Positions 1 through 64,000 of a stretch of 64,000 nucleotides of DNA are shown here, one piece after another. The stretch comes from Halobacteriovorax sp. GB3. Lineage in GTDB: Bacteria > Bdellovibrionota > Bacteriovoracia > Bacteriovoracales > Bacteriovoracaceae. Within the stretch, counting starts at the first letter, position 1, and the number at the start of each line of letters is the position of its first letter. A program made the position numbers and the translations under genes. The notes under the pieces were generated by a model, which searched no databases, was not told the DNA's origin, and was given only the letters and a program-made list of their open reading frames with translations. Location: assembly GCF_028649655.1 (NCBI RefSeq), contig NZ_JAQSLN010000002.1, positions 124,001 through 188,000 on the forward strand. Reading direction: 5' to 3'.

Positions 1-63
1 ATCAGCTTATCTGAAAAAGATAAACTCCTTCCGACATATAATGAATATTGTGAGAGATTATGA
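1..63 (+). CDS. rfbC: C-terminal tail of a probable dTDP-4-dehydrorhamnose 3,5-epimerase (partial)
   Basis: An open frame runs in from the left edge and stops with TGA at 61-63, giving 20 residues that start ISLSEKDKLLP. This resembles the usual RmlC C-terminus (a 'LSxKDxxxP' tail). The stop overlaps the ATG of the rmlD gene in an ATGA arrangement, which implies translational coupling. rmlD and rmlB follow, so rmlC is the expected neighbour. The body of the gene lies outside the window, so the identity rests on a short tail and on context. Confidence 0.5.
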   Translation: MSLSEKDKLLPTYNEYCERL

Positions 64-899
64 TTTTTGTTACAGGTGGTAATGGACAGCTAGGAAAATC
101 TTTAAAAAAAGTGGAATCAGAGATTCAAACTTTTAGTTCTTCTGAATGCGATATTACATCTTATGAATCAGTTCATAAGGCCTTGGAAAATTCAAAGGAA
201 GGTGACTTTCTTATTAACTGTGCCGCTTATACTGCCGTTGATCTTGCTGAAGAAGATCAAGACAATGCTTTTCTTGTGAACAGAGACTCTCTAGCGATCC
301 TATCAAAAATCTGTCAGGAAAAAGATCTTAACCTCATTCATATTTCAACTGACTATGTCTTCGATGGTAATAATCATCGACCTTATAAAGAAAGTGATTC
401 TGTTTCTCCACAATCAGTTTATGGAGCCTCAAAAAAAGAAGGGGAAGAGTCACTTATACAAAGTTCTTTTAAAAATTACTCTATTGTCCGTACGTCTTGG
501 GTCTACTCTGAATACGGAAAGAACTTTGTGAAGACGATGATGGCTTTATCAAAAAAAGAAGAATTATCTGTTGTCTTTGATCAAGTTGGTTCTCCAACAT
601 ATGCTACAGATCTGGCCGAATTTCTAATAAGAATGACGAATGAATTTGAGAAATGTCGTGGCGAAATCTTTCACTTTTCAAATGAGGGAGTGTTGTCATG
701 GTACGACTTTGCAGTAGAGATTATGGAAGAGTTGAAAAGTAAATGTACGATTCATCCAATTGAATCTCACCAATTTCCAACGAAAGCAAAGAGACCTCAT
801 TATTCAGTTTTAAATAAATCAAAAATTAAAAAAACGTTAAATTATAATGTTCCCTATTGGAAAGAAGGACTTAGAAAATGTCTAAAAAATCTATCTTAG
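60..899 (+). CDS. rfbD: dTDP-4-dehydrorhamnose reductase (RmlD)
   Basis: Encodes 279 aa, the normal RmlD length. It is a short-chain dehydrogenase with an N-terminal Rossmann glycine motif (GGNGQLG, residues about 6-12), the RmlD-typical STDYVFDG near residue 96, and a catalytic YGASK (Y-x3-K) near residue 120. It reduces dTDP-4-dehydro-L-rhamnose to dTDP-L-rhamnose in the cytoplasm, using NAD(P)H. The ATG overlaps the stop of the upstream rmlC-like tail by 4 bases, and the 3' end overlaps rmlB by 22 bases. It is therefore part of a tight rml operon that supplies L-rhamnose for LPS or capsule. Function is assigned with high confidence from motifs and neighbours. Confidence 0.95.
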   Translation: MIFVTGGNGQLGKSLKKVESEIQTFSSSECDITSYESVHKALENSKEGDFLINCAAYTAVDLAEEDQDNAFLVNRDSLAILSKICQEKDLNLIHISTDYVFDGNNHRPYKESDSVSPQSVYGASKKEGEESLIQSSFKNYSIVRTSWVYSEYGKNFVKTMMALSKKEELSVVFDQVGSPTYATDLAEFLIRMTNEFEKCRGEIFHFSNEGVLSWYDFAVEIMEELKSKCTIHPIESHQFPTKAKRPHYSVLNKSKIKKTLNYNVPYWKEGLRKCLKNLS

Positions 900-1891
900 T
901 TACTGGTGGAGCTGGCTTCATCGGATCAAATTTTGTCCACCTTTTTGTAAATAGATATCAAGATTATAAGGTTATTAATCTAGACCTTCTTACGTATGCA
1001 GGTGATTTAAAAAATCTCCAAGGATTAGACGAGTCAAATTATGAGTTTGTTAAAGGAGACATCTGCGATAGGGAACTCGTTGAAAAAATATTCACTGAAA
1101 ATAATATTCAAGGTGTCATTCACTTCGCTGCAGAATCACACGTAGATAACTCAATATCTGGACCTGGTGAATTTGTAAGAACAAATGTTAATGGAACATT
1201 TACTCTTCTCGATGTGGCAAGAACAACTTGGATGAATGGTCCTTTTGAAATTAAAGATGCTTATAAAGAAGCACGTTTTCACCACATCTCTACAGATGAG
1301 GTGTATGGGACTCTAGGTGAAACGGGATACTTTACAGAGACAACTCCCTACGCACCAAATTCACCGTACTCAGCTTCTAAAGCCTCATCAGACATGATCG
1401 TAAGAAGTTATTTCCATACTTATGGAATGAATGTAGTAACGACAAATTGTTCAAATAACTATGGCCCTCGTCAACATGGTGAAAAGTTAATTCCAACAAT
1501 CTGTCGAAATGCCCTTAATGAAAACCCAATTCCAATTTATGGAGATGGAAAAAATATTAGAGATTGGCTCTATGTGACTGACCACTGTGAAGCAATCGAT
1601 CTCGTTTTCCATAAGGGGCGTGCAGGAGAAACGTATAATGTTGGTGGAGATGCGGAGAAAACAAACTTAGAAGTTGTTCATACAATTTGTGCACTTTTAG
1701 ATGATATAAAGCCGCGCCAAAAAGGAAGCTACAAGGACCTCATCAGCTTTGTTAAAGATCGTCCTGGCCATGATCGTCGTTACGCAATCGATGCCTCAAA
1801 ATTAAAGGGCGAGTTGAAGTGGGCCCCTGCTCACAATTTCGAACAAGGTATCCAAGATACAATTAACTGGGAACTTGATCGAAACTCATAA
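878..1891 (+). CDS. rfbB: dTDP-glucose 4,6-dehydratase (RmlB)
   Basis: Encodes 337 aa. It is an extended SDR with the NAD-binding motif TGGAGFIGSNF (residues about 9-19), HFAAESHVDNS, STDEVYG and the catalytic YSASK (Y-x3-K). It converts dTDP-D-glucose to dTDP-4-keto-6-deoxyglucose, the first committed step to dTDP-L-rhamnose. It overlaps rmlD by 22 bases and is the last gene of the operon seen here. Its 3' end overlaps the convergent LysR gene by 6 bases, and no hairpin terminator is visible at that junction. No rmlA is in the window; it is presumably upstream with the rest of rmlC. Confidence 0.96.
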   Translation: MSKKSILVTGGAGFIGSNFVHLFVNRYQDYKVINLDLLTYAGDLKNLQGLDESNYEFVKGDICDRELVEKIFTENNIQGVIHFAAESHVDNSISGPGEFVRTNVNGTFTLLDVARTTWMNGPFEIKDAYKEARFHHISTDEVYGTLGETGYFTETTPYAPNSPYSASKASSDMIVRSYFHTYGMNVVTTNCSNNYGPRQHGEKLIPTICRNALNENPIPIYGDGKNIRDWLYVTDHCEAIDLVFHKGRAGETYNVGGDAEKTNLEVVHTICALLDDIKPRQKGSYKDLISFVKDRPGHDRRYAIDASKLKGELKWAPAHNFEQGIQDTINWELDRNS

Positions 1892-2770
1892 ATTTTTCAA
1901 ATAAATCTCAAGCTCAGTAAGAAAAACCCTCGTGTTAATCGAAAGGTTTTGCTTGCTGGGCATAACCGCCCATATGGGAGTGTCTTCCGGAAGAAATTTC
2001 TCTAAGATTGAAACGAGTTCGCCGCGATCGAGATATTCACGAACATAAACTTCAGGTAGTCGAACAATCCCAAGTCCTTCTAGTCCTGCTTTTAAAATAG
2101 CTCTAGCATTATTACTTTTAAAGTTGCCTCGAATTTTAATTGGAGTTAATTTTCTTTTGTTCCAAAACGTCCAAATATTATTCGTACTAAGAAGGCAATT
2201 ATGTTTTTTAAGTTCTTCAGGTGTTTTAGGCTGTCCCTGTTGTTCTAAATACACAGGTGAGACACAAATATATTCTTTTCGCGAAGCAATTTGTTTTGCA
2301 ACAAGAGAGGAGTCTTCTAATTTTCCAACTCGAATCGCCACATCAAAATTCTCTTCTACGAGCTTAACCATTCTTTGAGAATAAACCATCTCAACATTGA
2401 GCTCAGGGTAGAGTCGGCACAATTTCGCAACCACAGGGGTAACGTATTCTTCTGCAAAAGCACCGGCCACACTAAGACGCAATTGACCCCTTGGAATTTG
2501 ATTTGCTTTTAACATTTCATCTTGAGCAAATTTAAGGTTGTCTATAGAGCCCTTACATTGGTGAAAAAATCGCTCACCTTCATAGGTTAATTTTAGAGCT
2601 CTGGTAGTTCTATTGATGAGTCTTTGGCCTATTGAATCCTCTAATTCCTTAATCATTTTACTAAGATGCGCCTTTGATACATCGAGTTCCTTTGCGGCCT
2701 TAGAGTAGGATTCAAGTTCGGCAATTTTAGTAAATGCCATGATGGAAGTGAGCCATTTGATTGTTTTCAT
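1886..2770 (-). CDS. LysR-family transcriptional regulator, likely controls adhC-fghA
   Basis: Encodes 294 aa, typical LysR length. The N-terminal winged HTH (about residues 8-65) has the family pattern SYSKAAKELDVSKAHLSKMIKELE followed by RLINRTTRALKLT, here broken at natural points for brevity: SYSKAAKELDVSKA then HLSKMIKELE. The rest fits a periplasmic-binding-protein-like effector domain. It is transcribed divergently from adhC, with 88 bases between the two starts. In the LysR family this arrangement usually means regulation of the divergent genes. An effector such as formaldehyde or S-hydroxymethylglutathione is inference. The 3' end overlaps rmlB by 6 bases tail-to-tail. Confidence 0.9.
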   Translation of the reverse strand: MKTIKWLTSIMAFTKIAELESYSKAAKELDVSKAHLSKMIKELEDSIGQRLINRTTRALKLTYEGERFFHQCKGSIDNLKFAQDEMLKANQIPRGQLRLSVAGAFAEEYVTPVVAKLCRLYPELNVEMVYSQRMVKLVEENFDVAIRVGKLEDSSLVAKQIASRKEYICVSPVYLEQQGQPKTPEELKKHNCLLSTNNIWTFWNKRKLTPIKIRGNFKSNNARAILKAGLEGLGIVRLPEVYVREYLDRGELVSILEKFLPEDTPIWAVMPSKQNLSINTRVFLTELEIYLKNL

Positions 2771-2800
2771 ATGGAAACACTGTGTTGTCTTTTTGGTGTA

Positions 2801-2829
2801 TTGTCAATAATTTTGCTCGGCCTTAAAAT
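2801..2829 (+). promoter_or_regulatory. Candidate sigma-70 promoter for adhC-fghA
   Basis: TTGTCA at 2801-2806 and TAAAAT at 2824-2829 are separated by 17 bases. They lie in the 88-base gap between the divergent LysR gene and adhC. The adhC ribosome binding site AAGGAGA is at about 2848-2854. A LysR box would be expected to overlap or precede the -35; none is clear by eye. Confidence 0.45.
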
Positions 2830-2849
2830 TGGGAAAATTGAATAAATAA

Positions 2850-3977
<1,128 letters not shown>

Positions 3978-3980
3978 AAA

Positions 3981-4811
3981 ATGGAATTAACAAAGATAAA
4001 AGAAAATAAAACCTTCGGTGGTTGGACTCAATACTTTGAACACGATTCAGAGGTAACGAAAACAAAGATGAAATTTTCTTGTTATCTGCCATGTGCAATT
4101 GAAGAGCTCGAAAGCTGTATTATCTGGCTTTCTGGACTCACTTGTACAGAAGAGAACTTCATCACGAAGGCCGGTGCTCAAAAAGTTTTAAGTGGTTCAA
4201 AGACAATGATTATTTGTCCAGATACTTCTCCTCGTGGACTTGAGTTACCAAATGAGCACGATTCTTACGATTTTGGTTCTGGTGCAGGGTTTTACGTTAA
4301 TGCTACATCTGAAGGGTACGAGAATCATTATCAAATGTACGACTATATTCGAGGTGAAATTGTTGAACTTCTAGAATCTCATTTTGGAGTAACTAAGCTC
4401 TCTATCATGGGACACTCAATGGGTGGCCATGGAGCACTTATTCTTGGACTTAAAGAGGGAGGCGTCTTCAAATCAATTTCAGCCTTCTCTCCGATTGTTA
4501 ATCCATCACGCTGTCCGTGGGGCCAAAAAGCGCTTGAAGGTTACTTGGGTGCTGATCGTTCAAAGTGGATTGAATACGATGCGACGGAATTAATCAATAC
4601 TGGGATCAAGTCTGAAAATCCGATTTTAATTGATCAAGGTCTGGCCGATGAGTTTTTAGAGAAGGAACTATTAACAGATAATTTTGTTAAGGCCTGCTCT
4701 AACAACAATCAAGCCTTAGAAGTGAGATTTCAAGAGGGATACGATCACAGTTACTTCTTTATTTCGACTTTTATAGAAGATCACATAAAATTTCATCAGA
4801 AGTATTTGTAG
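3981..4811 (+). CDS. fghA: S-formylglutathione hydrolase
   Basis: Encodes 276 aa, the family's normal size. It is an alpha/beta hydrolase (esterase D type) with the nucleophile elbow GHSMGGHGAL (Ser146) and the catalytic-His segment GYDHSYFF (His256). The conserved WLSGLTCTEENF oxyanion-region motif lies near residue 48. It hydrolyses S-formylglutathione to formate and glutathione, completing the adhC reaction in the cytoplasm. It follows adhC by 3 bases and ends at a strong hairpin shared with the convergent kinase gene. Alternative symbol: frmB. Confidence 0.96.
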   Translation: MELTKIKENKTFGGWTQYFEHDSEVTKTKMKFSCYLPCAIEELESCIIWLSGLTCTEENFITKAGAQKVLSGSKTMIICPDTSPRGLELPNEHDSYDFGSGAGFYVNATSEGYENHYQMYDYIRGEIVELLESHFGVTKLSIMGHSMGGHGALILGLKEGGVFKSISAFSPIVNPSRCPWGQKALEGYLGADRSKWIEYDATELINTGIKSENPILIDQGLADEFLEKELLTDNFVKACSNNNQALEVRFQEGYDHSYFFISTFIEDHIKFHQKYL

Positions 4812-4817
4812 AGAAAA

Positions 4818-4875
4818 CAAGCATCCATGCTTGCCGATAAGATTAAAGCACCACTTGAAAACGTGGTGCTTTTTT
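4818..4875 (+). terminator. Hairpin terminator shared by fghA and the convergent kinase gene
   Basis: A 10-bp stem (AAAGCACCAC at 4845-4854 with GTGGTGCTTT at 4863-4872) and an 8-base loop are followed by a T run on the + strand. It overlaps the last codons and stop of the minus-strand kinase gene. A second short palindrome (CAAGCAT at 4818-4824, ATGCTTG at 4827-4833) sits just before it. This is a textbook intrinsic terminator for fghA; on the minus strand it lies at the 3' end of the kinase coding region. Confidence 0.8.
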
Positions 4876-5526
4876 CGTTGGAAGGCTAAGAGAGACGATT
4901 GTCCCAATTGATAGAAGAGACTCAATATTGAGGGAACCATTCCATGATTCGATAGAGTTTTTAGCGTGATAGAGACCAAGACCGGTACCATTTTCTTTCC
5001 CATAACTATGCCCAAGTCCAGTTATATGTGTAATAAGCTCTTGCGGAATACCGTGACCATTGTCTTTGATTGAAATATGAATTTGATTATCGACTTCTTT
5101 TAGCGTGATCAAGATCTTTCCATTCTGCTCACCAAGTGACTCAATTGCATTGTTAAGTAAATTTGAAATAACTCTTTTGAACTCTTTAGGATCAAGTTGC
5201 GAAACTTTCGATGACTGGCATTTATTTCGAATCAAAATCTTAAAACGTCTGTAAGGATATTCAACGTACTTCATGTTGATTGTGCTATTGATTAGTTCAT
5301 AAATATCAAATTCCTGTGAATCACTCTTTTTTCTTTTTGAAATTCTTGATAACTCACCAATCAGTTCTTCAAAACGAGTCGAAGCTTCTTTCAAAAGGTC
5401 GTTGGCCATCTTTTCATTTGGAACCATTCCTGAAGATATCCCTTTGAGTGCCTGCAAAGGTGAGCGAAGATCATGAACAAGTTGAGCAATCTCTAAATTT
5501 ATGTGTGTTTGATTTGATGTTTGCAT
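4843..5526 (-). CDS. Small soluble histidine kinase-like protein (HisKA + HATPase)
   Basis: Encodes 227 aa. A dimerisation/phosphoacceptor segment LVHDLRSPLQAL holds the candidate His18. The HATPase_c domain has an N box (SNLLNNAIES), a G1 box (DNGHGIP) and a G2 box (GTGLGLYHAKN). No membrane segment and no sensor domain are visible, so the protein is a bare cytoplasmic kinase core. Its input must come from a partner, or it may act mainly through protein contacts. No response regulator gene is adjacent. A good ribosome binding site (GGGAGAA on the minus strand) precedes the ATG. Confidence 0.8.
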   Translation of the reverse strand: MQTSNQTHINLEIAQLVHDLRSPLQALKGISSGMVPNEKMANDLLKEASTRFEELIGELSRISKRKKSDSQEFDIYELINSTINMKYVEYPYRRFKILIRNKCQSSKVSQLDPKEFKRVISNLLNNAIESLGEQNGKILITLKEVDNQIHISIKDNGHGIPQELITHITGLGHSYGKENGTGLGLYHAKNSIESWNGSLNIESLLSIGTIVSLSLPTKKAPRFQVVL

Positions 5527-5860
5527 ATTTTTTTCTCCCGTTTTTTCTGTGAGTGGGTTCTAAACTAGGGGGAGAAAAAGTTCTAGGGAATTACACAGTG
5601 AAATGAGCATAGTTCGTCAGAGTGAAATGATTGCGTTGTGATATGAAAAAGAATCGTTTTGAAACTCCGATGAATACTGGAGGTTAAGCTTTCTTGATTA
5701 TCGAAATTCTTTAAGAAAACTTAGGCCTAATTTCTCTTACCTTACAGCTAAGTCTCTAAAATTATGAGCTGGTCCAACGAGTAAAACATACAAAGAAGAG
5801 TATCTCAAAATCGAAGGCCCTATTATTTAATTTAAATCGAGAAGTAAATAGGAGGTAGCA
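5527..5860. other. 334-base divergent intergenic region
   Basis: This separates the divergent starts of the kinase gene and the HTH regulator gene. No convincing gene is visible. It contains a near-tandem repeat AGTGAAATGA at 5597-5606 and 5621-5630, 24 bases apart, with a looser third match (TGTGATATGA) near 5637-5646. These could be operator sites. A strong ribosome binding site (GGAGG, 5851-5855) precedes the GTG start at 5861. No clear promoter hexamers were found by eye. Confidence 0.5.
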
Positions 5861-6646
5861 GTGGACAATGTTGTCTACGCGGAATCCGCTAGAACTTTGT
5901 GCGAAGTTCTAGCAGAACGAGTGAAAAGTTATAAAAGAAAGCATCCGCGACTCAATTCGCACCAAGTGGCAAAACGCTTCAATATGTCAGCGTCATCACT
6001 TACAAGAATTATGAATGGAGACATTCGCACTCCATCAATTGACCAAGTTCTGCGTGTCTTACGCGGTACTGGTTGTGATGATATCTTGGCTTATCTTGAA
6101 GAATATTTTCCTGAGGTGGCCGGGGCTTATAAAGATATTTATCGTTCAATGAGAGATAAGGTTAAGTACTCTGAGCTACACGCTGAAGAATATCTTTCTG
6201 ACGATAAGTATTTTCGAATTCTTTTGATTTGCTTTTCAAGAATTGGAACAACTAGAAATCAAATCTTTGAAGCTTTTGGACAAGTTGGAGTATTAGCTCT
6301 TGATCACCTCAATGAACGCGAAATTGTTAAAGTCGATGAGGATGGGAGAGTAAGAGGGTGCTCAGATCTAATTTCTTTTTCTGATAAAACTGTACGTAAT
6401 GTCTTATCTAAAAGTGTAATGCATTGTTCGGACTTATCTTTTAGAAATAGTTATAATTTTCTTAGCTATCATTCTGAGTCTGTTTCAAAAGAGGGACAGA
6501 AAAGAATACAGGAAATTTTATTCGATGCGAATGAGGAAATTAAGAAGATAATAAGTATGAAAGAATATGAAGGCGATATGCAAGTTTATGTTGGGCTTGT
6601 TTCAGACCTTTTAATGGAATCAAAACAAAAGGAGAAAATACAATGA
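5861..6646 (+). CDS. HTH transcriptional regulator, TIGR02147-like
   Basis: Encodes 261 aa with a GTG start supported by GGAGG 5 bases upstream. Residues about 25-60 (LNSHQVAKRFNMSASSLTRI then MNGDIRTPS) form an XRE-like helix-turn-helix. A second winged-helix-like part near residues 125-165 includes LNEREIVKVDEDGRVRG. The two-part architecture and length resemble the TIGR02147 group that is common in Bdellovibrio and Fibrobacter relatives. The next gene overlaps by 4 bases (ATGA), so it is translationally coupled to a small secreted protein. The target is unknown; autoregulation or control of the partner is plausible. Confidence 0.65.
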   Translation: MDNVVYAESARTLCEVLAERVKSYKRKHPRLNSHQVAKRFNMSASSLTRIMNGDIRTPSIDQVLRVLRGTGCDDILAYLEEYFPEVAGAYKDIYRSMRDKVKYSELHAEEYLSDDKYFRILLICFSRIGTTRNQIFEAFGQVGVLALDHLNEREIVKVDEDGRVRGCSDLISFSDKTVRNVLSKSVMHCSDLSFRNSYNFLSYHSESVSKEGQKRIQEILFDANEEIKKIISMKEYEGDMQVYVGLVSDLLMESKQKEKIQ

Positions 6647-7041
6647 AATTTTTAAAAGTATTATTTCTTTTTGTTCTATCATTTAACTCTCTCGCTGGGA
6701 CTTCGACAACGGCAGGAGGCTCAGATGTAGAACCAAAACCAAATAAAAGAGTTGGTATTTATGAATATAGAGAAGAATCGAAAAAATACGAAGACGTAGA
6801 TTTAGAGAAAGCATTTAAAGTTTTCAAAGACTCAAGGTTTAACGGAAAAATATTCGTAGACAACAATCCATGGGCACTACAAACAAATAGTTTCCAATAT
6901 TGTTTAGGCGAAGTCGGAGTTTTAGATTCAGTAAATTGTGCCAATAATAATTTTGAAGCAATTAAAAATGAATCTTTTGATTTTAAATCAAATGAAACAG
7001 TTCTTTTTAAGTTAAAAGGTAATCTAAATCTTCACGACTAA
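6643..7041 (+). CDS. Small secreted protein of unknown function
   Basis: Encodes 132 aa. Residues 1-18 look like a Sec signal peptide (MKFLKVLFLFVLSFNSLA, cleavage expected after LA). The mature part is mostly hydrophilic and has two cysteines (in QYCLG and VNCAN) that could form a disulfide bond in the periplasm. No family was recognised. The start overlaps the stop of the HTH regulator, so the two are probably co-translated. The 3' end overlaps the convergent SNF2 helicase gene by 35 bases. Confidence 0.65.
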   Translation: MKFLKVLFLFVLSFNSLAGTSTTAGGSDVEPKPNKRVGIYEYREESKKYEDVDLEKAFKVFKDSRFNGKIFVDNNPWALQTNSFQYCLGEVGVLDSVNCANNNFEAIKNESFDFKSNETVLFKLKGNLNLHD

Positions 7042-10000
7042 GGTTCTTAATAAATTCACCATCGGAAGAGAGGAGGTCATCGGCCAATCCTTTCTTCTGT
7101 TGTTGAAGTTTAACAATCTTCTCTTCAACAGTGTCTTTTGCAATGATTTTATATGAAAAGACCTTCTTTGTTTGACCTATCCTGTGAATTCTATCAATGG
7201 CTTGAGCTTCGACTGCTGGGTTCCACCATGGATCAAGAATGAAGCAATAATCAGCTTCTGTAAGATTGAGTCCAACACCACCGGCCTTAATTGAGATTAA
7301 GAAGATATTCTTCTCTTTTGAGGTCTTGAACCTGTTGACTACGAGCTCTCTGTTCTGTGTTGATCCATCAAGGTATTCAAAGCCTATCTCGTTTTCTATG
7401 AGTGTGTTTTTCATTTGTTTTAAAAGAGAGACAAATTGTGAGAAGACGATAATTTTTCTTCCATCTTTTTGAACATCTTTTATTTTTTCTAATAAGATAT
7501 TTATTTTGGAGGATTGTCCTTCATATTCGTACTCGTTTATTATTGCAGGATGGTTTGCCGCTTGTCTTAATCTTAGAAGAGCGTCGAGAACATGGATTTT
7601 ATTTTTCTTTAATCCATCGTTAAGAATTTTCTTATTAAGGGCCTTTTGATAGAAATTCTTTATTTCTTCATAGGCTTCCTTGTGTTGTCCTTTTAGATCT
7701 ATTAGGAGAGTGGACTCTGTCTTCTCTGGTAGTTCTGTTAGAACTTTTTCTTTTGTTCTACGTAAAATAAAAGGACGAAGAGAGTTTAATATTTTCTTAT
7801 TAGATTTTCTATCGTCAAAGACATCTGCAGTCGTGAAGTGTCCAGGGTTTAGAAACTCGAATATAGAAAGAAGATCAGTTAAACTATTTTCAACTGGAGT
7901 ACCCGTTAGGGCCAGGCGATACTTGGCCTTTAAAAGGCAACAGGCCTTCATCGTTTGGGACTTAGAGTTCTTTATTGCTTGAGCTTCATCAAGAATAAGA
8001 TGTTGAAACTTCTCTTTTTTAAATTCAAGTATTTCTCTTCTAAGCAGTCCGTAGCTAACTATTAGAAGGTCAATTGATCGATCCTTTAAAAGTGTAGCTC
8101 TTTCAAGAGGACTTCCTTCATAGATGGCCACTTTTAGGTGTGGAACGAATTTCTGTGCTTCATTTTTCCAGTTAAAGACTAGGCTTTTTGGAGCGACGAT
8201 TAAATTCGTCTCATTTTGACTTTTATGTCTTTCAATCTCTGCAAGAATTTGAATTGTCTTTCCAAGCCCCATATCATCAGCAAGACATCCGCCAAGCCGA
8301 ATATCTTTGAGCATTTGCATCCAGCTAAGACCTTCTCTTTGATATTGGCGAAGAGTCCCATGAAATTGATCGCTTTCTATAATCTGATTAGCGCCTTTGA
8401 AGTCTTTAATATGAGTGATGAAATTTTTAAAAAAATCATTCGTTTCAATTTCATTCTTTTTAAAGAGAGTATCAATCATTAGTGCAAAAGAAGAGTGGAT
8501 TTGAATATTTTCATTTTCGATTTTTGAGATTTTTCTTAATGCTTTCTGTGACTCCAACCATTCCAGTGGAAGAAGGCCGAATTGATCATCACCAATTGGA
8601 ATTAAACCATTAGTGTATTTCCCTTTTAATATATTAGGAAGAGATACACTTTGCTTCTCATAAAATACTTTCGCTTTTACTTCGAACCAATCTGTACCAG
8701 TAGGCTCTATTTTAAGATCACTTTTACTGTGAGAGATGACGCGTTTTTTATCGGCGTAAACCTCTATTCCAATTGAAATTAGATGTGAAATAATATTATG
8801 AAATTTTCCAGAATTTAATATATATTCATTGTCTTTAAAATTCTCATGAAAGAGCTCTATACCATTTGTTTCTAAGATGCTTTTTTTTATGTTTGTTTCA
8901 AAAGAAAGATCAATTGATTCAAATAAGTCGTCTCCGTGGTCGTAATGAAACTCTAACTCAGCAAGAGTTTGAAGTTCATTTTTATATTGAATTGTACGAA
9001 TCTTTAAGATAGCCCTAGGCTTCTCTGTTTTTTCAAAAAACTCATTTGTACCACTAATGTCATAGGCACCTTTAGGTAAGCATTTTTGTAAAAACTCCGT
9101 TAGAAAGTGGCGATCTCTTTGATTAATTTCTATGCTATTTCCATGAGAGAAGTTGTTTTTGATCAGTGGGTAAAGACCGAATATCTCGATAGGATAGAAG
9201 ATTTCATTATAAGAAAAATAATTGAGCTCAAGAAGTGGACTTAGGTGATCCATCTCAAACGGAATTAAGCGATCATCAATTTTAATAAATATTTTGAGAT
9301 CCCAGCCCGAGTTTTCTTGATTATCATCAACTTTAAAGTGTAAGTGGCAACTTCTTGTAGTATCAATTTTTATATTAAGACGTTTACCCTCTGACTTGAT
9401 GTAGAATGACCCTGAGTTTATAAGGTCTTTCATGAGAGGGGTTAATTCATCAGGATAGAATGAAAAGTGATTGCTCTTATCGTGATAAAACTTCATCTTG
9501 TCGAGTAGTCGTTTTTCACGAGGGTTCCCGATTTCATAGAAGTCTTCTTCGAGAGAGTTCTTATAAAAAATAAGATTCTTTTCTTTACTCCAGTCTCCAG
9601 TTTTTAAGCGGGTTTGAAAATAAGTACTGATTTCATACTTATCTTCTGTTTCTTTGTCGTCGAGGTTGAGCACAAAAATAGATTTTTTAAAAACTCTATC
9701 TGCTTTTGAGGTTTTTTTGTTAAGTACTTTTGTAACATTGGAGCTATTCTTAGCATCTTTCAAAAAATCTTTAATTGAAAAAGGAATTTTGATGTCACGA
9801 GGGGATTTAACACTTTTTATCTCAGGGTCGAGATACTTATTCTCAATATGAGCTCCAAAGCTCGTTTTATTCAGTTCTAAGACAGAGGCCCAGAGGTGAG
9901 TGCAAAGAAATCCCCGGCCAAAGTGTTCACAAGTACAGTGAGCTTCAATTTCTCCCTGATTATTTGGGTCTTTAAAAGTTGAATAAAATTTGGACTCCCC

Positions 10001-10117
10001 GAAGATTTGAAATTGAATCTGATCTCTTTGTTCAGAAACAATATGCACGAGCCCCTCTCGAAAAAGGTCCTCTCCGCGTTTCTTAATATCAAAGGGAAAA
10101 TCGTCACCAAAAAGCAT
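7007..10117 (-). CDS. SNF2-family DEAD-box helicase/ATPase with N-terminal SWIM zinc finger
   Basis: Encodes 1036 aa. The N-terminus carries a SWIM zinc finger, CxC-x8-CxH, at Cys61, Cys63, Cys72 and His74. The C-terminal half is a complete Snf2 motor: Walker A in DDMGLGKT (about residue 619), the DEAQ motif (LDEAQAIKN, about residue 708), the GTPVENS motif III region, and the helicase C domain with IHRIGQTKKV near the end. It is expected to be a DNA-translocating ATPase. SWIM/SNF2 proteins of this kind are common chromosomal genes in bacteria, and some belong to defence loci. No defence partners are adjacent here. The start is supported by the natural open frame end; a copy of the repeat lies 23 bases upstream of it. 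Confidence 0.92.
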   Translation of the reverse strand: MLFGDDFPFDIKKRGEDLFREGLVHIVSEQRDQIQFQIFGESKFYSTFKDPNNQGEIEAHCTCEHFGRGFLCTHLWASVLELNKTSFGAHIENKYLDPEIKSVKSPRDIKIPFSIKDFLKDAKNSSNVTKVLNKKTSKADRVFKKSIFVLNLDDKETEDKYEISTYFQTRLKTGDWSKEKNLIFYKNSLEEDFYEIGNPREKRLLDKMKFYHDKSNHFSFYPDELTPLMKDLINSGSFYIKSEGKRLNIKIDTTRSCHLHFKVDDNQENSGWDLKIFIKIDDRLIPFEMDHLSPLLELNYFSYNEIFYPIEIFGLYPLIKNNFSHGNSIEINQRDRHFLTEFLQKCLPKGAYDISGTNEFFEKTEKPRAILKIRTIQYKNELQTLAELEFHYDHGDDLFESIDLSFETNIKKSILETNGIELFHENFKDNEYILNSGKFHNIISHLISIGIEVYADKKRVISHSKSDLKIEPTGTDWFEVKAKVFYEKQSVSLPNILKGKYTNGLIPIGDDQFGLLPLEWLESQKALRKISKIENENIQIHSSFALMIDTLFKKNEIETNDFFKNFITHIKDFKGANQIIESDQFHGTLRQYQREGLSWMQMLKDIRLGGCLADDMGLGKTIQILAEIERHKSQNETNLIVAPKSLVFNWKNEAQKFVPHLKVAIYEGSPLERATLLKDRSIDLLIVSYGLLRREILEFKKEKFQHLILDEAQAIKNSKSQTMKACCLLKAKYRLALTGTPVENSLTDLLSIFEFLNPGHFTTADVFDDRKSNKKILNSLRPFILRRTKEKVLTELPEKTESTLLIDLKGQHKEAYEEIKNFYQKALNKKILNDGLKKNKIHVLDALLRLRQAANHPAIINEYEYEGQSSKINILLEKIKDVQKDGRKIIVFSQFVSLLKQMKNTLIENEIGFEYLDGSTQNRELVVNRFKTSKEKNIFLISIKAGGVGLNLTEADYCFILDPWWNPAVEAQAIDRIHRIGQTKKVFSYKIIAKDTVEEKIVKLQQQKKGLADDLLSSDGEFIKNLSREDLDYLLT

Positions 10118-10139
10118 GGAAGAAGTCTATCAAACATAA

Positions 10140-10174
10140 TTCATCCTGGATACTTTTCTAGCGTCGGTGCGTTA
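10140..10174 (+). repeat. Copy 1 of a 35-bp intergenic repeat
   Basis: Identical over 35 bases to 12017-12051 and a 31/35 match to 14802-14836. The shared core is TCCTGGATACTTTTCTAGCG. This copy lies in the 95-base gap between the SNF2 start codon (minus strand) and the stop of the 103-aa membrane protein gene, so it is in the SNF2 leader or promoter region. It has only one arm of the palindrome seen in copy 3. Confidence 0.85.
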
Positions 10175-10212
10175 AATTTATTTCAGTTAGAAAACTACTT
10201 CAAAAGTAAGAA

Positions 10213-10524
10213 TTAATCTTTTAGAGATTGTATTAGTTTAAGGTTTCCGCAATAAAGGCTCATAAATAAGACTTGGTCGTAAGTTTTAAAATAGAGAAAT
10301 AAGGGAATCAACCCCAATAATGTAACTGTAGTTAGAACATTCGTCGTCTTATCTAAACTCAAGATTCCCTTTTTCGACTTTAGACTTTTTAAGTAAGAAA
10401 CCGATGATAAAACCGTGACCAAAAAGTAAGTAGTAGCCGTAAGTATTTCGCCATTGAAATAGTATATTGCAAATGTTGATATTAGAATAATAATGATATG
10501 AATGATTTGGTTTTTATTGTTCAT
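10213..10524 (-). CDS. Small three-helix membrane protein, unknown
   Basis: Encodes 103 aa with three likely membrane helices at about residues 6-25, 28-45 and 62-82. The loop between helices 2 and 3 is lysine-rich (LKSLKSKKG). No family was recognised. The start lies 9 bases downstream of the stop of the 455-aa secreted protein gene on the same strand, so the two are probably one operon. A role in membrane docking or immunity for its neighbour is possible but unsupported. Confidence 0.6.
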   Translation of the reverse strand: MNNKNQIIHIIIILISTFAIYYFNGEILTATTYFLVTVLSSVSYLKSLKSKKGILSLDKTTNVLTTVTLLGLIPLFLYFKTYDQVLFMSLYCGNLKLIQSLKD

Positions 10525-10533
10525 GAGTTATTC

Positions 10534-11901
10534 CTATTTACAGTGTTTTACTGGCTTGTTGCTTTCATTTTTCAAAATTTTACAGTTTCTTTTTGCAATA
10601 CGGTTTTTTATCTTTTTATTTCTCTGAAAATGCTCTGAAAGTCTTTCTTGAGTGCTTTTGATTTCAGAGGAATTGTTGATTTTAATTTTTCTACAATCTA
10701 TTTCTCTTTCATTCTTGTTTAAAAAAAGATTGATTTCATTACATCTCATAATCCTTTTATCTTCTTCTTTCTTTCGTCTTTTTTCTTCAAGGTCTTTATT
10801 TTCTTCTAGCTTCAGCTTTGTTAGTACAAAAGTCGTGGCATCATAACTATTTTGACCATTTTCTTGTAATAGCTCGTAGTCATCGCGAATTTCCTCCAAT
10901 AATTCTTCCGAAATTTCAGATCTTTTTGTTTGAGCGTCTTTTTTATTCTCTAATTTTTCAATTTTTTCATTGTTATCTTTCTTAATTAGTTCCACTTTTT
11001 CAAAATTTACTTTATTGCTTTGGCCTGTTTCAGTGTTTTTGTCATTCTTATCGATATCTTCCTTATTTTTGGAAAAGTCATCCTTACATGATTGATAGCA
11101 ACCGTTTGGAGCTATAACTGTTGTTGCACTTGCTCCAACGATAGTTGAGGCAACTGGTGTGAGTACAGGGGAGAGATATTTTGCAATACTAGCACCAGCT
11201 GAGAGAGCTGTGATAAAAGATGAAGAGCATCCAAGGGTGCATTTTATAGAGAGTTCGTTATTTTGACTCTCATTAGGATTTTCTTTTATTTTCTCTTTGA
11301 ATTCGAAATAACTCTTCGAGCTTATGATCTCTTCGTATTCTGGCCATTTTTTAATTATTTCTTTTTCTTGTGATTTCCTCTCTTCTTTTAGTTTCTTTAG
11401 AAACTTCTGATTTTTAAGATAATTTCTTTGAATTTCTTTGGAGAGCTTTTTAAATTGAGTATGATTAAATATAATGTCAAAGTTCTTGTCTTGTCTTATA
11501 TTTGAAAGTTGAAACTCTATAGGGTTATCGAAACTAAGACTTTCTTTAGTATTAAACTTTTCACTAAGTCTTTTACCTTTTATGGGATCGAGATTTGAAA
11601 TAATTCCATTCATCCTATTGGCCATGGAAAATTGATTACTTACTAGAAGATTCAGGTAAAAATTTTCGGCTTCTTCTAAGATCTTATTAAAACACTTTCT
11701 TGAAGCTTTACATATCTTCATATTTTCGTATTTTTCTATTATTGATTTTGTACTATCTGTAAAACCATCCATTATGATGGCCAATTGAATTAGACCCTTG
11801 TTCGCATTATCAGGATTTATGGAATAAAGCTCTTGTATTTCTTCTGAATAGACACTCTTAAGTGAAATTGTAAAAGCGAATATAAGGATAAGGTATTTCA
11901 T
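10534..11901 (-). CDS. Secreted, charged helical protein with a hydrophobic Gly/Ala/Ser segment between two CxxxC pairs
   Basis: Encodes 455 aa. A signal peptide (MKYLILIFAFTISLKSVYS) is followed by about 200 mainly charged residues. Cys221/Cys225 then bracket, with Cys268/Cys272, a 42-residue apolar stretch rich in Ala, Ser, Thr and Gly. The remaining 180 residues are highly charged, coiled-coil-like Glu/Lys/Asp/Asn. A ribosome binding site GGAGG lies just upstream of the ATG. No family was recognised. The hydrophobic hairpin-like segment within soluble helices recalls pore-forming or membrane-inserting secreted proteins, but that is inference from layout only. Confidence 0.65.
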   Translation of the reverse strand: MKYLILIFAFTISLKSVYSEEIQELYSINPDNANKGLIQLAIIMDGFTDSTKSIIEKYENMKICKASRKCFNKILEEAENFYLNLLVSNQFSMANRMNGIISNLDPIKGKRLSEKFNTKESLSFDNPIEFQLSNIRQDKNFDIIFNHTQFKKLSKEIQRNYLKNQKFLKKLKEERKSQEKEIIKKWPEYEEIISSKSYFEFKEKIKENPNESQNNELSIKCTLGCSSSFITALSAGASIAKYLSPVLTPVASTIVGASATTVIAPNGCYQSCKDDFSKNKEDIDKNDKNTETGQSNKVNFEKVELIKKDNNEKIEKLENKKDAQTKRSEISEELLEEIRDDYELLQENGQNSYDATTFVLTKLKLEENKDLEEKRRKKEEDKRIMRCNEINLFLNKNEREIDCRKIKINNSSEIKSTQERLSEHFQRNKKIKNRIAKRNCKILKNESNKPVKHCK

Positions 11902-12016
11902 AAGTCCTCCAATTTATAGACTGAAGGTTATTTAGACTTCAAAAGCACATTGAGCAACATGTCTTAATTAGAATACACGCCAGTTTTTCATTTCTGATAA
12001 ACCATTTTCATCCATT

Positions 12017-12051
12017 TTCATCCTGGATACTTTTCTAGCGTCGGTGCGTTA
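12017..12051 (+). repeat. Copy 2 of the 35-bp intergenic repeat
   Basis: Identical to 10140-10174 and in the same orientation. It lies between the divergent starts of the 455-aa protein gene and the membrane ATPase gene, 42 bases upstream of the ATPase ATG. A short partial duplication (TTTTCATCC twice within 12006-12024) adjoins its left side, which could be a footprint of insertion or slippage. Confidence 0.85.
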
Positions 12052-12093
12052 TTAAAGGTGGACGGAAAGAGAATTTATTGAAAGAATTTTATA

Positions 12094-14022
12094 ATGAACA
12101 TTCAAATTACTGATTATTTTACAAAATTAGGTCCATGGTTTTTAGAAGTATCGAATTTCTATAAAACGGGTACAACCGAACAGCTAACGAAAGAGCTTTT
12201 TCTAATCGGTAGCTTTATCCTCTTGCCTCTTGTCTACAATTTTTTGAAAAAGAAAATTATGAATCAAGCAGTTCGAATGAGACTAGGTTTGATTAATAGT
12301 ATTACATTGAGTTCTCTCGAGACAAGGGCTGCATTCTTTCTCCAGTGGGCGGGTCCATTTATTCCTTATGTTCTTGCTCTTGTGTTTTTAGTTGTCGCAA
12401 GAAAGATTCTAATGGAGACAGCATTATCTGATCTTGTATTTATACTTTCTTTTATCAAGTTTTATGTTGTCTACTTGATTTTTAATCAGCTATTTATTAG
12501 TGCGCTTAGACTTTTCTCTGAATTTGCCGGAGTCAAAAGAGAAAGAGATAAAATTCAAAAAATTCTAAATGATTCAAAACTATTCGCCAGATACTTATTA
12601 TTCTTTTTTGGTTCTCTTTATGCAATTGAGCTCACTTTAAAAAAGGGACTTGTATACGAATACGCTTTCAAAATTCTCTTTATTATTTTGATTGGTCTTT
12701 TTTATAAGTCACTAAGAAACTGGAGTGTTGAAACACAGAACATTCTTAAAAAATACTATCCTAAGATGGAAACAATTTTATTTTCAGGTAGTGCTTTCAT
12801 AAAAAATGTACTTCTTCCAGTGGGATTTCTTCTCGCATTTTTTCATTTCTTTTGGAAAAAGCTTAAAGGACAAATTTCTGAGTGGTCCATAACTAGAGCT
12901 CTCGCGACAAAGCTCTTTCAAAAGAAACTAGAGACTTCAGAACAGTTTGAAGAAACTAATATTGAGGATATCTCAAATCAATATCGTTCTGCATTTCAAG
13001 AAAATAGAATTTACGTTGAACAAAAAGTTGTAGATAAAATTTTTGCGGAAGTTGATGAATGGCTTGTCGATAAATCTGAAGAACATACTGTTGCAATCTA
13101 TGGCGAAAAAGGTGTTGGTAAAACACTGGCCCTTAATAAATTAGCAGAGCGTCTACAAGGAAAAGACTGTGAAGTTATTTATCATAAATTTAACGAGAAG
13201 GTTTCTACAAAGAAACAACTCTTTTCATTGGTCGCTGATCTGCTCGGAATAGAAGAGTTTGAAGAGATCTCTAAGATAATTGAGTTCGATCAAAAGAATG
13301 AAAAGAAAGTAGTACTATTCGATGATGCTCACCATCTTTTTCTGTCTGAATATGGAGGGCTTGAAGGAGTTAAAGCACTTTTTGAAATTCTAAATGCGAG
13401 AACTGAAAATATTTTTTGGGTTGCTTCATTTAATCAGTACTCTTGGAGCTATATTAGTCAGGTCTTTAAAAAGAATCAGTATTTCAGGGCCGTCTATAGA
13501 GTTGATTCTTTAAGTGAAGAAGCCTTACAAGACTATATTATGACAATTCATAATTCGACGAAGTATCAGATTAGCTATTCTGATATTATTCAGGCCTTAA
13601 GAACGAGTGACGAGACTGGATCGACTTCTTATGTTGAGACACTTTTTTTCAGAATGCTTTGGGATACGTCTAAGGGAAATGTCGCCTTAGCAACTCATCT
13701 ATGGTTTTCATCTTTAAGACCTTGGAGAAGGAAGGCGTTTAAAGTTGGCGTTCCTGTTAATAAGAAAACTGATTTTTTGTCGGGACTTTCTGATGATACG
13801 CTATTTATTTTTGCAAGCATTATGAGGCATGAGTCCATTCGAGCTAGAGAGTTGGTCGGTGTTACAAATATCAGTGAAGGAACTGTTAGACATGCACTTC
13901 GTATCGGATTAGAGAATGAAGTTCTAATTAGAAATGACGATGGAATTTACTCTTACAATGTCTCTTATCAATACCCACTAGTTAAACACTTAAAGACGAA
14001 GAATTTTATCTATGAAGAATGA
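12094..14022 (+). CDS. Polytopic membrane AAA+ ATPase with C-terminal winged helix
   Basis: Encodes 642 aa. The N-terminal 270 residues contain about six hydrophobic membrane segments. A cytoplasmic AAA+/STAND-like ATPase follows, with Walker A GEKGVGKT at 337-344 and Walker B VVLFDDAHH with Asp410 and Asp411. The C-terminal 80 residues look like a winged helix (RARELVGVTNISEGTVRHAL). The family is not one I can name. The 3' end overlaps the MscS-type channel gene by 11 bases, so the two are very likely made together. ATPase-gated or ATPase-sensed control of the channel is inference. The ribosome binding site is weak (GAAAG). Repeat copies flank the pair. Confidence 0.8.
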   Translation: MNIQITDYFTKLGPWFLEVSNFYKTGTTEQLTKELFLIGSFILLPLVYNFLKKKIMNQAVRMRLGLINSITLSSLETRAAFFLQWAGPFIPYVLALVFLVVARKILMETALSDLVFILSFIKFYVVYLIFNQLFISALRLFSEFAGVKRERDKIQKILNDSKLFARYLLFFFGSLYAIELTLKKGLVYEYAFKILFIILIGLFYKSLRNWSVETQNILKKYYPKMETILFSGSAFIKNVLLPVGFLLAFFHFFWKKLKGQISEWSITRALATKLFQKKLETSEQFEETNIEDISNQYRSAFQENRIYVEQKVVDKIFAEVDEWLVDKSEEHTVAIYGEKGVGKTLALNKLAERLQGKDCEVIYHKFNEKVSTKKQLFSLVADLLGIEEFEEISKIIEFDQKNEKKVVLFDDAHHLFLSEYGGLEGVKALFEILNARTENIFWVASFNQYSWSYISQVFKKNQYFRAVYRVDSLSEEALQDYIMTIHNSTKYQISYSDIIQALRTSDETGSTSYVETLFFRMLWDTSKGNVALATHLWFSSLRPWRRKAFKVGVPVNKKTDFLSGLSDDTLFIFASIMRHESIRARELVGVTNISEGTVRHALRIGLENEVLIRNDDGIYSYNVSYQYPLVKHLKTKNFIYEE

Positions 14023-14800
14023 TCAAGTTAATCAGGTTTTAGAGCTACTTAGAGTTCAAAACATTTTATTTTTAATTTTTGGAATCCTTCTTATTATAGG
14101 ATGTGTTCGAGTTGTTAATAAACTTGGAGAAAAACTCGCTGAGAAATTTGGAAAAAATCGTCTCGCTATTCTACAGGTTTCAACCATTATTTCTTTCAGT
14201 CTCTATGTCTTGGGGATTCCTTTTATTATTTATCTTGCTTTCAGGCCGCCGAGAGAGTTGATCTTTGCAATAGCAGGTTCTCTGGCTGTTGCGATCGGTT
14301 TTGCCATAAAAGATGTTGTCAGTTCATTTGTTTCTGGAATTGTTTTTCTCTTTGATAAGCCCGCTCAAGTTGGCGATAGGGTTATGATAGGAGATACCTA
14401 TGGTGAGATTACGAGTATTGGTCTTCGAGCAGTAAGATTAACGACTTTAGACGATAACGTTGTCACAATTCCTAACACAAAGTTTATTACAGAGCAGGTT
14501 AGTTCAGGAAATTTTGGTGCATTGAATATGATGATTGTAGTGAACTTTCATATTGCACTGGATGAAGATATTAATACAGTGACTGATATACTTAATGAAA
14601 TCGTTGTGACTTCTCGCTTTGCTTATCTTGCTAAGCCGATTAATGTCGTTGTTCAGGAAGTTGAGATTGCGATGAAGCTTGCTTATCGTTTTAGTGTGAA
14701 GGCCTATGTTCTCGATGTGAGGTATGAAAAGGCCTTTCAGACGGATATTGTAAAGAGAGCGAATAAAGTTTTCCTCGAGCGAGGAATTAAACGCCCCTAA
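14012..14800 (+). CDS. MscS-family mechanosensitive ion channel
   Basis: Encodes 262 aa, close to the E. coli MscS length. It has three membrane helices (about residues 18-35, 53-77 and 83-110). The third is the Gly/Ala-rich pore helix (AGSLAVAIGFAIKDVVSSF), followed by the beta-domain signature DRVMIGDTYGEI and VTIPN. It would form a heptameric inner-membrane channel that opens under tension. It is translationally coupled to the upstream membrane AAA+ ATPase, which is not a standard MscS context. The stop is 5 bases before the large inverted repeat (copy 3), which could act as terminator. Confidence 0.9.
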   Translation: MKNDQVNQVLELLRVQNILFLIFGILLIIGCVRVVNKLGEKLAEKFGKNRLAILQVSTIISFSLYVLGIPFIIYLAFRPPRELIFAIAGSLAVAIGFAIKDVVSSFVSGIVFLFDKPAQVGDRVMIGDTYGEITSIGLRAVRLTTLDDNVVTIPNTKFITEQVSSGNFGALNMMIVVNFHIALDEDINTVTDILNEIVVTSRFAYLAKPINVVVQEVEIAMKLAYRFSVKAYVLDVRYEKAFQTDIVKRANKVFLERGIKRP

Positions 14801-14801
14801 A

Positions 14802-14866
14802 TTGATCCTGGACACTTTTCTAGCGTCATTGCGTTAGACGCGCAGCCGCTAGAAAAGTATCCAGGA
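14802..14866 (+). repeat. Copy 3 of the repeat, forming a 20-bp-stem inverted repeat between convergent genes
   Basis: The left part (14802-14836) matches copies 1 and 2 at 31 of 35 positions. The arm at 14806-14825 pairs with 14847-14866 (CGCTAGAAAAGTATCCAGGA) over 20 bases with one mismatch. The 21-base loop contains a smaller hairpin, GCGT-TAG-ACGC. It lies exactly between the stops of the MscS gene (14800) and the convergent small secreted protein gene (14873), so it could serve as a bidirectional terminator. It could also be a complete small palindromic mobile repeat or paired insertion-sequence ends. Confidence 0.9.
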
Positions 14867-14872
14867 CAAAAA

Positions 14873-15184
14873 TTAGAAGTGGCATGTTGCTGTTGCGACA
14901 GCATCAACAAGTGGGTCCATGATTGAGTTGTTGGCCTTGACGTAAGTCATACCACACTGACCCGGTCGAATGATGATATAGCCCTCGTTTGCAACTCTGT
15001 AGCCTCGCAGGGTTATACCCTCACTTCTCATCTTACAACCAATGCTATAGGCATAGTTATTACAAACTTCACATTGAGCACTATCTCTTCCCGTCATCAG
15101 ACATAGGGCCTGGGCACCAAAATACTTTTGAGCGAAAGTAGATGTAGAAACGATTATTGCTAATGCTGCTATTAGTTTTTTCAT
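14873..15184 (-). CDS. Small cysteine-rich secreted protein
   Basis: Encodes 103 aa from the ATG at 15184. That start was chosen because GGAGGAG lies just upstream on the minus strand and the protein then begins with a clean signal peptide (MKKLIAALAIIVSTSTFAQ). A longer frame to 15235 exists but would bury the signal. The mature part has six cysteines, an even number that suits disulfides after export. No family was recognised. Its stop lies 7 bases from the inverted repeat at 14806-14866. Confidence 0.65.
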   Translation of the reverse strand: MKKLIAALAIIVSTSTFAQKYFGAQALCLMTGRDSAQCEVCNNYAYSIGCKMRSEGITLRGYRVANEGYIIIRPGQCGMTYVKANNSIMDPLVDAVATATCHF

Positions 15185-15368
15185 AGACTCCTCCAGTCGA
15201 GTTTGTACTAAATACTGGTTAGGAGATTTGTGCAATCTGAATGGGAGAAAATTGAAAAATGTTTAGGACTTTGTAGGTCTTCTTTTATGTGATTCCAGAT
15301 ATTTATAAATGAGTCATATAGAGGCTAAATCGATGAAAAATTAGTACATTACGTGACGGGTCTCGTAA

Positions 15369-15396
15369 TTTACACTATATTACGTAGTAGTATATT
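15369..15396 (+). promoter_or_regulatory. Candidate promoter for the polysaccharide cluster
   Basis: TTTACA (15369-15374) and TATATT (15391-15396) are separated by 16 bases, ahead of the first glycosyltransferase gene. An inverted repeat ATTACG / CGTAAT (arms at about 15350-15355 and 15364-15369 by eye) lies at the -35 region, and another TTACGTA follows in the spacer. These could be operator half-sites. No JUMPstart/ops element was found. Confidence 0.4.
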
Positions 15397-15413
15397 TTTT
15401 ATTGGGGATATTG

Positions 15414-16529
15414 GTGAAAGTAGTTCTTTTACATGATTGGCTAACTGGTTTTAGAGGCGGAGAGAGAGTTTTAGAAGTCTTTTGTGAGCTTTTTCCAGAT
15501 GCGCCACTTTATACTCTAATTTATAAAGAGGGCTCAACAAGTCCTATGATTGAAAATCGAGTCATTCATACTTCATTTCTTAATAGTATTCCTGGAGTTC
15601 ATAAGCATTATCGTAAACTTCTACCACTTTTTCCAAAAGCTGCAGAAGGGTTGAAAATAATTGAAGAGGCTGACTTAGTGCTTAGTTCATCTCACTGTGT
15701 GATTAAAGGTGTGAAGAAGCCTGCAGATTCGGTTCATATTTCATATATTCATAGTCCTATGAGGTATCTTTATGATCAATATGATGTGTACTTCGGTGCG
15801 GATGCTCCATTTTATCAGCGATTAGGAGCAAAGGTTTTTAAAAATTATCTTGTGAATTGGGACTTGGATTCTAATGCTAATGTAGATGTTCCAATTGCTA
15901 ATGCTGAGTTTGTGAGAAAGAGAATTCAAAAATATTACGGAATCGACTCTGGTGTTATTCACCCATTTGTCGACTTAGAGGACTTTAAATCAACTCAAGA
16001 GAATCCTCCTGAAAAAGAGGATTACTACGTAATGGTTACGGCTTTTGCTCCAAATAAAAGAGTCGATCTTGCGATAAAGACCTTCAATAAAATGAAGAAA
16101 CGTCTGAAGATTATCGGTTCTGGACAGCAAGAGGAATACTTAAAGTCTATTTCTGGCGATACCATTGAGTTTTTAGGGAATGTTTCAAGAGAAGAAGTCA
16201 TTGAAGGATTTGCCAAAGCAAAGGCCCTTATATTTCCGGGTGTAGAGGATTTTGGAATTACCCCATTAGAATCGATGGCAAGTGGTACACCAGTTATTGC
16301 CTATAAAATTGGTGGAGTCTTAGAGACTTTAACAGATGATGTTGCTGAGTTTTTCCACGAGCAAACAGAGGAAGAATTGCAAAGAGCTGTACTATCTTTT
16401 GAAAAGAGAGATATCGATCAATCTGTTTTATATAAAAGAGCTTCTGAATTTTCAAAGGAAGTTTTTAAGAAGAAAATTTTAGATCTAATTGAAACAACAA
16501 TGAGAAATAAAGGAAAGACCGATGCCTAA
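15414..16529 (+). CDS. GT4-family glycosyltransferase
   Basis: Encodes 371 aa from GTG at 15414 (preceded by GGGG at 15404-15407); a TTG at 15402 would add four residues. The N-terminus reads VVLLHDWLTGFRGGERVLE, and YIHSPMRYLYDQY lies near residue 115. The C-terminal domain holds the GT4 E-x7-E motif EDFGITPLE followed by SMASGTPVIAY. It is a retaining, cytoplasmic GT-B enzyme that should transfer a sugar from a nucleotide donor to a lipid-linked glycan. The HDWL/HSPMRY pattern is seen in mannosyltransferase-like capsule enzymes, but the donor is not certain. It opens the cluster and overlaps galE by 8 bases. Confidence 0.88.
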   Translation: MKVVLLHDWLTGFRGGERVLEVFCELFPDAPLYTLIYKEGSTSPMIENRVIHTSFLNSIPGVHKHYRKLLPLFPKAAEGLKIIEEADLVLSSSHCVIKGVKKPADSVHISYIHSPMRYLYDQYDVYFGADAPFYQRLGAKVFKNYLVNWDLDSNANVDVPIANAEFVRKRIQKYYGIDSGVIHPFVDLEDFKSTQENPPEKEDYYVMVTAFAPNKRVDLAIKTFNKMKKRLKIIGSGQQEEYLKSISGDTIEFLGNVSREEVIEGFAKAKALIFPGVEDFGITPLESMASGTPVIAYKIGGVLETLTDDVAEFFHEQTEEELQRAVLSFEKRDIDQSVLYKRASEFSKEVFKKKILDLIETTMRNKGKTDA

Positions 16530-17505
16530 AAAGATATTGATTACAGGTGGAGCTGGTTATATCGGGTCACATATTGTGAATCTTCTTGGGAAAGATGAGC
16601 AGTATGAACTTACTATTTATGATAATTTATCAACTGGGCGCAAGGAATCTGTTGTATCTGGAGAACTCGTTGTTGGTGAAATTGAGGACCTCGAGAAGTT
16701 GGAAGCTCTTATTGTGGATAAGAAGTTTGATGCTTGTTTTCACTTTGCTGGTTCTATCATTGTTCCTGAAAGTGTTGAGGACCCTCTAAAATATTATTTC
16801 AATAATACTCAGAATACTCTTAATCTTTTGAATCTTTGTATTAAACACAAAATTAATAATTTCATTTTTTCTAGTACAGCAGCTGTATATGGAATAAATG
16901 AAGATGGGATTTGTACGGAAGAGACTCCTGTTTCTCCAATTAATCCTTATGGAAAAACGAAATTAATGACTGAGCAATTGCTTGAAGATTTATCTATTGC
17001 TTATCCTGATTTTAATTATGTTGTTCTTAGATATTTTAATGTTGCAGGAGCGAGTATTGATGGAAGTGTAGGGCAATGTTCTCCTTTATCAACTCATTTA
17101 ATTAAGATTGCCTGTGAAACAGCTCTTGGTAAGAGAGAGAAAATGTTTATTAATGGTGATGATTACCAAACAAAAGATGGTACTTGTGTTCGCGACTACA
17201 TCCATACAGATGATCTTGCGAGTGCACATGTTGCTTCTCTTGAGTATTTGCTTGAAGGCGGAAAATCCGATCTCTTTAATTGTGGATATGGCCATGGCTT
17301 TACTGTTAAAGAAGTCGTTGATGTTGTGAAAAAAGTTTCTAATGTAGACTTCGATGTCGAGTTAGGACCGCGTAGAGCTGGAGATGCTCCTGTTCTACTT
17401 GCAAAATCAGATAAAATTAAAAGCGTTCTTGGTTGGAATCCAGAACATGACGATCTTGAGCTTATTGTAAGAACAGCTCTTGATTGGGAAAAGAAGTTAA
17501 AATAA
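16522..17505 (+). CDS. galE: UDP-glucose 4-epimerase (GalE)
   Basis: Encodes 327 aa, a normal GalE length. It has the Rossmann motif TGGAGYIGSH (about residues 8-17), the catalytic SSTAAVYG region, YGKTK (Y-x3-K), and FNVAGA near residue 173. It interconverts UDP-glucose and UDP-galactose, and possibly the N-acetyl forms, to supply galactose-type donors. It overlaps the upstream glycosyltransferase by 8 bases and is followed by a polymerase/ligase candidate 13 bases later, so the three form a small operon. Confidence 0.93.
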   Translation: MPKKILITGGAGYIGSHIVNLLGKDEQYELTIYDNLSTGRKESVVSGELVVGEIEDLEKLEALIVDKKFDACFHFAGSIIVPESVEDPLKYYFNNTQNTLNLLNLCIKHKINNFIFSSTAAVYGINEDGICTEETPVSPINPYGKTKLMTEQLLEDLSIAYPDFNYVVLRYFNVAGASIDGSVGQCSPLSTHLIKIACETALGKREKMFINGDDYQTKDGTCVRDYIHTDDLASAHVASLEYLLEGGKSDLFNCGYGHGFTVKEVVDVVKKVSNVDFDVELGPRRAGDAPVLLAKSDKIKSVLGWNPEHDDLELIVRTALDWEKKLK

Positions 17506-17518
17506 GAGGGAGTATACT

Positions 17519-18706
17519 TTGACTCAGTTTGAGAAATGGAATTATCGTTTAACATATGCTTCATTATTCGTTCTTGCTGCGGGAATTTTTACCTCAGTAA
17601 GTTTCTCTGCTTTAAGCCATATTTTTATTATTATTCCTGGCTTTTATTTTGCGATTAAGTTTTATAAGGAAAAACCTTTTAAGCTTCCTCGTTCATTTTG
17701 GTTTTTAGGTGCTATGTGCATTGCAATTGTAGCTTCTGTTTTGATGAATACGGACTCTATTGAAAGGCCTTTTAAAAATATCTCTAAGATAAAATACTTT
17801 CTTTTACCTATGCTAGGTGTATTTGCCTATTTCTATACATTTAAAAATTGGATGACAGCTAAGAGAGAAAAAGTTCTTTTTAATACATTTTTACTAGCAA
17901 CGACTGTTGCAACAATTTCTGGGATCATTGGACTATATTCTGGTTTTAATCCAATTAAAATGAAAGATGCATGTCATGCGACAAGAGCATGTGGACTTTA
18001 TGGAATGTATATGACCTATGGTTATGGAATTAGTTTATTTATGGTTCTAATGACTGGAATTGTTCTTTATAAAGATAGATTTACGAAATATATAAATGTA
18101 AATTTAATCTATCTTGTCTGGGCCATTAACTTTATTGGTCTTATCCTAAGTTATGCTCGTGGGGCATGGATTGGTTTTCTTGTTGCGCTACCTTTTTTCT
18201 TTTTCAAGAAAAATAGAAAAATATTTATCAGTGTAATTGCCGGTGTTGTTCTTGTTTCTGGTCTTTCTTTCTTATCTCCTAAGGTTCGAGAGATGTTCTT
18301 TAAGAGAGAAGGCTCTAATACTCAAAGAATTGCTTTTTATAAGGCGGCAGTTGCTGCTTTTAGTGAAAAACCTGTTTTTGGTTTTGGGTATAGGAACTTT
18401 GAACCAAATGTTATTGAAATAAAAAAGCGCCATAATATCGAATGGCCAAATGTCGATGGTCATGCTCATAACAATTATTTGGAACATCTAGCTTCTACAG
18501 GAAGTGTCGGAGTTGTTGTAATGTTGCTCTTTCTTAGCTTCTGGCTTTTTGAGGCGTACCTTACAAGCGTATTGATCTTTCCTTTCGTTATAAGTTTTTT
18601 AACTTCAGGAATGGTTCAATATACTTTTGGTGATGGAGAGAACTTATTTCTAATTATGGGACTTTGGGCCCTAGGTGTTGTTGGAGTGAAGCTAAGAGAA
18701 TCTTAG
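17519..18706 (+). CDS. O-antigen polymerase/ligase family membrane protein (Wzy_C)
   Basis: Encodes 395 aa from a TTG start with GAGGGAG just upstream. It has about ten membrane helices, with a large loop near residues 260-325 that carries the Wzy_C-type signature (GFGYRNFEP followed by HAHNNYLEHLASTGSVG). Proteins of this fold either polymerise Und-PP repeat units (Wzy) or ligate glycans to lipid A core (WaaL). Sequence alone does not separate the two. It ends inside a palindrome shared with the convergent dehydratase gene. Confidence 0.85.
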   Translation: MTQFEKWNYRLTYASLFVLAAGIFTSVSFSALSHIFIIIPGFYFAIKFYKEKPFKLPRSFWFLGAMCIAIVASVLMNTDSIERPFKNISKIKYFLLPMLGVFAYFYTFKNWMTAKREKVLFNTFLLATTVATISGIIGLYSGFNPIKMKDACHATRACGLYGMYMTYGYGISLFMVLMTGIVLYKDRFTKYINVNLIYLVWAINFIGLILSYARGAWIGFLVALPFFFFKKNRKIFISVIAGVVLVSGLSFLSPKVREMFFKREGSNTQRIAFYKAAVAAFSEKPVFGFGYRNFEPNVIEIKKRHNIEWPNVDGHAHNNYLEHLASTGSVGVVVMLLFLSFWLFEAYLTSVLIFPFVISFLTSGMVQYTFGDGENLFLIMGLWALGVVGVKLRES

Positions 18707-18714
18707 CCTCACTC
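18684..18714. terminator. Near-perfect palindrome between convergent stops
   Basis: The arms GAGTGA-a-GCTAAGA (18684-18697) and TCTTAGC-c-TCACTC (18701-18714) form a 14-position stem with one mismatch and a GAA loop. It covers the stop codons of the ligase-like gene (TAG, 18704-18706) and the minus-strand dehydratase gene (18709-18711). There is no T run on either strand, so it may act as a shared 3' mRNA stabiliser or a non-canonical terminator. Confidence 0.65.
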
Positions 18715-20532
18715 AAATGTATATTCTGAAACGACTTCTTTAATTTTATTCTTAATGTCTGGAACAGAGAGAGAGTGTGATGAATTGAGAAGATTGAAAA
18801 TCTTATCAATTGTTTCGTCAGAAGGTTTTCTCGCTATTGCTGCCCTTACTCTAGGATGCTTTGTTTGAATTGTTGATTCTTTATCAGCTAGAAGTTCTTC
18901 ATAAAGTTTTTCTCCAGGTCTAAGTCCCGTATATTCAATTTTAATATCTTTATCGACCTCTAGTCCTGAGAGTTTGATTAGGTTTTTTGCCAAATCTACG
19001 ATTTTTACAGGGGAGCCCATATCCAGAACAAAAATATCTCCATCCTCTGACATTGAGTTCGTCTGTAAAACTAACTGGCATGCTTCAGGGATTGTCATAA
19101 AATAGCGTGTTATTTCAGGGTGAGTGACAGTAATTGGCCCACCATTTTTAATTTGTTCTTTAAAGAGAGGGACAACGCTTCCATTACTTCCTAAAACATT
19201 TCCAAAGCGAACACATTTATACCTAGTAGTGGAACTTAGGTTTTTATATTGGCAAAAAATTTCTGCCATTCTCTTTGTCGCACCCATAACATTTGTCGGA
19301 TTTACCGCTTTGTCTGTTGAGATAAGAACAAAATTAGGTACGCCATATTTCTCTGCAGCGTTGGCCATATTAATTGTTCCTTGAACATTCGTTTGAATGG
19401 CCTCTACAGGATAAGCTTCCATAATAGGAACATGTTTATAGGCTGCTGCATGATATATAATTTCAGGTTTATATGTTTCAATCGTTAAATTAACTTTTTC
19501 AATATTCCGAACATCGCCAATGACTGGTATGAGATCAACACCTGGAAACTCTGATTTTAACTTCTTTTCAATCGAATAGAGAAAGAACTCACTTGAGTCT
19601 AAAATAACTAGTCTCTTAGGTTTTAGAGAGAGAATCTGACGGCAAAGCTCCGATCCTATCGATCCTCCAGCTCCCGTAACGAGAATCGTTTTATCTTTGT
19701 GTTGAGAAATAATATTTTCGTGAGAGATATTAATGAGGGCTCTTTCTAGTAGATCTTCTGGAGTTACATTTCTAAGAAGGCTTATACTTACTTTGTCACT
19801 CAAGAGTTCATCTGTACCTGGTAGGGTTTTTATTTCCAAGTTAGCTTCTTCGCAAATTTTCAAAATTCTTCTTTTTTCACTCGAACTGGCAGATGGAATA
19901 GCAATGATGGCCATCTTGATATTTGAATTTTTAATAAAATTTGGAATGTCATGTGTTGAACCTAAAATTGAAATTCCATGAATTGTTCTTGAAATATATT
20001 TAATATTATCGTCAAAGATTCCTGCAATTTGATATTGAGAGCCTTTTGGTGATCCTATAAGTTCTCTAAGGATTTGCTCACCAGCTTGTCCTGCTCCAAT
20101 TAGAATGGCAGGAGTTGTTTCTCTTTTATTGTAGTAAGAAAACTTTAATCTGAAGAATAATCTAGCACCAACCAATATATTGAGATCAATCAGTAGATTG
20201 AATGTAACTTTCAATAGTTCTTTTTGGTCGAAAAATAATCCCGAACCAATGTAAAGTAGAACGTTAACGAGAGTTAGTGCCTTGAGAAGTGTTGTAAAGT
20301 CACGAATTGAAAAGAACTTCCAGATACTTCTATGAACAGAGAAAAACATCAAAATTAATATTTTGATTAATGGGAAGATAAAAAGAGTCGTTTTACTCGG
20401 AAGCTCTTGGTTGAGATAAAATTGCGTAATGAATAGTGCGATAAAAAGAAGGAAGTAGTCGAGAATAATTCCAACTTTTTGACGCTTGTCCAAAAGGACG
20501 AATGGCTTAGAAATCCAATTAAATATACTCAT
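18709..20532 (-). CDS. Membrane nucleotide-sugar 4,6-dehydratase (PglF/WbpM/CapD type)
   Basis: Encodes 607 aa. Four N-terminal membrane helices (residues about 20-130) are followed by a nucleotide-binding region (LIGAGQAGEQI) and a catalytic SDR domain with TGAGGSIGSELCRQ near residue 290, STDKAV and MGATK. In that motif Met replaces the usual catalytic Tyr, as is normal in this family. It should convert UDP-GlcNAc to a UDP-4-keto-6-deoxy sugar, the entry to bacillosamine, QuiNAc, FucNAc and related sugars. It is transcribed leftward and is separated from the upstream minus-strand gene by 124 bases that contain a duplicated promoter-like element. Confidence 0.93.
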   Translation of the reverse strand: MSIFNWISKPFVLLDKRQKVGIILDYFLLFIALFITQFYLNQELPSKTTLFIFPLIKILILMFFSVHRSIWKFFSIRDFTTLLKALTLVNVLLYIGSGLFFDQKELLKVTFNLLIDLNILVGARLFFRLKFSYYNKRETTPAILIGAGQAGEQILRELIGSPKGSQYQIAGIFDDNIKYISRTIHGISILGSTHDIPNFIKNSNIKMAIIAIPSASSSEKRRILKICEEANLEIKTLPGTDELLSDKVSISLLRNVTPEDLLERALINISHENIISQHKDKTILVTGAGGSIGSELCRQILSLKPKRLVILDSSEFFLYSIEKKLKSEFPGVDLIPVIGDVRNIEKVNLTIETYKPEIIYHAAAYKHVPIMEAYPVEAIQTNVQGTINMANAAEKYGVPNFVLISTDKAVNPTNVMGATKRMAEIFCQYKNLSSTTRYKCVRFGNVLGSNGSVVPLFKEQIKNGGPITVTHPEITRYFMTIPEACQLVLQTNSMSEDGDIFVLDMGSPVKIVDLAKNLIKLSGLEVDKDIKIEYTGLRPGEKLYEELLADKESTIQTKHPRVRAAIARKPSDETIDKIFNLLNSSHSLSVPDIKNKIKEVVSEYTFE

Positions 20533-20550
20533 CTAATAACCCTAAATTTT

Positions 20551-20620
20551 GACTGAATTAAACAATTTATTTTGCCACAGAAAAATCACAATGATAAATC
20601 ATAATCTCAAGATAATTTCA
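20551..20620. repeat. Copy A of a ~70-bp duplicated element, candidate bidirectional promoter
   Basis: It aligns without gaps to 27204-27273 with 58 of 70 identical positions by hand. On the minus strand TTGTGA (20586-20591) and TAAATT (20564-20569) are 16 bases apart and point towards the dehydratase gene at 20532. On the plus strand TTGCCA and TAAATC are 17 bases apart. Apart from this element, nothing else is seen in the 124-base gap. Confidence 0.65.
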
Positions 20621-20656
20621 CATAAATCCTTTCGGCGTGTACTCAAGGTCTGTTCT

Positions 20657-22321
20657 TTAATAAGTAAGAATAGTCCATATCTCATCCTTAAAAGCAATAG
20701 GGCCTTTCAGTTCGATTTTGTTCTTTTCTAAGAATTTATTATCAATAATTACAAATTTGGAATTGAGGTCTTTGGCAAGCTCGATGATCTTATTTTCATA
20801 ATTCTTTTGAGGGTGATTATAGATCGACTTGAAACGGTATAAGAAATTATAGTATTTCTTTGTTTTATTGGTCATTCCGATAAAGAGGGTTCTTTCTAGA
20901 TCTCCCATTATCGCTATTTGATTGGTTTCGATTTCAAAGATTGAGTCAAAAAGAGTGTATGCCCCTCTTCTAGGCATGACAAAAATAGACGCAGCAGGTT
21001 GCCTTTTCGCAAAATCAATCACATTTTTCATATTTTCAAATTCAATTGATTCGGCAGTTACTAAGTTCTTATTTGTATAATGAGGAGCAATGTTTTTTAT
21101 TAATTGACCGGCACTAGTAAAAGTATAGTGATTGAAAGCTATAACAAAAATAATTGTCGCTGAAGCGTACTTCAAAAGTCCTTTTGCTTGAGTTATTTGC
21201 AATGAAAAACGATCGTAGACCCATAGGGCACATATACAAGAGAATGAGAAATAACCAAAGTAATAACTTCTCCAAGGCCAAATCATTCTAATGAAGTCGT
21301 TGAAGTTGGCCATATATTGAGTTGCTATAGACTCGGCAATGACAGCAAGAGAAAAAGTTAGGAAGAAAATGGCGATGTTTCTGAAACTTGTTCTTCTTCT
21401 GAAATGAAAGTCAAAAATCATAAAAATAGATACAATCAAATAGAAATAGGTGTTTTGAACATATTCCAAAAAGCGATTATATGTCAGTTTGTGATTGTTA
21501 TATACTAATTCAGTGATCTCTTTAGGAGGTGGACCAATTAGGCCATGAGGTTTCTCTTTTGTTAAGAAGAAGACTAAAAAGCTTAACGATAAGAACGTAA
21601 AAAACAAGAGAACTCTTTTGTGCTCGCTTTTAGAGAGAATATTTCTAATGTTAAAAGACTCTTTTATTATGATTAAAACTAAGCCTGCAAAGAGCATGGC
21701 CGGTACATAATAAGCGACGCTTGCTGGATAAAAAGTTGAAGCAAGAGCAAAGAGTGTAAAAAAAGCAATTAATGAAACTTTTGAATCTCGTACCGTCTTA
21801 GAAGAAAAATCTTCAATAATTTTTAAAAATAGAAGGAAGATAATTGGGAAAAAAGAGAAACCCCACATCTTAGGGCAAAAAGTCTGATAGCGCATCCAAT
21901 TGAAATAGGGACTTTGAGTTGTGAAGATGAGAAGTGTCCCTGCTAATAATAGACTATTACTTAGTATGAATGCTCCGAGCGTAATTGACATCAATGCTAA
22001 AAAGAAAATAGATGTCGCAAATATTTTACTCCCTTGATAGCTTGAGATATTGAGCTTTTTTGAAAGGCCGATAATGAATTCAAAAAAGTTCTTCTCAGTC
22101 ATTGGGCGAAGTCCATTTCTTGCGACTTGGAATTCTCCTAGAACTTCCTCATTATTACTCTTTTGAATCATTGATTGATGGTTGAGCATCAAAACGCCAT
22201 CACTTGTTGCATATTGGTATTTTTTGCTATTTAAAAAGTGATGTGATCTAAGAATTGTTGTAGCGAAGAGAGAAAGTATCAATAAGGCGAAAAATATAGA
22301 AAGATTTTGTAGTTTAATCAT
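20657..22321 (-). CDS. Polytopic membrane protein, GT-C-like, paralogue of 55740-57398
   Basis: Encodes 554 aa with about eleven membrane helices and a soluble C-terminal domain of about 130 residues. Motifs shared with the 552-aa protein at 55740-57398 are ATSDxVLML (first external loop), YFNWxRYxT, PKMxGFxFFP, ITELVY-like and MPRRxxY followed by LERTxFxG. An acidic residue in the first periplasmic loop and a C-terminal soluble domain are typical of GT-C glycosyltransferases that use polyprenyl-phosphate sugars. The family was not named by eye, so a periplasmic glycosyltransferase is inference. Confidence 0.7.
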   Translation of the reverse strand: MIKLQNLSIFFALLILSLFATTILRSHHFLNSKKYQYATSDGVLMLNHQSMIQKSNNEEVLGEFQVARNGLRPMTEKNFFEFIIGLSKKLNISSYQGSKIFATSIFFLALMSITLGAFILSNSLLLAGTLLIFTTQSPYFNWMRYQTFCPKMWGFSFFPIIFLLFLKIIEDFSSKTVRDSKVSLIAFFTLFALASTFYPASVAYYVPAMLFAGLVLIIIKESFNIRNILSKSEHKRVLLFFTFLSLSFLVFFLTKEKPHGLIGPPPKEITELVYNNHKLTYNRFLEYVQNTYFYLIVSIFMIFDFHFRRRTSFRNIAIFFLTFSLAVIAESIATQYMANFNDFIRMIWPWRSYYFGYFSFSCICALWVYDRFSLQITQAKGLLKYASATIIFVIAFNHYTFTSAGQLIKNIAPHYTNKNLVTAESIEFENMKNVIDFAKRQPAASIFVMPRRGAYTLFDSIFEIETNQIAIMGDLERTLFIGMTNKTKKYYNFLYRFKSIYNHPQKNYENKIIELAKDLNSKFVIIDNKFLEKNKIELKGPIAFKDEIWTILTY

Positions 22322-22339
22322 TATTTGACTTTGATGTGG

Positions 22340-22369
22340 TTGTCATAATTATTGTTTAGATACTAGAAT
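22340..22369 (+). promoter_or_regulatory. Candidate promoter for the radical-SAM operon
   Basis: TTGTCA (22340-22345) and TAGAAT (22364-22369) are separated by 18 bases, within the 89-base gap between divergent genes. A purine-rich GGAG lies upstream of the ATG at 22411. Confidence 0.4.
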
Positions 22370-22410
22370 ATCATTTTTATTATGAAAAGATTTAATGGAG
22401 TTAGAGGATT

Positions 22411-23946
22411 ATGTCTGATACTAGAGTTGCCGTCGTTGTTCCCTGTGTTGTGGTGCATAATTTAGACCCTCACACTGGGATTCCATTTATGCCCCATATG
22501 GCCGCATATTTTGCACGATCTCTAAAAGACGCCGGATGCTCTGTTAATGTGATTGATTGTTTTGGCGCTGATGCTGAAAATAAAAGAGTCAGTGGACAGT
22601 TTATGTTGATTGGACTTTCTGAAGAGGAAGTTGTCTCTAGGATTTCCAATGAAACTGAGGCTGTCTTTGTTTATTGTAGAACTGTTGAGGATCTCTATTC
22701 TACAGAATTGATCGTTAAAGAACTTAAAAGAGCTAGACCTGAATTAAAAGTGTGTCTTTTCGAAAATATTCAAACTGTGAACTCATTCTCTCTGAAGGAA
22801 ATTTCAACAGAGTTTATTGAAAAAGGTGTCGATCTAACGATTTTCGGAGAGCCTGAAAGTAGAACACCAGCGATTTTGAAAGGATTGAAAGATGGAGATC
22901 TTTCAACTGTGGCAGGAGTCGCTTTTAAGGGAAAAGACGATAAAGTCGTTTTTACAGAGAAGGCTGAGCTTGATACAGAACTTGATCGTATTTCATTTCC
23001 TTTGTGGGAAGAGTTTGATTTAGAAGGCTATTGGAGCTGTGGTTTTGCTCATGCACCAATCAAAAAAAATGTGAAGTTCCTACCTCTACTTACTTCTAGA
23101 GGTTGTCCATTTAGATGTACTTTTTGTATTTCTCCAACTTTAAACCCTGTATGGAGATCGAGAAGTGGTAAAGATGTCGCTGATGAAATGGAATATTTTT
23201 ATAAGAAAATGGGTATTACTGATTTCCATGTTTCTGATCTAGACCCTACCGTTAAAGAGAAGAGAACTCTCGAATTGTGCGACGAAATTATAAAAAAGAA
23301 TATTCCAGTTGTTTGGAAGCTCGCGCAGGGGACGAAAATTGAGACGATAAGAAAAGAGTCGACTCTTGATAAGATGAAAGAAGCAGGATGTGTCTTTATT
23401 TCATTTTCACCTGAAACAGGATCTAAAGACCTTTTGAAAATTATGAATAAGCCTTTTGATCATAAGCATGGTTTAAAAATGGTTAAGAAAATGAATGATA
23501 TTGGAATTAGAACTCAGGCGTGTTTTATTGCAGGGACTCCTGGAGAAACAGAAGTTGATAGAAAGCTTAGTATTTCTTACGTTAAAAAACTCGTCTCTTC
23601 TGGTGTCGATGAAATTGCCGTAACAATATTCACTCCTCTTCCAGGAGCAAAGTTATCTGATTCAATCACGGGTTACTCGCATTATTCAGAATTAACGCAT
23701 TCGCCAACATGGAGAGATGACTATAGTACAGTTAACTGGTTTCGATTGAGAATGTACTTAACTTTCTTCTTTTTTAAAGCATTTCGCCCAAAGAAAGTCA
23801 TTAGAGAGTTGATTGGTTTCGCTTCCAAAAACTTTGAAACAAAAATGGAAATGTCGTTTTATAAAATTTATAAAATTAGAATGATGTATTTTAAGTATCT
23901 CATTGGAAGAATCTTTTCTAAGTCTGAAAAGGAGGTGAGGTCATGA
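22411..23946 (+). CDS. B12-binding radical SAM protein
   Basis: Encodes 511 aa. The N-terminal 150 residues resemble a cobalamin-binding domain without an obvious DxHxxG. The radical-SAM [4Fe-4S] motif CxxxCxxC is at Cys232, Cys236 and Cys239 (RGCPFRCTFC). LSYVKKL and a long C-terminal helical region follow. Enzymes of this type perform methylations, rearrangements or ring chemistry on lipids or sugars. Its stop overlaps the next gene, a UbiA-type transferase, by 4 bases, which suggests a joint role in modifying a prenyl-linked or lipid substrate. The substrate is unknown. Confidence 0.88.
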   Translation: MSDTRVAVVVPCVVVHNLDPHTGIPFMPHMAAYFARSLKDAGCSVNVIDCFGADAENKRVSGQFMLIGLSEEEVVSRISNETEAVFVYCRTVEDLYSTELIVKELKRARPELKVCLFENIQTVNSFSLKEISTEFIEKGVDLTIFGEPESRTPAILKGLKDGDLSTVAGVAFKGKDDKVVFTEKAELDTELDRISFPLWEEFDLEGYWSCGFAHAPIKKNVKFLPLLTSRGCPFRCTFCISPTLNPVWRSRSGKDVADEMEYFYKKMGITDFHVSDLDPTVKEKRTLELCDEIIKKNIPVVWKLAQGTKIETIRKESTLDKMKEAGCVFISFSPETGSKDLLKIMNKPFDHKHGLKMVKKMNDIGIRTQACFIAGTPGETEVDRKLSISYVKKLVSSGVDEIAVTIFTPLPGAKLSDSITGYSHYSELTHSPTWRDDYSTVNWFRLRMYLTFFFFKAFRPKKVIRELIGFASKNFETKMEMSFYKIYKIRMMYFKYLIGRIFSKSEKEVRS

Positions 23947-24917
23947 ATAGTATTTCAAAGTATATTTCAATTGCTCGTCCAGATCATTGGGTAAAGCATA
24001 TATTTATTATCCCTGGGATTATTATCAGTTACTCTTTGTCCTCTGAGCATAGTCCAAATATGGTTTTGAATATCATTTTAGGATTTGCCGCTGCTTGTTG
24101 TATCGCCTCTGCTAACTATGTCATTAATGAGTGGCTTGATGCAGAGTTTGATAAATACCATCCTATCAAAAAAGATAGAACAGCCGTAACTGAACAGTTA
24201 AATAAAGTAATTGTTTACTCGGAGTACTTTTTACTTGGTATTGCTGGGATCTCGATTGCTTATTTTATCAATGAGTCATTCTTTTTTGCGACGATTGCAT
24301 TTTTCTTAATGGGTGTTTTATATAATGTAAGACCTTTTAGAACAAAAGAGAAAATGTTTCTAGATGTCCTGTCTGAGGCCATTAACAATCCTATTCGACT
24401 TATCTTAGGTTGGACTATGGTGACGTCAGCTTCTTTACCTCCACTAAGTCTTATTTTACTTTATTGGTTAGGTGGAGCGTTTTTAATGTCATTAAAGAGA
24501 TTCTCAGAATATGTGCATATAAAGAGCATTGACTCTGTTGAAAATCTTCATCGCTATAGAAAGTCGTTCCAAAGTTATACTGAAGAGATTTTGCTTTCAT
24601 CTTCTGTTCTTTATGCGATCTTTTCTTCATTTTTTATCGCAATCTTTCTTGCGAAGTATAAAGTAGAGTATATTTTACTACTTCCAGCTTTATCTTTGTT
24701 ATTTGCTTATTATTTTTATTTAGCAATGCAGAAGAATGCCATTACTCAAACTCCTGAGAAGTTGTTTCGAGATAAGATTCTTGTTATTCTCGTTATCATA
24801 ATTTCTATTTTGTTTGTGTTGTTATCATTTGTAGAAATTGAAATTATGGAATTTTTAATTCTTTCAAAAGAATTTAGTATTGGTGTATTGAAAGAATATA
24901 TTAAAAGGTTGTTCTAG
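23943..24917 (+). CDS. UbiA-family prenyltransferase (DPPR synthase-like)
   Basis: Encodes 324 aa with about nine membrane helices. The first Asp-rich motif is N62-EWL-D66-AEF-D70 (NxxxDxxxD) followed by HPIKKDR, as in decaprenyl-phosphate 5-phosphoribosyltransferase and related UbiA proteins. The second Asp-rich motif is less clear. A polyprenyl-phosphate phosphoribosyl-type reaction that supplies a lipid-linked pentose fits the polysaccharide setting, but the substrate is inference. It overlaps the radical-SAM gene by 4 bases and touches the methyltransferase gene downstream (TAGTG). Confidence 0.8.
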   Translation: MNSISKYISIARPDHWVKHIFIIPGIIISYSLSSEHSPNMVLNIILGFAAACCIASANYVINEWLDAEFDKYHPIKKDRTAVTEQLNKVIVYSEYFLLGIAGISIAYFINESFFFATIAFFLMGVLYNVRPFRTKEKMFLDVLSEAINNPIRLILGWTMVTSASLPPLSLILLYWLGGAFLMSLKRFSEYVHIKSIDSVENLHRYRKSFQSYTEEILLSSSVLYAIFSSFFIAIFLAKYKVEYILLLPALSLLFAYYFYLAMQKNAITQTPEKLFRDKILVILVIIISILFVLLSFVEIEIMEFLILSKEFSIGVLKEYIKRLF

Positions 24918-25684
24918 TGACTAAAAAAGACTCTAAAAGATTTACCGTTGCCTCCTCTGAGTATACGAAGGATTTCTATAATAATTTGATGACAGGGGAA
25001 GAAAAGAGAAGTTTTCTTGGAAAAGATGCGCGATATAATCCAATCAACCTAATGAATAGAGAGATCGTTAGAAGCAACTTTTTAAAAGAAATAACTCCAT
25101 TACTCAATAAAGAAGACAAGGTTCTCGATTTCGGATGTGGTCCTGGGACATTTACATTTCTAGCATCTAAGCATTGTAAAGAAATTAAAGCTGTTGATAT
25201 TTCTAGCGGCTTTATAAAAGAAGCCAAGCATTTTCAATCAGAACTTGAAATAGACAATATCGACTTCTCCCTTGTTGAACCGAATGTTCTTCCTTTTGAA
25301 GATGAGTCTTTTGATGCCGTCTTATTAATGGATGTAATTCATCACCTAGAAGATATAGAAGCTGGTCTTAAAGAAGTTCTAAGAGTTCTTAAAAAAGATG
25401 GAAAAATTCTTGTTTTTGAACCAAATAAATTAAACCCTCTTATTTATCTCGTGCATCTGTTGGACAAGACAGAGTGGGGACTTCTTCAGTTAGGTACCCC
25501 TGCGAAGTATAGATCTATCATGAAAGGGAAAGCTGAAATTGCTCACATTAGATTCAATGGTATTGTTATTGGCCCGGATAGCTTAGTCTTTAATCTCATT
25601 TCTAAGTTTTTGAATTTGAAAATCCTTAGTCCATTAATTGGCTGGTTAAATCCTAAAATCTTTGTCTATGCAAGAAAGCAATAA
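24917..25684 (+). CDS. Class I SAM-dependent methyltransferase
   Basis: Encodes 255 aa with a GTG start overlapping the previous stop (TAGTG). Motif I is VLDFGCGPGTFT (about residues 66-77), with VDIS (motif II), PFEDESFDAVLLMDVIHHL (post-motif region) and VLRVLKKDGKILVFEPN. It has a Methyltransf_11/25 fold and is soluble. It lies between two UbiA-type genes, and the following gene starts inside its 3' end. The substrate is probably a glycan or prenyl-linked intermediate, but cannot be read from sequence. Confidence 0.85.
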   Translation: MTKKDSKRFTVASSEYTKDFYNNLMTGEEKRSFLGKDARYNPINLMNREIVRSNFLKEITPLLNKEDKVLDFGCGPGTFTFLASKHCKEIKAVDISSGFIKEAKHFQSELEIDNIDFSLVEPNVLPFEDESFDAVLLMDVIHHLEDIEAGLKEVLRVLKKDGKILVFEPNKLNPLIYLVHLLDKTEWGLLQLGTPAKYRSIMKGKAEIAHIRFNGIVIGPDSLVFNLISKFLNLKILSPLIGWLNPKIFVYARKQ

Positions 25685-27092
25685 GCAGAAAGATAATTGG
25701 CAAAGACCTCTTTGTGTTGACTTAGATGGAACACTATTAAAGACTGATATATTTCATGAGTCTTTAATCCAATATATCTGTTCTAATCTTTTAAATCTTT
25801 TTAGATTTCTTTTTTTGCTTGTCCGTTATAGGAAAAAATCAATTATAAAGAACATCGTTGCAAAAGAAAGCAATATTTCTTTAAGAAATATTCCTGTAAA
25901 TAAAGACGTATTAAATTTTTGTATGTCAGAGTTTAGAAGTGGGCGAAAAGTTGTTATAGCCTCTGGTTGTAGTGAGTACATAGTTAATCGTCTATATTCA
26001 AAATTTGATTTTTGCTCCGAAATATATACTTCAAGTGATCAGTTGAATCTTATTGGTGAAAATAAAGCACACAAGCTAGTTGAATTATACGGTGAAAAAG
26101 GCTTTGACTATATTGGAGATTCTAAAAGCGATCTTGCCGTATGGGATAAAGCTTTTAAAAGTTATCTCGTTGGGCAGGAGAAAAAGTTTCCAAAAGTTCA
26201 ATATGAAAAAGTATTTGAAAAGCCTAAAAGTAGTCTAAAAACGTTATTCTATACGATTAGACTGAATCGTTTAGTTAAGAGTTTATCTGTTTTTGCTCCC
26301 ATTTTTCTTTTTAATACACCTGAGTCTTTGGTGAAAAGTAATTTCTTATCGTTAGTCATTGCTTCATTATTACTTTCATTATTATCTATTTCTCTTTATC
26401 TCATAAATGACTTATTTGATTTAGAGTTTGATAGAAGGCATCTCTTAAGAAGAGCAAGACCTGTCGCTGCAGGAAAAATTTCGATTGCTAAAACAGTGAT
26501 ATCCTCTCTCGGACTAAGTCTCTTCAGTATTGCATCGGTCTTTCTTTATTTTAAGTTAGATGTGGCACTAGCGTTTCTTATCTTTTTTATTGTTGGCTTC
26601 CTTTATTCTTATAAGCTTAAGTACTTGGCCATTGTCGATATTGCTTCAAAAGCATTCTTAAACCTTTCGAGATTTTATATTGGATGCTTGATTTTAGGTC
26701 TTTCTCTTAACTTCGAGGTCTGTCTCTTTATCTTGTTATTTATTGCTTCATTCTCTTGCTTAGATACTTACCGAATCTTGGCACAGAACTTAGCTGTTAA
26801 CGGGACTTTAGATAATATTAAAAATCCATATGGTTTGAATGACTTGTTCTTTTTGAAATCGTTCTCTGTATCATTGTTAACATTCTCAATGATTTCTCTT
26901 CTAAATGTTCAAATTGTGAATAAATGGAGTGGAGCTTTTCTTCTAATACTTTCACTCTATCTATTTAAGGGGATTTTGAACGGAAAGATGAAATCCTATC
27001 CTCTTTACTACATCATCAATCAACGTATTCTACAGTCTGCAGTTGTTGGGTTTGTTATCTTTTTTATCATTAAGCAATATGTCATCGCTTAG
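25668..27092 (+). CDS. HAD phosphatase-UbiA prenyltransferase fusion
   Basis: Encodes 474 aa from the ATG at 25668; an upstream TTG at 25662 adds two residues. The N-terminal HAD domain (about residues 10-195) has motif I VDLDGTLLKTD and the acidic motif GDSKSDLAVWD. The C-terminal UbiA domain (about 200-474) has eight or nine membrane helices and the NxxxDxxxD motif N247-DLF-D-LEF-D followed by RRARPVAAG. The fusion of phosphatase and phosphoribosyl-type prenyltransferase fits making a lipid-P-pentose and removing its 5-phosphate. It sits beside a stand-alone UbiA gene. Confidence 0.85.
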   Translation: MQESNKQKDNWQRPLCVDLDGTLLKTDIFHESLIQYICSNLLNLFRFLFLLVRYRKKSIIKNIVAKESNISLRNIPVNKDVLNFCMSEFRSGRKVVIASGCSEYIVNRLYSKFDFCSEIYTSSDQLNLIGENKAHKLVELYGEKGFDYIGDSKSDLAVWDKAFKSYLVGQEKKFPKVQYEKVFEKPKSSLKTLFYTIRLNRLVKSLSVFAPIFLFNTPESLVKSNFLSLVIASLLLSLLSISLYLINDLFDLEFDRRHLLRRARPVAAGKISIAKTVISSLGLSLFSIASVFLYFKLDVALAFLIFFIVGFLYSYKLKYLAIVDIASKAFLNLSRFYIGCLILGLSLNFEVCLFILLFIASFSCLDTYRILAQNLAVNGTLDNIKNPYGLNDLFFLKSFSVSLLTFSMISLLNVQIVNKWSGAFLLILSLYLFKGILNGKMKSYPLYYIINQRILQSAVVGFVIFFIIKQYVIA

Positions 27093-27203
27093 TTTAAAGC
27101 TTCTTGAAATGTGACTTTTTATTAAGAATTCGATGGTTTTTAAAAAAATAAGGGCAAGGCTAGGGAGTGTTGTGTAAGGCCTGTTTGAAGAACTCTAAAA
27201 ATT

Positions 27204-27273
27204 AACTGAATTAAATAATATATTTTGCCACATAAAAATCCCAATGATAAATTTTTATCTCGATATTATTTGA
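27204..27273. repeat. Copy B of the ~70-bp duplicated element, candidate bidirectional promoter
   Basis: 58 of 70 positions match copy A (20551-20620), ungapped and in the same strand orientation. Here the element drives a plus-strand gene: TTGCCA (27225-27230), 17 bases, TAAATT (27248-27253), then AAAGGAG at 27273-27279 and the TTG start at 27286. The minus strand also has TTGGGA-16-TATATT. The rest of the 193-base gap (27093-27203) shows nothing recognisable. Confidence 0.65.
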
Positions 27274-27285
27274 AAGGAGTCAAAT

Positions 27286-28425
27286 TTGAAGGTTCTGCTT
27301 GTTCTTGATGTATTCTCTCCACTTGGTGGGGGAGTTTCCTCAGTTGTTTTTAAGTTAGCTAATAAATTAGCATTTCAAGGGCACGATGTTACTATTTATT
27401 CTACAGACGATAAGAGAGATGAAAAGTTTCTCGCGGAATTGGATAGTCGTGTCAAAGTGGTTCAATTTAAAACTTGGCTTCGCTTTGGAGGAATGAATTT
27501 TGCTCCAGGGGCAATTCTTGGCTCACTTAAAGTTAAGGGATTTGATGTCGTGCATTACCATTCGTACACAAGCTTCATCAATATTCCGATTTCATTCTTT
27601 GCAAAATTGTTCTCAGTTCCTACTATCATTGACTGTCACGGAAACCTTCCAGGTACGGATGCTAAAGGAAGAAAGAGATTTTTTCACGATATGTTTGGAC
27701 TAGGAATGTTTAATCAGTCTTCTTTTCTTGTTGCTGAAACAGGAGTTGGTGCAGAGGAATATGCCGCTCTTGGTGGAGATAGACAAAAACTCATAATTCA
27801 ACACCCTGGTTTTGATGTTGAAGATTACTCTACATTACCTTCTAAAGGTGCATTTAGAGCAAAACTTGGTTTTAAAGAAAATGAGAAGATGATTTTCTTT
27901 CTTGGACGTCTCCACGAGATCAAGGGTCTAGACTTTCTCGTAAAGGCCTTTACTGAATTGGCAAAGAAGCGCGATGACGTAAAGTTAGTACTTGCTGGGC
28001 CAGACGATGGATTTAAGCCGCAGTTAGATAAAATCGTTTCTGAAAATAATTTAGAAGATAAAATTCTTTTTCCAGGTTTTATGAATCATCAGCAGAAAAT
28101 GGAAGCTCTTGTTGATGCTGATATTTTTGTTCAACCTTCTCGCTATGAGCAAGGAATAGCTCATACAACTATTGAAGCTCTTCTTTGTGATCTCGATGTT
28201 GTAGCAACAAGTGGTAATGGCGCTGCTGAAGACCTTGAAAGAATGAAAGCTGCTCAACTTGTTCCTTATGGGGACAATAGTTCTCTCATTGATGCTATTG
28301 AAAAAGCTCTTGAAGGAACTGACGATGTTAAGGCCTTAACTAAGAGTGGAAAAGATTATATCTTTGAGAACTTGGCCTTAAATAAAACAGTACTCAAATT
28401 CGAAGATTTATATAAAAGGGCATAA
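27286..28425 (+). CDS. GT4-family glycosyltransferase
   Basis: Encodes 379 aa with a TTG start and AAAGGAG 6 bases upstream. The N-terminal GT-B domain begins VLLVLDVFSPLGGGVSSVV. The C-terminal nucleotide-sugar domain has FLGRLHEIKGLDFLVKA and LVLAGPDDG. The acidic motif is spaced E-x8-E (YEQGIAHTTIEALL) rather than the usual E-x7-E, a small deviation from the family. It is a retaining cytoplasmic transferase. It starts a long plus-strand operon that runs to 37007 with mostly overlapping genes. Confidence 0.87.
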   Translation: MKVLLVLDVFSPLGGGVSSVVFKLANKLAFQGHDVTIYSTDDKRDEKFLAELDSRVKVVQFKTWLRFGGMNFAPGAILGSLKVKGFDVVHYHSYTSFINIPISFFAKLFSVPTIIDCHGNLPGTDAKGRKRFFHDMFGLGMFNQSSFLVAETGVGAEEYAALGGDRQKLIIQHPGFDVEDYSTLPSKGAFRAKLGFKENEKMIFFLGRLHEIKGLDFLVKAFTELAKKRDDVKLVLAGPDDGFKPQLDKIVSENNLEDKILFPGFMNHQQKMEALVDADIFVQPSRYEQGIAHTTIEALLCDLDVVATSGNGAAEDLERMKAAQLVPYGDNSSLIDAIEKALEGTDDVKALTKSGKDYIFENLALNKTVLKFEDLYKRA

Positions 28426-28426
28426 A

Positions 28427-29206
28427 ATGCAGGTAGATGCTTTAAGCTATACTGATATTACTGAACTTCCGGGACAAAACTTTACTGACGAACAGTTAAG
28501 AATGATGAAGATGAGATATTTCCAAGCTTCGAAACTAACTGAAGGGAAAGATGTCTTGGAAATTGCATGTGGCCCCGGACTGGGAGCATCTCACCTGATT
28601 AAAAAAGGCGCAAAGTCATACTGGGGCGGTGATATAAACCCTGCTGTTGTTGAGCTTGCGAAGAAGAATAATCCTTTTAGCAATGCTCACTTTAAAGAGC
28701 TTGATGCTCATAAGCTATCATTTGACGATAACTCATTTGATGTCATTCTCTGTTTTGAAGCTCTTTTTTATTTTCAAGATGTAGATAAATGCATTGCTGA
28801 AATGAAGCGTGTTTTAAGACCTGGAGGGAAAGCACTAATTTGTATTCCAAATAAAGAAATTAAAGGGTTTATTGGAAGCCAGTATAGTGTTGCTTATTAC
28901 AATAATGCTGAGCTGAAGAAGATTTTTGAAAAGTCATTCTCAGAAGTTCAGATATTTGGAACATTCAAGATCGCTAGTGATGTTGTTAAGAATGCTAGAT
29001 TTCTAAGAATCCAGGCCGCTAAATTGATGAATATCTTGCCTGGAGCAAAAGTTATCAAAGAAGCTCTTAAGAAAGTGCTTCTTAAAAAGAATATTGAGCT
29101 ACAAAAGAATTTAACAATAGAAGATGAATTTGAAGAAGCGATAGACTTACTAGACGAGAACCTCGTAGATAATGACTACAAACTCCTTTATTGTTTTGCT
29201 GGTTAG
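28427..29206 (+). CDS. Class I SAM-dependent methyltransferase
   Basis: Encodes 259 aa, starting one base after the previous stop. The SAM motif I is VLEIACGPGLGASHL (about residues 43-57), followed by GGDINPAVV, FDDNSFDVILCFEALFYF and VLRPGGKALICIPN. It belongs to the Methyltransf_11 fold. Being between a GT4 gene and a P-loop kinase-like gene, it probably methylates a sugar or sugar-lipid of the glycan. The C-terminal 70 residues are mostly helical and specific to this protein. Confidence 0.85.
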   Translation: MQVDALSYTDITELPGQNFTDEQLRMMKMRYFQASKLTEGKDVLEIACGPGLGASHLIKKGAKSYWGGDINPAVVELAKKNNPFSNAHFKELDAHKLSFDDNSFDVILCFEALFYFQDVDKCIAEMKRVLRPGGKALICIPNKEIKGFIGSQYSVAYYNNAELKKIFEKSFSEVQIFGTFKIASDVVKNARFLRIQAAKLMNILPGAKVIKEALKKVLLKKNIELQKNLTIEDEFEEAIDLLDENLVDNDYKLLYCFAG

Positions 29207-29211
29207 TCAGT

Positions 29212-29895
29212 ATGATTATTGAATTGTCTGGTCCAACTTGTTCGGGGAAATCTTCTTATTGTGAAAAATTGGCAAATTCTGAATTTGCTAAGCAAGGGCA
29301 ATTTAAATTTGTTACTGATAATGAGAGAATCGTATCATCTAACTCTCTTGTCTATAATTGCGCAAATCACAATATTAAATTAGATCTAATCTTGAGTCCT
29401 CTTTCAATAGTTGGTTTCATTTTCAATCTGTCATTTTCATATCAAGTATTGTTAAAGGCCGTTGCTGTCGAAAAAGGCTTAAAGCCAAAGATTACAATTT
29501 TGCGTTTGTTGTTAAGAAGACTCGGCCTTGTCGTTCTTTTTCGATTAAAGAATGAAAATGTGATTTTTGATGAGGGGCCCTTTCACTTTTTACATAATTT
29601 ATGGGTTCAGCCTAACTCAGAAGTGAATTTAAAAGGTGTTTCAAAGTTTTGTAAAAGCTTTCGAGTTACTGACAAAGTTGTTGTACTTCATGAAAGCATG
29701 GATGTTTTAAAAGAAAGAATGTTAAAGCGAACCGATCGCTCAAGTCGTATCAATAGTGATGAAGAGGCCTTGAAATTTGTTGAAAGCGCTCATGATCTTT
29801 TTAAAGAAGTTTTAAAGCTCTGTAATGATAGAATCACTTCATCTGAAGACTTTCTCATCGGTAATAAAAAAAAGTATGAAGAGGATTTATGTTAA
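29212..29895 (+). CDS. P-loop kinase-like protein
   Basis: Encodes 227 aa from the ATG at 29212. That start is preferred to an upstream in-frame ATG at 29191 because it places the P-loop near the N-terminus. Walker A is GPTCSGKSS (about residues 6-14). DEGPFHFLHN near residue 120 resembles the catalytic acidic segment of thymidylate-kinase-like enzymes, and KRTDRSSR resembles a lid region. It probably phosphorylates a small molecule or sugar. The 3' end overlaps the next gene, which also carries a kinase-like domain, by 7 bases. No specific family was identified. Confidence 0.7.
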   Translation: MIIELSGPTCSGKSSYCEKLANSEFAKQGQFKFVTDNERIVSSNSLVYNCANHNIKLDLILSPLSIVGFIFNLSFSYQVLLKAVAVEKGLKPKITILRLLLRRLGLVVLFRLKNENVIFDEGPFHFLHNLWVQPNSEVNLKGVSKFCKSFRVTDKVVVLHESMDVLKERMLKRTDRSSRINSDEEALKFVESAHDLFKEVLKLCNDRITSSEDFLIGNKKKYEEDLC

Positions 29896-31358
29896 AAGTT
29901 ATTAAAGAAATTATTGATAACTCTGATAAGGCAAATGTTAAGTTTTGTCACTGGAAGAGTAATAATATCCTAGAAGAAACTGTAAACGGTTTTGGAGATG
30001 TCGATTTACTTGTCGAAAAGAAATGTAGAGCGGATTTTGAAAAAGTTATTTTTGATCTAGGTTTCTTACCTACAAAAGAGCCATTCTATAATGAGAGTGA
30101 TGAAATCCTACATTATTACGGTATCGACAAAGACTCTGGGAAAATTGTTCATCTTCATGTTTATTACGAATTAATCACTGGTGGGTCAATTCTTAAAAAT
30201 TACAACATACCGACGAATATAATTTTTGAAAATTTGAAAGAGACAAGTTCTTTTAAAATTCCTCTTCCTGAGGTTGAACTCGTTTTACTTGTTCTTAGAA
30301 AGTACATTGAACACATCTCTATCGTTGAGTTGAGGCTACTTTGGTATGATTACAAAAACATTAACAAAGAACTTAACTGGCTTTTAGAGAGAAGTGATTG
30401 GAGTGTAGTAGAGAGATTACTAAATTCTTATTTTCCAGAGTTTACTTTGGAGCACTTTCAGGAATTAACTAAGAGATTAGTTGATAATGAACCACTAACA
30501 GTAAGAATTAAAAAGGGACTAGCTGTCTATAAGCATCTTAATAAGTATAGAATTAAAAACTCTCTCTATATTGAAGCTTTAAGGTTTATCTTCTTTGCTC
30601 TTATGATTATTAAGGGCCGTGTTTTTAAAGGAAGAAGTTTTAGGAAAATTTCTAAGAATGGAATGATTGTTTCATTTGTAGGAACGGAAGCCAGTGGAAA
30701 GACGACTCTAAGTAATGGACTTGAGAAGTGGGTGAAATCTGATTTTTCATATGTCCGCGTACATTGTGGGAAACCTCCTGCGACTATTTTTACTTCTCTT
30801 TTTAGAAGAGCTCTCCCTTCATTAGTGAAGATAAAGGGATTACTAAACTCTTTTAAGAAAGTAGATGAAAAGAAAGATCAAGAAATTAAGCTCAAAAAGT
30901 TAAAAGAGAATAAGCCTCATCCTCTCATTTGTATGTCAGATGCAATTGATCGTTACTTTTTAACTAAAAAACTTATGAAGTATAAGAATAAAGGATTTAT
31001 CGTTTTAACAGACCGTTTTCCAAATAAAGAAGTTGGTATGATTGATGGTCCTAGAATCGATGCGAAGGCCGGACTTGGGAAGTTTCTAGGTAAAGTTGAG
31101 TCTCATTTTTATAATAAAATAGGAACTCCAAATCTCATTATTAAAGTTTCAGCTCCTTTGGATGAAACTCTCGTTAGAAATTCTAAAAGAGATAACCCTG
31201 AGCCTGAAGAGTTTGTCAGGTCTCGCTATGAATTGTTTCAAAAAATTCAATTTCCACAAGATGTGAAAATTTTAGAAGTTGATACGACGAATACTGTAGA
31301 TGATTGTATGATCAAGATTAAGGAAACATTCTGGGATAAAGCTGTTGAGTTAAATTAA
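29889..31358 (+). CDS. Nucleotidyltransferase-like plus thymidylate kinase-like fusion
   Basis: Encodes 489 aa. The N-terminal part has FGDVDLLVEKK (about residues 36-46), a GxVDLLV pattern seen in nucleotidyltransferase-like domains, and continues to about residue 210. A basic linker is followed by a P-loop kinase domain with FVGTEASGKTTLSNGL near residue 260 and VLTDRFPNKEVG near residue 375. Proteins of this layout occur in polysaccharide loci, where the kinase part is annotated as thymidylate kinase-like. A role in making an activated precursor is inference. It is coupled to both neighbours by overlap. Confidence 0.7.
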   Translation: MLKVIKEIIDNSDKANVKFCHWKSNNILEETVNGFGDVDLLVEKKCRADFEKVIFDLGFLPTKEPFYNESDEILHYYGIDKDSGKIVHLHVYYELITGGSILKNYNIPTNIIFENLKETSSFKIPLPEVELVLLVLRKYIEHISIVELRLLWYDYKNINKELNWLLERSDWSVVERLLNSYFPEFTLEHFQELTKRLVDNEPLTVRIKKGLAVYKHLNKYRIKNSLYIEALRFIFFALMIIKGRVFKGRSFRKISKNGMIVSFVGTEASGKTTLSNGLEKWVKSDFSYVRVHCGKPPATIFTSLFRRALPSLVKIKGLLNSFKKVDEKKDQEIKLKKLKENKPHPLICMSDAIDRYFLTKKLMKYKNKGFIVLTDRFPNKEVGMIDGPRIDAKAGLGKFLGKVESHFYNKIGTPNLIIKVSAPLDETLVRNSKRDNPEPEEFVRSRYELFQKIQFPQDVKILEVDTTNTVDDCMIKIKETFWDKAVELN

Positions 31359-32815
31359 TGATGATTAAGAGAATTCAGGACTTTTTTAGAAGGGGAGCGG
31401 TTGCTTATTTAGTAGCGCAGCTTCTTTCGCCAGTTTTTTCTTTTTTAATTGTTGTTCTTCTCACAAGAAGTCTTTCTACAGAAGTCTATGGAGAGTATGT
31501 TATTTATATAACCTCTATTAACTTCCTAACTCTATTTGGAAGCTCTTGGGTTGGTACAAGTATTCTTAGGTTCTATTCTTCTCAAGAGAGATCTAAAGAG
31601 AGTACTTACGGTAGTTTAATATTGACTCAAATTTTTGCATCTTTGATTGTCATCTTATCTGCAATATTTATAAATTTCTTTTTTCCCTTATTTCCTGGGG
31701 CCACGAGTTGGATGATTGTCCAGATTCTTGTTTTTTATCTTCTGAATTCATTAGTCGATTTAAACTTATGTACGTTGCGGGCCGATGAGAATGCCACGGG
31801 CTACGCCCTTGTATTTGTACTCAATAACTTAATGAAGCTAGGGGTGGTTCTTTGTTCTGTTTTTCTCACTAAGGACATTTCGTATTTATTTTCGCTTTGG
31901 GCGTGTAGTACACTTTTGTCCTTTCTATTTGTTATCTTTTTAGTATCAAAAAGTATTAAAATCAGTTCATTATCAATTGATAAATCTTTTATTAAAGAAG
32001 TTCTTCATTTTGGACTTCCAACTATTATGACGGGAGTTGGTGGGTTAATTCTTATCCAATCTGATCGATATATGATCAATATCCTATTGGGACCAGAATC
32101 TGTTTCATTCTATAACGTTTCAAACTTAATTATTGCAAATAGTTTAGGAGTTATTGGTACAACTCTCATTATGACGTATTACTCTAAGATCGTTGATTCA
32201 TGGGAATTAAAGCAAGATACATCCTATGTAATAGATAAAGGTGTTCAGACATACTTACTCTTTGCTCTACCTGCGATTGTTGGTATTTTCTTTGTGTCAA
32301 AAGATGTCTTTGCTACATTTTTTGATGAACGATATCAAGCGGCGAATGAGTATGTTCCATACCTATTGATAACGGCCTTTATCTCAGCACTTCTTCAGTA
32401 TTATCAAAAAAGCTTTCTACTCTTAAAGCGTATGAAATTACAGGCAAGCTTGTATACTGTTGCTGGGGCCCTAAATATTGTCCTCAATCTTGTACTTATT
32501 CCAAAATTACAAGTTACAGGAGCCGCCCTTGCTACATGTATTTCTTTTGCTTTTCTTCTTATTTTAGTTTTAGGGCTCAATTTCAAGCTAAATATTCGAT
32601 GGGGATTTCCTATTTTATTTGCTGTGAAATCAATGATATCTTGTTTAGTGATGGGAGCTAGTTTGTTTTTATTCCAAAGATTTGTAAGTATTAATTCTCC
32701 CGTTTTAAGCCTAATCTTATCGATTGGCATTGGAGCTGCCGCTTACTACATTGTAATGACGCTGTTTGGCGTACGAAGCTCCGAATTTATTTTAAAAAAG
32801 AAGGTAATGGAATGA
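31358..32815 (+). CDS. Wzx-type oligosaccharide flippase (MOP superfamily)
   Basis: Encodes 485 aa with 12 to 14 hydrophobic helices. The N-terminus GAVAYLVAQLLSPVFSFLIV and the repeated layout match the polysaccharide-transport branch of the MOP superfamily. It should flip Und-PP-linked repeat units across the inner membrane. The start overlaps the previous stop by one base (TAATG), and the end overlaps the following GT4 gene by 4 bases. It is the only flippase gene in the window, and no ABC exporter is seen, so Wzx/Wzy-type assembly is favoured. Confidence 0.9.
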   Translation: MMIKRIQDFFRRGAVAYLVAQLLSPVFSFLIVVLLTRSLSTEVYGEYVIYITSINFLTLFGSSWVGTSILRFYSSQERSKESTYGSLILTQIFASLIVILSAIFINFFFPLFPGATSWMIVQILVFYLLNSLVDLNLCTLRADENATGYALVFVLNNLMKLGVVLCSVFLTKDISYLFSLWACSTLLSFLFVIFLVSKSIKISSLSIDKSFIKEVLHFGLPTIMTGVGGLILIQSDRYMINILLGPESVSFYNVSNLIIANSLGVIGTTLIMTYYSKIVDSWELKQDTSYVIDKGVQTYLLFALPAIVGIFFVSKDVFATFFDERYQAANEYVPYLLITAFISALLQYYQKSFLLLKRMKLQASLYTVAGALNIVLNLVLIPKLQVTGAALATCISFAFLLILVLGLNFKLNIRWGFPILFAVKSMISCLVMGASLFLFQRFVSINSPVLSLILSIGIGAAAYYIVMTLFGVRSSEFILKKKVME

Positions 32816-34002
32816 AGTTGACAATAATTCCTGAAGGGCCAGTGGCCTTTGATGGTAAAGATTATTATTACACAGAAGGTGAGGCCATTTATTTCGATAA
32901 TATTGCCAAGCATTTTGATGAAGTCGAAATCGTAACTTATTCATACAAAAAAGGGCATGACTATTATAAGTCGATAGCTCAAAGAAAGTTTCAAGCTACA
33001 AATATAAAAGTAACTGAACTCCCTCTCTTTTTTGGACTAGTAAAAAAGAAGCTACAAATAATTTTAATGATTTTTAAATTATTGAAGCTCTCCAAAAATT
33101 GGGAATTCGTCTATATTTTCTTTCCTGGATATCCGGCGGCTTTTACTTCTATGATATGCCGTTTTAGAGGAATACCTTACTCTTGTTATCTCGCCTCTGA
33201 CTGGCCTGAAGAATCTCATTTATTGATTCCTTGGAAAGGTTTCTTTGGAAAGATTATTCATCCTATTTATCACAAGCTCCTTGCTTACTTTCAGGATTCC
33301 GCTGTTGTCGATGGGAAATTTACATTAACAGCAGGTGGCCTTTTAAAGTCAAAATACGATTACGTTAAACTTCCTGTCGTTGAAACGATTCCAAGACTAA
33401 ATTGGCCAGAGTTAAAATTAACTCCTAGGTCCATTGAAGAAAAAGAAAAGATCTCTCTTCTCTTTGTTGGTTATCTAATCCCGAGAAAGGGTTGTCTTTA
33501 TTTGATTAAAGCTGTTGAATATCTAGTTAAAAATGGAAAGACAAATTACTCTCTTACAATTGTAGGAGATGGTGAAGAAAAGCCTAGTCTGGAAGCTTAC
33601 GTTCAAGATCATAATTTACAAGATTATATCCGTTTTACAGGTCATTTAAGTAATGATGATCGTCTTATGGAAAATTATAAGCAGGCCGATATCTTTATTG
33701 TTCCTTCGTATGCTGGAGAAGGATTTCCAAGAGTGATTTACGAAGCAATGACGTATTGTCTACCAGTGATTGCAACTAAAGTTAACGGAATCCCTTATAA
33801 ATTGAATCACAAAGATACAGCGTATCTAATCGAACCTGAATCTGAAATAGAAATTGCCGATGCTATAGAAGAGATCGGAAGAGATAATGAATTAAGAAAT
33901 CTTCTATCAGATAATTCTAGAAAATTTGCTGAAAACTTGTTGGCAAATTCAGATGGTGGAAAGCAAGTTAAGAAGTTTGTTGAATTGTCGATGGAGTCTT
34001 AA
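32812..34002 (+). CDS. GT4-family glycosyltransferase
   Basis: Encodes 396 aa. The C-terminal domain has LLFVGYLIPRKGCLYLIKAVEYL and the nucleotide-sugar motif E-x7-E in AGEGFPRVIYEAM followed by PVIATKVNGIP. The N-terminal domain carries a short hydrophobic patch (WEFVYIFFPGYPAAFTS) consistent with peripheral membrane association. It is a retaining transferase in the main operon, coupled to Wzx by 4 bases upstream and to the PLP gene by TAATG downstream. Confidence 0.87.
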   Translation: MKLTIIPEGPVAFDGKDYYYTEGEAIYFDNIAKHFDEVEIVTYSYKKGHDYYKSIAQRKFQATNIKVTELPLFFGLVKKKLQIILMIFKLLKLSKNWEFVYIFFPGYPAAFTSMICRFRGIPYSCYLASDWPEESHLLIPWKGFFGKIIHPIYHKLLAYFQDSAVVDGKFTLTAGGLLKSKYDYVKLPVVETIPRLNWPELKLTPRSIEEKEKISLLFVGYLIPRKGCLYLIKAVEYLVKNGKTNYSLTIVGDGEEKPSLEAYVQDHNLQDYIRFTGHLSNDDRLMENYKQADIFIVPSYAGEGFPRVIYEAMTYCLPVIATKVNGIPYKLNHKDTAYLIEPESEIEIADAIEEIGRDNELRNLLSDNSRKFAENLLANSDGGKQVKKFVELSMES

Positions 34003-35090
34003 TGCTTTGGCAGAGACCAAAATTTTCTTTTTCTTCTCTCTCATTTAAAAATGAGAGGTTTCACTTTGGTCTTGGAGAGAGTGTCTTCTTATCTCATGCT
34101 AGAAATGGGATCTTTCAGGCACTTGAATTGATCAAGAGAGAGGATGAGAGAAGAAGAGTTTTAGCTCCTGCCTCAATTTGCTCTGTGGCCATCGCTCCAA
34201 TTATTAATCAGGGATATGAGATCCTCTATTATGATATCGATGATCAATTTAATCCTGTTCTTAATGAAAATTTAGACTTAACGAATGTGTCGATATTTCT
34301 TTATGTGAACTTTTTCGGACTTTCATCATCGGCCCAAAAAGTCAGAGAGTTTTGTAATCAGCATCAAATTTATATGATTGAAGACTGTGCCTTAACAATG
34401 CCGTCATCAGATCAATCTCAAATCGGGAAAATAGGCGATTTTTCTATTTTTAGTTTGCGCAAATTTTTACCGATACCTGATGGTGCAGTACTGGTTTGCA
34501 ATAACGAACAATTTAATCTCAATAATATTGGGTTTAATAATCAATCTTTTAAAGAAGAAGTTAAGCAATTCATTAGCTTTATGGTGATTTTACTAAAGCC
34601 CATGTTGAGCTCTTTTTTGAAATTTAAATATAAAAAAATTCAGCTTTCGAAACCTCTTAAAAACTATGAAGACCTTGATTTATCTTTTCAGAATTATTCT
34701 AAAAGGATCTCAAAGATCAGTCGTCATTTATTAAAATTTATCTCTATAAAAAAATATATTGAAGAGAGAAATACTATTTTTCAATCAGTCGTAAGGTCAC
34801 TTGATAAGTCAAAAGTCCAAGTGTTAATTCACGAATCAAATAAAGATGCGATTGCATATATTGTTCCTGTAAGACTGGAAAATAGAGATAACATCCTTGA
34901 ATCTCTTTATAGAGAAGGACTGTTTTTAGAGCCTTCTTTGAATGAACCTTTCGTAGATAATGAAAAAATTATAAAAACGAATGATTCCTATGCAGAACTA
35001 AGAAGCAAGTGCTCTTCATTTATAGGGATTCCTACTCATCGAGATATTCTCTCTCACCAAATTCATGTGAAGGAAATACTATGTCAGTAA
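34002..35090 (+). CDS. DegT/DnrJ-like PLP-fold protein
   Basis: Encodes 362 aa. The DegT fold is suggested by SHARNGIFQALEL near residue 27, LAPASICSVAIAPI, DDQFNPV, the acidic IEDCALTM (PLP-ring Asp), and a candidate Schiff-base Lys in FSLRKFLPIPDGAVLV near residue 155. The usual SFHPTK-x-LTTGEGG consensus is altered, and the C-terminal half is divergent. It could be a sugar aminotransferase or an altered-function relative. It precedes a CelD-type acyltransferase and a deacetylase with overlaps, so the three probably modify the same residue. Confidence 0.65.
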   Translation: MLWQRPKFSFSSLSFKNERFHFGLGESVFLSHARNGIFQALELIKREDERRRVLAPASICSVAIAPIINQGYEILYYDIDDQFNPVLNENLDLTNVSIFLYVNFFGLSSSAQKVREFCNQHQIYMIEDCALTMPSSDQSQIGKIGDFSIFSLRKFLPIPDGAVLVCNNEQFNLNNIGFNNQSFKEEVKQFISFMVILLKPMLSSFLKFKYKKIQLSKPLKNYEDLDLSFQNYSKRISKISRHLLKFISIKKYIEERNTIFQSVVRSLDKSKVQVLIHESNKDAIAYIVPVRLENRDNILESLYREGLFLEPSLNEPFVDNEKIIKTNDSYAELRSKCSSFIGIPTHRDILSHQIHVKEILCQ

Positions 35091-36208
35091 AGATTATTAA
35101 TGATCTAGCATCATTTAAATCAATTCAAGAAGACTGGGATAGACTTTATGAATTGAATGAACATTTAACAGTCTTTTCATCTTGGCATTGGAATTACAAT
35201 TGGTATGAGACAATTGGAAAGAATGAGGGAGAACTGTTTCTTGTTGTCGTTAGTAATAAAGAAGGTCTTCCTGTTGGGATAGCTCCTTTGTCGTTAAAAA
35301 AGCGAGGCAGAAAATCTGTTCTTTCATTCCTTAATGATGACTACGTTGCCGATTATTCTGACTTTATATTCGATAATACTTTCGCCGATTATTTCTTCAA
35401 TGAGCTCTTCGCTACATTGAATGAGCATAAGAAGATGTGGTCTCAAATAGAGCTTTCAAGAGTAAGAAATGATTCTTTATCTTTTGAGCAACTTGAGAAA
35501 TATCTCGGAAAATCAAATGGTGTATCTTCTTTTATTTGCCATGCTCCTGTATTGAAAATAGAAGAGGACTGGGAAAGCTTTTTCCCAAAATTAAGTAAAA
35601 AGCTTAGGCAGGAACTTAGAACAACCAAAAATAAAATTAAAAAAGAATTTAATTGTGAGCCTGTTTTTATCGATCACGATCAAAAAGAGGACCTTTATAA
35701 GAGTCTCGTTAAGTTTCACGTATCAAGACAAGAAAACAAAGTCGGAACAAGTTTCTTTTTAGAAGAAGAATTATCTTCTTTTTATAAGAGATTGATCGAT
35801 GATTTATCTCCAGTTTCAGAGACTAATATAAGTGGGATTATTATTGATGATAAAGTGGTCTCAGTGGTCATGGGATTCAAAGATAGAGACCATTTCCGCT
35901 ATTGGATTCCAAGTTTTGATTCCGCAATTAGGATTGGATCTCTAGGAAAACTGCATCTTTCATACCTTGTAGAATCGAGCTTTTTAAATGAGATGAAGGG
36001 CTTTGATTTAATGATTGGAGTTGAGAATTATAAATTAAAATGGGCAAATGAGAGTGTCGACTGTTTTCAATTTAATTACTTCAAAAGACCAATGGATAGA
36101 CTTTTATTTGAAACCAAAAATGATTTAAAAGAAAAAGTTAAACCAATGGTAAAACAAAATAAGATATTAAACTCTTTGTATAGGAAGCTTAGTAAACATG
36201 GAAGTTAG
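35081..36208 (+). CDS. GNAT/FemAB-like acyltransferase (CelD type)
   Basis: Encodes 375 aa from ATG at 35081. This start is preceded by AAGGA and gives the usual N-terminus, VKIINDLASFKSIQEDWDRL; a longer frame from 35009 is unlikely. The pattern WHWNYNWYETIG and the C-terminal GNAT half (HFRYWIPSFDSAIRIGSLGK) match the family often annotated as 'cellulose biosynthesis protein CelD'. It transfers an acyl or aminoacyl group onto a glycan or lipid precursor. It overlaps the upstream PLP gene by 10 bases and the deacetylase gene by 11 bases. Confidence 0.8.
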   Translation: MSVKIINDLASFKSIQEDWDRLYELNEHLTVFSSWHWNYNWYETIGKNEGELFLVVVSNKEGLPVGIAPLSLKKRGRKSVLSFLNDDYVADYSDFIFDNTFADYFFNELFATLNEHKKMWSQIELSRVRNDSLSFEQLEKYLGKSNGVSSFICHAPVLKIEEDWESFFPKLSKKLRQELRTTKNKIKKEFNCEPVFIDHDQKEDLYKSLVKFHVSRQENKVGTSFFLEEELSSFYKRLIDDLSPVSETNISGIIIDDKVVSVVMGFKDRDHFRYWIPSFDSAIRIGSLGKLHLSYLVESSFLNEMKGFDLMIGVENYKLKWANESVDCFQFNYFKRPMDRLLFETKNDLKEKVKPMVKQNKILNSLYRKLSKHGS

Positions 36209-37007
36209 AAAAATTAAAAAGGTTATAAAAAGAGCAGGTGCCTTTGCTTATTCTACGTTCAATAAAAAGTCGGGATTCGAAAAACATATTCCAATTCTTT
36301 ATTATCACTCAATTGGAAAATCTCTTAACAGAGAAGGCTTGAGGGTTGATACGGATGAGTTTGAAAAGCAAATAAAGTATCTTGTTGAAAATTATATTGT
36401 TGTTCATTTAGATGAAATCGCGAATTTAGTTAAGAGTAGTAAAAATGCTCATAAGTATGCAGCTGTTACCTTTGATGATGGCTACAAAGATAATTTTGAT
36501 GTCGCATATCCTATCCTGAAAAAATATAACTGTCCTGCGACCATTTTTATCGCGAGTGGTTTTGTAAAAAAAGAAGTTGAGTTCACTGAAGGGGGTGAAA
36601 AGCTGATCCCTCTTGAGCTTAATGATATTAAATCGATGAATGATGATCTTGTTAGATTTGAGGCCCATACTCATACTCATATTTCTTTGAATGAAATTAC
36701 TCTTGATGAAGTGACTTACGAACTTGAGAGAAGTGTAAAAGAAATTGAACAGATGTGCGGACGTAAACCAACCCACTTTGCTTATCCGAATGGGGCAATC
36801 AATAAGGACATATTAAAAAGAGTAGAGGACGTAGGTTTTAAATCTGCCTATGCGACGTTCATGTCTACTGAGGTCAAATGTGAAGATTTATTCTGTATTC
36901 CAAGGGTCATGATTGATATGGATGACACTTTAAAGGATGCAGTGTGTAAGATTGAAGGAGCCTATAACTACCTTGGGAAGATGCAAAAAGGGAAAACCGA
37001 TCTCTAA
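36198..37007 (+). CDS. Polysaccharide deacetylase (NodB homology domain)
   Basis: Encodes 269 aa. The metal-dependent deacetylase motifs are present: the first is TFDDGYKDN (Asp93 and Asp94), the metal-binding HTHTH lies near residue 155, and FAYPNG follows. The CE4 family removes N- or O-acetyl groups from glycans. No signal peptide is visible, so action on a cytoplasmic lipid-linked intermediate is more likely than on finished polymer. It is the last gene of the operon that begins at 27286. A short non-coding gap of 85 bases follows. Confidence 0.9.
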   Translation: MEVRKIKKVIKRAGAFAYSTFNKKSGFEKHIPILYYHSIGKSLNREGLRVDTDEFEKQIKYLVENYIVVHLDEIANLVKSSKNAHKYAAVTFDDGYKDNFDVAYPILKKYNCPATIFIASGFVKKEVEFTEGGEKLIPLELNDIKSMNDDLVRFEAHTHTHISLNEITLDEVTYELERSVKEIEQMCGRKPTHFAYPNGAINKDILKRVEDVGFKSAYATFMSTEVKCEDLFCIPRVMIDMDDTLKDAVCKIEGAYNYLGKMQKGKTDL

Positions 37008-37092
37008 ACAAATATTGCAAGGATTTTGTTTCTCTCTCGTTATAGTTTGTATATACTTTTAGCCAATAATCGACATTTTAAAAGAGGTTTTT

Positions 37093-38211
37093 ATGTCAAC
37101 TCGCAAAGTGCCATTTTTTGATTATCCTTATGTCTTTAAGTCTGAAGAAGAGACTTATATGAACATCTTCAAAGATGTTTGTAGTAGAGGAGCCTTCATT
37201 CTCCAAAAAGACTTAACTGAGTTTGAAAAAAACTTAGCAGAGTTTGTAGGAGTTAAATATGCTGTTGGTGTTGCTAACGGTACTGATGCCATTACTATGG
37301 GTTTAAGAGCTGCGGGAATTAAAGAGGGTGATGAGTGTATTTTCTCTTCTCACACATTTGTTGCGACAGCAGCGGCCATTCACTATGCTGGAGGAAAACC
37401 TGTTCCTGTAGAGTGTGCTCCTGATCACCAAATCTCTGTTGAAGATATTAGAAAGAATATTACTGATAAGACGAAGTTCATTGTTCCAACGCAGTTAAAC
37501 GGTCGTTGTTCAAAAATGGACGATATTATTGAGATTGCCAATGAGTATAATCTTAAAATTGTAGAAGATTCAGCTCAAGCTCTTGGTGCGAAATTCAAGG
37601 GACAATGTGCAGGAACTTTTGGATCATCTGGTTCAATCAGTTTTTACCCTGCTAAGGTATTAGGATGTTTTGGTGACGCTGGTGCCGTTTTTACAAATGA
37701 TGAAGAAGTTTACAAGAGCTTAATGATTCAAAGAGATCACGGTAGATGTCCTGAAACTGGTGAAGTTGTTGATTGGGGTCTAAATCTTAGAATGGATAAC
37801 CTTCAAGCAGCTTTCCTTAATCAGAAATTAAAGTCATACCCATCAGTTATTACAAGAAGAAGAGAGATCGCTGCTATTTATAATGATAGACTTAAAGATC
37901 TCGAGCAACTTGCTCTTCCTCCTGCTCCAACTGAAGGTGGAGACTATTTTGATATTTTTCAAAACTATGAAATTAGAGCTGAAAGAAGAGATGAACTGAA
38001 GAAGTTCCTTGCCGATAATAATATTGGAACTCTTTGTCAGTGGGGTGGAAAAGCTGTTCACGAATTTGAGGCCCTTAAGCTGTCTAAGGATCTTCCATTC
38101 ACTGAGCAAGTTACATCTACTATGCTACTTCTTCCAATTAATATGTCTGTTTCTAATGACGATATTGAATACGTTTGTGAAACGATTACTAAGTTTTATA
38201 AGAGCCTATGA
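37093..38211 (+). CDS. DegT/DnrJ/EryC1-family sugar aminotransferase
   Basis: Encodes 372 aa, a standard length. It has VGVANGTDAI (phosphate-binding region), FVATAAAIHYAGGKPVPVE, VEDSAQALGA (PLP Asp) and the Schiff-base Lys in SFYPAKVLGCFGDAGAV near residue 195. It transfers an amino group, usually from glutamate, to a keto-sugar nucleotide. It begins a three-gene unit with a split transketolase, whose N-terminal subunit starts inside its stop codon (ATGA). The keto-sugar might come from one of the dehydratases in the cluster. Confidence 0.93.
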   Translation: MSTRKVPFFDYPYVFKSEEETYMNIFKDVCSRGAFILQKDLTEFEKNLAEFVGVKYAVGVANGTDAITMGLRAAGIKEGDECIFSSHTFVATAAAIHYAGGKPVPVECAPDHQISVEDIRKNITDKTKFIVPTQLNGRCSKMDDIIEIANEYNLKIVEDSAQALGAKFKGQCAGTFGSSGSISFYPAKVLGCFGDAGAVFTNDEEVYKSLMIQRDHGRCPETGEVVDWGLNLRMDNLQAAFLNQKLKSYPSVITRRREIAAIYNDRLKDLEQLALPPAPTEGGDYFDIFQNYEIRAERRDELKKFLADNNIGTLCQWGGKAVHEFEALKLSKDLPFTEQVTSTMLLLPINMSVSNDDIEYVCETITKFYKSL

Positions 38212-39014
38212 ATACTGAAGAATTAGCAAAAAATATAAGAATTAACGCACTTAATATGACTAGCCGTGGAAAAAGCTCACACATTGGATGTGTTTTTTCC
38301 ATGGCCGATGTTATCGCTGTTTTATACGGAAAGATTCTTCAATATGATGTGAAGAATCCTAAAAGTGAAAATAGAGATCGTTTCATTCTAAGTAAAGGTC
38401 ATGCCGGAGCAGGTGTTTATGCTGCTCTTGCTGAAGTTGGTTTTTTCGATAAGGAAAAGCTAATGACTCATTATCAAGATGGATCGAATTTAAGTGGGCA
38501 CGTTTCGCATAAAGGAATCCCTGGTGTTGAATTCTCTACGGGATCTTTAGGTCATGGATTACCTGTGGCCGTTGGTATGGCCTTAGCGGCTAAAAAACTA
38601 AAAAGAGGTCATCGAGTTTTCACTGTTCTTGGTGATGGCGAGTGTGATGAAGGTTCTGTTTGGGAAGCTGCTCTATTTGCTAATCAATTTAAACTTGGAA
38701 ACCTCGTTGCTGTTGTTGATTATAATAAGTATCAAAGTCTTGATACTGTTGAAAACACAATGGCCCTTGAACCTTTTACTGATAAGTGGGAAAGCTTTGG
38801 CTGGAATGTCGTGAGAGTTGATGGACACGATCACAAGGCCCTTATTGGTGCGTTTGACAGCATTATTATTGGTGATAAACCAACTGTTGTTATTGCTGAT
38901 ACGATCAAGGGGAAAGGCGTAAGCTTTATGGAGAACCAAGTCCTTTGGCATTATCGAAATGCTCAAGGTGATGAATTTGATGCAGCTCTTGAAGAGTTAA
39001 CGAGGGATAAGTAA
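38208..39014 (+). CDS. Transketolase, N-terminal (TPP-binding) subunit
   Basis: Encodes 268 aa. The thiamine diphosphate motif begins GDGECDEGSVWEAA and ends at VDYNKYQS (about residues 145-178). SKGHAGAGVYAAL and GSLGHGL are standard transketolase landmarks. It is half of a split transketolase, with the other half starting one base before its end (TAATG). Split forms are common. Here, next to a sugar aminotransferase inside a glycan cluster, they may transfer a two-carbon unit to a keto-sugar rather than serve the pentose pathway. Confidence 0.92.
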   Translation: MNTEELAKNIRINALNMTSRGKSSHIGCVFSMADVIAVLYGKILQYDVKNPKSENRDRFILSKGHAGAGVYAALAEVGFFDKEKLMTHYQDGSNLSGHVSHKGIPGVEFSTGSLGHGLPVAVGMALAAKKLKRGHRVFTVLGDGECDEGSVWEAALFANQFKLGNLVAVVDYNKYQSLDTVENTMALEPFTDKWESFGWNVVRVDGHDHKALIGAFDSIIIGDKPTVVIADTIKGKGVSFMENQVLWHYRNAQGDEFDAALEELTRDK

Positions 39015-39928
39015 TGAGAGACGCTTTCATTGAAAAATTGAGCGAATTAGCTAAGAAAGATTCAAAAGTTATTCTTGTCACTGGTGATCTAGGTTTTGGT
39101 GTTTTTGATAAATTTAGAGAAGAACTTCCTGATCAATTTATCAATGCCGGAATTGCAGAGCAAAATATGCTAGGTTTAGCTACTGGGCTTGCTCTTGAAG
39201 GATTTAAAGTTTTTGTCTACTCGATTGCGAACTTCTCAACGTTAAGGTGTTTAGAGCAAATTAGAAATGATGCTTGCTACCATGATGCAAATCTAACCGT
39301 TGTATCAATCGGTGGTGGATTTAGCTATGGTGCTCTAGGAATGTCTCACCATGCAACGGAAGACCTCTCTATCATGAGATCTTTTCCAATGGGTGTTTAT
39401 GCTCCAACAGATTTAAATGAGGTTAAGCATATTACTGAGCATCTCGTTAATTCAAAAGGAACTTCATATCTTCGTTTAGATAAAACAAATGCTCCTGTCG
39501 ACAGAGATTTCTCTCAATATAAAACAAATGAGCCTCAACTAGTTAGAAAAGGGAGTGATGTTTGTTTTGTAACTTGTGGTGGGATTTGTCTTGATGTTCT
39601 TGAAGCAGCTGAATCATTAGAAAAAAATCATAATCTAACTTCTTCAGTTTATACAATTCCAGACTTAAATAATGTTGAAACAGAACAATGGCTTAGTGAT
39701 GTTGCAAAACATAAGGCGCTTATTACTGTTGAAGAAAACACTGTTGTTGGTGGTCTTGGTGGATTGGTCGCTGAAAAGTGGATGGAGAGTTCCCACGATA
39801 AGATCCCTTTTAGAAGAATTGGGATGAAAGAAGGTTTTTCTTCAATTGTTGGATCTCAACCTTACTTAAAAGCTCACTACAAAATGGATGCTAAAGAGAT
39901 TGAAAAAGTCGCTTTAGAGCTGTTATAG
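39014..39928 (+). CDS. Transketolase, C-terminal (pyrimidine-binding plus C) subunit
   Basis: Encodes 304 aa. It has VTGDLGFGVFD, the conserved NAGIAEQNMLGLATGLALEG stretch that carries the catalytic Glu and makes the dimer contact, and YSIANFSTLRCLEQIRND. It pairs with the upstream N-terminal subunit to make an active TPP enzyme. The stop is followed by 75 bases that contain an 11-bp hairpin just before the next gene. Confidence 0.92.
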   Translation: MRDAFIEKLSELAKKDSKVILVTGDLGFGVFDKFREELPDQFINAGIAEQNMLGLATGLALEGFKVFVYSIANFSTLRCLEQIRNDACYHDANLTVVSIGGGFSYGALGMSHHATEDLSIMRSFPMGVYAPTDLNEVKHITEHLVNSKGTSYLRLDKTNAPVDRDFSQYKTNEPQLVRKGSDVCFVTCGGICLDVLEAAESLEKNHNLTSSVYTIPDLNNVETEQWLSDVAKHKALITVEENTVVGGLGGLVAEKWMESSHDKIPFRRIGMKEGFSSIVGSQPYLKAHYKMDAKEIEKVALELL

Positions 39929-39966
39929 CCGAGTTTTTTGTTTATAAAGCGAATTAATTGTGGTTG

Positions 39967-40003
39967 AATTACACCTGTTTTATTTCTTAATCCAGGTGTA
40001 ATT
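39967..40003 (+). promoter_or_regulatory. 11-bp hairpin covering the ribosome binding site of the next gene
   Basis: AATTACACCTG (39967-39977) pairs perfectly with CAGGTGTAATT (39993-40003) across a 15-base loop. The right arm contains AGGTG, the only plausible ribosome binding site for the TTG start at 40004. The hairpin may hide the site and limit translation. It could also act as a weak terminator for the transketolase operon (it is followed by a few T). Confidence 0.6.
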
Positions 40004-41908
40004 TTGACTGCTCTTTCAAGATATAAAAATATCATTTTCCTTTTTATTTTTTCTCTTATATTTGTCATCTTCCTTGTTGGGGACTTTGATATCAGATTTG
40101 CTACAATTGCAGGAGATGATTCTTTTTTAGCCTATTCGAATTATCTTAAAGATAGTGCTCGTTTTATAAATGACTACGAAATTCAGAATAATATTTTACC
40201 TGCAAATGCATCTGCTCTAAATTATCTTTCAACTCTTATTGTTTTAAAGTTTGGAATCTCGGCCCTTGCTATTGCTAAGGTTGTTATCTTTTTACAATCT
40301 TTTCTTTTTTTTCTCGCTACATTTTTAATTTCAAAAGAAATCTTCAAAAATGACCTTACGGCATACCTAGCCGTATTTTTTAGTGCTTTAGCTAATCCTA
40401 CAAATCAAAATTTAGCTGATTATGGTGGTCTTGAATGGATGCCTTATGCCGGATTATTTGCACTACCGTTTATTGGCTTTAGCCTACTATTTCTTTTGAG
40501 AGAGAGAAGAAATCTTGCATTGTTATTCGTGATAATAGGTGGTTTCTTCCATCCCTCAATGGGAGTCTATGGAATTGGTATCTATGGGATCTATCTCCTT
40601 TTAACTTTTACTAGTGTAAAAAGTTTTCTAAGAGACTGTTGTGCTTTAGTTGCTGGCCTTGCGCTCTTTATTTCTTGGCCTTTGATCAATGCCTCAAAAG
40701 GAAGTGAGATTGCTGGATCAATTCTAAAAGAGCTCGTTCGTTCTAATGGACATATCAATCCTGGAATGAGCCGTATTATTCCAGTTATTCTTTTCCTATT
40801 GGGTGCTCTTATTCTTGCCTTCAGCTATTTTTATAAAAAAGAAGTTCATAAGAGATTTCAAAATGTTTACCTATCTACTGGAATAGCATGTTGTGTATTT
40901 ATCTTGATTCACATTCTCTCTGTTAAGTTTGGTGTGATTCCTGGAATGCGCCTCATTGGAACAAGGTCAACACAACTCTTGTCATTTATTTCAATTCCAA
41001 TTTTGATCTTAGGAATTATCCGATTAAGTGATGAAGATCTTGTCGCTCAATTTATTGGTCTTCTCATTCTACTAAATGCTTCTGAGTTTGGATCACTTGT
41101 TTATTCTGTTGGTATATTTGGTCTGGCCCTCTACTTTCTACCTATATCACAAGAGAAAATGCCTAAGCTTAAAATTGGCCAAAGACTTGTGTCTCTTTTT
41201 ATTATGTCTGTAAGCTTTGTGAAGTGTTTTGCATATGCCATCCCTGATAAAAAACTCCAGGTTGTATTGTTAGGATTGCTATTCGCTCTTATTCTTTACT
41301 CGCAGTTTAAATCAAAATATGTAAAACAAGTTCTTATTGGTTGCAGCTTTTCAGTCTTTTCACTCTTTCTTTACTCATACAGTAAAGGGATTGAAGTGAT
41401 TGACTTCAATAGTTATCTTCCGCTTGCAACACTTTTTCTTTTAAGCCTTTTTCTCTTTCTGTTTAGAAAATATAAAATTGTAGGTTTGCTGCCACTTTTC
41501 ATTTTGTTTGGACTTGGCCGTAAATATATTAGTGGGTCAAACTACATCGAAAATAAGAGTAAAGACTTTTATCAAATGCAGGTATGGGTAAATCAAAATA
41601 CTGATGAGAATGAAGGATTCTATATTAAAGATCATCCATCTTATTATGGTTGGAGAGTTATAGCGAATAGACCTGTTATAAAGTTTAAAGTGGGAAATCC
41701 TTATTTTTATACTTTAAAAAGTTATAGTTATGAAGAAAGTATAAAACAAATAACAAATGGGAGAAAGATTTTGGAGTTAAATAATTATGAGCTGGAGCGC
41801 ATAAAGATGAAGTTTGGCTTGAATTATATCGTAATCAGCTCTGAAATAAATAATTTAAAATATCCTGTAGTTTACAAAAATGATAGTTATAAAATAATAA
41901 GAATATAG
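40004..41908 (+). CDS. Large polytopic membrane protein with C-terminal soluble domain (GT-C-like)
   Basis: Encodes 634 aa from a TTG start; no better start is near. It has about 13 membrane helices and a soluble C-terminus of about 120 residues. Features shared in layout with 20657-22321 and 55740-57398 are an acidic first external loop (IAGDDSFLAYSNYL), a GLEWMPYAGLFALPFIGFS segment (compare YFNWxRYxT), and a tail ending in YIVIS...YKIIRI. It is probably a GT-C type periplasmic glycosyltransferase or related enzyme. The resemblance to the two paralogues is weaker than between them. Confidence 0.6.
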   Translation: MTALSRYKNIIFLFIFSLIFVIFLVGDFDIRFATIAGDDSFLAYSNYLKDSARFINDYEIQNNILPANASALNYLSTLIVLKFGISALAIAKVVIFLQSFLFFLATFLISKEIFKNDLTAYLAVFFSALANPTNQNLADYGGLEWMPYAGLFALPFIGFSLLFLLRERRNLALLFVIIGGFFHPSMGVYGIGIYGIYLLLTFTSVKSFLRDCCALVAGLALFISWPLINASKGSEIAGSILKELVRSNGHINPGMSRIIPVILFLLGALILAFSYFYKKEVHKRFQNVYLSTGIACCVFILIHILSVKFGVIPGMRLIGTRSTQLLSFISIPILILGIIRLSDEDLVAQFIGLLILLNASEFGSLVYSVGIFGLALYFLPISQEKMPKLKIGQRLVSLFIMSVSFVKCFAYAIPDKKLQVVLLGLLFALILYSQFKSKYVKQVLIGCSFSVFSLFLYSYSKGIEVIDFNSYLPLATLFLLSLFLFLFRKYKIVGLLPLFILFGLGRKYISGSNYIENKSKDFYQMQVWVNQNTDENEGFYIKDHPSYYGWRVIANRPVIKFKVGNPYFYTLKSYSYEESIKQITNGRKILELNNYELERIKMKFGLNYIVISSEINNLKYPVVYKNDSYKIIRI

Positions 41909-41915
41909 AGAGTTT

Positions 41916-43760
41916 ATGGAAAAAAAAATTAGAGTTTGTGTTGCGGTTCCAATGTTTAATGAGTCTATGGGTGCTGAACGATGTATTAGAACAATACATC
42001 AATGGTGTTCTTCTATAGAGAATGCGGATGTTCAATTGCTCGTTGTTGAGGACGGTAGCTCTGATAATACTCTTGAAGTTTTACAGAAATTAAAATCAGA
42101 AATAGGCTTTATTCTAGTAGTTCATGAATCCAATAAGGGTTATGGTCAAGCTTTGAGTTCAGCAAATAAGGTTGCGTATAAAAATGGTTTTGAATACATC
42201 ATACATTTAGATTCGGATTTGACGAATGACCCTAAGGATATTCCACGTTTTATAGAGAAAATGTATGAAGGCTACGACTTTATCAAGGCAACACGTTACA
42301 AAGGTGGAGGGCGTGTTGAAGGAGTACCATTTAAGAGGTGGGTTATTTCGTGGATAGGTAATATTGTAGCATCAAAGTTATTTGGATTGGGTTTAAGTGA
42401 TTGTACTAATGGGTATCGTGCTATTAAGCTAGAATATATTCATGACTTTGATTTTCAAGAAAATCGTTTTCCGTCAATTATGGAAGAATTATATTTTCTA
42501 AAAAAAAGGAAATTAAATTTCATTGAAATTCCTGTTACTCTTTATACTAGAGATTGTGATCAGCGAGGTAGTTCGTTTGTTTATCAGCCTCATGTCTTTT
42601 GGAGCTATTTGAAATATCCTATAAAGGGCTTATTAAAAGAGTACGCTGAAATGGGTCCAAATAAAGCAAGATTGTTATATGATCTATTAGCAATATCATT
42701 TTTAAGTTTTTTTCTTTTTACTATCTTGAAGTTGTTTAATGTAGCGGTTTCTGTGTATGAACTTTATTTTTCATGTTTATTTTTGTTAACTGGGGCATGG
42801 AGTTTTGGAATTTATGGTAGAAATGGGGAAGCCTCTAGTGTTAAAAAATCTTTACTCTTCTTGATGGTCTTTGTCGCCTTGATTACTTTAGGTTCTGTTT
42901 TATTTGAAAATCAGTTGTTCTTTTTTTTGTTTTCTCTTCTTTTGTTTCCTGTTGTCACTCTTCCAAGAATCTTTTTAAATCTTGCTCCTCATATTAGCAG
43001 TGAAATTTTAGCTCCAATCGTTTTAAAAAATGCACCTGTTTTACTTGTTGGGGCTGTCGAAAAATATGGAGAGAATCTTATTGATTTTTTAATATCAAAT
43101 GGAGTCAAGGTTAGGTTATTGGAAAAAAATAAGGGCACATGTGATTCTGTTCTTAGTCGATTTGGTGAAAATGTAGAAGTTGTTCATGGCGAGATCGGGC
43201 ATGTCGGTTGTGCTTTAAAATCTATAAGAGGAGTTCAATCTGTTTTCTTTTTCACTGATTCTAACTCTTCTAATGAAAAACAAAAAATTGAAGATGATAT
43301 ATTGTCGATGCATGCTTTTTTGGAAATGTTGGCAATATTGAAAATACCAAAATTTTACTTTTTTTCTAGTTTAGCTGTTTATTCTGAAGCAATAGGGAAG
43401 GAAAAAAAACTATGTGACGAAAGAACTGTAATCAATTCAACGGATTCTAATGTTGATCGACTAATAAATTATGAAAAGCTTGTCCTATCTAATATGAAAA
43501 TACCTCTTGTAAGTGTTCTTAGAATTGGTTCTTTTGTGAAAGGAGATTCGATTGAAGAGGATGTTAGGAAGAAGATCATAGGACAATTACCAGTTGATGA
43601 GATGCAAAAGTTACTTTTAAATATATTAGAAGCTAATTCTAGAGATTTAAATAGAGAGATTATTAATTTTGGTTGTACAGCAACTAAAAATAGTGAAAAA
43701 TCGGTAAGCTTTGAAAAAGCATTAAGTATTTTTGGTAATATTAAACAAATGGAAAGATAA
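41916..43760 (+). CDS. GT2 glycosyltransferase fused to membrane segments and a degenerate SDR domain
   Basis: Encodes 614 aa. Residues 1-245 are a DPM1-like GT2 domain with VPMFNE, VVEDGSSDNT, the DxD-type HLDSDLTNDP and the ATRYKGGGR segment. Four membrane helices (about 255-370) follow. Residues 375-605 look like a nucleotide-sugar epimerase fold: LLVGAVEKYGENL at its start, FFFTD, and FFSSLAVYSEA. The glycine motif and the Y-x3-K are not intact, so the domain is probably non-catalytic. Codons are more AT-rich than in neighbouring genes (see findings). It overlaps the next methyltransferase gene by one base. Confidence 0.78.
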   Translation: MEKKIRVCVAVPMFNESMGAERCIRTIHQWCSSIENADVQLLVVEDGSSDNTLEVLQKLKSEIGFILVVHESNKGYGQALSSANKVAYKNGFEYIIHLDSDLTNDPKDIPRFIEKMYEGYDFIKATRYKGGGRVEGVPFKRWVISWIGNIVASKLFGLGLSDCTNGYRAIKLEYIHDFDFQENRFPSIMEELYFLKKRKLNFIEIPVTLYTRDCDQRGSSFVYQPHVFWSYLKYPIKGLLKEYAEMGPNKARLLYDLLAISFLSFFLFTILKLFNVAVSVYELYFSCLFLLTGAWSFGIYGRNGEASSVKKSLLFLMVFVALITLGSVLFENQLFFFLFSLLLFPVVTLPRIFLNLAPHISSEILAPIVLKNAPVLLVGAVEKYGENLIDFLISNGVKVRLLEKNKGTCDSVLSRFGENVEVVHGEIGHVGCALKSIRGVQSVFFFTDSNSSNEKQKIEDDILSMHAFLEMLAILKIPKFYFFSSLAVYSEAIGKEKKLCDERTVINSTDSNVDRLINYEKLVLSNMKIPLVSVLRIGSFVKGDSIEEDVRKKIIGQLPVDEMQKLLLNILEANSRDLNREIINFGCTATKNSEKSVSFEKALSIFGNIKQMER

Positions 43761-44620
43761 TGGAAAACTGTAAAATTTGTGATTCAGATCGACGTGACTT
43801 TATGTTTAAAAAGCAAGGTTATAATTTTTTAAGATGTAATGAATGTAATGTCTCCTCGTTATCTCCTATGCCGTCGATGGATGTATTAATAAAACATTAT
43901 AAAGAAAGAGAAGATAACGGAAATTATGATGTTAAAAACTCATCTGCAAGGTTAGATGTTTATCATCAACTTTTAACTTACATTAAGAATAAGCTTAATA
44001 TTCCAGAAAAACCTTCTTTACTAGATATAGGATGCTTTGATGGTCTTTTCTTAGATCTCGTCGCTAAAGAAGACTGGGAAACATATGGGGTTGAGTTGCA
44101 AAAAAATGCTTCTGATATCGCTAATAAAAAGCATTGTGGAAGAATATTCAATGGAGCAATTGAAGAATTCGACTCGTCCAAGAAGTTCGATTACATAACA
44201 GCATTTGGGCTAATTGAGCATATGTTAGATCCTGTACAAATCTTTAAATTCGCGAAAAAAAATCTCAAGGAAGGGGGGGCGCTTGTTATACAAACTCCAA
44301 ATGAAGGATCTTTTTTAAGGTATCTGTTGGGAAGCAAATGGTTTCCATATGCTGCTCCTGAACATACTTTTTATTTTTCGAGGAAAAGTTTAAAAAAATT
44401 AGCTTTGAAATACAACTTTGGGGAAGTATTATTTGATGCTCATGTGAAAAAACTAACACCTGAATATGTTTATCATCAATTGAATTTTTTTGGACCTGAG
44501 CTTAGGTGGATCTTTTCATTGTTTTACAAACCACTTCCTAGATTTCTTAAAAGGTTACCCTTACCATTTTATGGAGGTGAGATGATTGTAACTTTTCAAA
44601 AAATGAAGAACATGGAGTAA
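43760..44620 (+). CDS. SAM-dependent methyltransferase with N-terminal Cys4 motif
   Basis: Encodes 286 aa. The N-terminal CKICDSD (CxxC) and CNECN (CxxC) pairs suggest a zinc site, as seen in some sugar C-methyltransferase families. SAM motif I is LLDIGCFDGLFLDL near residue 92, and VIQTPNEGSF lies near residue 178. It continues the AT-rich block of the preceding gene. Likely a sugar methyltransferase; target unknown. The next gene begins 2 bases after the stop. Confidence 0.82.
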   Translation: MENCKICDSDRRDFMFKKQGYNFLRCNECNVSSLSPMPSMDVLIKHYKEREDNGNYDVKNSSARLDVYHQLLTYIKNKLNIPEKPSLLDIGCFDGLFLDLVAKEDWETYGVELQKNASDIANKKHCGRIFNGAIEEFDSSKKFDYITAFGLIEHMLDPVQIFKFAKKNLKEGGALVIQTPNEGSFLRYLLGSKWFPYAAPEHTFYFSRKSLKKLALKYNFGEVLFDAHVKKLTPEYVYHQLNFFGPELRWIFSLFYKPLPRFLKRLPLPFYGGEMIVTFQKMKNME

Positions 44621-44622
44621 AT

Positions 44623-45501
44623 GTGAAAATATTGGTAATTGGTGGAACAGGGATGCTAGGGCATCGTCTTTGGAGTTCTCTTAGTAAGAATCATGATGTT
44701 TATGCAACGGTAAGAAATAAAGTTTCGGAACTTAATCATCTTCCTCATATTGACCTAGAAAAGGCCATTACAGATGTCGATGTTAATAATTTAAATTCGG
44801 TAGAAGAAGCGATTAAAAAGATTGGCCCTGACTATGTTTTAAACTGTGTCGGAATTATAAAACAAATCGATGCTTCAAAAAATCATATTACATCGATTAA
44901 AATAAATTCTTTATTACCTCACGAATTGACTTCAATTTGTGAAAAATATAATTCTAAGCTTGTTCACTTTAGTACTGATTGCGTCTTTGATGGTGCTGAA
45001 GGTTTTTACAATGAACAGCATCAATCTAATGCGACAGACCTTTATGGAAGATCAAAATTTCTTGGAGAAGTGGATTATTCTAAACATTGCTTAACAATGA
45101 GAACTTCAATCATTGGGCGTGAGATTTTTCCAAAGGGAAGTCTAATCGAATGGTTTCTTTCACAAGAAGGTGAGATTAAAGGTTTTGATAAAGCTATCTA
45201 CACTGGATATCCAACCGAAACGATTGCTAGAATACTGGATTCTATTGTTTTCAAAAATCCAGATCTTTCAGGTGTACTTAATGTGGCGAGTCCAAAGATA
45301 TCGAAATTTGATCTCTTAAATTTAGTAAAAGATCATTTTGGAAAAGAGATAACAATTCATAAAAATTCGGATTTTGTTCTCGACAGATCTTTGGATGGAA
45401 AGATTTTTAATGAAAAAACAGGATTTAATCCACCATCTTGGGAAGAGCTTGTTAAAGACTTATCTGTTGATAATGAATACTACGAAAACTTAAGAAGTTA
45501 A
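44623..45501 (+). CDS. RmlD-like SDR reductase of a UDP-N-acetyl-L-amino-sugar pathway
   Basis: Encodes 292 aa with a GTG start. It has GGTGMLGHRL (Rossmann), STDCVFDGAEG, YGRSK (Y-x3-K) and MRTSIIGRE. It is RmlD-like rather than a CapF-type protein with a cupin tail. With the FnlA-type dehydratase and the 2-epimerase downstream, this fits the WbvR position of the Vibrio-type UDP-L-QuiNAc route: reduction of the 4-keto intermediate to UDP-L-RhaNAc. The exact L-sugar (QuiNAc or FucNAc) cannot be fixed from sequence. Confidence 0.8.
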   Translation: MKILVIGGTGMLGHRLWSSLSKNHDVYATVRNKVSELNHLPHIDLEKAITDVDVNNLNSVEEAIKKIGPDYVLNCVGIIKQIDASKNHITSIKINSLLPHELTSICEKYNSKLVHFSTDCVFDGAEGFYNEQHQSNATDLYGRSKFLGEVDYSKHCLTMRTSIIGREIFPKGSLIEWFLSQEGEIKGFDKAIYTGYPTETIARILDSIVFKNPDLSGVLNVASPKISKFDLLNLVKDHFGKEITIHKNSDFVLDRSLDGKIFNEKTGFNPPSWEELVKDLSVDNEYYENLRS

Positions 45502-45502
45502 T

Positions 45503-46771
45503 GTGAAAAAAAAAGTTCTTCTCGTATCACAACATTTTTGGCCTGAAAATTTCAGGTTTAATGATCTTGTGAATGGTTTAGATCGAGAGAGAATTGACCT
45601 TGTGGTTTTAACTGGAAAACCAAATTATCCATTAGGTATTTTTGACGAAGGTTACAGTTTTTTACGTCCGTTAAAAGAAACTTATAAAGATATTACCATC
45701 TATCGTTCTCCTCTTATTGCAAGAGGAACGAGTAAGATTCAGCTTGCTTTGAATTATATTAGCTTTCCATTCTTTGCGAGCTTTTTTTCCTTTTTCTTAC
45801 ATCTAAAATATCGGTTTCATTTAACTTTCGTTACTCAAACTTCTCCTATTTTTATGGCCATCCCGGCACTTGTGTTGAAAATATTTTTTCGAGTCCCTTC
45901 CGTGTTGTGGATTACTGATCTGTGGCCAGAGAGTCTCGTTGCGACAAAAACAATTAATAATAAAAAGATTCTTTCTGTTGTGGACGTTGCTGTAAGAGTA
46001 ATTTATCGCCTGAGCGATCTCATTCTCGTTTCATGTAAGGGCTTCGAAAAGTCGGTACGTAAGCGCCATGATCAAGCTAATATTGAATATTTTCCTTATT
46101 GGGCCGAAGATTTCTACAGCTCTTTATTACCAAGTGATGAGAAAGTTAATACAGAAGCTAAGTCGCTCTATGATCCCAATATATTTACACTTATGTTTGC
46201 TGGAAATATTGGCGTAGCACAAGGTCTCGAAACTCTTGTTCTGGCCATTAAGAAAGTTGAACATTTAAATATTCGTCTTCTTCTCTTAGGGGATGGAAGA
46301 AATAGGGAAACTCTTGAGCAATTTGTAAAAGACAATGAATTGGAAGATAAAATTACTTTTCTAGGTTCTCGTCCTGGAAAAGAGATGCCTTCATTCTTTT
46401 CCATAGCCGATGTTATGTATTTAGGACTTAGAAATGATGAGACGTTTAAGATTACAGTACCAAGTAAAATTCAGTCATATCTAGCTTGTGCTAAGCCTAT
46501 ACTCGCTTCAATTGAAGGGGAGACTGAGGAGTTGATCAATCTTGCGCAGTGTGGTCTTGTCAGCAAGTTTGATGATGTGGAACACTTAGCCAATAATATA
46601 CAAAAGTTTATCTCATTAACGAAAGAGCAAAGAAATGAGATGGGGCTCAACGGACACTCATACTATTCTCGCTTTTTTAAGAGAGACTTACAGATGAAAA
46701 AAATAACAAACATTTTATATAATTTTGGAGAGAGAAATGAAGTTGAAACTTGTAACAATCGTAGGAACTAG
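45503..46771 (+). CDS. WbuB-type GT4 glycosyltransferase
   Basis: Encodes 422 aa, with a GTG start one base after the previous stop. The N-terminal VSQHFWPENFRFNDLV, a hydrophobic membrane-binding stretch (ALNYISFPFFASFFSFF), LWITDLWPESL, and the C-terminal VPSKIQSYLACAKPILA segment match WbuB-like enzymes, which transfer L-FucNAc (or a related amino sugar) in E. coli O26-type antigens. Its place between the L-amino-sugar biosynthesis genes supports that role. The 3' end overlaps the 2-epimerase gene by 35 bases. Confidence 0.87.
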   Translation: MKKKVLLVSQHFWPENFRFNDLVNGLDRERIDLVVLTGKPNYPLGIFDEGYSFLRPLKETYKDITIYRSPLIARGTSKIQLALNYISFPFFASFFSFFLHLKYRFHLTFVTQTSPIFMAIPALVLKIFFRVPSVLWITDLWPESLVATKTINNKKILSVVDVAVRVIYRLSDLILVSCKGFEKSVRKRHDQANIEYFPYWAEDFYSSLLPSDEKVNTEAKSLYDPNIFTLMFAGNIGVAQGLETLVLAIKKVEHLNIRLLLLGDGRNRETLEQFVKDNELEDKITFLGSRPGKEMPSFFSIADVMYLGLRNDETFKITVPSKIQSYLACAKPILASIEGETEELINLAQCGLVSKFDDVEHLANNIQKFISLTKEQRNEMGLNGHSYYSRFFKRDLQMKKITNILYNFGERNEVETCNNRRN

Positions 46772-47855
46772 ACCTGAGCTTATTAAACTTTCGAAGGTCA
46801 TAAAAAAGTGTGACGAGTTCTTTGATCATAAGCTTGTTCATACAGGACAAAACTATGATTACGAATTAAATCAAGTTTTCTTCGAAGATTTAGGTATTAG
46901 AAAACCGGATATGTTTCTTAATGTTGCAGGAGAGAGTGCATCTCAAACTGTTGCAAATGTTATTTCAAAAAGTGATGAGTATCTTAGAGAAGCAAAGCCA
47001 GATGCTCTACTCGTTTATGGTGATACAAATAGCTGCCTATGCGTTCTTAGTGCTAAAAGGCTTCAGATTCCGGTTTTCCACATGGAAGCAGGAAATAGAT
47101 GCTTTGATCAACTCGTTCCTGAAGAGTTGAATAGAAAAATCGTCGATCATTTAAGCGATATCAATATGGTTCACTCTGATCACGCGAGAAAATATTTAGA
47201 GAGAGAGGGGATTAAGCCTGAGACGATCATAAAGACGGGAAGTCCAATTCCTGAGATTTATGAAACTTATAAAGACAGTATTAATTCATCGAAAGTTCTA
47301 GAAAACCTCGGTTTAGATAAGCATGGATACATACTTGTTAGTGCTCACAGAGAGGAAAATGTTGATTATGAAACAGATCTAAGAATGCTTCTCGGTTCAC
47401 TGAATGAAGCCGCAAGACATTTTGATAAGAAAGTTCTCGTTTCTGTTCACCCTAGAACGAGAAAGAGAATCGATGCTCTCAGTGATCTCGAATTAGATGA
47501 GAGAGTGATTCTAAGTAAGCCTCTAGGATATTTTGACTACAATCAACTTCAACAATGTGCCTTTTGCGTTCTTTCGGATAGTGGAACATTGACAGAAGAG
47601 GTTGATGCAATGCGCTTCCCTGGAGTTATGATTAGAAAGACACACGAAAGACCTGAAGGGATGGATGTTGGAGCTGTCGTTATGTCAGGTCTAACTGCAG
47701 AGGGTGTTATTAATTCAATTAAATTGGCTACATCTGATGATTCGAGAAAGTTCAATCAAATTAGAGACTACGAAGTAAGCAATGTTTCCTCGCACGTTGT
47801 CAAAATTATTTCAAGTTATACGGAATATGTGAACCGTGTTGTTTGGCATAAATAA
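46737..47855 (+). CDS. UDP-N-acetylglucosamine 2-epimerase family protein (WecB/FnlC/WbvD-like)
   Basis: Encodes 372 aa from ATG at 46737, preceded by GGAGAG; an upstream TTG at 46725 is unlikely. The motifs are IVGTRPELIKL, HTGQNYDYELNQVFF, the catalytic HMEAGNRCFD, and SDSGTLTEE for UDP binding. In the L-amino-sugar setting it should act as the C2-epimerase that gives UDP-L-QuiNAc or UDP-L-FucNAc, rather than UDP-ManNAc. It is followed by a promoter-like gap and the FnlA-type dehydratase gene. Confidence 0.9.
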   Translation: MKLKLVTIVGTRPELIKLSKVIKKCDEFFDHKLVHTGQNYDYELNQVFFEDLGIRKPDMFLNVAGESASQTVANVISKSDEYLREAKPDALLVYGDTNSCLCVLSAKRLQIPVFHMEAGNRCFDQLVPEELNRKIVDHLSDINMVHSDHARKYLEREGIKPETIIKTGSPIPEIYETYKDSINSSKVLENLGLDKHGYILVSAHREENVDYETDLRMLLGSLNEAARHFDKKVLVSVHPRTRKRIDALSDLELDERVILSKPLGYFDYNQLQQCAFCVLSDSGTLTEEVDAMRFPGVMIRKTHERPEGMDVGAVVMSGLTAEGVINSIKLATSDDSRKFNQIRDYEVSNVSSHVVKIISSYTEYVNRVVWHK

Positions 47856-47879
47856 GATAAAAATATCTTAAGTAGTTAG

Positions 47880-47908
47880 TTCACATGTTGATAATTTGTG
47901 TTTATGAT
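47880..47908 (+). promoter_or_regulatory. Candidate promoter for the dehydratase-wecA-like genes
   Basis: TTCACA (47880-47885) and TATGAT (47903-47908) are 17 bases apart, in the 81-base gap before the ATG at 47937. A short AT-only hairpin (47853-47870) overlaps the preceding stop but lacks a T run. Confidence 0.4.
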
Positions 47909-47936
47909 ATTGACCTAAATAAAATTGAGAGATGAT

Positions 47937-48944
47937 ATGTTTGATGGAAAAACTTTATTAATAACGGGTGGAACGGGTTCATTTGGGAATGCTGTTTTAC
48001 GTCGTTTTCTAGATACCTCTATTAAAGAGATTCGCATTTTTTCTCGTGATGAGAAAAAACAAGATGATATGAGAAAGCAGTATAGCTCTTCGAAACTTAA
48101 GTTTTATATTGGAGATGTACGCGATCAGAACTCTGTTCAAACTGCCTTGAGAGGCGTTGACTACGTTTTTCATGCAGCAGCTTTAAAACAAGTTCCATCT
48201 TGTGAATTTTATCCAATTCAAGCTGTTAAAACAAATATCTTAGGAACTGAAAATGTTCTTAATGCTGCAATTGCAGAAGGTGTTAAGAAGGTCATTTGCT
48301 TGAGTACTGACAAAGCCGTTTATCCTATCAATGCTATGGGGATGAGTAAGGCAATGATGGAAAAAACTTTCATCGCTAAGTCTCGCCAACTTGATGACGA
48401 GCAAACAGTTATCTGTGGAACTCGCTATGGTAACGTCATGGCATCAAGAGGTTCAGTAATTCCTCTTTTTATCGATCAAGTTAAAGCGAATCAGCCAATT
48501 ACAATAACAGATCCTTCAATGACTCGTTATATGATGAGTTTAGATGAGGCCGTTGAGTTAGTTCTCTATGCATTTAAAAATGGTCGCAATGGAGATATTT
48601 TTGTTCAAAAGGCTCCAGCTTCTACAATTGAAACTCTGGCTAAGGCTATCAAGTCGATGATGGGCAAGCATGATCATGAAATTAAAGTGATCGGTACTCG
48701 TCATGGTGAAAAGCTTTACGAAACTCTACTAACAAGAGAAGAGATGGTAAAAGCTGAGGATCTTGGAAATTACTTTAGAATTGTTCCTGACCAAAGAGAC
48801 CTAAACTATGGTGCTTACTTTGAAGATGGAGAATCTGATATTACTGAGGCGATGGAATACAATTCGCACAATACAAGCCAGTTAACGGAAGATGAGTTGA
48901 TCGCTCTCCTTAAAGATCTTAGGGAACTTGAAGGAACTTTCTAA
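47937..48944 (+). CDS. UDP-GlcNAc 4,6-dehydratase/5-epimerase (FnlA/CapE/WbvB type)
   Basis: Encodes 335 aa from ATG at 47937; a TTG at 47925 would add four residues. It has TGGTGSFGNAV (Rossmann), STDKAVYPINAMGMSK, where Met takes the usual Tyr place as in this family, and TRYGNVMASRGSV. It performs the first step from UDP-GlcNAc to the 4-keto-6-deoxy-L-sugar used by the reductase and 2-epimerase at 44623 and 46737. It is one of two UDP-GlcNAc dehydratase-type enzymes here; the other (18709-20532) is the membrane-bound type. Confidence 0.92.
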   Translation: MFDGKTLLITGGTGSFGNAVLRRFLDTSIKEIRIFSRDEKKQDDMRKQYSSSKLKFYIGDVRDQNSVQTALRGVDYVFHAAALKQVPSCEFYPIQAVKTNILGTENVLNAAIAEGVKKVICLSTDKAVYPINAMGMSKAMMEKTFIAKSRQLDDEQTVICGTRYGNVMASRGSVIPLFIDQVKANQPITITDPSMTRYMMSLDEAVELVLYAFKNGRNGDIFVQKAPASTIETLAKAIKSMMGKHDHEIKVIGTRHGEKLYETLLTREEMVKAEDLGNYFRIVPDQRDLNYGAYFEDGESDITEAMEYNSHNTSQLTEDELIALLKDLRELEGTF

Positions 48945-50093
48945 ATGGATTCAGTCTATCTCGTTTATATTGCTTCTTTTTTAACATCACTTTTTATCAG
49001 TGTTGTTTCAATCCCTTCGATTATTAATATAATTAGATTAACTGGATTGTATGAGCAAAAATGTGAGAGAAAGATTCATAAAGGACAGATCCCGACTCTG
49101 GGTGGTGTTGCTATTTTTGCTGCCGTCCTAATTAGTTTAAGCTTTTGGATTAATGGTCCTCAATTTAGTGAATTACAGTATATTATTTGTAGCTTACTCC
49201 TCGTTTTCTTTATTGGTATTAAAGATGATATCTTCGATATCGTTGCCTATAAGAAACTTCTCGTTCAAGTAGGCGTAGCATTTATTCTCGTTCATTTCGC
49301 AGACATTCGTTTGACAAGTATGTATGGAATTTTTGGGATTTATGGAATTTCTGAATTCTTCTCTTATATCCTTTCAATGATTGCAATTGTTGGAATAACA
49401 AACTCTTTCAACTTTATCGACGGGATTGATACATTAGCAGGTGGAATTGCTGTTTTTATCTGTCTCGCATTTGGGACTTTCTTTGCAACTCATGATCTTG
49501 CGTCATGGGCCCTTCTTTCTTTTACTCTTTTAGGTGGTTGTACGGGATTTCTTTTTTATAACAAGACTCCTGCACAGATCTTTATGGGTGATACCGGAAG
49601 CCTTGTTATTGGACTGATTAGTTCAATTCTTGCTATTAAATTTGTTGAATTCAATAAAGAAACTAGTTTTATTCTATCGGCTCCCGTTTTTGCGATTGGA
49701 GTTTTAATTATTCCTATTTTCGATACTTTCAGAGTGATCTGTGTTCGTATTAAGAATGGACGCTCGCCAATGAGTCCGGATAGAAATCATTTACACCATA
49801 TCTTAATTGATCTTGGTTTAACTCACGTACAAGCTTCATTAAGTCTTATTTCGGTTAACTTTTTAGTTGTTGGAGTTATTTATGTTCTTCAAAAAAAGTT
49901 TGCCTCTTTTGTTAAATGGGACTTTGTTCCGGAAATACTTCTTCTAGGCGTCACTGTTGTTTTATTCGTTACTTTTTACTTTTTAAACAACTTAAGAAAC
50001 CGTGAAGCAGAAGTCATTAATCTTTCTAATAGTCAGGATGTAAATTCTGATCAATCATTAAAAAGTGTGAAAAACCAAAATGTATCAAGCTAG
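48945..50093 (+). CDS. WecA/MraY-like undecaprenyl-phosphate sugar-1-phosphate transferase
   Basis: Encodes 382 aa with about 11 membrane helices. The WecA landmarks are present: HKGQIPTLGGVAIF near the N-terminus, the catalytic DDIFDI, NSFNFIDGIDTLAGG, FMGDTGSLVIG, and the HLHHIL motif. It starts repeat-unit synthesis by moving a HexNAc-1-P (or related amino sugar) from UDP to Und-P on the inner membrane. It begins directly after the dehydratase stop and overlaps the following polymerase/ligase candidate by 14 bases. Confidence 0.93.
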   Translation: MDSVYLVYIASFLTSLFISVVSIPSIINIIRLTGLYEQKCERKIHKGQIPTLGGVAIFAAVLISLSFWINGPQFSELQYIICSLLLVFFIGIKDDIFDIVAYKKLLVQVGVAFILVHFADIRLTSMYGIFGIYGISEFFSYILSMIAIVGITNSFNFIDGIDTLAGGIAVFICLAFGTFFATHDLASWALLSFTLLGGCTGFLFYNKTPAQIFMGDTGSLVIGLISSILAIKFVEFNKETSFILSAPVFAIGVLIIPIFDTFRVICVRIKNGRSPMSPDRNHLHHILIDLGLTHVQASLSLISVNFLVVGVIYVLQKKFASFVKWDFVPEILLLGVTVVLFVTFYFLNNLRNREAEVINLSNSQDVNSDQSLKSVKNQNVSS

Positions 50094-51516
50094 CAAAATT
50101 TCATTAAAGTCAGTTACTCAGAATCAAATTTATGTCACATTTATTCTCGCTCTTTCTTTTTTAATTCCTTTAGGAGCGGTACCAAAGTTTGATAATTATC
50201 CATGGCTAAGTGGTGTGAAGATCATTTTTGCTTTCTTATTTCTTTATTTTGGAGCAAGTTACTTTTTAAAGAAGCAAGCTGTAAAATTTGGAAAGCTAGA
50301 ATCAATCCTTGTTCTATTTTCATTTTCGCTACTTCCTTCAATATTTTTTAAAGCAGACTTAAAACAGTCGTTAATTACTTTTATATCGGTCTTGGGTTAT
50401 TGCTTACTTGTTGTCGTTTTAAGAAGTACGATATCGAATTTTAAAAGATTGAATTTTCTTGTTAATGCATTTTTAGCATCATCACTTTTTGCCGTATTTA
50501 TTGCCTTCTACCAATTCTTCACTGGAAAACGATTTTTTACTTCTGGCTATACGCGTCCGTTTCTTTATTTCATTGAGGATTCGATCGTTATCCAGGGGAC
50601 TGAGAACAATGCGAATGCTTTTGCCTATCTTATGATTGCTCCAGCGGTGTTAAGTTATGCCTATTCAGTCGTGACTGAAGATCCAAAGAAAAGTATGAAG
50701 TACTTTCTCCTATCAATGCCATTTGTTTTTACAAGTTACCTGACTTTATCTAGGGCAGCTATTTTCTCTATATATGTTCCTTTTATCTCTCTTTCTCTCT
50801 TTTATATCTTTTTTATGAAGGGAAAGATTTCTAAGATTTTGAAGTTTGGAACATTGCATTTATTTCTTATTTTTTGTTGGACAATTGTGTATCCAACACA
50901 TGGGCCAGAGATTTTAATTTCCGAAAAACCTCTTGTTGAACGTTCAAAAGTTCTAAAAGCGATCAATAAGGCAATTCCAAGAAAGTTTTTAATTGATACA
51001 ACCAACTATGGTTATAATATGAACAAGGACTATGCTCCTTCAAATAATGAAAAGTATTATGATCTTGCAGTAAAACAGACCTCGTCACAGTGGAGACTTC
51101 TTGTTTGGAAGATTAATGCTAATCTATTTCTAAAGAATCCTGTTTTTGGTGTTGGTTATGACCAATCGAAATTTTATGCAACTGGTTTACCTGGGCAGAC
51201 GAGAGGTGATGTTCTTACTCCTCATAATAATTACCTTGGGGTTGCAAGTGAATTGGGACTTTTTGGTCTTATTCCATTTTTTGCATTTTTTATTTTGACA
51301 TTAGTTTATGCTGTCAAATCAATCATTCGCTCATCAGGTGAGCAAAAAGTCGTTCTCTTTGTTTTAACTTTTGGTATGCTCTCACACCTCTTTTTTGGGA
51401 TCTTCCATACAACTCTGATTAATATTTCTGCTTGGTATGTTGTTGGATTACTGGTCTGTGCTCTTTCAATAAGTGGTTCTTATAAGAGTGATTTTTTCGA
51501 AAAAAATAAGGAATAA
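50080..51516 (+). CDS. O-antigen ligase/polymerase family membrane protein (Wzy_C)
   Basis: Encodes 478 aa. It has about 12 membrane helices with a large hydrophilic loop (about residues 275-375), followed by the Wzy_C-type PHNNYLGVASELGLFGLIPFF. It is probably a polymerase (Wzy) or lipid A-core ligase (WaaL). It is one of two Wzy_C-type proteins in the window, so one may be Wzy and the other WaaL. It overlaps the wecA-like gene by 14 bases and is followed one base later by another membrane protein gene. Confidence 0.85.
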   Translation: MYQASKISLKSVTQNQIYVTFILALSFLIPLGAVPKFDNYPWLSGVKIIFAFLFLYFGASYFLKKQAVKFGKLESILVLFSFSLLPSIFFKADLKQSLITFISVLGYCLLVVVLRSTISNFKRLNFLVNAFLASSLFAVFIAFYQFFTGKRFFTSGYTRPFLYFIEDSIVIQGTENNANAFAYLMIAPAVLSYAYSVVTEDPKKSMKYFLLSMPFVFTSYLTLSRAAIFSIYVPFISLSLFYIFFMKGKISKILKFGTLHLFLIFCWTIVYPTHGPEILISEKPLVERSKVLKAINKAIPRKFLIDTTNYGYNMNKDYAPSNNEKYYDLAVKQTSSQWRLLVWKINANLFLKNPVFGVGYDQSKFYATGLPGQTRGDVLTPHNNYLGVASELGLFGLIPFFAFFILTLVYAVKSIIRSSGEQKVVLFVLTFGMLSHLFFGIFHTTLINISAWYVVGLLVCALSISGSYKSDFFEKNKE

Positions 51517-51517
51517 T

Positions 51518-52990
51518 ATGAAGATTATTGAACTAATTAAAAATTTTAATTGGCCAAATGAAATTTTTGGCAGTGATAAAAGTTTATCAAACTTTACTGT
51601 TGCCATGGTTTTAGCCTTTTTTCTCGTTTTACTTCACGGAGTAACTCTAGGATATGGTTTTAATGGGGAAGACTTTATTCTTACTATTCCTCTTTCTGAT
51701 TATTCTTTCTTAGAGCAAGGAAAACTTGCTACTGAAATGTATTTTAGACCACTATGGCACCTTTGGTTTGCTATTCAGTATGAACTTTTCGGGTTTAACG
51801 ATTTTGCCTTTCACGCTTCTCAATTATCGTTTCATTTTATCTTAATGTACTTGGGATATTCTTTATTTGTGAAAATTGGATTTAAGCAATATATCAGTAT
51901 CTTTGCTGTTTGCTTGTGGACACTATTGAGCTCTGCAGCTTTTCCAATTGTATGGCCAAACCAGAACAGTGATATGATCTGTCTCTTCTTTGTCCTGTGC
52001 TCTTATCACGTAGCTTGGAGTTACTTTAAGGGTGGGGAAAAAGATACGAAGATTTTCTTTTTCGCTCTTTGCTTATGGTTCCTTTCTCTTTTTGGAAAGG
52101 AAATGGGATTTGCAGCACCACTTCTTTTTATTCTTATCAGCTATGTAAGAAGCTTGAAAGAAGCGGGGAAGATTAAGTTTTTCAATAAGACAGTTCTACT
52201 TTCTGTCTTGGGCCTTGCTTCTTTTGTTGCAACTAAGTTTCTATATCATGGTGGAGCCGGTGGATTTTCAAGTAATCAATACTCAAAATCTCAAACTGCT
52301 GACTCATCGATTATCGTAAAACTAGTTGGAAAAGCCGTGCATTTTGTAGAAGGAATTTTTTATTCAGCTTTTCCTCTTGATCTAGCAAATAATGTTATGC
52401 AAATCATATTTGTATTACTCGTAAGTGTGATCTCACTCGTTGCTTTTTACTTTCTTATAAAGAGAATGAGTACAAATGCTAGAATTGTTTTGGCCGCATT
52501 AGCCGTTGTTAGTATTTCTCTTGGGCCACATACAATGTTTAATCCACATCCAAGAACTCTCTATGTTCCATCTATTTTTTGGGCGTTAACGTATACTGTT
52601 ATTATTGCTCCTTTTCTTTATGGGATTTTTGTTGAGAAGAAGATTTTATCGACAATGACTGAGAAGTTTGTTCTTCTTACGATTTGTTTGTTTTTTTCAG
52701 TTCAAGTTATGCTTGTAAAAAATGTCCAAGGCTTCTTCGCTCCAAGAAGTGATAATATGATTCAATTTTATTCTCATATGCTTCATCAATTAGATCAAAA
52801 AGAACGCAGCCTAGAGCAAGAGAAGATTGATTATGCTTTAAAAGAAATGGAGCATGTAAAAGTTCTTGAGCCAACTGAAGGACTTCGTAATTACTACTCT
52901 GACGAGATAGGCCGACGTTATGGTGAGCTTAGTTATTGGAGAACATTTGCGAAGAGTATGTTTAAAAAAGTTTTTCAAAGACATGAATAA
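51518..52990 (+). CDS. Polytopic membrane protein, possible GT-C glycosyltransferase
   Basis: Encodes 490 aa from ATG at 51518, preceded by AAGGA; a longer frame from 51473 overlaps the previous gene and is unlikely. It has about 11 membrane helices, with YGFNGEDFIL and YFRPLWHLWFAIQYELFG in the first external region. These recall the ArnT/PMT-like GT-C group, in which an acidic residue in the first loop is catalytic. The C-terminal 60 residues are soluble and charged. It ends at a strong bidirectional hairpin terminator. Confidence 0.65.
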   Translation: MKIIELIKNFNWPNEIFGSDKSLSNFTVAMVLAFFLVLLHGVTLGYGFNGEDFILTIPLSDYSFLEQGKLATEMYFRPLWHLWFAIQYELFGFNDFAFHASQLSFHFILMYLGYSLFVKIGFKQYISIFAVCLWTLLSSAAFPIVWPNQNSDMICLFFVLCSYHVAWSYFKGGEKDTKIFFFALCLWFLSLFGKEMGFAAPLLFILISYVRSLKEAGKIKFFNKTVLLSVLGLASFVATKFLYHGGAGGFSSNQYSKSQTADSSIIVKLVGKAVHFVEGIFYSAFPLDLANNVMQIIFVLLVSVISLVAFYFLIKRMSTNARIVLAALAVVSISLGPHTMFNPHPRTLYVPSIFWALTYTVIIAPFLYGIFVEKKILSTMTEKFVLLTICLFFSVQVMLVKNVQGFFAPRSDNMIQFYSHMLHQLDQKERSLEQEKIDYALKEMEHVKVLEPTEGLRNYYSDEIGRRYGELSYWRTFAKSMFKKVFQRHE

Positions 52991-53020
52991 AAAAAGACCT
53001 AGTGCTAACTAGGTCTTTTT
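52991..53020. terminator. Bidirectional intrinsic terminator between convergent genes
   Basis: AAAAAGACCTAGT (52991-53003) pairs perfectly with ACTAGGTCTTTTT (53008-53020) across a GCTA loop. A T run follows on the plus strand, and the matching A run gives a T run on the minus strand. It lies between the stops at 52990 and 53021. Confidence 0.92.
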
Positions 53021-54046
53021 TTATTTATAGTAAGATTTAAACCATTCAACAAATTCATTAATTCCCTTCTCTAAATCAACTTTAGGACGAAAATTAATCA
53101 TTTCAAATAAGTCTTCTACATCTGCGTATGTCTTAGAAACATCACCTGGTTGCATTGGCATATAGTTTTTTACGGCCTTGCTTTCGGTATATTTTTCGAT
53201 TGTTTCAATAAACTTCATAAGATTAACTGGGCTAGAGTTTCCAATGTTAAAAATCTTAAAAGGTGCAGATGAAGTATTAGGATTATCATTCTGATTTGCT
53301 GGATCACTTTGAGGGATGTGATCAAGAAGCTTCAATTGAGCTTCTACGATATCGTCAACAAAGGTGAAATCACGTTCCATATCACCATTGTTAAAAACTT
53401 TAATTGGTTTTCCCTGAAGGATTGCTTCTGTAAAAAGGAATGGGGCCATATCCGGTCGTCCCCATGGTCCATAGACAGTAAAGAAGCGAAGTCCTGTCGT
53501 TGGAAGTTTATAGAGATGAGAATATGTGTGGGCCATCAATTCATTGGCCCTTTTTGTTGCGGCATAAAGACTGACAGGGTGATCAACAGGGTCAGTTGTT
53601 TTGAATGGAGTATTGTTATTGTTTCCATAAACAGAAGACGATGAAGCATAAATTAAATGTTTAACCTGAGTCGTTCTACAACCTTCCAGGACATTAAGAA
53701 AACCCTCTGCATTTGAATTGATATATGTACGAGGGGATTCGATTGAATATCTAACACCTGCCTGCGCAGCAAGATGAATGACAGCATCAAATTTTTCTTT
53801 GTTAAAGAGCTGATCCATCGCAAGATCATTGGCTATATCTATTTTATAGAAAGAGAGCTTTTCATGAATAGTCGATTGTGAAGATTTGTGACTAATTCCG
53901 AGTTGTTTTAGTCGATCTTCTTTAAGAGAGACTTGATAGTAGCTATTCAAGTTATCAATTCCAACAACTTCGTGTCCAAGCTCAAGAGCTTTTTTCGCTG
54001 TGTGGTAACCAATAAAGCCGGCAACGCCTGTAATAAGTAGTTTCAT
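53021..54046 (-). CDS. NAD-dependent epimerase, UDP-glucuronate 4-epimerase-like (CapI/GAE)
   Basis: Encodes 341 aa. It has TGVAGFIGYHTAKKALE, GIDNLNSYY, LAAQAGVRYS, SSSSVYG and YAATK (Y-x3-K), a set typical of the CapI-like UDP-glucuronate 4-epimerases. It would convert UDP-GlcA to UDP-GalA in the cytoplasm. No UDP-glucose dehydrogenase was seen in this window, so its substrate must come from elsewhere. Upstream on the minus strand a GGAG ribosome binding site can pair with GATCTC (54049-54054 with 54078-54083), a weak 6-bp hairpin. Confidence 0.85.
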   Translation of the reverse strand: MKLLITGVAGFIGYHTAKKALELGHEVVGIDNLNSYYQVSLKEDRLKQLGISHKSSQSTIHEKLSFYKIDIANDLAMDQLFNKEKFDAVIHLAAQAGVRYSIESPRTYINSNAEGFLNVLEGCRTTQVKHLIYASSSSVYGNNNNTPFKTTDPVDHPVSLYAATKRANELMAHTYSHLYKLPTTGLRFFTVYGPWGRPDMAPFLFTEAILQGKPIKVFNNGDMERDFTFVDDIVEAQLKLLDHIPQSDPANQNDNPNTSSAPFKIFNIGNSSPVNLMKFIETIEKYTESKAVKNYMPMQPGDVSKTYADVEDLFEMINFRPKVDLEKGINEFVEWFKSYYK

Positions 54047-54178
54047 ATGATCTCCTAAATTATTTTTATCAAAAAAAGAGATCTTTTACTACTTTCTTTT
54101 AAAGCAGCATGCCTTTGTCAGTTGCCGCTTTTCTGACTATATTTGAAGTGTAAATATTTGAAAAAGTGAGTTTTATAA

Positions 54179-55747
54179 GTGGAAAGTGTATTAGTTAATA
54201 GAAACGGTGATCCGATAACGTTTGAAGTGGATTATGACGCAATTGCAGAGATAAAACATTTAAGAGAAAGTGATCCGGAAAACTTCCCTAAGATTGGTAT
54301 CTTAGTTCTTACTTATAATACTTCAGGTCAAATACAAAACACACTTTCTAGAATCCCTAAAGGGATCTACGACATTGTAGATGAGATCTTTGTTTTTGAT
54401 AATTGTAGTCAGGACGATACTGTTGATAAAACGAAAGAATATATTCAGAAATGTGAATTTCGAGATAAATTTAAGCTTTTCTCTAACCCTCGAAATTTAG
54501 GTTATGGTGGCAATCAAAAGGCCGGCTATCAGTATGCCTTGCAAAATGAGTTTGATTATACTGTGATGCTTCATGGTGATGGGCAGTATTCTCCTGAAAT
54601 GTTACCGAAAATGATTCAACCCATTTTTAAAGAAAAGGCTGAAGTCGTTTTTGGTTCGCGCATGCTTAATAAAAAAGATGCGCTTTCTGGTGGGATGCCC
54701 CTTTATAAATGGCTTGGAAACACGGTTTTAACATCTTTTGAAAATATCGTTTTAGGTACAGCACTCTCTGAATTTCATTCGGGCTATAGAATGTACTCTT
54801 CTAATGTTTTAAAGAAAATACCATTTCAAGAGAATACTGATGATTGGCACTTCGATACTCAAATCATTATTCAGTGTCGTGCTTTAAATGTGAATATCAA
54901 TGAAATTCCAATTCAAACATATTATGGAGAAGAGGAGTGTAATGTTAATGGTATAAGTTATGCAATTTCTGTTTGTTTAGCTGTTCTTCAGTATCGTTTA
55001 CATCAACTTCATATTATTAGAAATTCGAGGTTTTTTATTGAAAGGGATGTTGTCTTTAGAAAGAAACTAAGTCGTTTTTCTGCTCATGAGATGATTCTAA
55101 AAAGAGTTAAAACCCCTGGAAACCTTTTGGATGTGAACTCTTCACATGGATTATTGAGAGCATCACTTGAGGAGAAGTCCCAGAAATATGATTCAGTGAT
55201 TGAAAAAAATGAAAAGAGCGCTCTAGAGAATTCTCTTCAAGCTGACTTTCTAAGTCGCGATTCACTTACAGAGGTTCTGAGGTTAACAGAGAGAAAGTAC
55301 GATTATATTGTAATGGCCGAAACAATTGAAAAATTTCGCTATCCAAAAGATGTCATTAATTGGACTTCTCAATTTATTAAAGAAGACGGTGAATTTGTTC
55401 TCGTAATCTCAAATATTGCACTTTGGTTTTATAGAATCTCCTTGCTTATTGGACGTTTTAATTATGGTGAGAAAGGGCCTCTATCTCATAATCATGTTCA
55501 TCTCTATACTAAAGATACTGCATTACAATTAATTCGTAGATCAGGGCTAGAAGTACTAGATGTAAAGTATTCGAACTTTCCATTTGAAGTTCTCTTTGAA
55601 TCGACAGGAAGTAGTAAAGTTATTAAATGTTTGGATTGGTTGTATTCTGGATTTGTAAAAGTTTGGCCTAAAGCATTTGCTTACCAATTTATTATTTCTG
55701 CGAGAACAGCTCAATTTAATTCAAAAATAGATGTAAAAGATGTTTAA
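54179..55747 (+). CDS. GT2 glycosyltransferase fused to a degenerate methyltransferase-like domain
   Basis: Encodes 522 aa with a GTG start; the ribosome binding site is weak. Residues about 40-285 are a DPM1-like GT2 domain: ILVLTYNTS, FVFDNCSQDDT, the DxD-type MLHGDGQYSPEM, and SEFHSGYRMYSS. Residues about 305-500 follow a class I methyltransferase layout, with LLDVNSSHGLL in the motif I place, ALENSLQADF, YDYIVMAETIEKF and FVLVISN. The glycine signature is lost, so the SAM site may be dead or altered. The 3' end overlaps the next membrane protein gene by 8 bases. Confidence 0.8.
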   Translation: MESVLVNRNGDPITFEVDYDAIAEIKHLRESDPENFPKIGILVLTYNTSGQIQNTLSRIPKGIYDIVDEIFVFDNCSQDDTVDKTKEYIQKCEFRDKFKLFSNPRNLGYGGNQKAGYQYALQNEFDYTVMLHGDGQYSPEMLPKMIQPIFKEKAEVVFGSRMLNKKDALSGGMPLYKWLGNTVLTSFENIVLGTALSEFHSGYRMYSSNVLKKIPFQENTDDWHFDTQIIIQCRALNVNINEIPIQTYYGEEECNVNGISYAISVCLAVLQYRLHQLHIIRNSRFFIERDVVFRKKLSRFSAHEMILKRVKTPGNLLDVNSSHGLLRASLEEKSQKYDSVIEKNEKSALENSLQADFLSRDSLTEVLRLTERKYDYIVMAETIEKFRYPKDVINWTSQFIKEDGEFVLVISNIALWFYRISLLIGRFNYGEKGPLSHNHVHLYTKDTALQLIRRSGLEVLDVKYSNFPFEVLFESTGSSKVIKCLDWLYSGFVKVWPKAFAYQFIISARTAQFNSKIDVKDV

Positions 55748-57398
55748 CAAAGAGAATATACAAAGAATTCTCTTTGTATTACTTACGACATTAACGGTCT
55801 TTATTTTATCTCGTAGTCATTATCATATACCTTCATATGGTAAATATAGACATGCAACGAGTGATAGTGTTTTGATGTTATCTATTCAATCTGCTAATGA
55901 AGTAAAAAGCTCAAAAGGCGAATTACATCGTTACAGAGATGCCAGATTAGATCAGAGATACGAAGTCGAATCTAAAATATTTAACGTTATGACTTCTTTT
56001 TCAAAGAAAACTGGAATCGATAAATATAAGGTTTCAAAAGTTTTTGCTAGTAGTATCTGGGTTAGTACAGTCTTAATCATTTCGTTGATTGTTTTACATT
56101 TCTTTGGTCCAACGCTTTTTGGTTTTATGAGTGTTGTAACACTTTCTCAATCAGCTTACTTTAACTGGTTAAGATATGAGACTTATGTTCCAAAAATGTT
56201 CGGTTTTATGTTTTTTCCAGTATCATTTTATTACTTTGTAAAATTAAATAAGTCTAAAACAGATCACTTACTCGCTTTTTTATGTATTACGATTGCTCTC
56301 TATCTCTATCCTGTTAGTGTTGTTTACTATTTGCCGCTCTTATATGGAACTTTGATTCTTCTGTATCTCATACATAATTTTAAGGCCCCGTTTAAGAACC
56401 TAAGAGAACTTCTTTCTCAAACTTTATTTGTCATCTACTCGATGGTTGTATTTCTATGTTTTAAAAAGCCTGGTGGATTAAACAAGGTTGTTGAAAAGAA
56501 TATTGCAGAACTTGTCTATCGAGCTCACGTTTTTAATGAAGACGTTTTCTATGAGATTCTTTCTTATCATGCTCCATACTTAGTTATAACTGTTGTAATT
56601 GTTCTTTTTTGGTTTCTTACTCGAAAGAAGGAAAGTAAAAACTACTTTTTGGAGAATCGAGTCGTTTGTTTTGGCATTCTTTTTTATGTTGCTTCGTTAA
56701 TTTATTCCCTCGTTATGCATTATTTTGCCGACCGTGTAGGATTCATTAGGTTAACTTGGCTATGGAGAAGTTATTACTATAGTTTCTTTGTTATCGTATT
56801 TTCTTGGCTTGTCTTCTTAAAGAGAAAAGATCTGGAAGATAGAAAGCAGAAGATGATTGTCGCGATTGTCATTCCCATTCTTATTATTCTAGCGATGACA
56901 AAGTGGAGATTTACTCCGGCCACAACACAAATTAAGAAGTCTTTATCTGACTATAAAGGATATTTCTTAGATAAAGTTAAAGTCACGGAACAAGATAGAG
57001 AGTATCAAAAGATTAAGCCTGTTATAGAGTTCGTAAATAAAACTCCTCGAGAGTTTACATATTTGATGCCAAGAAGAAATACATACTCTTGGATTGATGC
57101 TATTTTTGAATTTGAGACTAATCGATATGCTTATTTTGGCTCTTTAGAGAGAACTTTCTTTGTTGGAGAGTCTGAGGAGACTTATGAATATGCTGAAAAA
57201 ATATTAATTCTTGATGAACTATATGCGTTAAGTCCTAAGAATCAAGTTTTTATTGATAAGCTTAAGGATTTTATGAATAAAGATAAGATTTCTCACGCGA
57301 TTATTAGTAAGCAAGATATTAACGATTTAGATCTAGCACTATATAATGAGCTCATTGAATATGAAGACGAAAACTGGGTAATTTTGAAATTAAATTAA
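55740..57398 (+). CDS. Polytopic membrane protein, GT-C-like, paralogue of 20657-22321
   Basis: Encodes 552 aa with about 11 membrane helices and a soluble C-terminal domain. It shares with the 554-aa protein at 20657-22321 the motifs HATSDSVLML, YFNWLRYET, PKMFGFMFFP, KNIAELVY and MPRRNTYSW followed by LERTFFVG. The two are clear homologues in the same cluster with the same length. It may act as a periplasmic glycosyltransferase working with the upstream GT2 protein, whose DPM1-like domain could make its polyprenyl-phosphate sugar donor. That link is inference. Confidence 0.7.
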   Translation: MFNKENIQRILFVLLTTLTVFILSRSHYHIPSYGKYRHATSDSVLMLSIQSANEVKSSKGELHRYRDARLDQRYEVESKIFNVMTSFSKKTGIDKYKVSKVFASSIWVSTVLIISLIVLHFFGPTLFGFMSVVTLSQSAYFNWLRYETYVPKMFGFMFFPVSFYYFVKLNKSKTDHLLAFLCITIALYLYPVSVVYYLPLLYGTLILLYLIHNFKAPFKNLRELLSQTLFVIYSMVVFLCFKKPGGLNKVVEKNIAELVYRAHVFNEDVFYEILSYHAPYLVITVVIVLFWFLTRKKESKNYFLENRVVCFGILFYVASLIYSLVMHYFADRVGFIRLTWLWRSYYYSFFVIVFSWLVFLKRKDLEDRKQKMIVAIVIPILIILAMTKWRFTPATTQIKKSLSDYKGYFLDKVKVTEQDREYQKIKPVIEFVNKTPREFTYLMPRRNTYSWIDAIFEFETNRYAYFGSLERTFFVGESEETYEYAEKILILDELYALSPKNQVFIDKLKDFMNKDKISHAIISKQDINDLDLALYNELIEYEDENWVILKLN

Positions 57399-57410
57399 AA
57401 GGAAATATAA

Positions 57411-58703
57411 ATGAGAGAGAAGGTTTTATCAGCGACTGGTGAGTATTACGATTCACTTGAAAAAAGAAACATTATTCCTGGAGAAAGTTATATCCCTGTA
57501 TCGGGTAAAGTTCTTGATAAAGAGGATCTTCTCGCTCTTGTGGATAGCTCTCTTGATATGTGGCTAACAGCTGGACGTTTCGCGCACAAATTCGAAAAAG
57601 AATTTGCTGAGAAAATGGATCAGAGATATTGCCTGTTGGTGAACTCAGGCTCATCGGCTAACCTTGTTGCTTTTGCAGCTTTAACATCACCAAAATTAGG
57701 CGATAGAAGAATTCAGGCCGGTGATGAAGTTATTACTGTTGCAGCAGGTTTCCCAACAACTGTTAACCCAATCGTACAATATGGTTGTGTTCCCGTTTTT
57801 GTTGATGTTGAACTTGGAACATATGAAATCGATCTTAAAGAAATGGAAAAAGCTCTAAGTGATAAAACCAAAGCAATTATGATTGCACATACTCTTGGAA
57901 ATACTTTTAAAGTTAAAGAAGTTAAAGAATTCTGTGAGAAACACAATCTTTGGCTAATTGAAGATTGCTGTGATGCTGTTGGTGCAACGTACGATGGTAA
58001 GCAGATTGGAACTTATGGTGACCTTGCTACTGTTTCGTTTTACCCGGCCCATCATATGACTATGGGTGAAGGGGGAGCAGTTCTAACAAACTCAGCAAAA
58101 CTTAAAAAATTAGCAGAATCAATGCGTGACTGGGGAAGAGATTGTTGGTGCCCTCCTGGAAAGGATGATACTTGTAATAATCGATTCAATATGCAGCTTG
58201 GGGATCTTCCTAAAGGCTATGATCACAAATATATTTATTCTCATGTCGGATATAATCTAAAAGTCTCTGATATGCAGGCGGCTATTGGCTGTACTCAACT
58301 TAAGAAGCTTGATCAGTTTATTGAAAAAAGAGTTTCAAACTTTAATTACTTAAAAGAAAAATTGAAACCACTTGAAGAATTTCTAATCTTGCCTGAAGCA
58401 ACTCCGAATTCAACACCAAGTTGGTTTGGTTTTCCAATTACTGTAAAAGAAAATTCTCCCATGAAAAGAAGTGAGCTAACTGTTTTTCTTGAGAAGAATA
58501 AAATAGGAACACGTCTTTTATTCGGTGGAAGTCTTTTAAAACAGCCTCTTTATCAGGGTATTGAGAAGAGAGTTATAGGTGAATTACCAAATACAGAAAG
58601 AATTATGAATGATACTTTTTGGGTAGGTGTATGGCCTGGACTTGAAGAAAAACATTTAGATTATATTGCAAGCACAATGTCTAGAGCATTAGGAGTTCTA
58701 TAG
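57411..58703 (+). CDS. rfbH: CDP-4-keto-6-deoxyglucose 3-dehydrase (RfbH/DdhC, E1)
   Basis: Encodes 430 aa, the usual RfbH length. It has a DegT fold, but the Schiff-base Lys is replaced by His ([14 protein letters not shown], His214-His215), the hallmark of the PMP-dependent dehydrases. The [2Fe-2S] cysteines are present: Cys245 and Cys247 (DCWCPPG), Cys255 (TCNN), and Cys186/Cys187 near [10 protein letters not shown]. It removes the C3 hydroxyl, with electrons from the E3 reductase (RfbI), and so commits the CDP-sugar to 3,6-dideoxyhexose. No rfbI gene is in the window. It touches rfbF at its 3' end (TAGTG). Confidence 0.95.
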
Positions 58704-59473
58704 TGAAAGTCTTATTATTAGCAGGTGGATTTGGAACAAGGATTAGTGAGGAATCAAATTTAAAGCCTAAGCCAATGATTGAAATTGGTGGAATGCCAAT
58801 TCTTTGGCATATTATGAAGATTTACTCGTCATATGGCTTTAATGACTTTGTTATCCTTTGTGGGTACAAAGGCTATTATATAAAAGAATACTTTGCTAAT
58901 TATTTCCTACATAGATCAGATGTAACAATTAATTTAGAAGATAACTCACTAGAAGTTCATAAAACGTTTTCTGAAAATTGGAAGATCACCCTTATTGACA
59001 CCGGCTTAAATACAATGACTGGTGGAAGAGTGAAAAGAGCAAAAGATTACATTAATAATGAACCTTTTATGCTTACTTATGGTGATGGTGTTTCAAATGT
59101 TAATGTTAAAGAATTAGTTGATTTCCATAAAAGTCACGGAAAGCATATGACAGTCACAACGGTTCAACCTGATGGGCGTTTCGGTGCGATTGAAATGAAT
59201 GATGAAGGAAGCGTTTCAAAATTTTTGGAAAAACCTAAAGGTGATGGTGGTTGGATTAATGGAGGTTTCTTCGTTTGTCAGCCAGAAGTGATTGATTACA
59301 TCGAAAATGATTCTACTATTTTTGAAAAAGATCCAATGGAGAATTTGGCAAAAGATTCTCAAATTATGGCCTATAAGCATGATGGATTTTGGAAGCCAAT
59401 GGATACGCTAAGGGATAAAAACCAACTTAGCGGCATGTGGGAAAATGACAAGGCTCCTTGGAAAATTTGGTGA
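58703..59473 (+). CDS. rfbF: Glucose-1-phosphate cytidylyltransferase (RfbF/DdhA)
   Basis: Encodes 256 aa with a GTG start overlapping the rfbH stop. The nucleotidyltransferase signature LAGGFGTRISEESNLKPKP and GGMPILWHIMKIY are at the N-terminus, and TYGDGVSNV and GRFGAIEM are family-typical. It makes CDP-glucose from CTP and glucose-1-phosphate, the entry to CDP-3,6-dideoxyhexoses. It lies between rfbH and rfbG (3 bases before the latter) in a clear pathway operon. Confidence 0.96.
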   Translation: MKVLLLAGGFGTRISEESNLKPKPMIEIGGMPILWHIMKIYSSYGFNDFVILCGYKGYYIKEYFANYFLHRSDVTINLEDNSLEVHKTFSENWKITLIDTGLNTMTGGRVKRAKDYINNEPFMLTYGDGVSNVNVKELVDFHKSHGKHMTVTTVQPDGRFGAIEMNDEGSVSKFLEKPKGDGGWINGGFFVCQPEVIDYIENDSTIFEKDPMENLAKDSQIMAYKHDGFWKPMDTLRDKNQLSGMWENDKAPWKIW

Positions 59474-59476
59474 TTT

Positions 59477-60547
59477 ATGAGTTTAAAAGCTTTCTATAAG
59501 GGAAAAAGAGTACTTGTTACTGGTCATACTGGCTTTAAAGGTAGTTGGCTTGTTCAGTGGTTAGATAAAATGGACAGTGAAATCTGTGCGATCTCATTGG
59601 AGCCAGCTGAAGATAATCACTTTGAACGTCTTAATTTAGATATTGAGTCTCATTATCTAAATATTAATGATGCTCAAAAAATTGATGAAGTCATAAGTGC
59701 TTTTAAGCCTGAGATCGTTTTTCATTTGGCCGCACAAGCATTAGTTCAATATTCTTATAAAAATCCTGTAGAAACTTATCAAACAAATGTCATCGGAACA
59801 ATGAATGTCTATGAGGCCTGTAGAAGAGTTGGATCAGTTAAATCAATCGTAAGTATTACTACTGATAAGTGTTATGAGAATATGGAATGGGAATGGGGTT
59901 ATCGTGAAAATGATAGACTTGGCGGACATGATCCATATAGCTCATCGAAAGCTTGTACTGAGATAATGACATCTAGTTATATTCGCTCATTTTTTAATTT
60001 AGATAATTACGGTAAAGACCACAATACCCTTATTACAACTGTTAGAGCAGGAAATGTAATCGGCGGTGGTGATTGGGCCGAAAATAGAATCATTCCTGAT
60101 ATTGTAAGGGCCACGGTAAAGAATGAAGCTGTTGAGATTAGAAATCCTTCAGCGGTGAGACCTTGGCAACATGTTCTAGAACCGCTTCTAGGATATTTGA
60201 AGTTAGGAGCGCTTTTATATGAAGGTAAAAAAGAATTTGCTACTTCTTGGAACTTTGGACCAAGTGCAGATTCAACTCTGACAGTTCTTGAGCTTACTGA
60301 AATCTTTCAAAAATATTGGGAAGATGTACGGTTCAATTTACATAAGTCTAATGAGTTTAGGCATGAAGCGAATCTTTTGATGCTTGATTGCTCAAAAGCA
60401 AGAAAGTTTCTTAAATGGGGAGAAATGCTTGGTGCCGAAAAGACAATTGAATGGACTGTTGAGTGGTATAAAGAATTTTATAAGAATGGAAAAATAATAA
60501 CACATCATCAAATTGATGAATTCATGAGTCAGTATGGAATTTCATAA
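59477..60547 (+). CDS. rfbG: CDP-glucose 4,6-dehydratase (RfbG/DdhB)
   Basis: Encodes 356 aa. It has TGHTGFKGSWL (Rossmann), HLAAQALVQYSY, TTDKCYEN, the family-specific WGYRENDRLGGHDPYSSSK, with Y-x3-K, and AGNVIGGGDWA. It converts CDP-glucose to CDP-4-keto-6-deoxyglucose, the substrate of RfbH. It overlaps the RmlC-like gene by 14 bases. Confidence 0.96.
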   Translation: MSLKAFYKGKRVLVTGHTGFKGSWLVQWLDKMDSEICAISLEPAEDNHFERLNLDIESHYLNINDAQKIDEVISAFKPEIVFHLAAQALVQYSYKNPVETYQTNVIGTMNVYEACRRVGSVKSIVSITTDKCYENMEWEWGYRENDRLGGHDPYSSSKACTEIMTSSYIRSFFNLDNYGKDHNTLITTVRAGNVIGGGDWAENRIIPDIVRATVKNEAVEIRNPSAVRPWQHVLEPLLGYLKLGALLYEGKKEFATSWNFGPSADSTLTVLELTEIFQKYWEDVRFNLHKSNEFRHEANLLMLDCSKARKFLKWGEMLGAEKTIEWTVEWYKEFYKNGKIITHHQIDEFMSQYGIS

Positions 60548-61082
60548 ATCTAAAATAGAAAACTTATATCTTATTAAGCCTTTTCATCATGCAGATAATA
60601 GAGGCGCATTTATCAAACCTTTTGATGAGAAAAAGATTTTAGAGATTGATCCGACATTTAAATTAAGAGAATGTTATTTTTCGATTTCTCAAAAAAATGT
60701 TATTCGAGGTATGCACTTCCAAGTTCCAGAACATAATGTATCTAAAATCGTTTATGTTGCAAGAGGCGCAGTTAAGGATGTCGTACTTGATTTAAGAAAA
60801 GATTCCAAAACTTATGGTGAATATGAAGTCTTTGAATTGAGTGAATCAAATAGAGATATGCTTTATGTTCCAGAGGGGTGCGCTCATGGATTTCTCTCTT
60901 TAGAAGACAATACTCAAATGACTTATTTTCAGTCCTTACCATTTGATAAAGAGTGTGATGCAGGAATTCACTTTGGATCTTTTGGTTACGATTGGGGTAT
61001 TGCGGAAGAACAATTAATCTTTTCAGACAGAGATGCAGGTCTTCCTAAATTATCTGATTTTGATTCACCATTTCTCTTGTAG
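60534..61082 (+). CDS. RmlC-like sugar epimerase, candidate CDP-3,6-dideoxyhexulose 5-epimerase (AscE-type)
   Basis: Encodes 182 aa, the RmlC/AscE length. The cupin motifs are IRGMHFQVPEH (catalytic His region, about residues 56-66), LDLRKDSKTYGEY and LYVPEGCAHGF. Its immediate place after rfbH-rfbF-rfbG, rather than in the rml operon at the left end, argues that it acts on the CDP-dideoxyhexulose, as AscE does in the ascarylose pathway. It could still be an ordinary RmlC paralogue. The 3' end overlaps a convergent membrane protein gene by 18 bases. Confidence 0.8.
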   Translation: MEFHKSKIENLYLIKPFHHADNRGAFIKPFDEKKILEIDPTFKLRECYFSISQKNVIRGMHFQVPEHNVSKIVYVARGAVKDVVLDLRKDSKTYGEYEVFELSESNRDMLYVPEGCAHGFLSLEDNTQMTYFQSLPFDKECDAGIHFGSFGYDWGIAEEQLIFSDRDAGLPKLSDFDSPFLL

Positions 61083-62390
61083 TTGAGAAGGCTTATAAAT
61101 CAGCAGAATTATCGCACATATCGTTAGTGGGAAAGCTGATATCGTAAAAAAGCTTCTTGAGATATAGAAGTCTAAAAGTCCATCACCCCAATTGATCTTA
61201 TTGAATATAAAAACGAGAAAGCAGATAAAGAGTGGGTGATAGATTTTCTTTGTTAAAAAGAAAGCATCGTTTAAGATAGCCAGCAGGCCTGCAAGTATGA
61301 GGGCCAAAAAACATCCAAACAAATTGTAGTGGAAATAGCCATCAGAGATAAGAGTAATTCCTGAGCTATGTGTTGTTGTGTCTTTTGATTTATCAACTTC
61401 TACTGTATGAAATTCAACTGAGCTCATTTTACGTAGTACTTCTTTGTTCTCTGTTTTTTCTTTTGATTGAATAATTTTATTGAGAACAAGCCCTTCAGCA
61501 AAAACTCTCGTGTACATAGTCGTCACAGTTTTAAGAGAGAACGTCTTAGCAATACTTGGTTTACTCTGAGAAGAGTCGACTTTAGATACTTCAAGATTTC
61601 TAAAAAAATCTCCAATAAAGAATGTTAAGAGGATTCCTGGTACGATGAAAAAGAGTGGTGCAATTCTTCTGGCCGTTAATTTAAAGTTAAGGGCATAGAA
61701 ACAGAGTAGCGGGAGTGAATTGAAAAATACGACTCCGCGACTTCCGCGAGCATACATCTCGACGCAGCTCCAAGCAATATAGAAAACTGTCGGTAAAATG
61801 GCCTTGAACTTCCCCGACTTGTGAGCTATCGAAGCGATGAGTGAGCAAAGAATGAGAGGTAGTACCATAATTCTTGTAATATTCAGTGCTGGCTCAAGCT
61901 TGAAGGGAAGAACCGGATGTGGAACACCCATTTTCGTAATGCCGAGTTTGTAGCTTATGATCGTAAGAACGACTGCAAGTGCTGTCATTGAGTAAAAAGA
62001 TAAAAAATAAAAAGACTGAGAATTTTTAAATTCTAATCGAAGTTCATTCTTGGGCAATTTACCTTTTAGTACTTTTAGAGCAAGAAGAGCGATGGGAATC
62101 ATTGATAAGGAAATGATTGAGTTTGAATGTATATCGATATTTTCAAAATACGAGTAGAGAACGAGTGTTGGAAATGATGAAAGTTCTAAGAAGATATATG
62201 TGAAGATCAGTGTAAGATCACTGCTTAAGTGGATTCTTTTTAATAGAAGCCATCTCATAACAATAGAAAGAAGAACTATTGGTGCAATGATGAAACTATC
62301 TTTGATATGTGAATAAGAAATAAATAACTGAACAACTGAAATAAATACGAAAAAAAGTAATTTACTGAGTTGTTGATATTTATTGTTCAT
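61065..62390 (-). CDS. Polytopic membrane protein, candidate O-antigen polymerase (Wzy)
   Basis: Encodes 441 aa with about 12 membrane helices. The large loop (about residues 265-355) holds basic and acidic residues, and SRGVVFFNSLPLLCFYAL lies in the middle. The layout fits the poorly conserved O-antigen polymerase families, and the gene sits within a sugar-biosynthesis region. It is the only minus-strand gene in the right 10 kb. It has neither the HNNYL motif nor the clear C-terminal Wzy_C signature of the two ligase-like proteins, so it is the best candidate for a true Wzy. Confidence 0.55.
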   Translation of the reverse strand: MNNKYQQLSKLLFFVFISVVQLFISYSHIKDSFIIAPIVLLSIVMRWLLLKRIHLSSDLTLIFTYIFLELSSFPTLVLYSYFENIDIHSNSIISLSMIPIALLALKVLKGKLPKNELRLEFKNSQSFYFLSFYSMTALAVVLTIISYKLGITKMGVPHPVLPFKLEPALNITRIMVLPLILCSLIASIAHKSGKFKAILPTVFYIAWSCVEMYARGSRGVVFFNSLPLLCFYALNFKLTARRIAPLFFIVPGILLTFFIGDFFRNLEVSKVDSSQSKPSIAKTFSLKTVTTMYTRVFAEGLVLNKIIQSKEKTENKEVLRKMSSVEFHTVEVDKSKDTTTHSSGITLISDGYFHYNLFGCFLALILAGLLAILNDAFFLTKKIYHPLFICFLVFIFNKINWGDGLLDFYISRSFFTISAFPLTICAIILLIYKPSQLQEKW

Positions 62391-62457
62391 GAATATAGCC
62401 TGATTTCATATAATTGAATATTCTAGATGAAGTAACTAATAAATAAAAGAGATATGT

Positions 62458-63354
62458 ATGAACATTTTGGTAACTGGTGCAACAGGTTTCATTGGAAACC
62501 ACGTTGTAAAAGAACTTTTAAAGAGTCAATTTAACGTTTATTGTTTGGTGCGAAGCAGTAGTTCTGTAGGAACTCTTGAGAAAGAGGGTGCTAAAGTCGT
62601 CTGTAGAGAAGATATTGATTTAGTCCAATTTTTAAAAGAGAATGAAATTGAAGGAATCATTCACCTGGCTTCACTCTTTTTATCAGCTCATAAGTCTGAA
62701 GATATCGCTCCTCTTGTAAATTCAAATATTTTGTTTGGACTAGAACTTTTAGAAGCATCTAGCAAATCTTCTGTTAAATGGTTTCTTAACACAGGAACTT
62801 TTTGGCAGCACTATAATGATGCGGCGTATTCACCCGTAAATCTTTACGCGGCTACAAAACAGGCATTTGAAGATTTAATGAAATATTACACTGAAACAAA
62901 TCAAATTATGGGGGTCACTTTGAAGTTGAGTGATTCTTATGGGCCAGGAGATACGAGAAAAAAGATTTTCAAGTTATTTCATGAGATGGCCGAGAGTGGT
63001 TCTTCGCTAGATATGTCAGCAGGAGAGCAGAAAATATCTATTAATTATATCGATGATATTGTTAGTGCATTTATTAAATTAACAAACTTGCTAATTAGTG
63101 AAAGTCCTCTCGTGAAAAATGGCGAAGATTTTAATGTTACTTCAAGTGAGGTTATGTCATTGAAAAATATAGCCAAGCTCTTTGAGGAAGTTTGCGGTAA
63201 AAAGCTCAATATCAATTGGGGCTTGAGAGAATATAGAGAAAGAGAAGTTATGATTCCTTGGACTGATCAAAAGGTGGTTCCCGGTTGGGAGCAGAAATTT
63301 AGTTTAAAAGAGGGGATTAAAGAATATTTGAAAGGAGAATCGTTTGATTCCTAA
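62458..63354 (+). CDS. SDR reductase, CDP-paratose synthase/AscF-like
   Basis: Encodes 298 aa. It has TGATGFIGNHV (Rossmann), TGTFWQHYNDAAY, and YAATKQAFEDL (Y-x3-K). The TFWQHY and LYAATKQAFED segments are typical of CDP-3,6-dideoxyhexose synthases (RfbS/Prt and related), which reduce the C4 ketone in the final step. With the adjacent 5-epimerase the product would be an L-sugar such as CDP-ascarylose; without it, paratose or abequose. It overlaps a partial GT2 gene by 11 bases. Confidence 0.85.
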   Translation: MNILVTGATGFIGNHVVKELLKSQFNVYCLVRSSSSVGTLEKEGAKVVCREDIDLVQFLKENEIEGIIHLASLFLSAHKSEDIAPLVNSNILFGLELLEASSKSSVKWFLNTGTFWQHYNDAAYSPVNLYAATKQAFEDLMKYYTETNQIMGVTLKLSDSYGPGDTRKKIFKLFHEMAESGSSLDMSAGEQKISINYIDDIVSAFIKLTNLLISESPLVKNGEDFNVTSSEVMSLKNIAKLFEEVCGKKLNINWGLREYREREVMIPWTDQKVVPGWEQKFSLKEGIKEYLKGESFDS

Positions 63355-64000
63355 GAGTAAGTCTCAATTACCAATTCTTTCGATTATGATTCCAACATTT
63401 AAAAGACCAGATCTGATACGAGAGACAATTCAAAGTGCATTAAATCAAGATACGGACTTAGATTTTAAGATAGTCGTCGTTGATAATGATATTGAATCGA
63501 GTGAGATTTCTAAAGTTGTTTCCTCTTTTGATGATGATAGGCTGAGTTATGTACAGAATGAAGCCAATTTAGGAATGTTTGGTAACTGGAATAGGTGCTT
63601 AGAATTATGTGAGACTGACTGGGTAACCATTTTACACGATGACGATTTATTATATCCGGATTTCATTTCCCGTATCTCTCCCTATTTTACTTCAGGAAAA
63701 TATGAACTCGTATCTTGTTTGAATTCTCGTGGAAAGAATGTTGATTTAACTAGTACCCTTAACCGATCGGGTGAGATCCAAGTTATTAATCCTCTACGCT
63801 TAGTTGAAGGAAATATTGTTTCTGCTCCAGGTGTTGTCTATAAAAAGAAAAATGCCTTAGCAATTAAGGGCTTTGATAAAGATAGTTTTCCTTGTTCTGA
63901 TTATGAATTTTATATCAATTACATTCAAAAATTTGGAAACTCGATTATCGTACGAGAAGAGCTCGCCTTTTATCGAATCTTTGATAATGAAACTTATAAA
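63344..64000 (+). CDS. GT2-family glycosyltransferase, 3' part beyond window (partial)
   Basis: An open frame from TTG at 63344 (AAAGGAG upstream, overlapping the SDR stop by 11 bases) runs to the right edge without a stop, giving 219 codons. It has the GT2 N-terminal signature LSIMIPTFKRPDLIRETIQS, the VVVDNDIES loop, NLGMFGNWNRCLE and the DxD-type ILHDDDLLYPDF. It is an inverting GT-A transferase that probably adds the dideoxyhexose or a nearby residue, because it is coupled to the last step of that pathway. The C-terminus lies outside the window. Confidence 0.85.
   Translation, partial: MIPKSKSQLPILSIMIPTFKRPDLIRETIQSALNQDTDLDFKIVVVDNDIESSEISKVVSSFDDDRLSYVQNEANLGMFGNWNRCLELCETDWVTILHDDDLLYPDFISRISPYFTSGKYELVSCLNSRGKNVDLTSTLNRSGEIQVINPLRLVEGNIVSAPGVVYKKKNALAIKGFDKDSFPCSDYEFYINYIQKFGNSIIVREELAFYRIFDNETYK

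Follow-up and report, generated by a model that had tools for sequence, protein, structure and literature searches.

The repeats that lie beside several genes in the window (the whole stretch of 64,000 nucleotides analyzed) very probably form a small family of the REP/REPIN type (TIR-type), whose units have their counterparts at the two ends of a single-copy HUH/Y1 transposase gene of the RAYT/TIRYT type. This match to one transposase gene makes a REP/REPIN family the likeliest reading, rather than special boundaries of gene modules. Among the options raised by the first-pass annotation, REP-like palindromes is therefore the best supported, as copies match both ends of the Y1 transposase gene.

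Three sites in the window carry the repeat. A single 31-base unit, TCCTGGATACTTTTCTAGCGTCGGTGCGTTA, is found on the forward strand at 10144–10174, between the start of an SNF2-helicase gene (10117, reverse strand; 26 bp away, with the unit upstream of it) and the stop of a 103-aa ORF (10213). The same sequence recurs on the forward strand at 12021–12051, between the start of the gene for a 455-aa protein (11901, reverse strand) and the start of an ATPase gene (12094), 42 bp upstream of the latter. The identity of these two copies includes four bases to their left (TTCA), and the 35-base sequences at 10140–10174 and 12017–12051 are indeed 100% identical, as had been annotated, with the third copy at 14802–14836 matching them at 31 of 35 positions (89%). 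The third site is an inverted pair, or REPIN-like doublet, of 61 bases at 14806–14866, lying between the stop of an MscS gene (14800) and the end of a small convergent ORF (14873). Its facing units, at 14806–14836 on the forward strand and 14836–14866 on the reverse strand, abut and are predicted to form one hairpin (z −7.6 and −9.2). The 20-bp inverted arms reported for this site (14806–14825 and 14847–14866) are present, although they agree at 19 of 20 bases with one C/T difference, and the element, given earlier as 65 bases long, measures 61 between the outer arm ends and 65 if the four bases from 14802 are counted. Overall, the repeats are real and lie where they had been placed. Four matches to the 20-mer occur in the window when up to 3 mismatches are allowed, with 0.00 expected from 100 shuffles. 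The 31-base unit is roughly TCCTGGAYACTTTTCTAGCGTCNNYGCGTYA, usually with a T-rich stretch and a G ahead of it (consensus TTTTnG).

The family extends across the genome. A pattern search of the 3.62-Mb genome with up to 3 mismatches yielded 14 matches versus 2 in the reversed control, and a sequence model trained on 12 copies yielded 17 matches at E ≤ 10, 15 of them at E ≤ 1e-3; 12 of these 15 are the training rows of the model, and we take the two weakest matches (E above 1e-3) as chance. The copy count that had been proposed as a check thus comes to 15, so the element is not confined to the window, and the copies correspond to 12 loci when each of three inverted pairs is counted once. In addition to the pair in the window, there is one at C4:240831–240891, which is also 61 bases long and of the same design, and a shorter one of 47 bases at C1:723013–723059. 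These three are, as in REPINs, inverted doublets dispersed in the genome, each forming one predicted hairpin. At C1:723013, the one site tried, the gene neighbors differ in relatives and synteny is not conserved. Seven of the ten loci that are not gene ends lie on contig C2, the contig of the window, which makes up 9% of the genome (P 5e-6); this test took in all units and not the doublets alone, and after merging near copies and dropping the cluster at the transposase gene the value is P 0.012. Literature searches for the 31-base repeat returned nothing, within those searches only.

The transposase gene is located on the same contig at G000:C2:210266–210895, 71 kb downstream of the last repeat in the window and past the window end. 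The earlier statement that no transposase gene is nearby thus holds for the window itself but not for the contig. Repeat copies at C2:210246 and C2:210982–211001 face each other across the gene, and its stop codon falls inside one of them; the gene therefore has what is expected of a RAYT, inverted copies of a dispersed repeat at both ends, and it also has the expected low copy number, being the only such gene in its genome. The 209-aa product matches the Pfam model Y1_Tnp (3.9e-7; 30.7 bits, above the cut-off of 23), and its HUH motif (NHFH) and its Y---NP motif align with those of relatives, giving the features by which RAYTs are recognized, a Y1_Tnp domain that includes the HUH and the catalytic tyrosine. 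The closest NCBIfam model is REP_Tyr_transpos ('REP-associated tyrosine transposase'; 5.5e-18), although at 65.2 bits the protein does not reach its cut-off of 80. A sequence search of the PDB gave E. coli TnpAREP (4er8) as the sole match, at E 0.051 and across the core domain. In the alignment, ATTGCG stands in the gene-end copies where most dispersed copies have CTAGCG, so that the ends of the gene as it is now differ from the dispersed type. Around the gene, four repeat copies fall within 3 kb (L015:4686–7710), an arrangement that resembles the one at 10144–12051, and a lipoprotein-like orphan of 474 aa lies between two of the four.

The same architecture is found in relatives. A related Y1 transposase is encoded in 25 of 58 other genomes (26 of 59 with our own); six such genes are present in G056 and four in G012, and the genes at L058 and L075 carry an in-frame stop. 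When each gene was scored by the best inverted repeat between its two flanks, 23 of 29 (own included) reached a score of at least 15, versus none of 400 random stretches, for which the maximum was 14; the loci below 15 are L055, L059, L060, L061, L067 and L073. The sequence of these ends varies among the genes. GGT[AG]C, GTGCCA or GTGTCA, a motif set chosen after inspection, occurs near the outer end in 14 of 18 arms from relatives versus 0.5 in shuffles, and the repeat of the window has no strict match to it. Similarity between proteins and similarity between their ends are weakly correlated (Mantel r 0.22, p 0.033, 17 genes). In G001, G041 and G046 the repeat flanking the transposase gene is dispersed too (15, 30 and 12 matches; 3, 0 and 0 in reversed controls), so that all four genomes examined follow the same pattern, one transposase with one dispersed end family. 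Matches to the window's repeat itself, at 2–3 mismatches, occur in 27 of the 58 other genomes, one or two per genome in most cases, which is near the reversed control, and not one of the 29 other transposase loci has its head TCCTGGAYACNTTT within one mismatch; we therefore read the repeat as not shared. A wider contig scan gave a single distant locus, in an Elusimicrobia MAG, and plasmids gave nine weak matches. From its gene content, the genome itself probably belongs with the predatory bacteria (Bdellovibrionota).

In G041, 15 of 21 repeat loci lie within 350 kb of the transposase gene, with 5.5 expected if the contig is assumed to be circular; with linear distances the result is reversed (p 0.999), as expected for a circular contig, and a second transposase gene used as a control point gave p 0.13. 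The G041 gene is found ~140 kb away from the start of its contig, and dnaA lies at that start (we take the protein to be DnaA from its sequence); since the gene is thus also near the origin, closeness to the gene and closeness to the origin are inseparable.

Several features sit less comfortably with a REP/REPIN family, namely that single units, unlike classical REPs, do not fold and lack the GTAG tag, that gene-end and most dispersed copies differ, that transposase and ends co-vary weakly and that the NCBIfam cut-off is missed. The 61-base pair looks like a terminal inverted repeat, as would be left by solo ends of an unrelated, lost insertion sequence such as a DDE element, yet a Y1 gene of this genome has the same ends on either side and no direct target duplications, which had been suggested as a check, are seen by eye beside the pairs; we regard such an origin as scarcely credible. 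The solo ends originally envisaged were nevertheless close in spirit, as the copies match the two ends of the Y1 gene. It is very unlikely, if slightly less so, that the repeats act as transcription terminators or as RNA elements that serve the cell. A long hairpin is predicted for each of the three inverted pairs, with z from −7.3 to −10.1, and the one at 14806–14866, sitting between convergent genes, could act on both transcripts. However, no terminator-like site was called there (the 5 that were called in the stretch lie at other positions, and 3.0 were expected), the predicted folding of six single units is no better than that of shuffles (z −0.74 to 0.67), the window is without any Rfam family, and repeat units are also found upstream of genes.

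The copies might instead be recombination or mobility boundaries, with 10144 and 12021 as the direct copies between which the segment carrying the 103-aa and 455-aa genes was inserted or can be lost, an explanation that we consider unlikely despite several observations in its favor. These two copies share all 35 bases, whereas other pairs of copies agree at 20–29 of 31 positions, and the GC content of the segment is 30.2–30.7% as compared to 34.6% for the window. The 455-aa protein (10534–11901), by eye exported and charged, has no Pfam or PADLOC match and no homologue in the 43 other genomes searched. The 474-aa gene enclosed by two copies next to the transposase gene is likewise without a match in 38 other genomes, as is that of a 775-aa protein beside a copy; the YcaO/OsmC protein beside a copy has matches in 25 of the 38, some over part of its length. 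These counts, taken without a genome-wide null, are no more than suggestive of modules. Downstream, starting 42 bp after the copy, the ATPase has 642 aa, as compared to 950–1021 aa in seven of eight relatives' loci and 768 aa in the eighth; the exported N-terminal region of ~350 aa that most relatives have is missing here, and no trace of it was found in the window. Against this, repeats of the REP/REPIN kind are normally intergenic, so that some bracketing of genes is expected by chance, and no site lacking the segment was seen. Moreover, homologues of this membrane ATPase occur in 11 of 43 other genomes and the gene for the MscS-type channel directly follows the ATPase gene in all eight relatives' loci fetched, as it does here (12094–14800), which indicates that the pair is an old, conserved operon and not a repeat-borne module. 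Recombination sites for gene modules, one of the options of the first-pass annotation, are not demonstrated, and of that option only the 103/455-aa segment between identical direct copies remains suggestive. A defense role was also considered, and PADLOC gave just a weak mad8 match to the ATPase. Separately, in 9 of 13 relatives (L154–L166) AATTCTTA, mostly within TAATTCTTAC or TAATTCTTAT, was noted by eye ~50–70 bases upstream of the YcaO/OsmC start.

If the repeats are a REP/REPIN family, the Y1 transposase would recognize the ~31-base end in single-stranded DNA and would cut and join DNA with its tyrosine. The facing pairs, with their long hairpin, may then be the mobile unit, and the single units may be solo or decayed ends. 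That the 209-aa protein moves the repeats, and that it does so in this manner, we infer from sequence. A previously unexplained repeat is now tied to one specific transposase gene outside the window, and the pairing of transposase and repeat recurs across relatives with different sequences each time; these transposase/end pairs, the ends of which are non-GTAG, could be used to work out a recognition rule. More tentatively, and with considerable doubt, the pairs could represent a phylum-wide class of Y1 transposases and repeats in which single ends, starting with GGT[AG]C or GTGYCA, need not fold by themselves, the repeats spread mainly near their own gene, and direct copies frame orphan segments (such as the 103/455-aa segment) that are exchangeable by recombination.

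The family described here is most likely a further member of the known general REP/REPIN kind, without the GTAG tag and the hairpin in the single unit. With the RAYT/REP and REPIN systems, as far as they are laid out in the parts of Bertels and Rainey 2011 (PMC3116915) drawn on here, it shares a one-copy Y1 gene with inverted repeat copies at its ends, and dispersed doublets (their hairpin is predicted here) with single units alongside. It differs from REPs in having no GTAG tag, no hairpin in the single unit and a low copy number (15); by alignment and folding, the GTAG (or GTGG) tag at the hairpin foot that each canonical REP unit carries is not found. REPIN doublets are reported there to be randomly distributed in extragenic space, in contrast to the copies here, which, with all units tested, are not randomly spread and are clustered on the transposase contig. 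E. coli TnpAREP (PDB 4er8), the core domain of which is matched at E 0.051 only, is described in the relevant part of PMC8266576 as acting on GTAG-tagged hairpins, again in contrast to the repeat here. Relative to the TnpAY1 subclasses of Quentin 2018, as given in the portion of that survey consulted (PMC6006769), the Y---NP signature is as in class 2 and the HUH motif matches the NH[YF]H of subclass 2.1, whereas none of the listed subclasses has exactly the motif set found here (NHFH, IFGGRYK, YVLQNP). The same portion states that subclass 2.1 genes have no REP-like sequences nearby, unlike the transposase here with the repeat at its ends; the pairs bear on this statement if the genes belong to subclass 2.1, the nearest by HUH motif. 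The TIRYT/TIRtron of Di Nocera 2013 (PMC3733652) is, in the sections of that paper considered, a Y1 gene bounded by terminal inverted repeats other than canonical REPs, the repeats being moderately abundant as dispersed singles and dimers and able to overlap the gene end. The gene here indeed has, on both sides, long inverted repeats that bear no relation to GTAG REPs, and dispersed singles and dimers and the gene-end overlap are seen as well. The GGGGWSAS motif, described in those sections as common in TIRYT repeats and not universal, is absent from the alignment of the repeat here, and the ends in relatives mostly carry GGT[AG]C, GTGCCA or GTGTCA (the 14 of 18 arms above, post hoc). As far as these sources go, the core features of a RAYT are present without the canonical REP tag and single-unit hairpin, and the TIRYT description of 2013 fits best.

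Follow-up and report, generated by a model that had tools for sequence, protein, structure and literature searches.

Organization of the locus

The window, a 64,000-nucleotide stretch of the Halobacteriovorax sp. GB3 genome, contains a membrane-anchored AAA+ ATPase gene followed by an overlapping gene for an MscS-family channel. The features of the pair and the adjacent repeats are collected in Table 1. The original prediction had placed two open reading frames here with an 11-base overlap, a Walker A motif at residues 337–344 and a Walker B motif ending in D410/D411, and each of these assignments proved correct.

Table 1. Coordinates of the gene pair, its domains and motifs, and the adjacent repeats in the window.
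Feature	Coordinates	Strand	Evidence
Gene 1, AAA+ ATPase, 642 aa, ATG start	12094..14022	+	ORF, Pfam, AlphaFold2, homologues
ATPase membrane domain, residues 30–258	12181..12867	+	Hydropathy and AlphaFold2 helices; predicted topology
AAA+ core and lid, residues 291–558, Orc1/Cdc6/TnsC-type	12964..13767	+	Structural comparison, Pfam AAA_22
Walker A, GEKGVGKT, residues 337–344	13102..13125	+	Sequence and homologue alignment
Walker B, VVLFDD, residues 406–411	13309..13326	+	Homologue alignment
C-terminal winged-helix domain, residues 560–640	13771..14013	+	AlphaFold2 secondary structure; alignment with Orc1/Cdc6 and TnsC C-termini
Gene 2, MscS-family channel, 262 aa, ATG start	14012..14800	+	Pfam, PDB profile match, class-wide profile search
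11-base gene overlap, gene 2 ATG within the end of gene 1	14012..14022	+	ORF coordinates
MscS beta domain PF00924, residues 101–163	14312..14500	+	Pfam
Copy of the 35-nt genome repeat preceding gene 1, outside the system	12017..12051		Repeat search
Palindromic copy of the 35-nt repeat, just past the channel gene	14802..14866		Repeat search

The membrane-anchored ATPase

The gene 1 product matched AAA_22 in Pfam (E 2.8e-8), and its AlphaFold2 model (mean pLDDT 85.5) comprised, in order, a bundle of long helices, the AAA+ domain, the lid and a C-terminal winged helix. The winged helix, which had been proposed originally, was thus seen in the model and aligned with those of Orc1/Cdc6 and TnsC. 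About six hydrophobic helices were detected by hydropathy in the membrane domain. Since six spans together with a periplasmic N-terminus would put the ATPase on the outside, one helix, probably the sixth, should be non-spanning; judging from hydropathy and the model, five helices may cross the membrane, with the sixth being re-entrant or interfacial.

The comparison of residues 291–640 with solved structures revealed similarity to the archaeal Orc1/Cdc6 protein 2qby_B (VIA; Z 15.7, rmsd 8.4, 286 residues) and to TnsC 8fcu_Q (Z 14.7, rmsd 4.6, 260 residues), with the winged helix included in both alignments. A long-form relative of the ATPase again led to the Orc1/Cdc6 and TnsC folds, and the hallmarks of the Orc/Cdc6–TnsC group (Walker A and B, lid, C-terminal winged helix) were all present in the gene 1 product. 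In Pfam, AAA_22 ranked first and NPHP3_N also exceeded its cut-off, while nSTAND and NACHT stayed under theirs. The AlphaFold2 model contained no repeat sensor domain, and its top folds were Orc/Cdc6. The earlier description of the domain as STAND-like was therefore not upheld, the nearest folds being Orc1/Cdc6 and TnsC-type AAA+; as modeled, the AAA+ region is an initiator-type fold and not clearly STAND. No model in NCBIfam, PADLOC or Pfam named the ATPase beyond its superfamily, and none in NCBIfam exceeded the cut-off for either the ATPase or the channel. The ATPase gene is single-copy in the GB3 genome.

The MscS-family channel

Pfam identified the MS_channel_2nd domain (E 1.3e-19) in the gene 2 product, and hydropathy indicated three hydrophobic segments. 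The solved relatives were, best first, 3udc (E 2.5e-21), 3t9n (E 4.8e-21) and then MscK 7uw5 (E 4.5e-19), and the channel aligned with solved MscS across profile positions 6–269. The MS_channel_2nd domain follows a pore helix and is preceded by N-terminal membrane helices, as in the MscS superfamily; by its sequence, the product is a true MscS-family channel. It shares with solved MscS proteins (3udc, 3t9n, E. coli) the three hydrophobic segments, the pore-helix region, and the beta and alpha/beta cytosolic domains. In contrast to them, it belongs to a subfamily tied to an ATPase and stops where the last 17 residues of E. coli MscS start, so that its cytosolic cage may lack a closed base, or be closed there in another way, and could offer a docking site. 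E. coli MscS functions without a partner protein. The GB3 genome contains five further MscS-type genes over the Pfam cut-off, and these are unpaired, because the ATPase is single-copy.

Conservation of the gene pair

Genome searches and a contig scan yielded 64 distinct ATPase homologues, namely 61 close ones with readable downstream DNA, L071, whose sequence ends 2 bases past the ATPase gene, and two distant cousins. An MscS gene came next on the same strand in all 61 close homologues; thus, the pairing is not due to chance. The two genes overlapped by 8, 11 or 14 bases in most homologues, and no natural ATPase–channel fusion was found, the genes being separate in all of them. When 47 loci were compared, the ATPase and MscS were near universal, and the next commonest neighbor family occurred in 8.

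The relationship also held in the opposite direction. A profile of the paired channel gave 42 strong matches in 125 genomes of the class, scoring at least 299 bits and each lying at the end of an ATPase gene; the next-best score was 105 bits. The subfamily was present in every ATPase-bearing genome (41/41) and in none of the 84 ATPase-less ones. Across these 125 genomes, the channel subfamily is found only with the ATPase, and the pair is obligate. The possibility that homologues of the ATPase rarely adjoin MscS genes was thereby dismissed, and the adjacency together with the reciprocity supports the conserved two-gene system that the original prediction had suggested.

Distribution and joint transfer

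ATPase homologues were found in 42 of the 129 genomes of the order and in 52 of 291 sampled genomes of the phylum Bdellovibrionota. Named strains with the pair include Bacteriovorax sp. BSW11_IV and DB6_IX. In addition, the ATPase was present in single MAGs that carry the labels Spirochaetes, Rickettsiaceae, Pseudomonadales and Alphaproteobacteria (L052, L064, L067, and L068). As a rule, the pair occurs in one copy per genome, many marine Bacteriovoracia included, and it is not essential in general, because it is absent from many related genomes. Two loci, L116 (G037:C197) and L117 (G047:C10), formed a branch of the pair that is divergent and shorter; G037 contains an ordinary pair besides the L116 one, giving two systems in one genome.

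On the ATPase tree, the window protein clustered with L037 and L002–L005, apart from that of its congener (G002/L014), and the nearest relatives of the window channel were the same set. Since both genes depart together from the congener, the pair has been transferred between lineages as a unit. The ATPase and MscS distances were correlated (rho 0.81; largest value in 999 permutations, 0.25), as is also expected from vertical descent alone.

Variation among the ATPase relatives

Most ATPase relatives are 1,010–1,050 aa long; ahead of the membrane domain, they carry a signal peptide and a helical region of about 370 aa, with one nearly invariant cysteine and another common one. Middle-length forms of about 750–780 aa were also observed, and the window ATPase and L005 (619 aa) have no N-terminal helical region. 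This region is probably a domain for periplasmic input that the protein can lose, as would have happened in these two forms. The membrane domain of the ATPase is large and variable in sequence, whereas the channel is highly conserved.

The Walker A motif is intact in nearly all relatives, and the Walker B aspartate is likewise kept. The Walker B motif ends in DE in most relatives and in DD in the window protein and most of its clade. In L037, NQ replaces DE, and in L067, the Walker A lysine is replaced by methionine; the channel is still kept in both. Given the glutamate-to-aspartate change in Walker B and the substitutions in L037 and L067, hydrolysis may be slow or dispensable. ATP binding is thus the better-conserved predicted function, hydrolysis being less certain, and the motif variation would fit nucleotide sensing better than a motor. 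Arginine 465 is conserved in most relatives, which is no more than suggestive of ATP hydrolysis by an oligomeric ring or filament.

Fusion of the ATPase module to a CPA2 antiporter

In two cousins, L118 (G223:C13) and L119 (G206:C85), which are proteins of about 1,407 aa, a CPA2-type Na+/H+ exchanger domain (PF00999, E ~1e-28) is followed by an extended run of helices and then by the AAA+ module of the pair (cousin versus pair module, hhalign E 1.2e-15). An MscS gene overlaps the 3′ end of both CPA2::ATPase genes. In G223 (L130/L118), these genes form an operon with the order exchanger-like gene–TrkA–TrkH–CPA2::ATPase–MscS, on one strand and nearly touching. TrkH (E 7.8e-68) and TrkA (E 5.4e-44) were recognized among the upstream genes, and the polytopic exchanger-like gene had no Pfam match. 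TrkH is also present beside the CPA2::ATPase gene of G206, whereas the full operon was found in G223 only. Both genomes, which belong to one genus of the phylum, also contain an ordinary pair, and among 144 genomes of that class, no others had the CPA2 fusion.

In several marine relatives, a trio of RimB-like, RimK-like and aspartoacylase-like genes lies directly upstream of the pair or divergent from it (L051:2237–4134, L060:2212–4112, L054, L056, L057, L061, and L062). In L051 and L060, about 10 bases separate the last gene of the trio from the ATPase. The trio possibly serves osmolyte metabolism. The links to the Trk/CPA2 operon and to the trio favor a role in ion and solute balance. The original prediction had offered an osmotic control device and a membrane-acting defense effector as its two guesses, and the former became the likelier one through the Trk/CPA2 operon of the cousins.

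Proposed mechanism and alternative explanations

We consider it somewhat more probable than otherwise that the pair is one membrane system of osmotic or ion homeostasis, in which the nucleotide state of the ATPase sets channel opening. Translational coupling would ensure that both proteins are made together; the transmembrane helices of the ATPase would lie against the channel, and the AAA+ and winged-helix domains would adjoin the cytosolic part of the channel from within the cytosol. The tension at which the channel opens would then be governed by ATP binding, hydrolysis and nucleotide depletion; for example, the channel could be held shut in energized cells and released otherwise. In most relatives, the periplasmic helical domain of the ATPase would provide an outside input, which the window form would have lost. 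The data, which are those of genetic linkage and fold, show the obligate pairing, the conservation of the nucleotide-binding motifs, the co-inheritance and the connection of the ATPase module with K+ transport genes; we infer the contact between the two proteins, the direction from ATPase to channel, the signal and the mechanism, including the ATP-driven gate of the original prediction. A more specific proposal, which we put forward tentatively and regard as falling short of probable, is that a membrane-anchored Orc/TnsC-type AAA+ protein docks on MscS, with its ATP state setting the opening, and that the same module was separately joined to a CPA2 antiporter, adding an ATP-dependent layer over osmotic release.

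The signal might also run the opposite way, with the channel as a tension sensor and the AAA+ and winged-helix domains as the output, acting, for example, as a chaperone, as a regulator of transport or as a DNA binder tethered to the membrane. The resemblance of these domains to the DNA-binding Orc1/Cdc6 and TnsC proteins agrees with this, as does the fusion to CPA2 in the cousins, given that such a module might act on several transporters. However, conservation in the neighborhood does not extend to any regulator-like target gene, the channel is the better-conserved partner, and the large membrane domain that anchors the ATPase has the channel as its sole constant partner; we therefore consider a reversed signal unlikely. 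A somewhat less likely explanation still is that the pair is a split, ATPase-bearing MscK/MscM, the ATPase supplying the periplasmic domain and outer helices and the AAA+ domain being an added module. MscK is among the best relatives of the channel, and the long forms of the ATPase have an MscK-like order of signal peptide, helical periplasmic domain of about 370 aa and membrane helices. The periplasmic and membrane parts of the ATPase showed no similarity to E. coli MscK, although in a comparison of sequence only, as the matches of the structure search were all taken by the AAA+ domain.

An anti-phage or conflict effector, in which the ATPase would sense infection and open the channel so that the cell is depolarized, appears highly improbable. 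The patchy distribution of the pair and its horizontal movement as a unit would suit such a function, and PADLOC returned a weak match to the AAA proteins of mads_8 (E 1e-5); this match, however, was incomplete and did not go beyond the AAA superfamily level, and PADLOC gave only partial, weak matches, none of them real, for the pair. The neighbors are mostly housekeeping genes, with neither a repeated defense family nor defense enrichment among 93 neighboring proteins. Matches to SspA/DndA, mREase_IV and the like involved single proteins and were discarded. The usual presence of a single copy per genome, also in many marine Bacteriovoracia, and the location of the cousins in a K+ transport operon likewise argue against an effector, and this part of the original prediction found no support.

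Relation to known systems

Bacterial MscS channels are regarded as passive, single-protein safety valves. With an obligate AAA+ partner, some bacteria would be placing this valve under energy-dependent control, which raises the question of whether ATP state can set mechanosensitive gating. Searches of the literature, with most subscription journals outside their scope, returned nothing relevant on an MscS–AAA ATPase, STAND or NTPase pair or on ATP-dependent gating, and the family databases contained no such pair. The exclusive joint occurrence of the two genes in numerous relatives of predatory bacteria suggests a previously undescribed kind of ATP-controlled mechanosensitive channel. With just two genes, the pair is also well suited to reconstitution.

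In Kef proteins, the regulatory domain at the C-terminus is normally of another kind (KTN). The cousins resemble the Kef/CPA2 and Trk systems through the joining of their ATPase module to a CPA2 antiporter and through the adjacent TrkA/TrkH and MscS genes, whereas an antiporter domain is missing from the window pair. The presence of one ATPase module in both the MscS pair and a CPA2 antiporter hints at a general regulator of ion efflux. With Orc1/Cdc6 and TnsC/TniB (AAA_22), the ATPase shares the core, lid and C-terminal winged helix, which co-align (Z 14–16); unlike them, it is membrane-anchored, paired with a channel and placed in no replication or transposition context.

MscK has a periplasmic domain of about 500 aa and 11 TM ahead of its channel domain (PMC9653487). 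The channel domains of MscK/MscM and the pair are close relatives (E 4.5e-19 to MscK; profile E 5.3e-16), and a helical domain in the periplasm and additional membrane helices occur in the whole paired system as well. In contrast to MscK/MscM, the pair consists of two genes, includes an AAA+ ATPase and resembles the large channels in sequence only within the channel domain. Its classification as a single-chain channel of the MscK/MscM type was rejected, since the channel and the periplasmic/TM part lie on separate genes in all homologues. One study (PMC8067016) describes enrichment of mscS in marine Bdellovibrio groups, in passages that leave an ATPase pair unmentioned.

Repeats and flanking genes

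The pair had been described as sitting between copies of a short repeat. The repeat is real: the window holds four copies of a palindromic 35-nt element (TCCTGGATACTTTTCTAGCG...), where 0.00 would be expected, and its sites include 10140–10174 in addition to those in Table 1. It is not specific to the pair, as it has 10 copies genome-wide, only four of them near the pair, and a repeat-bounded cassette was rejected on this ground. The copy just past the channel gene might serve as a terminator. Next to the pair, a glycosyltransferase gene is located at 15402–16529 of the window, and a 69%-identical relative adjoins the pair of L039 (L039:3965–5056), there on the opposite side.
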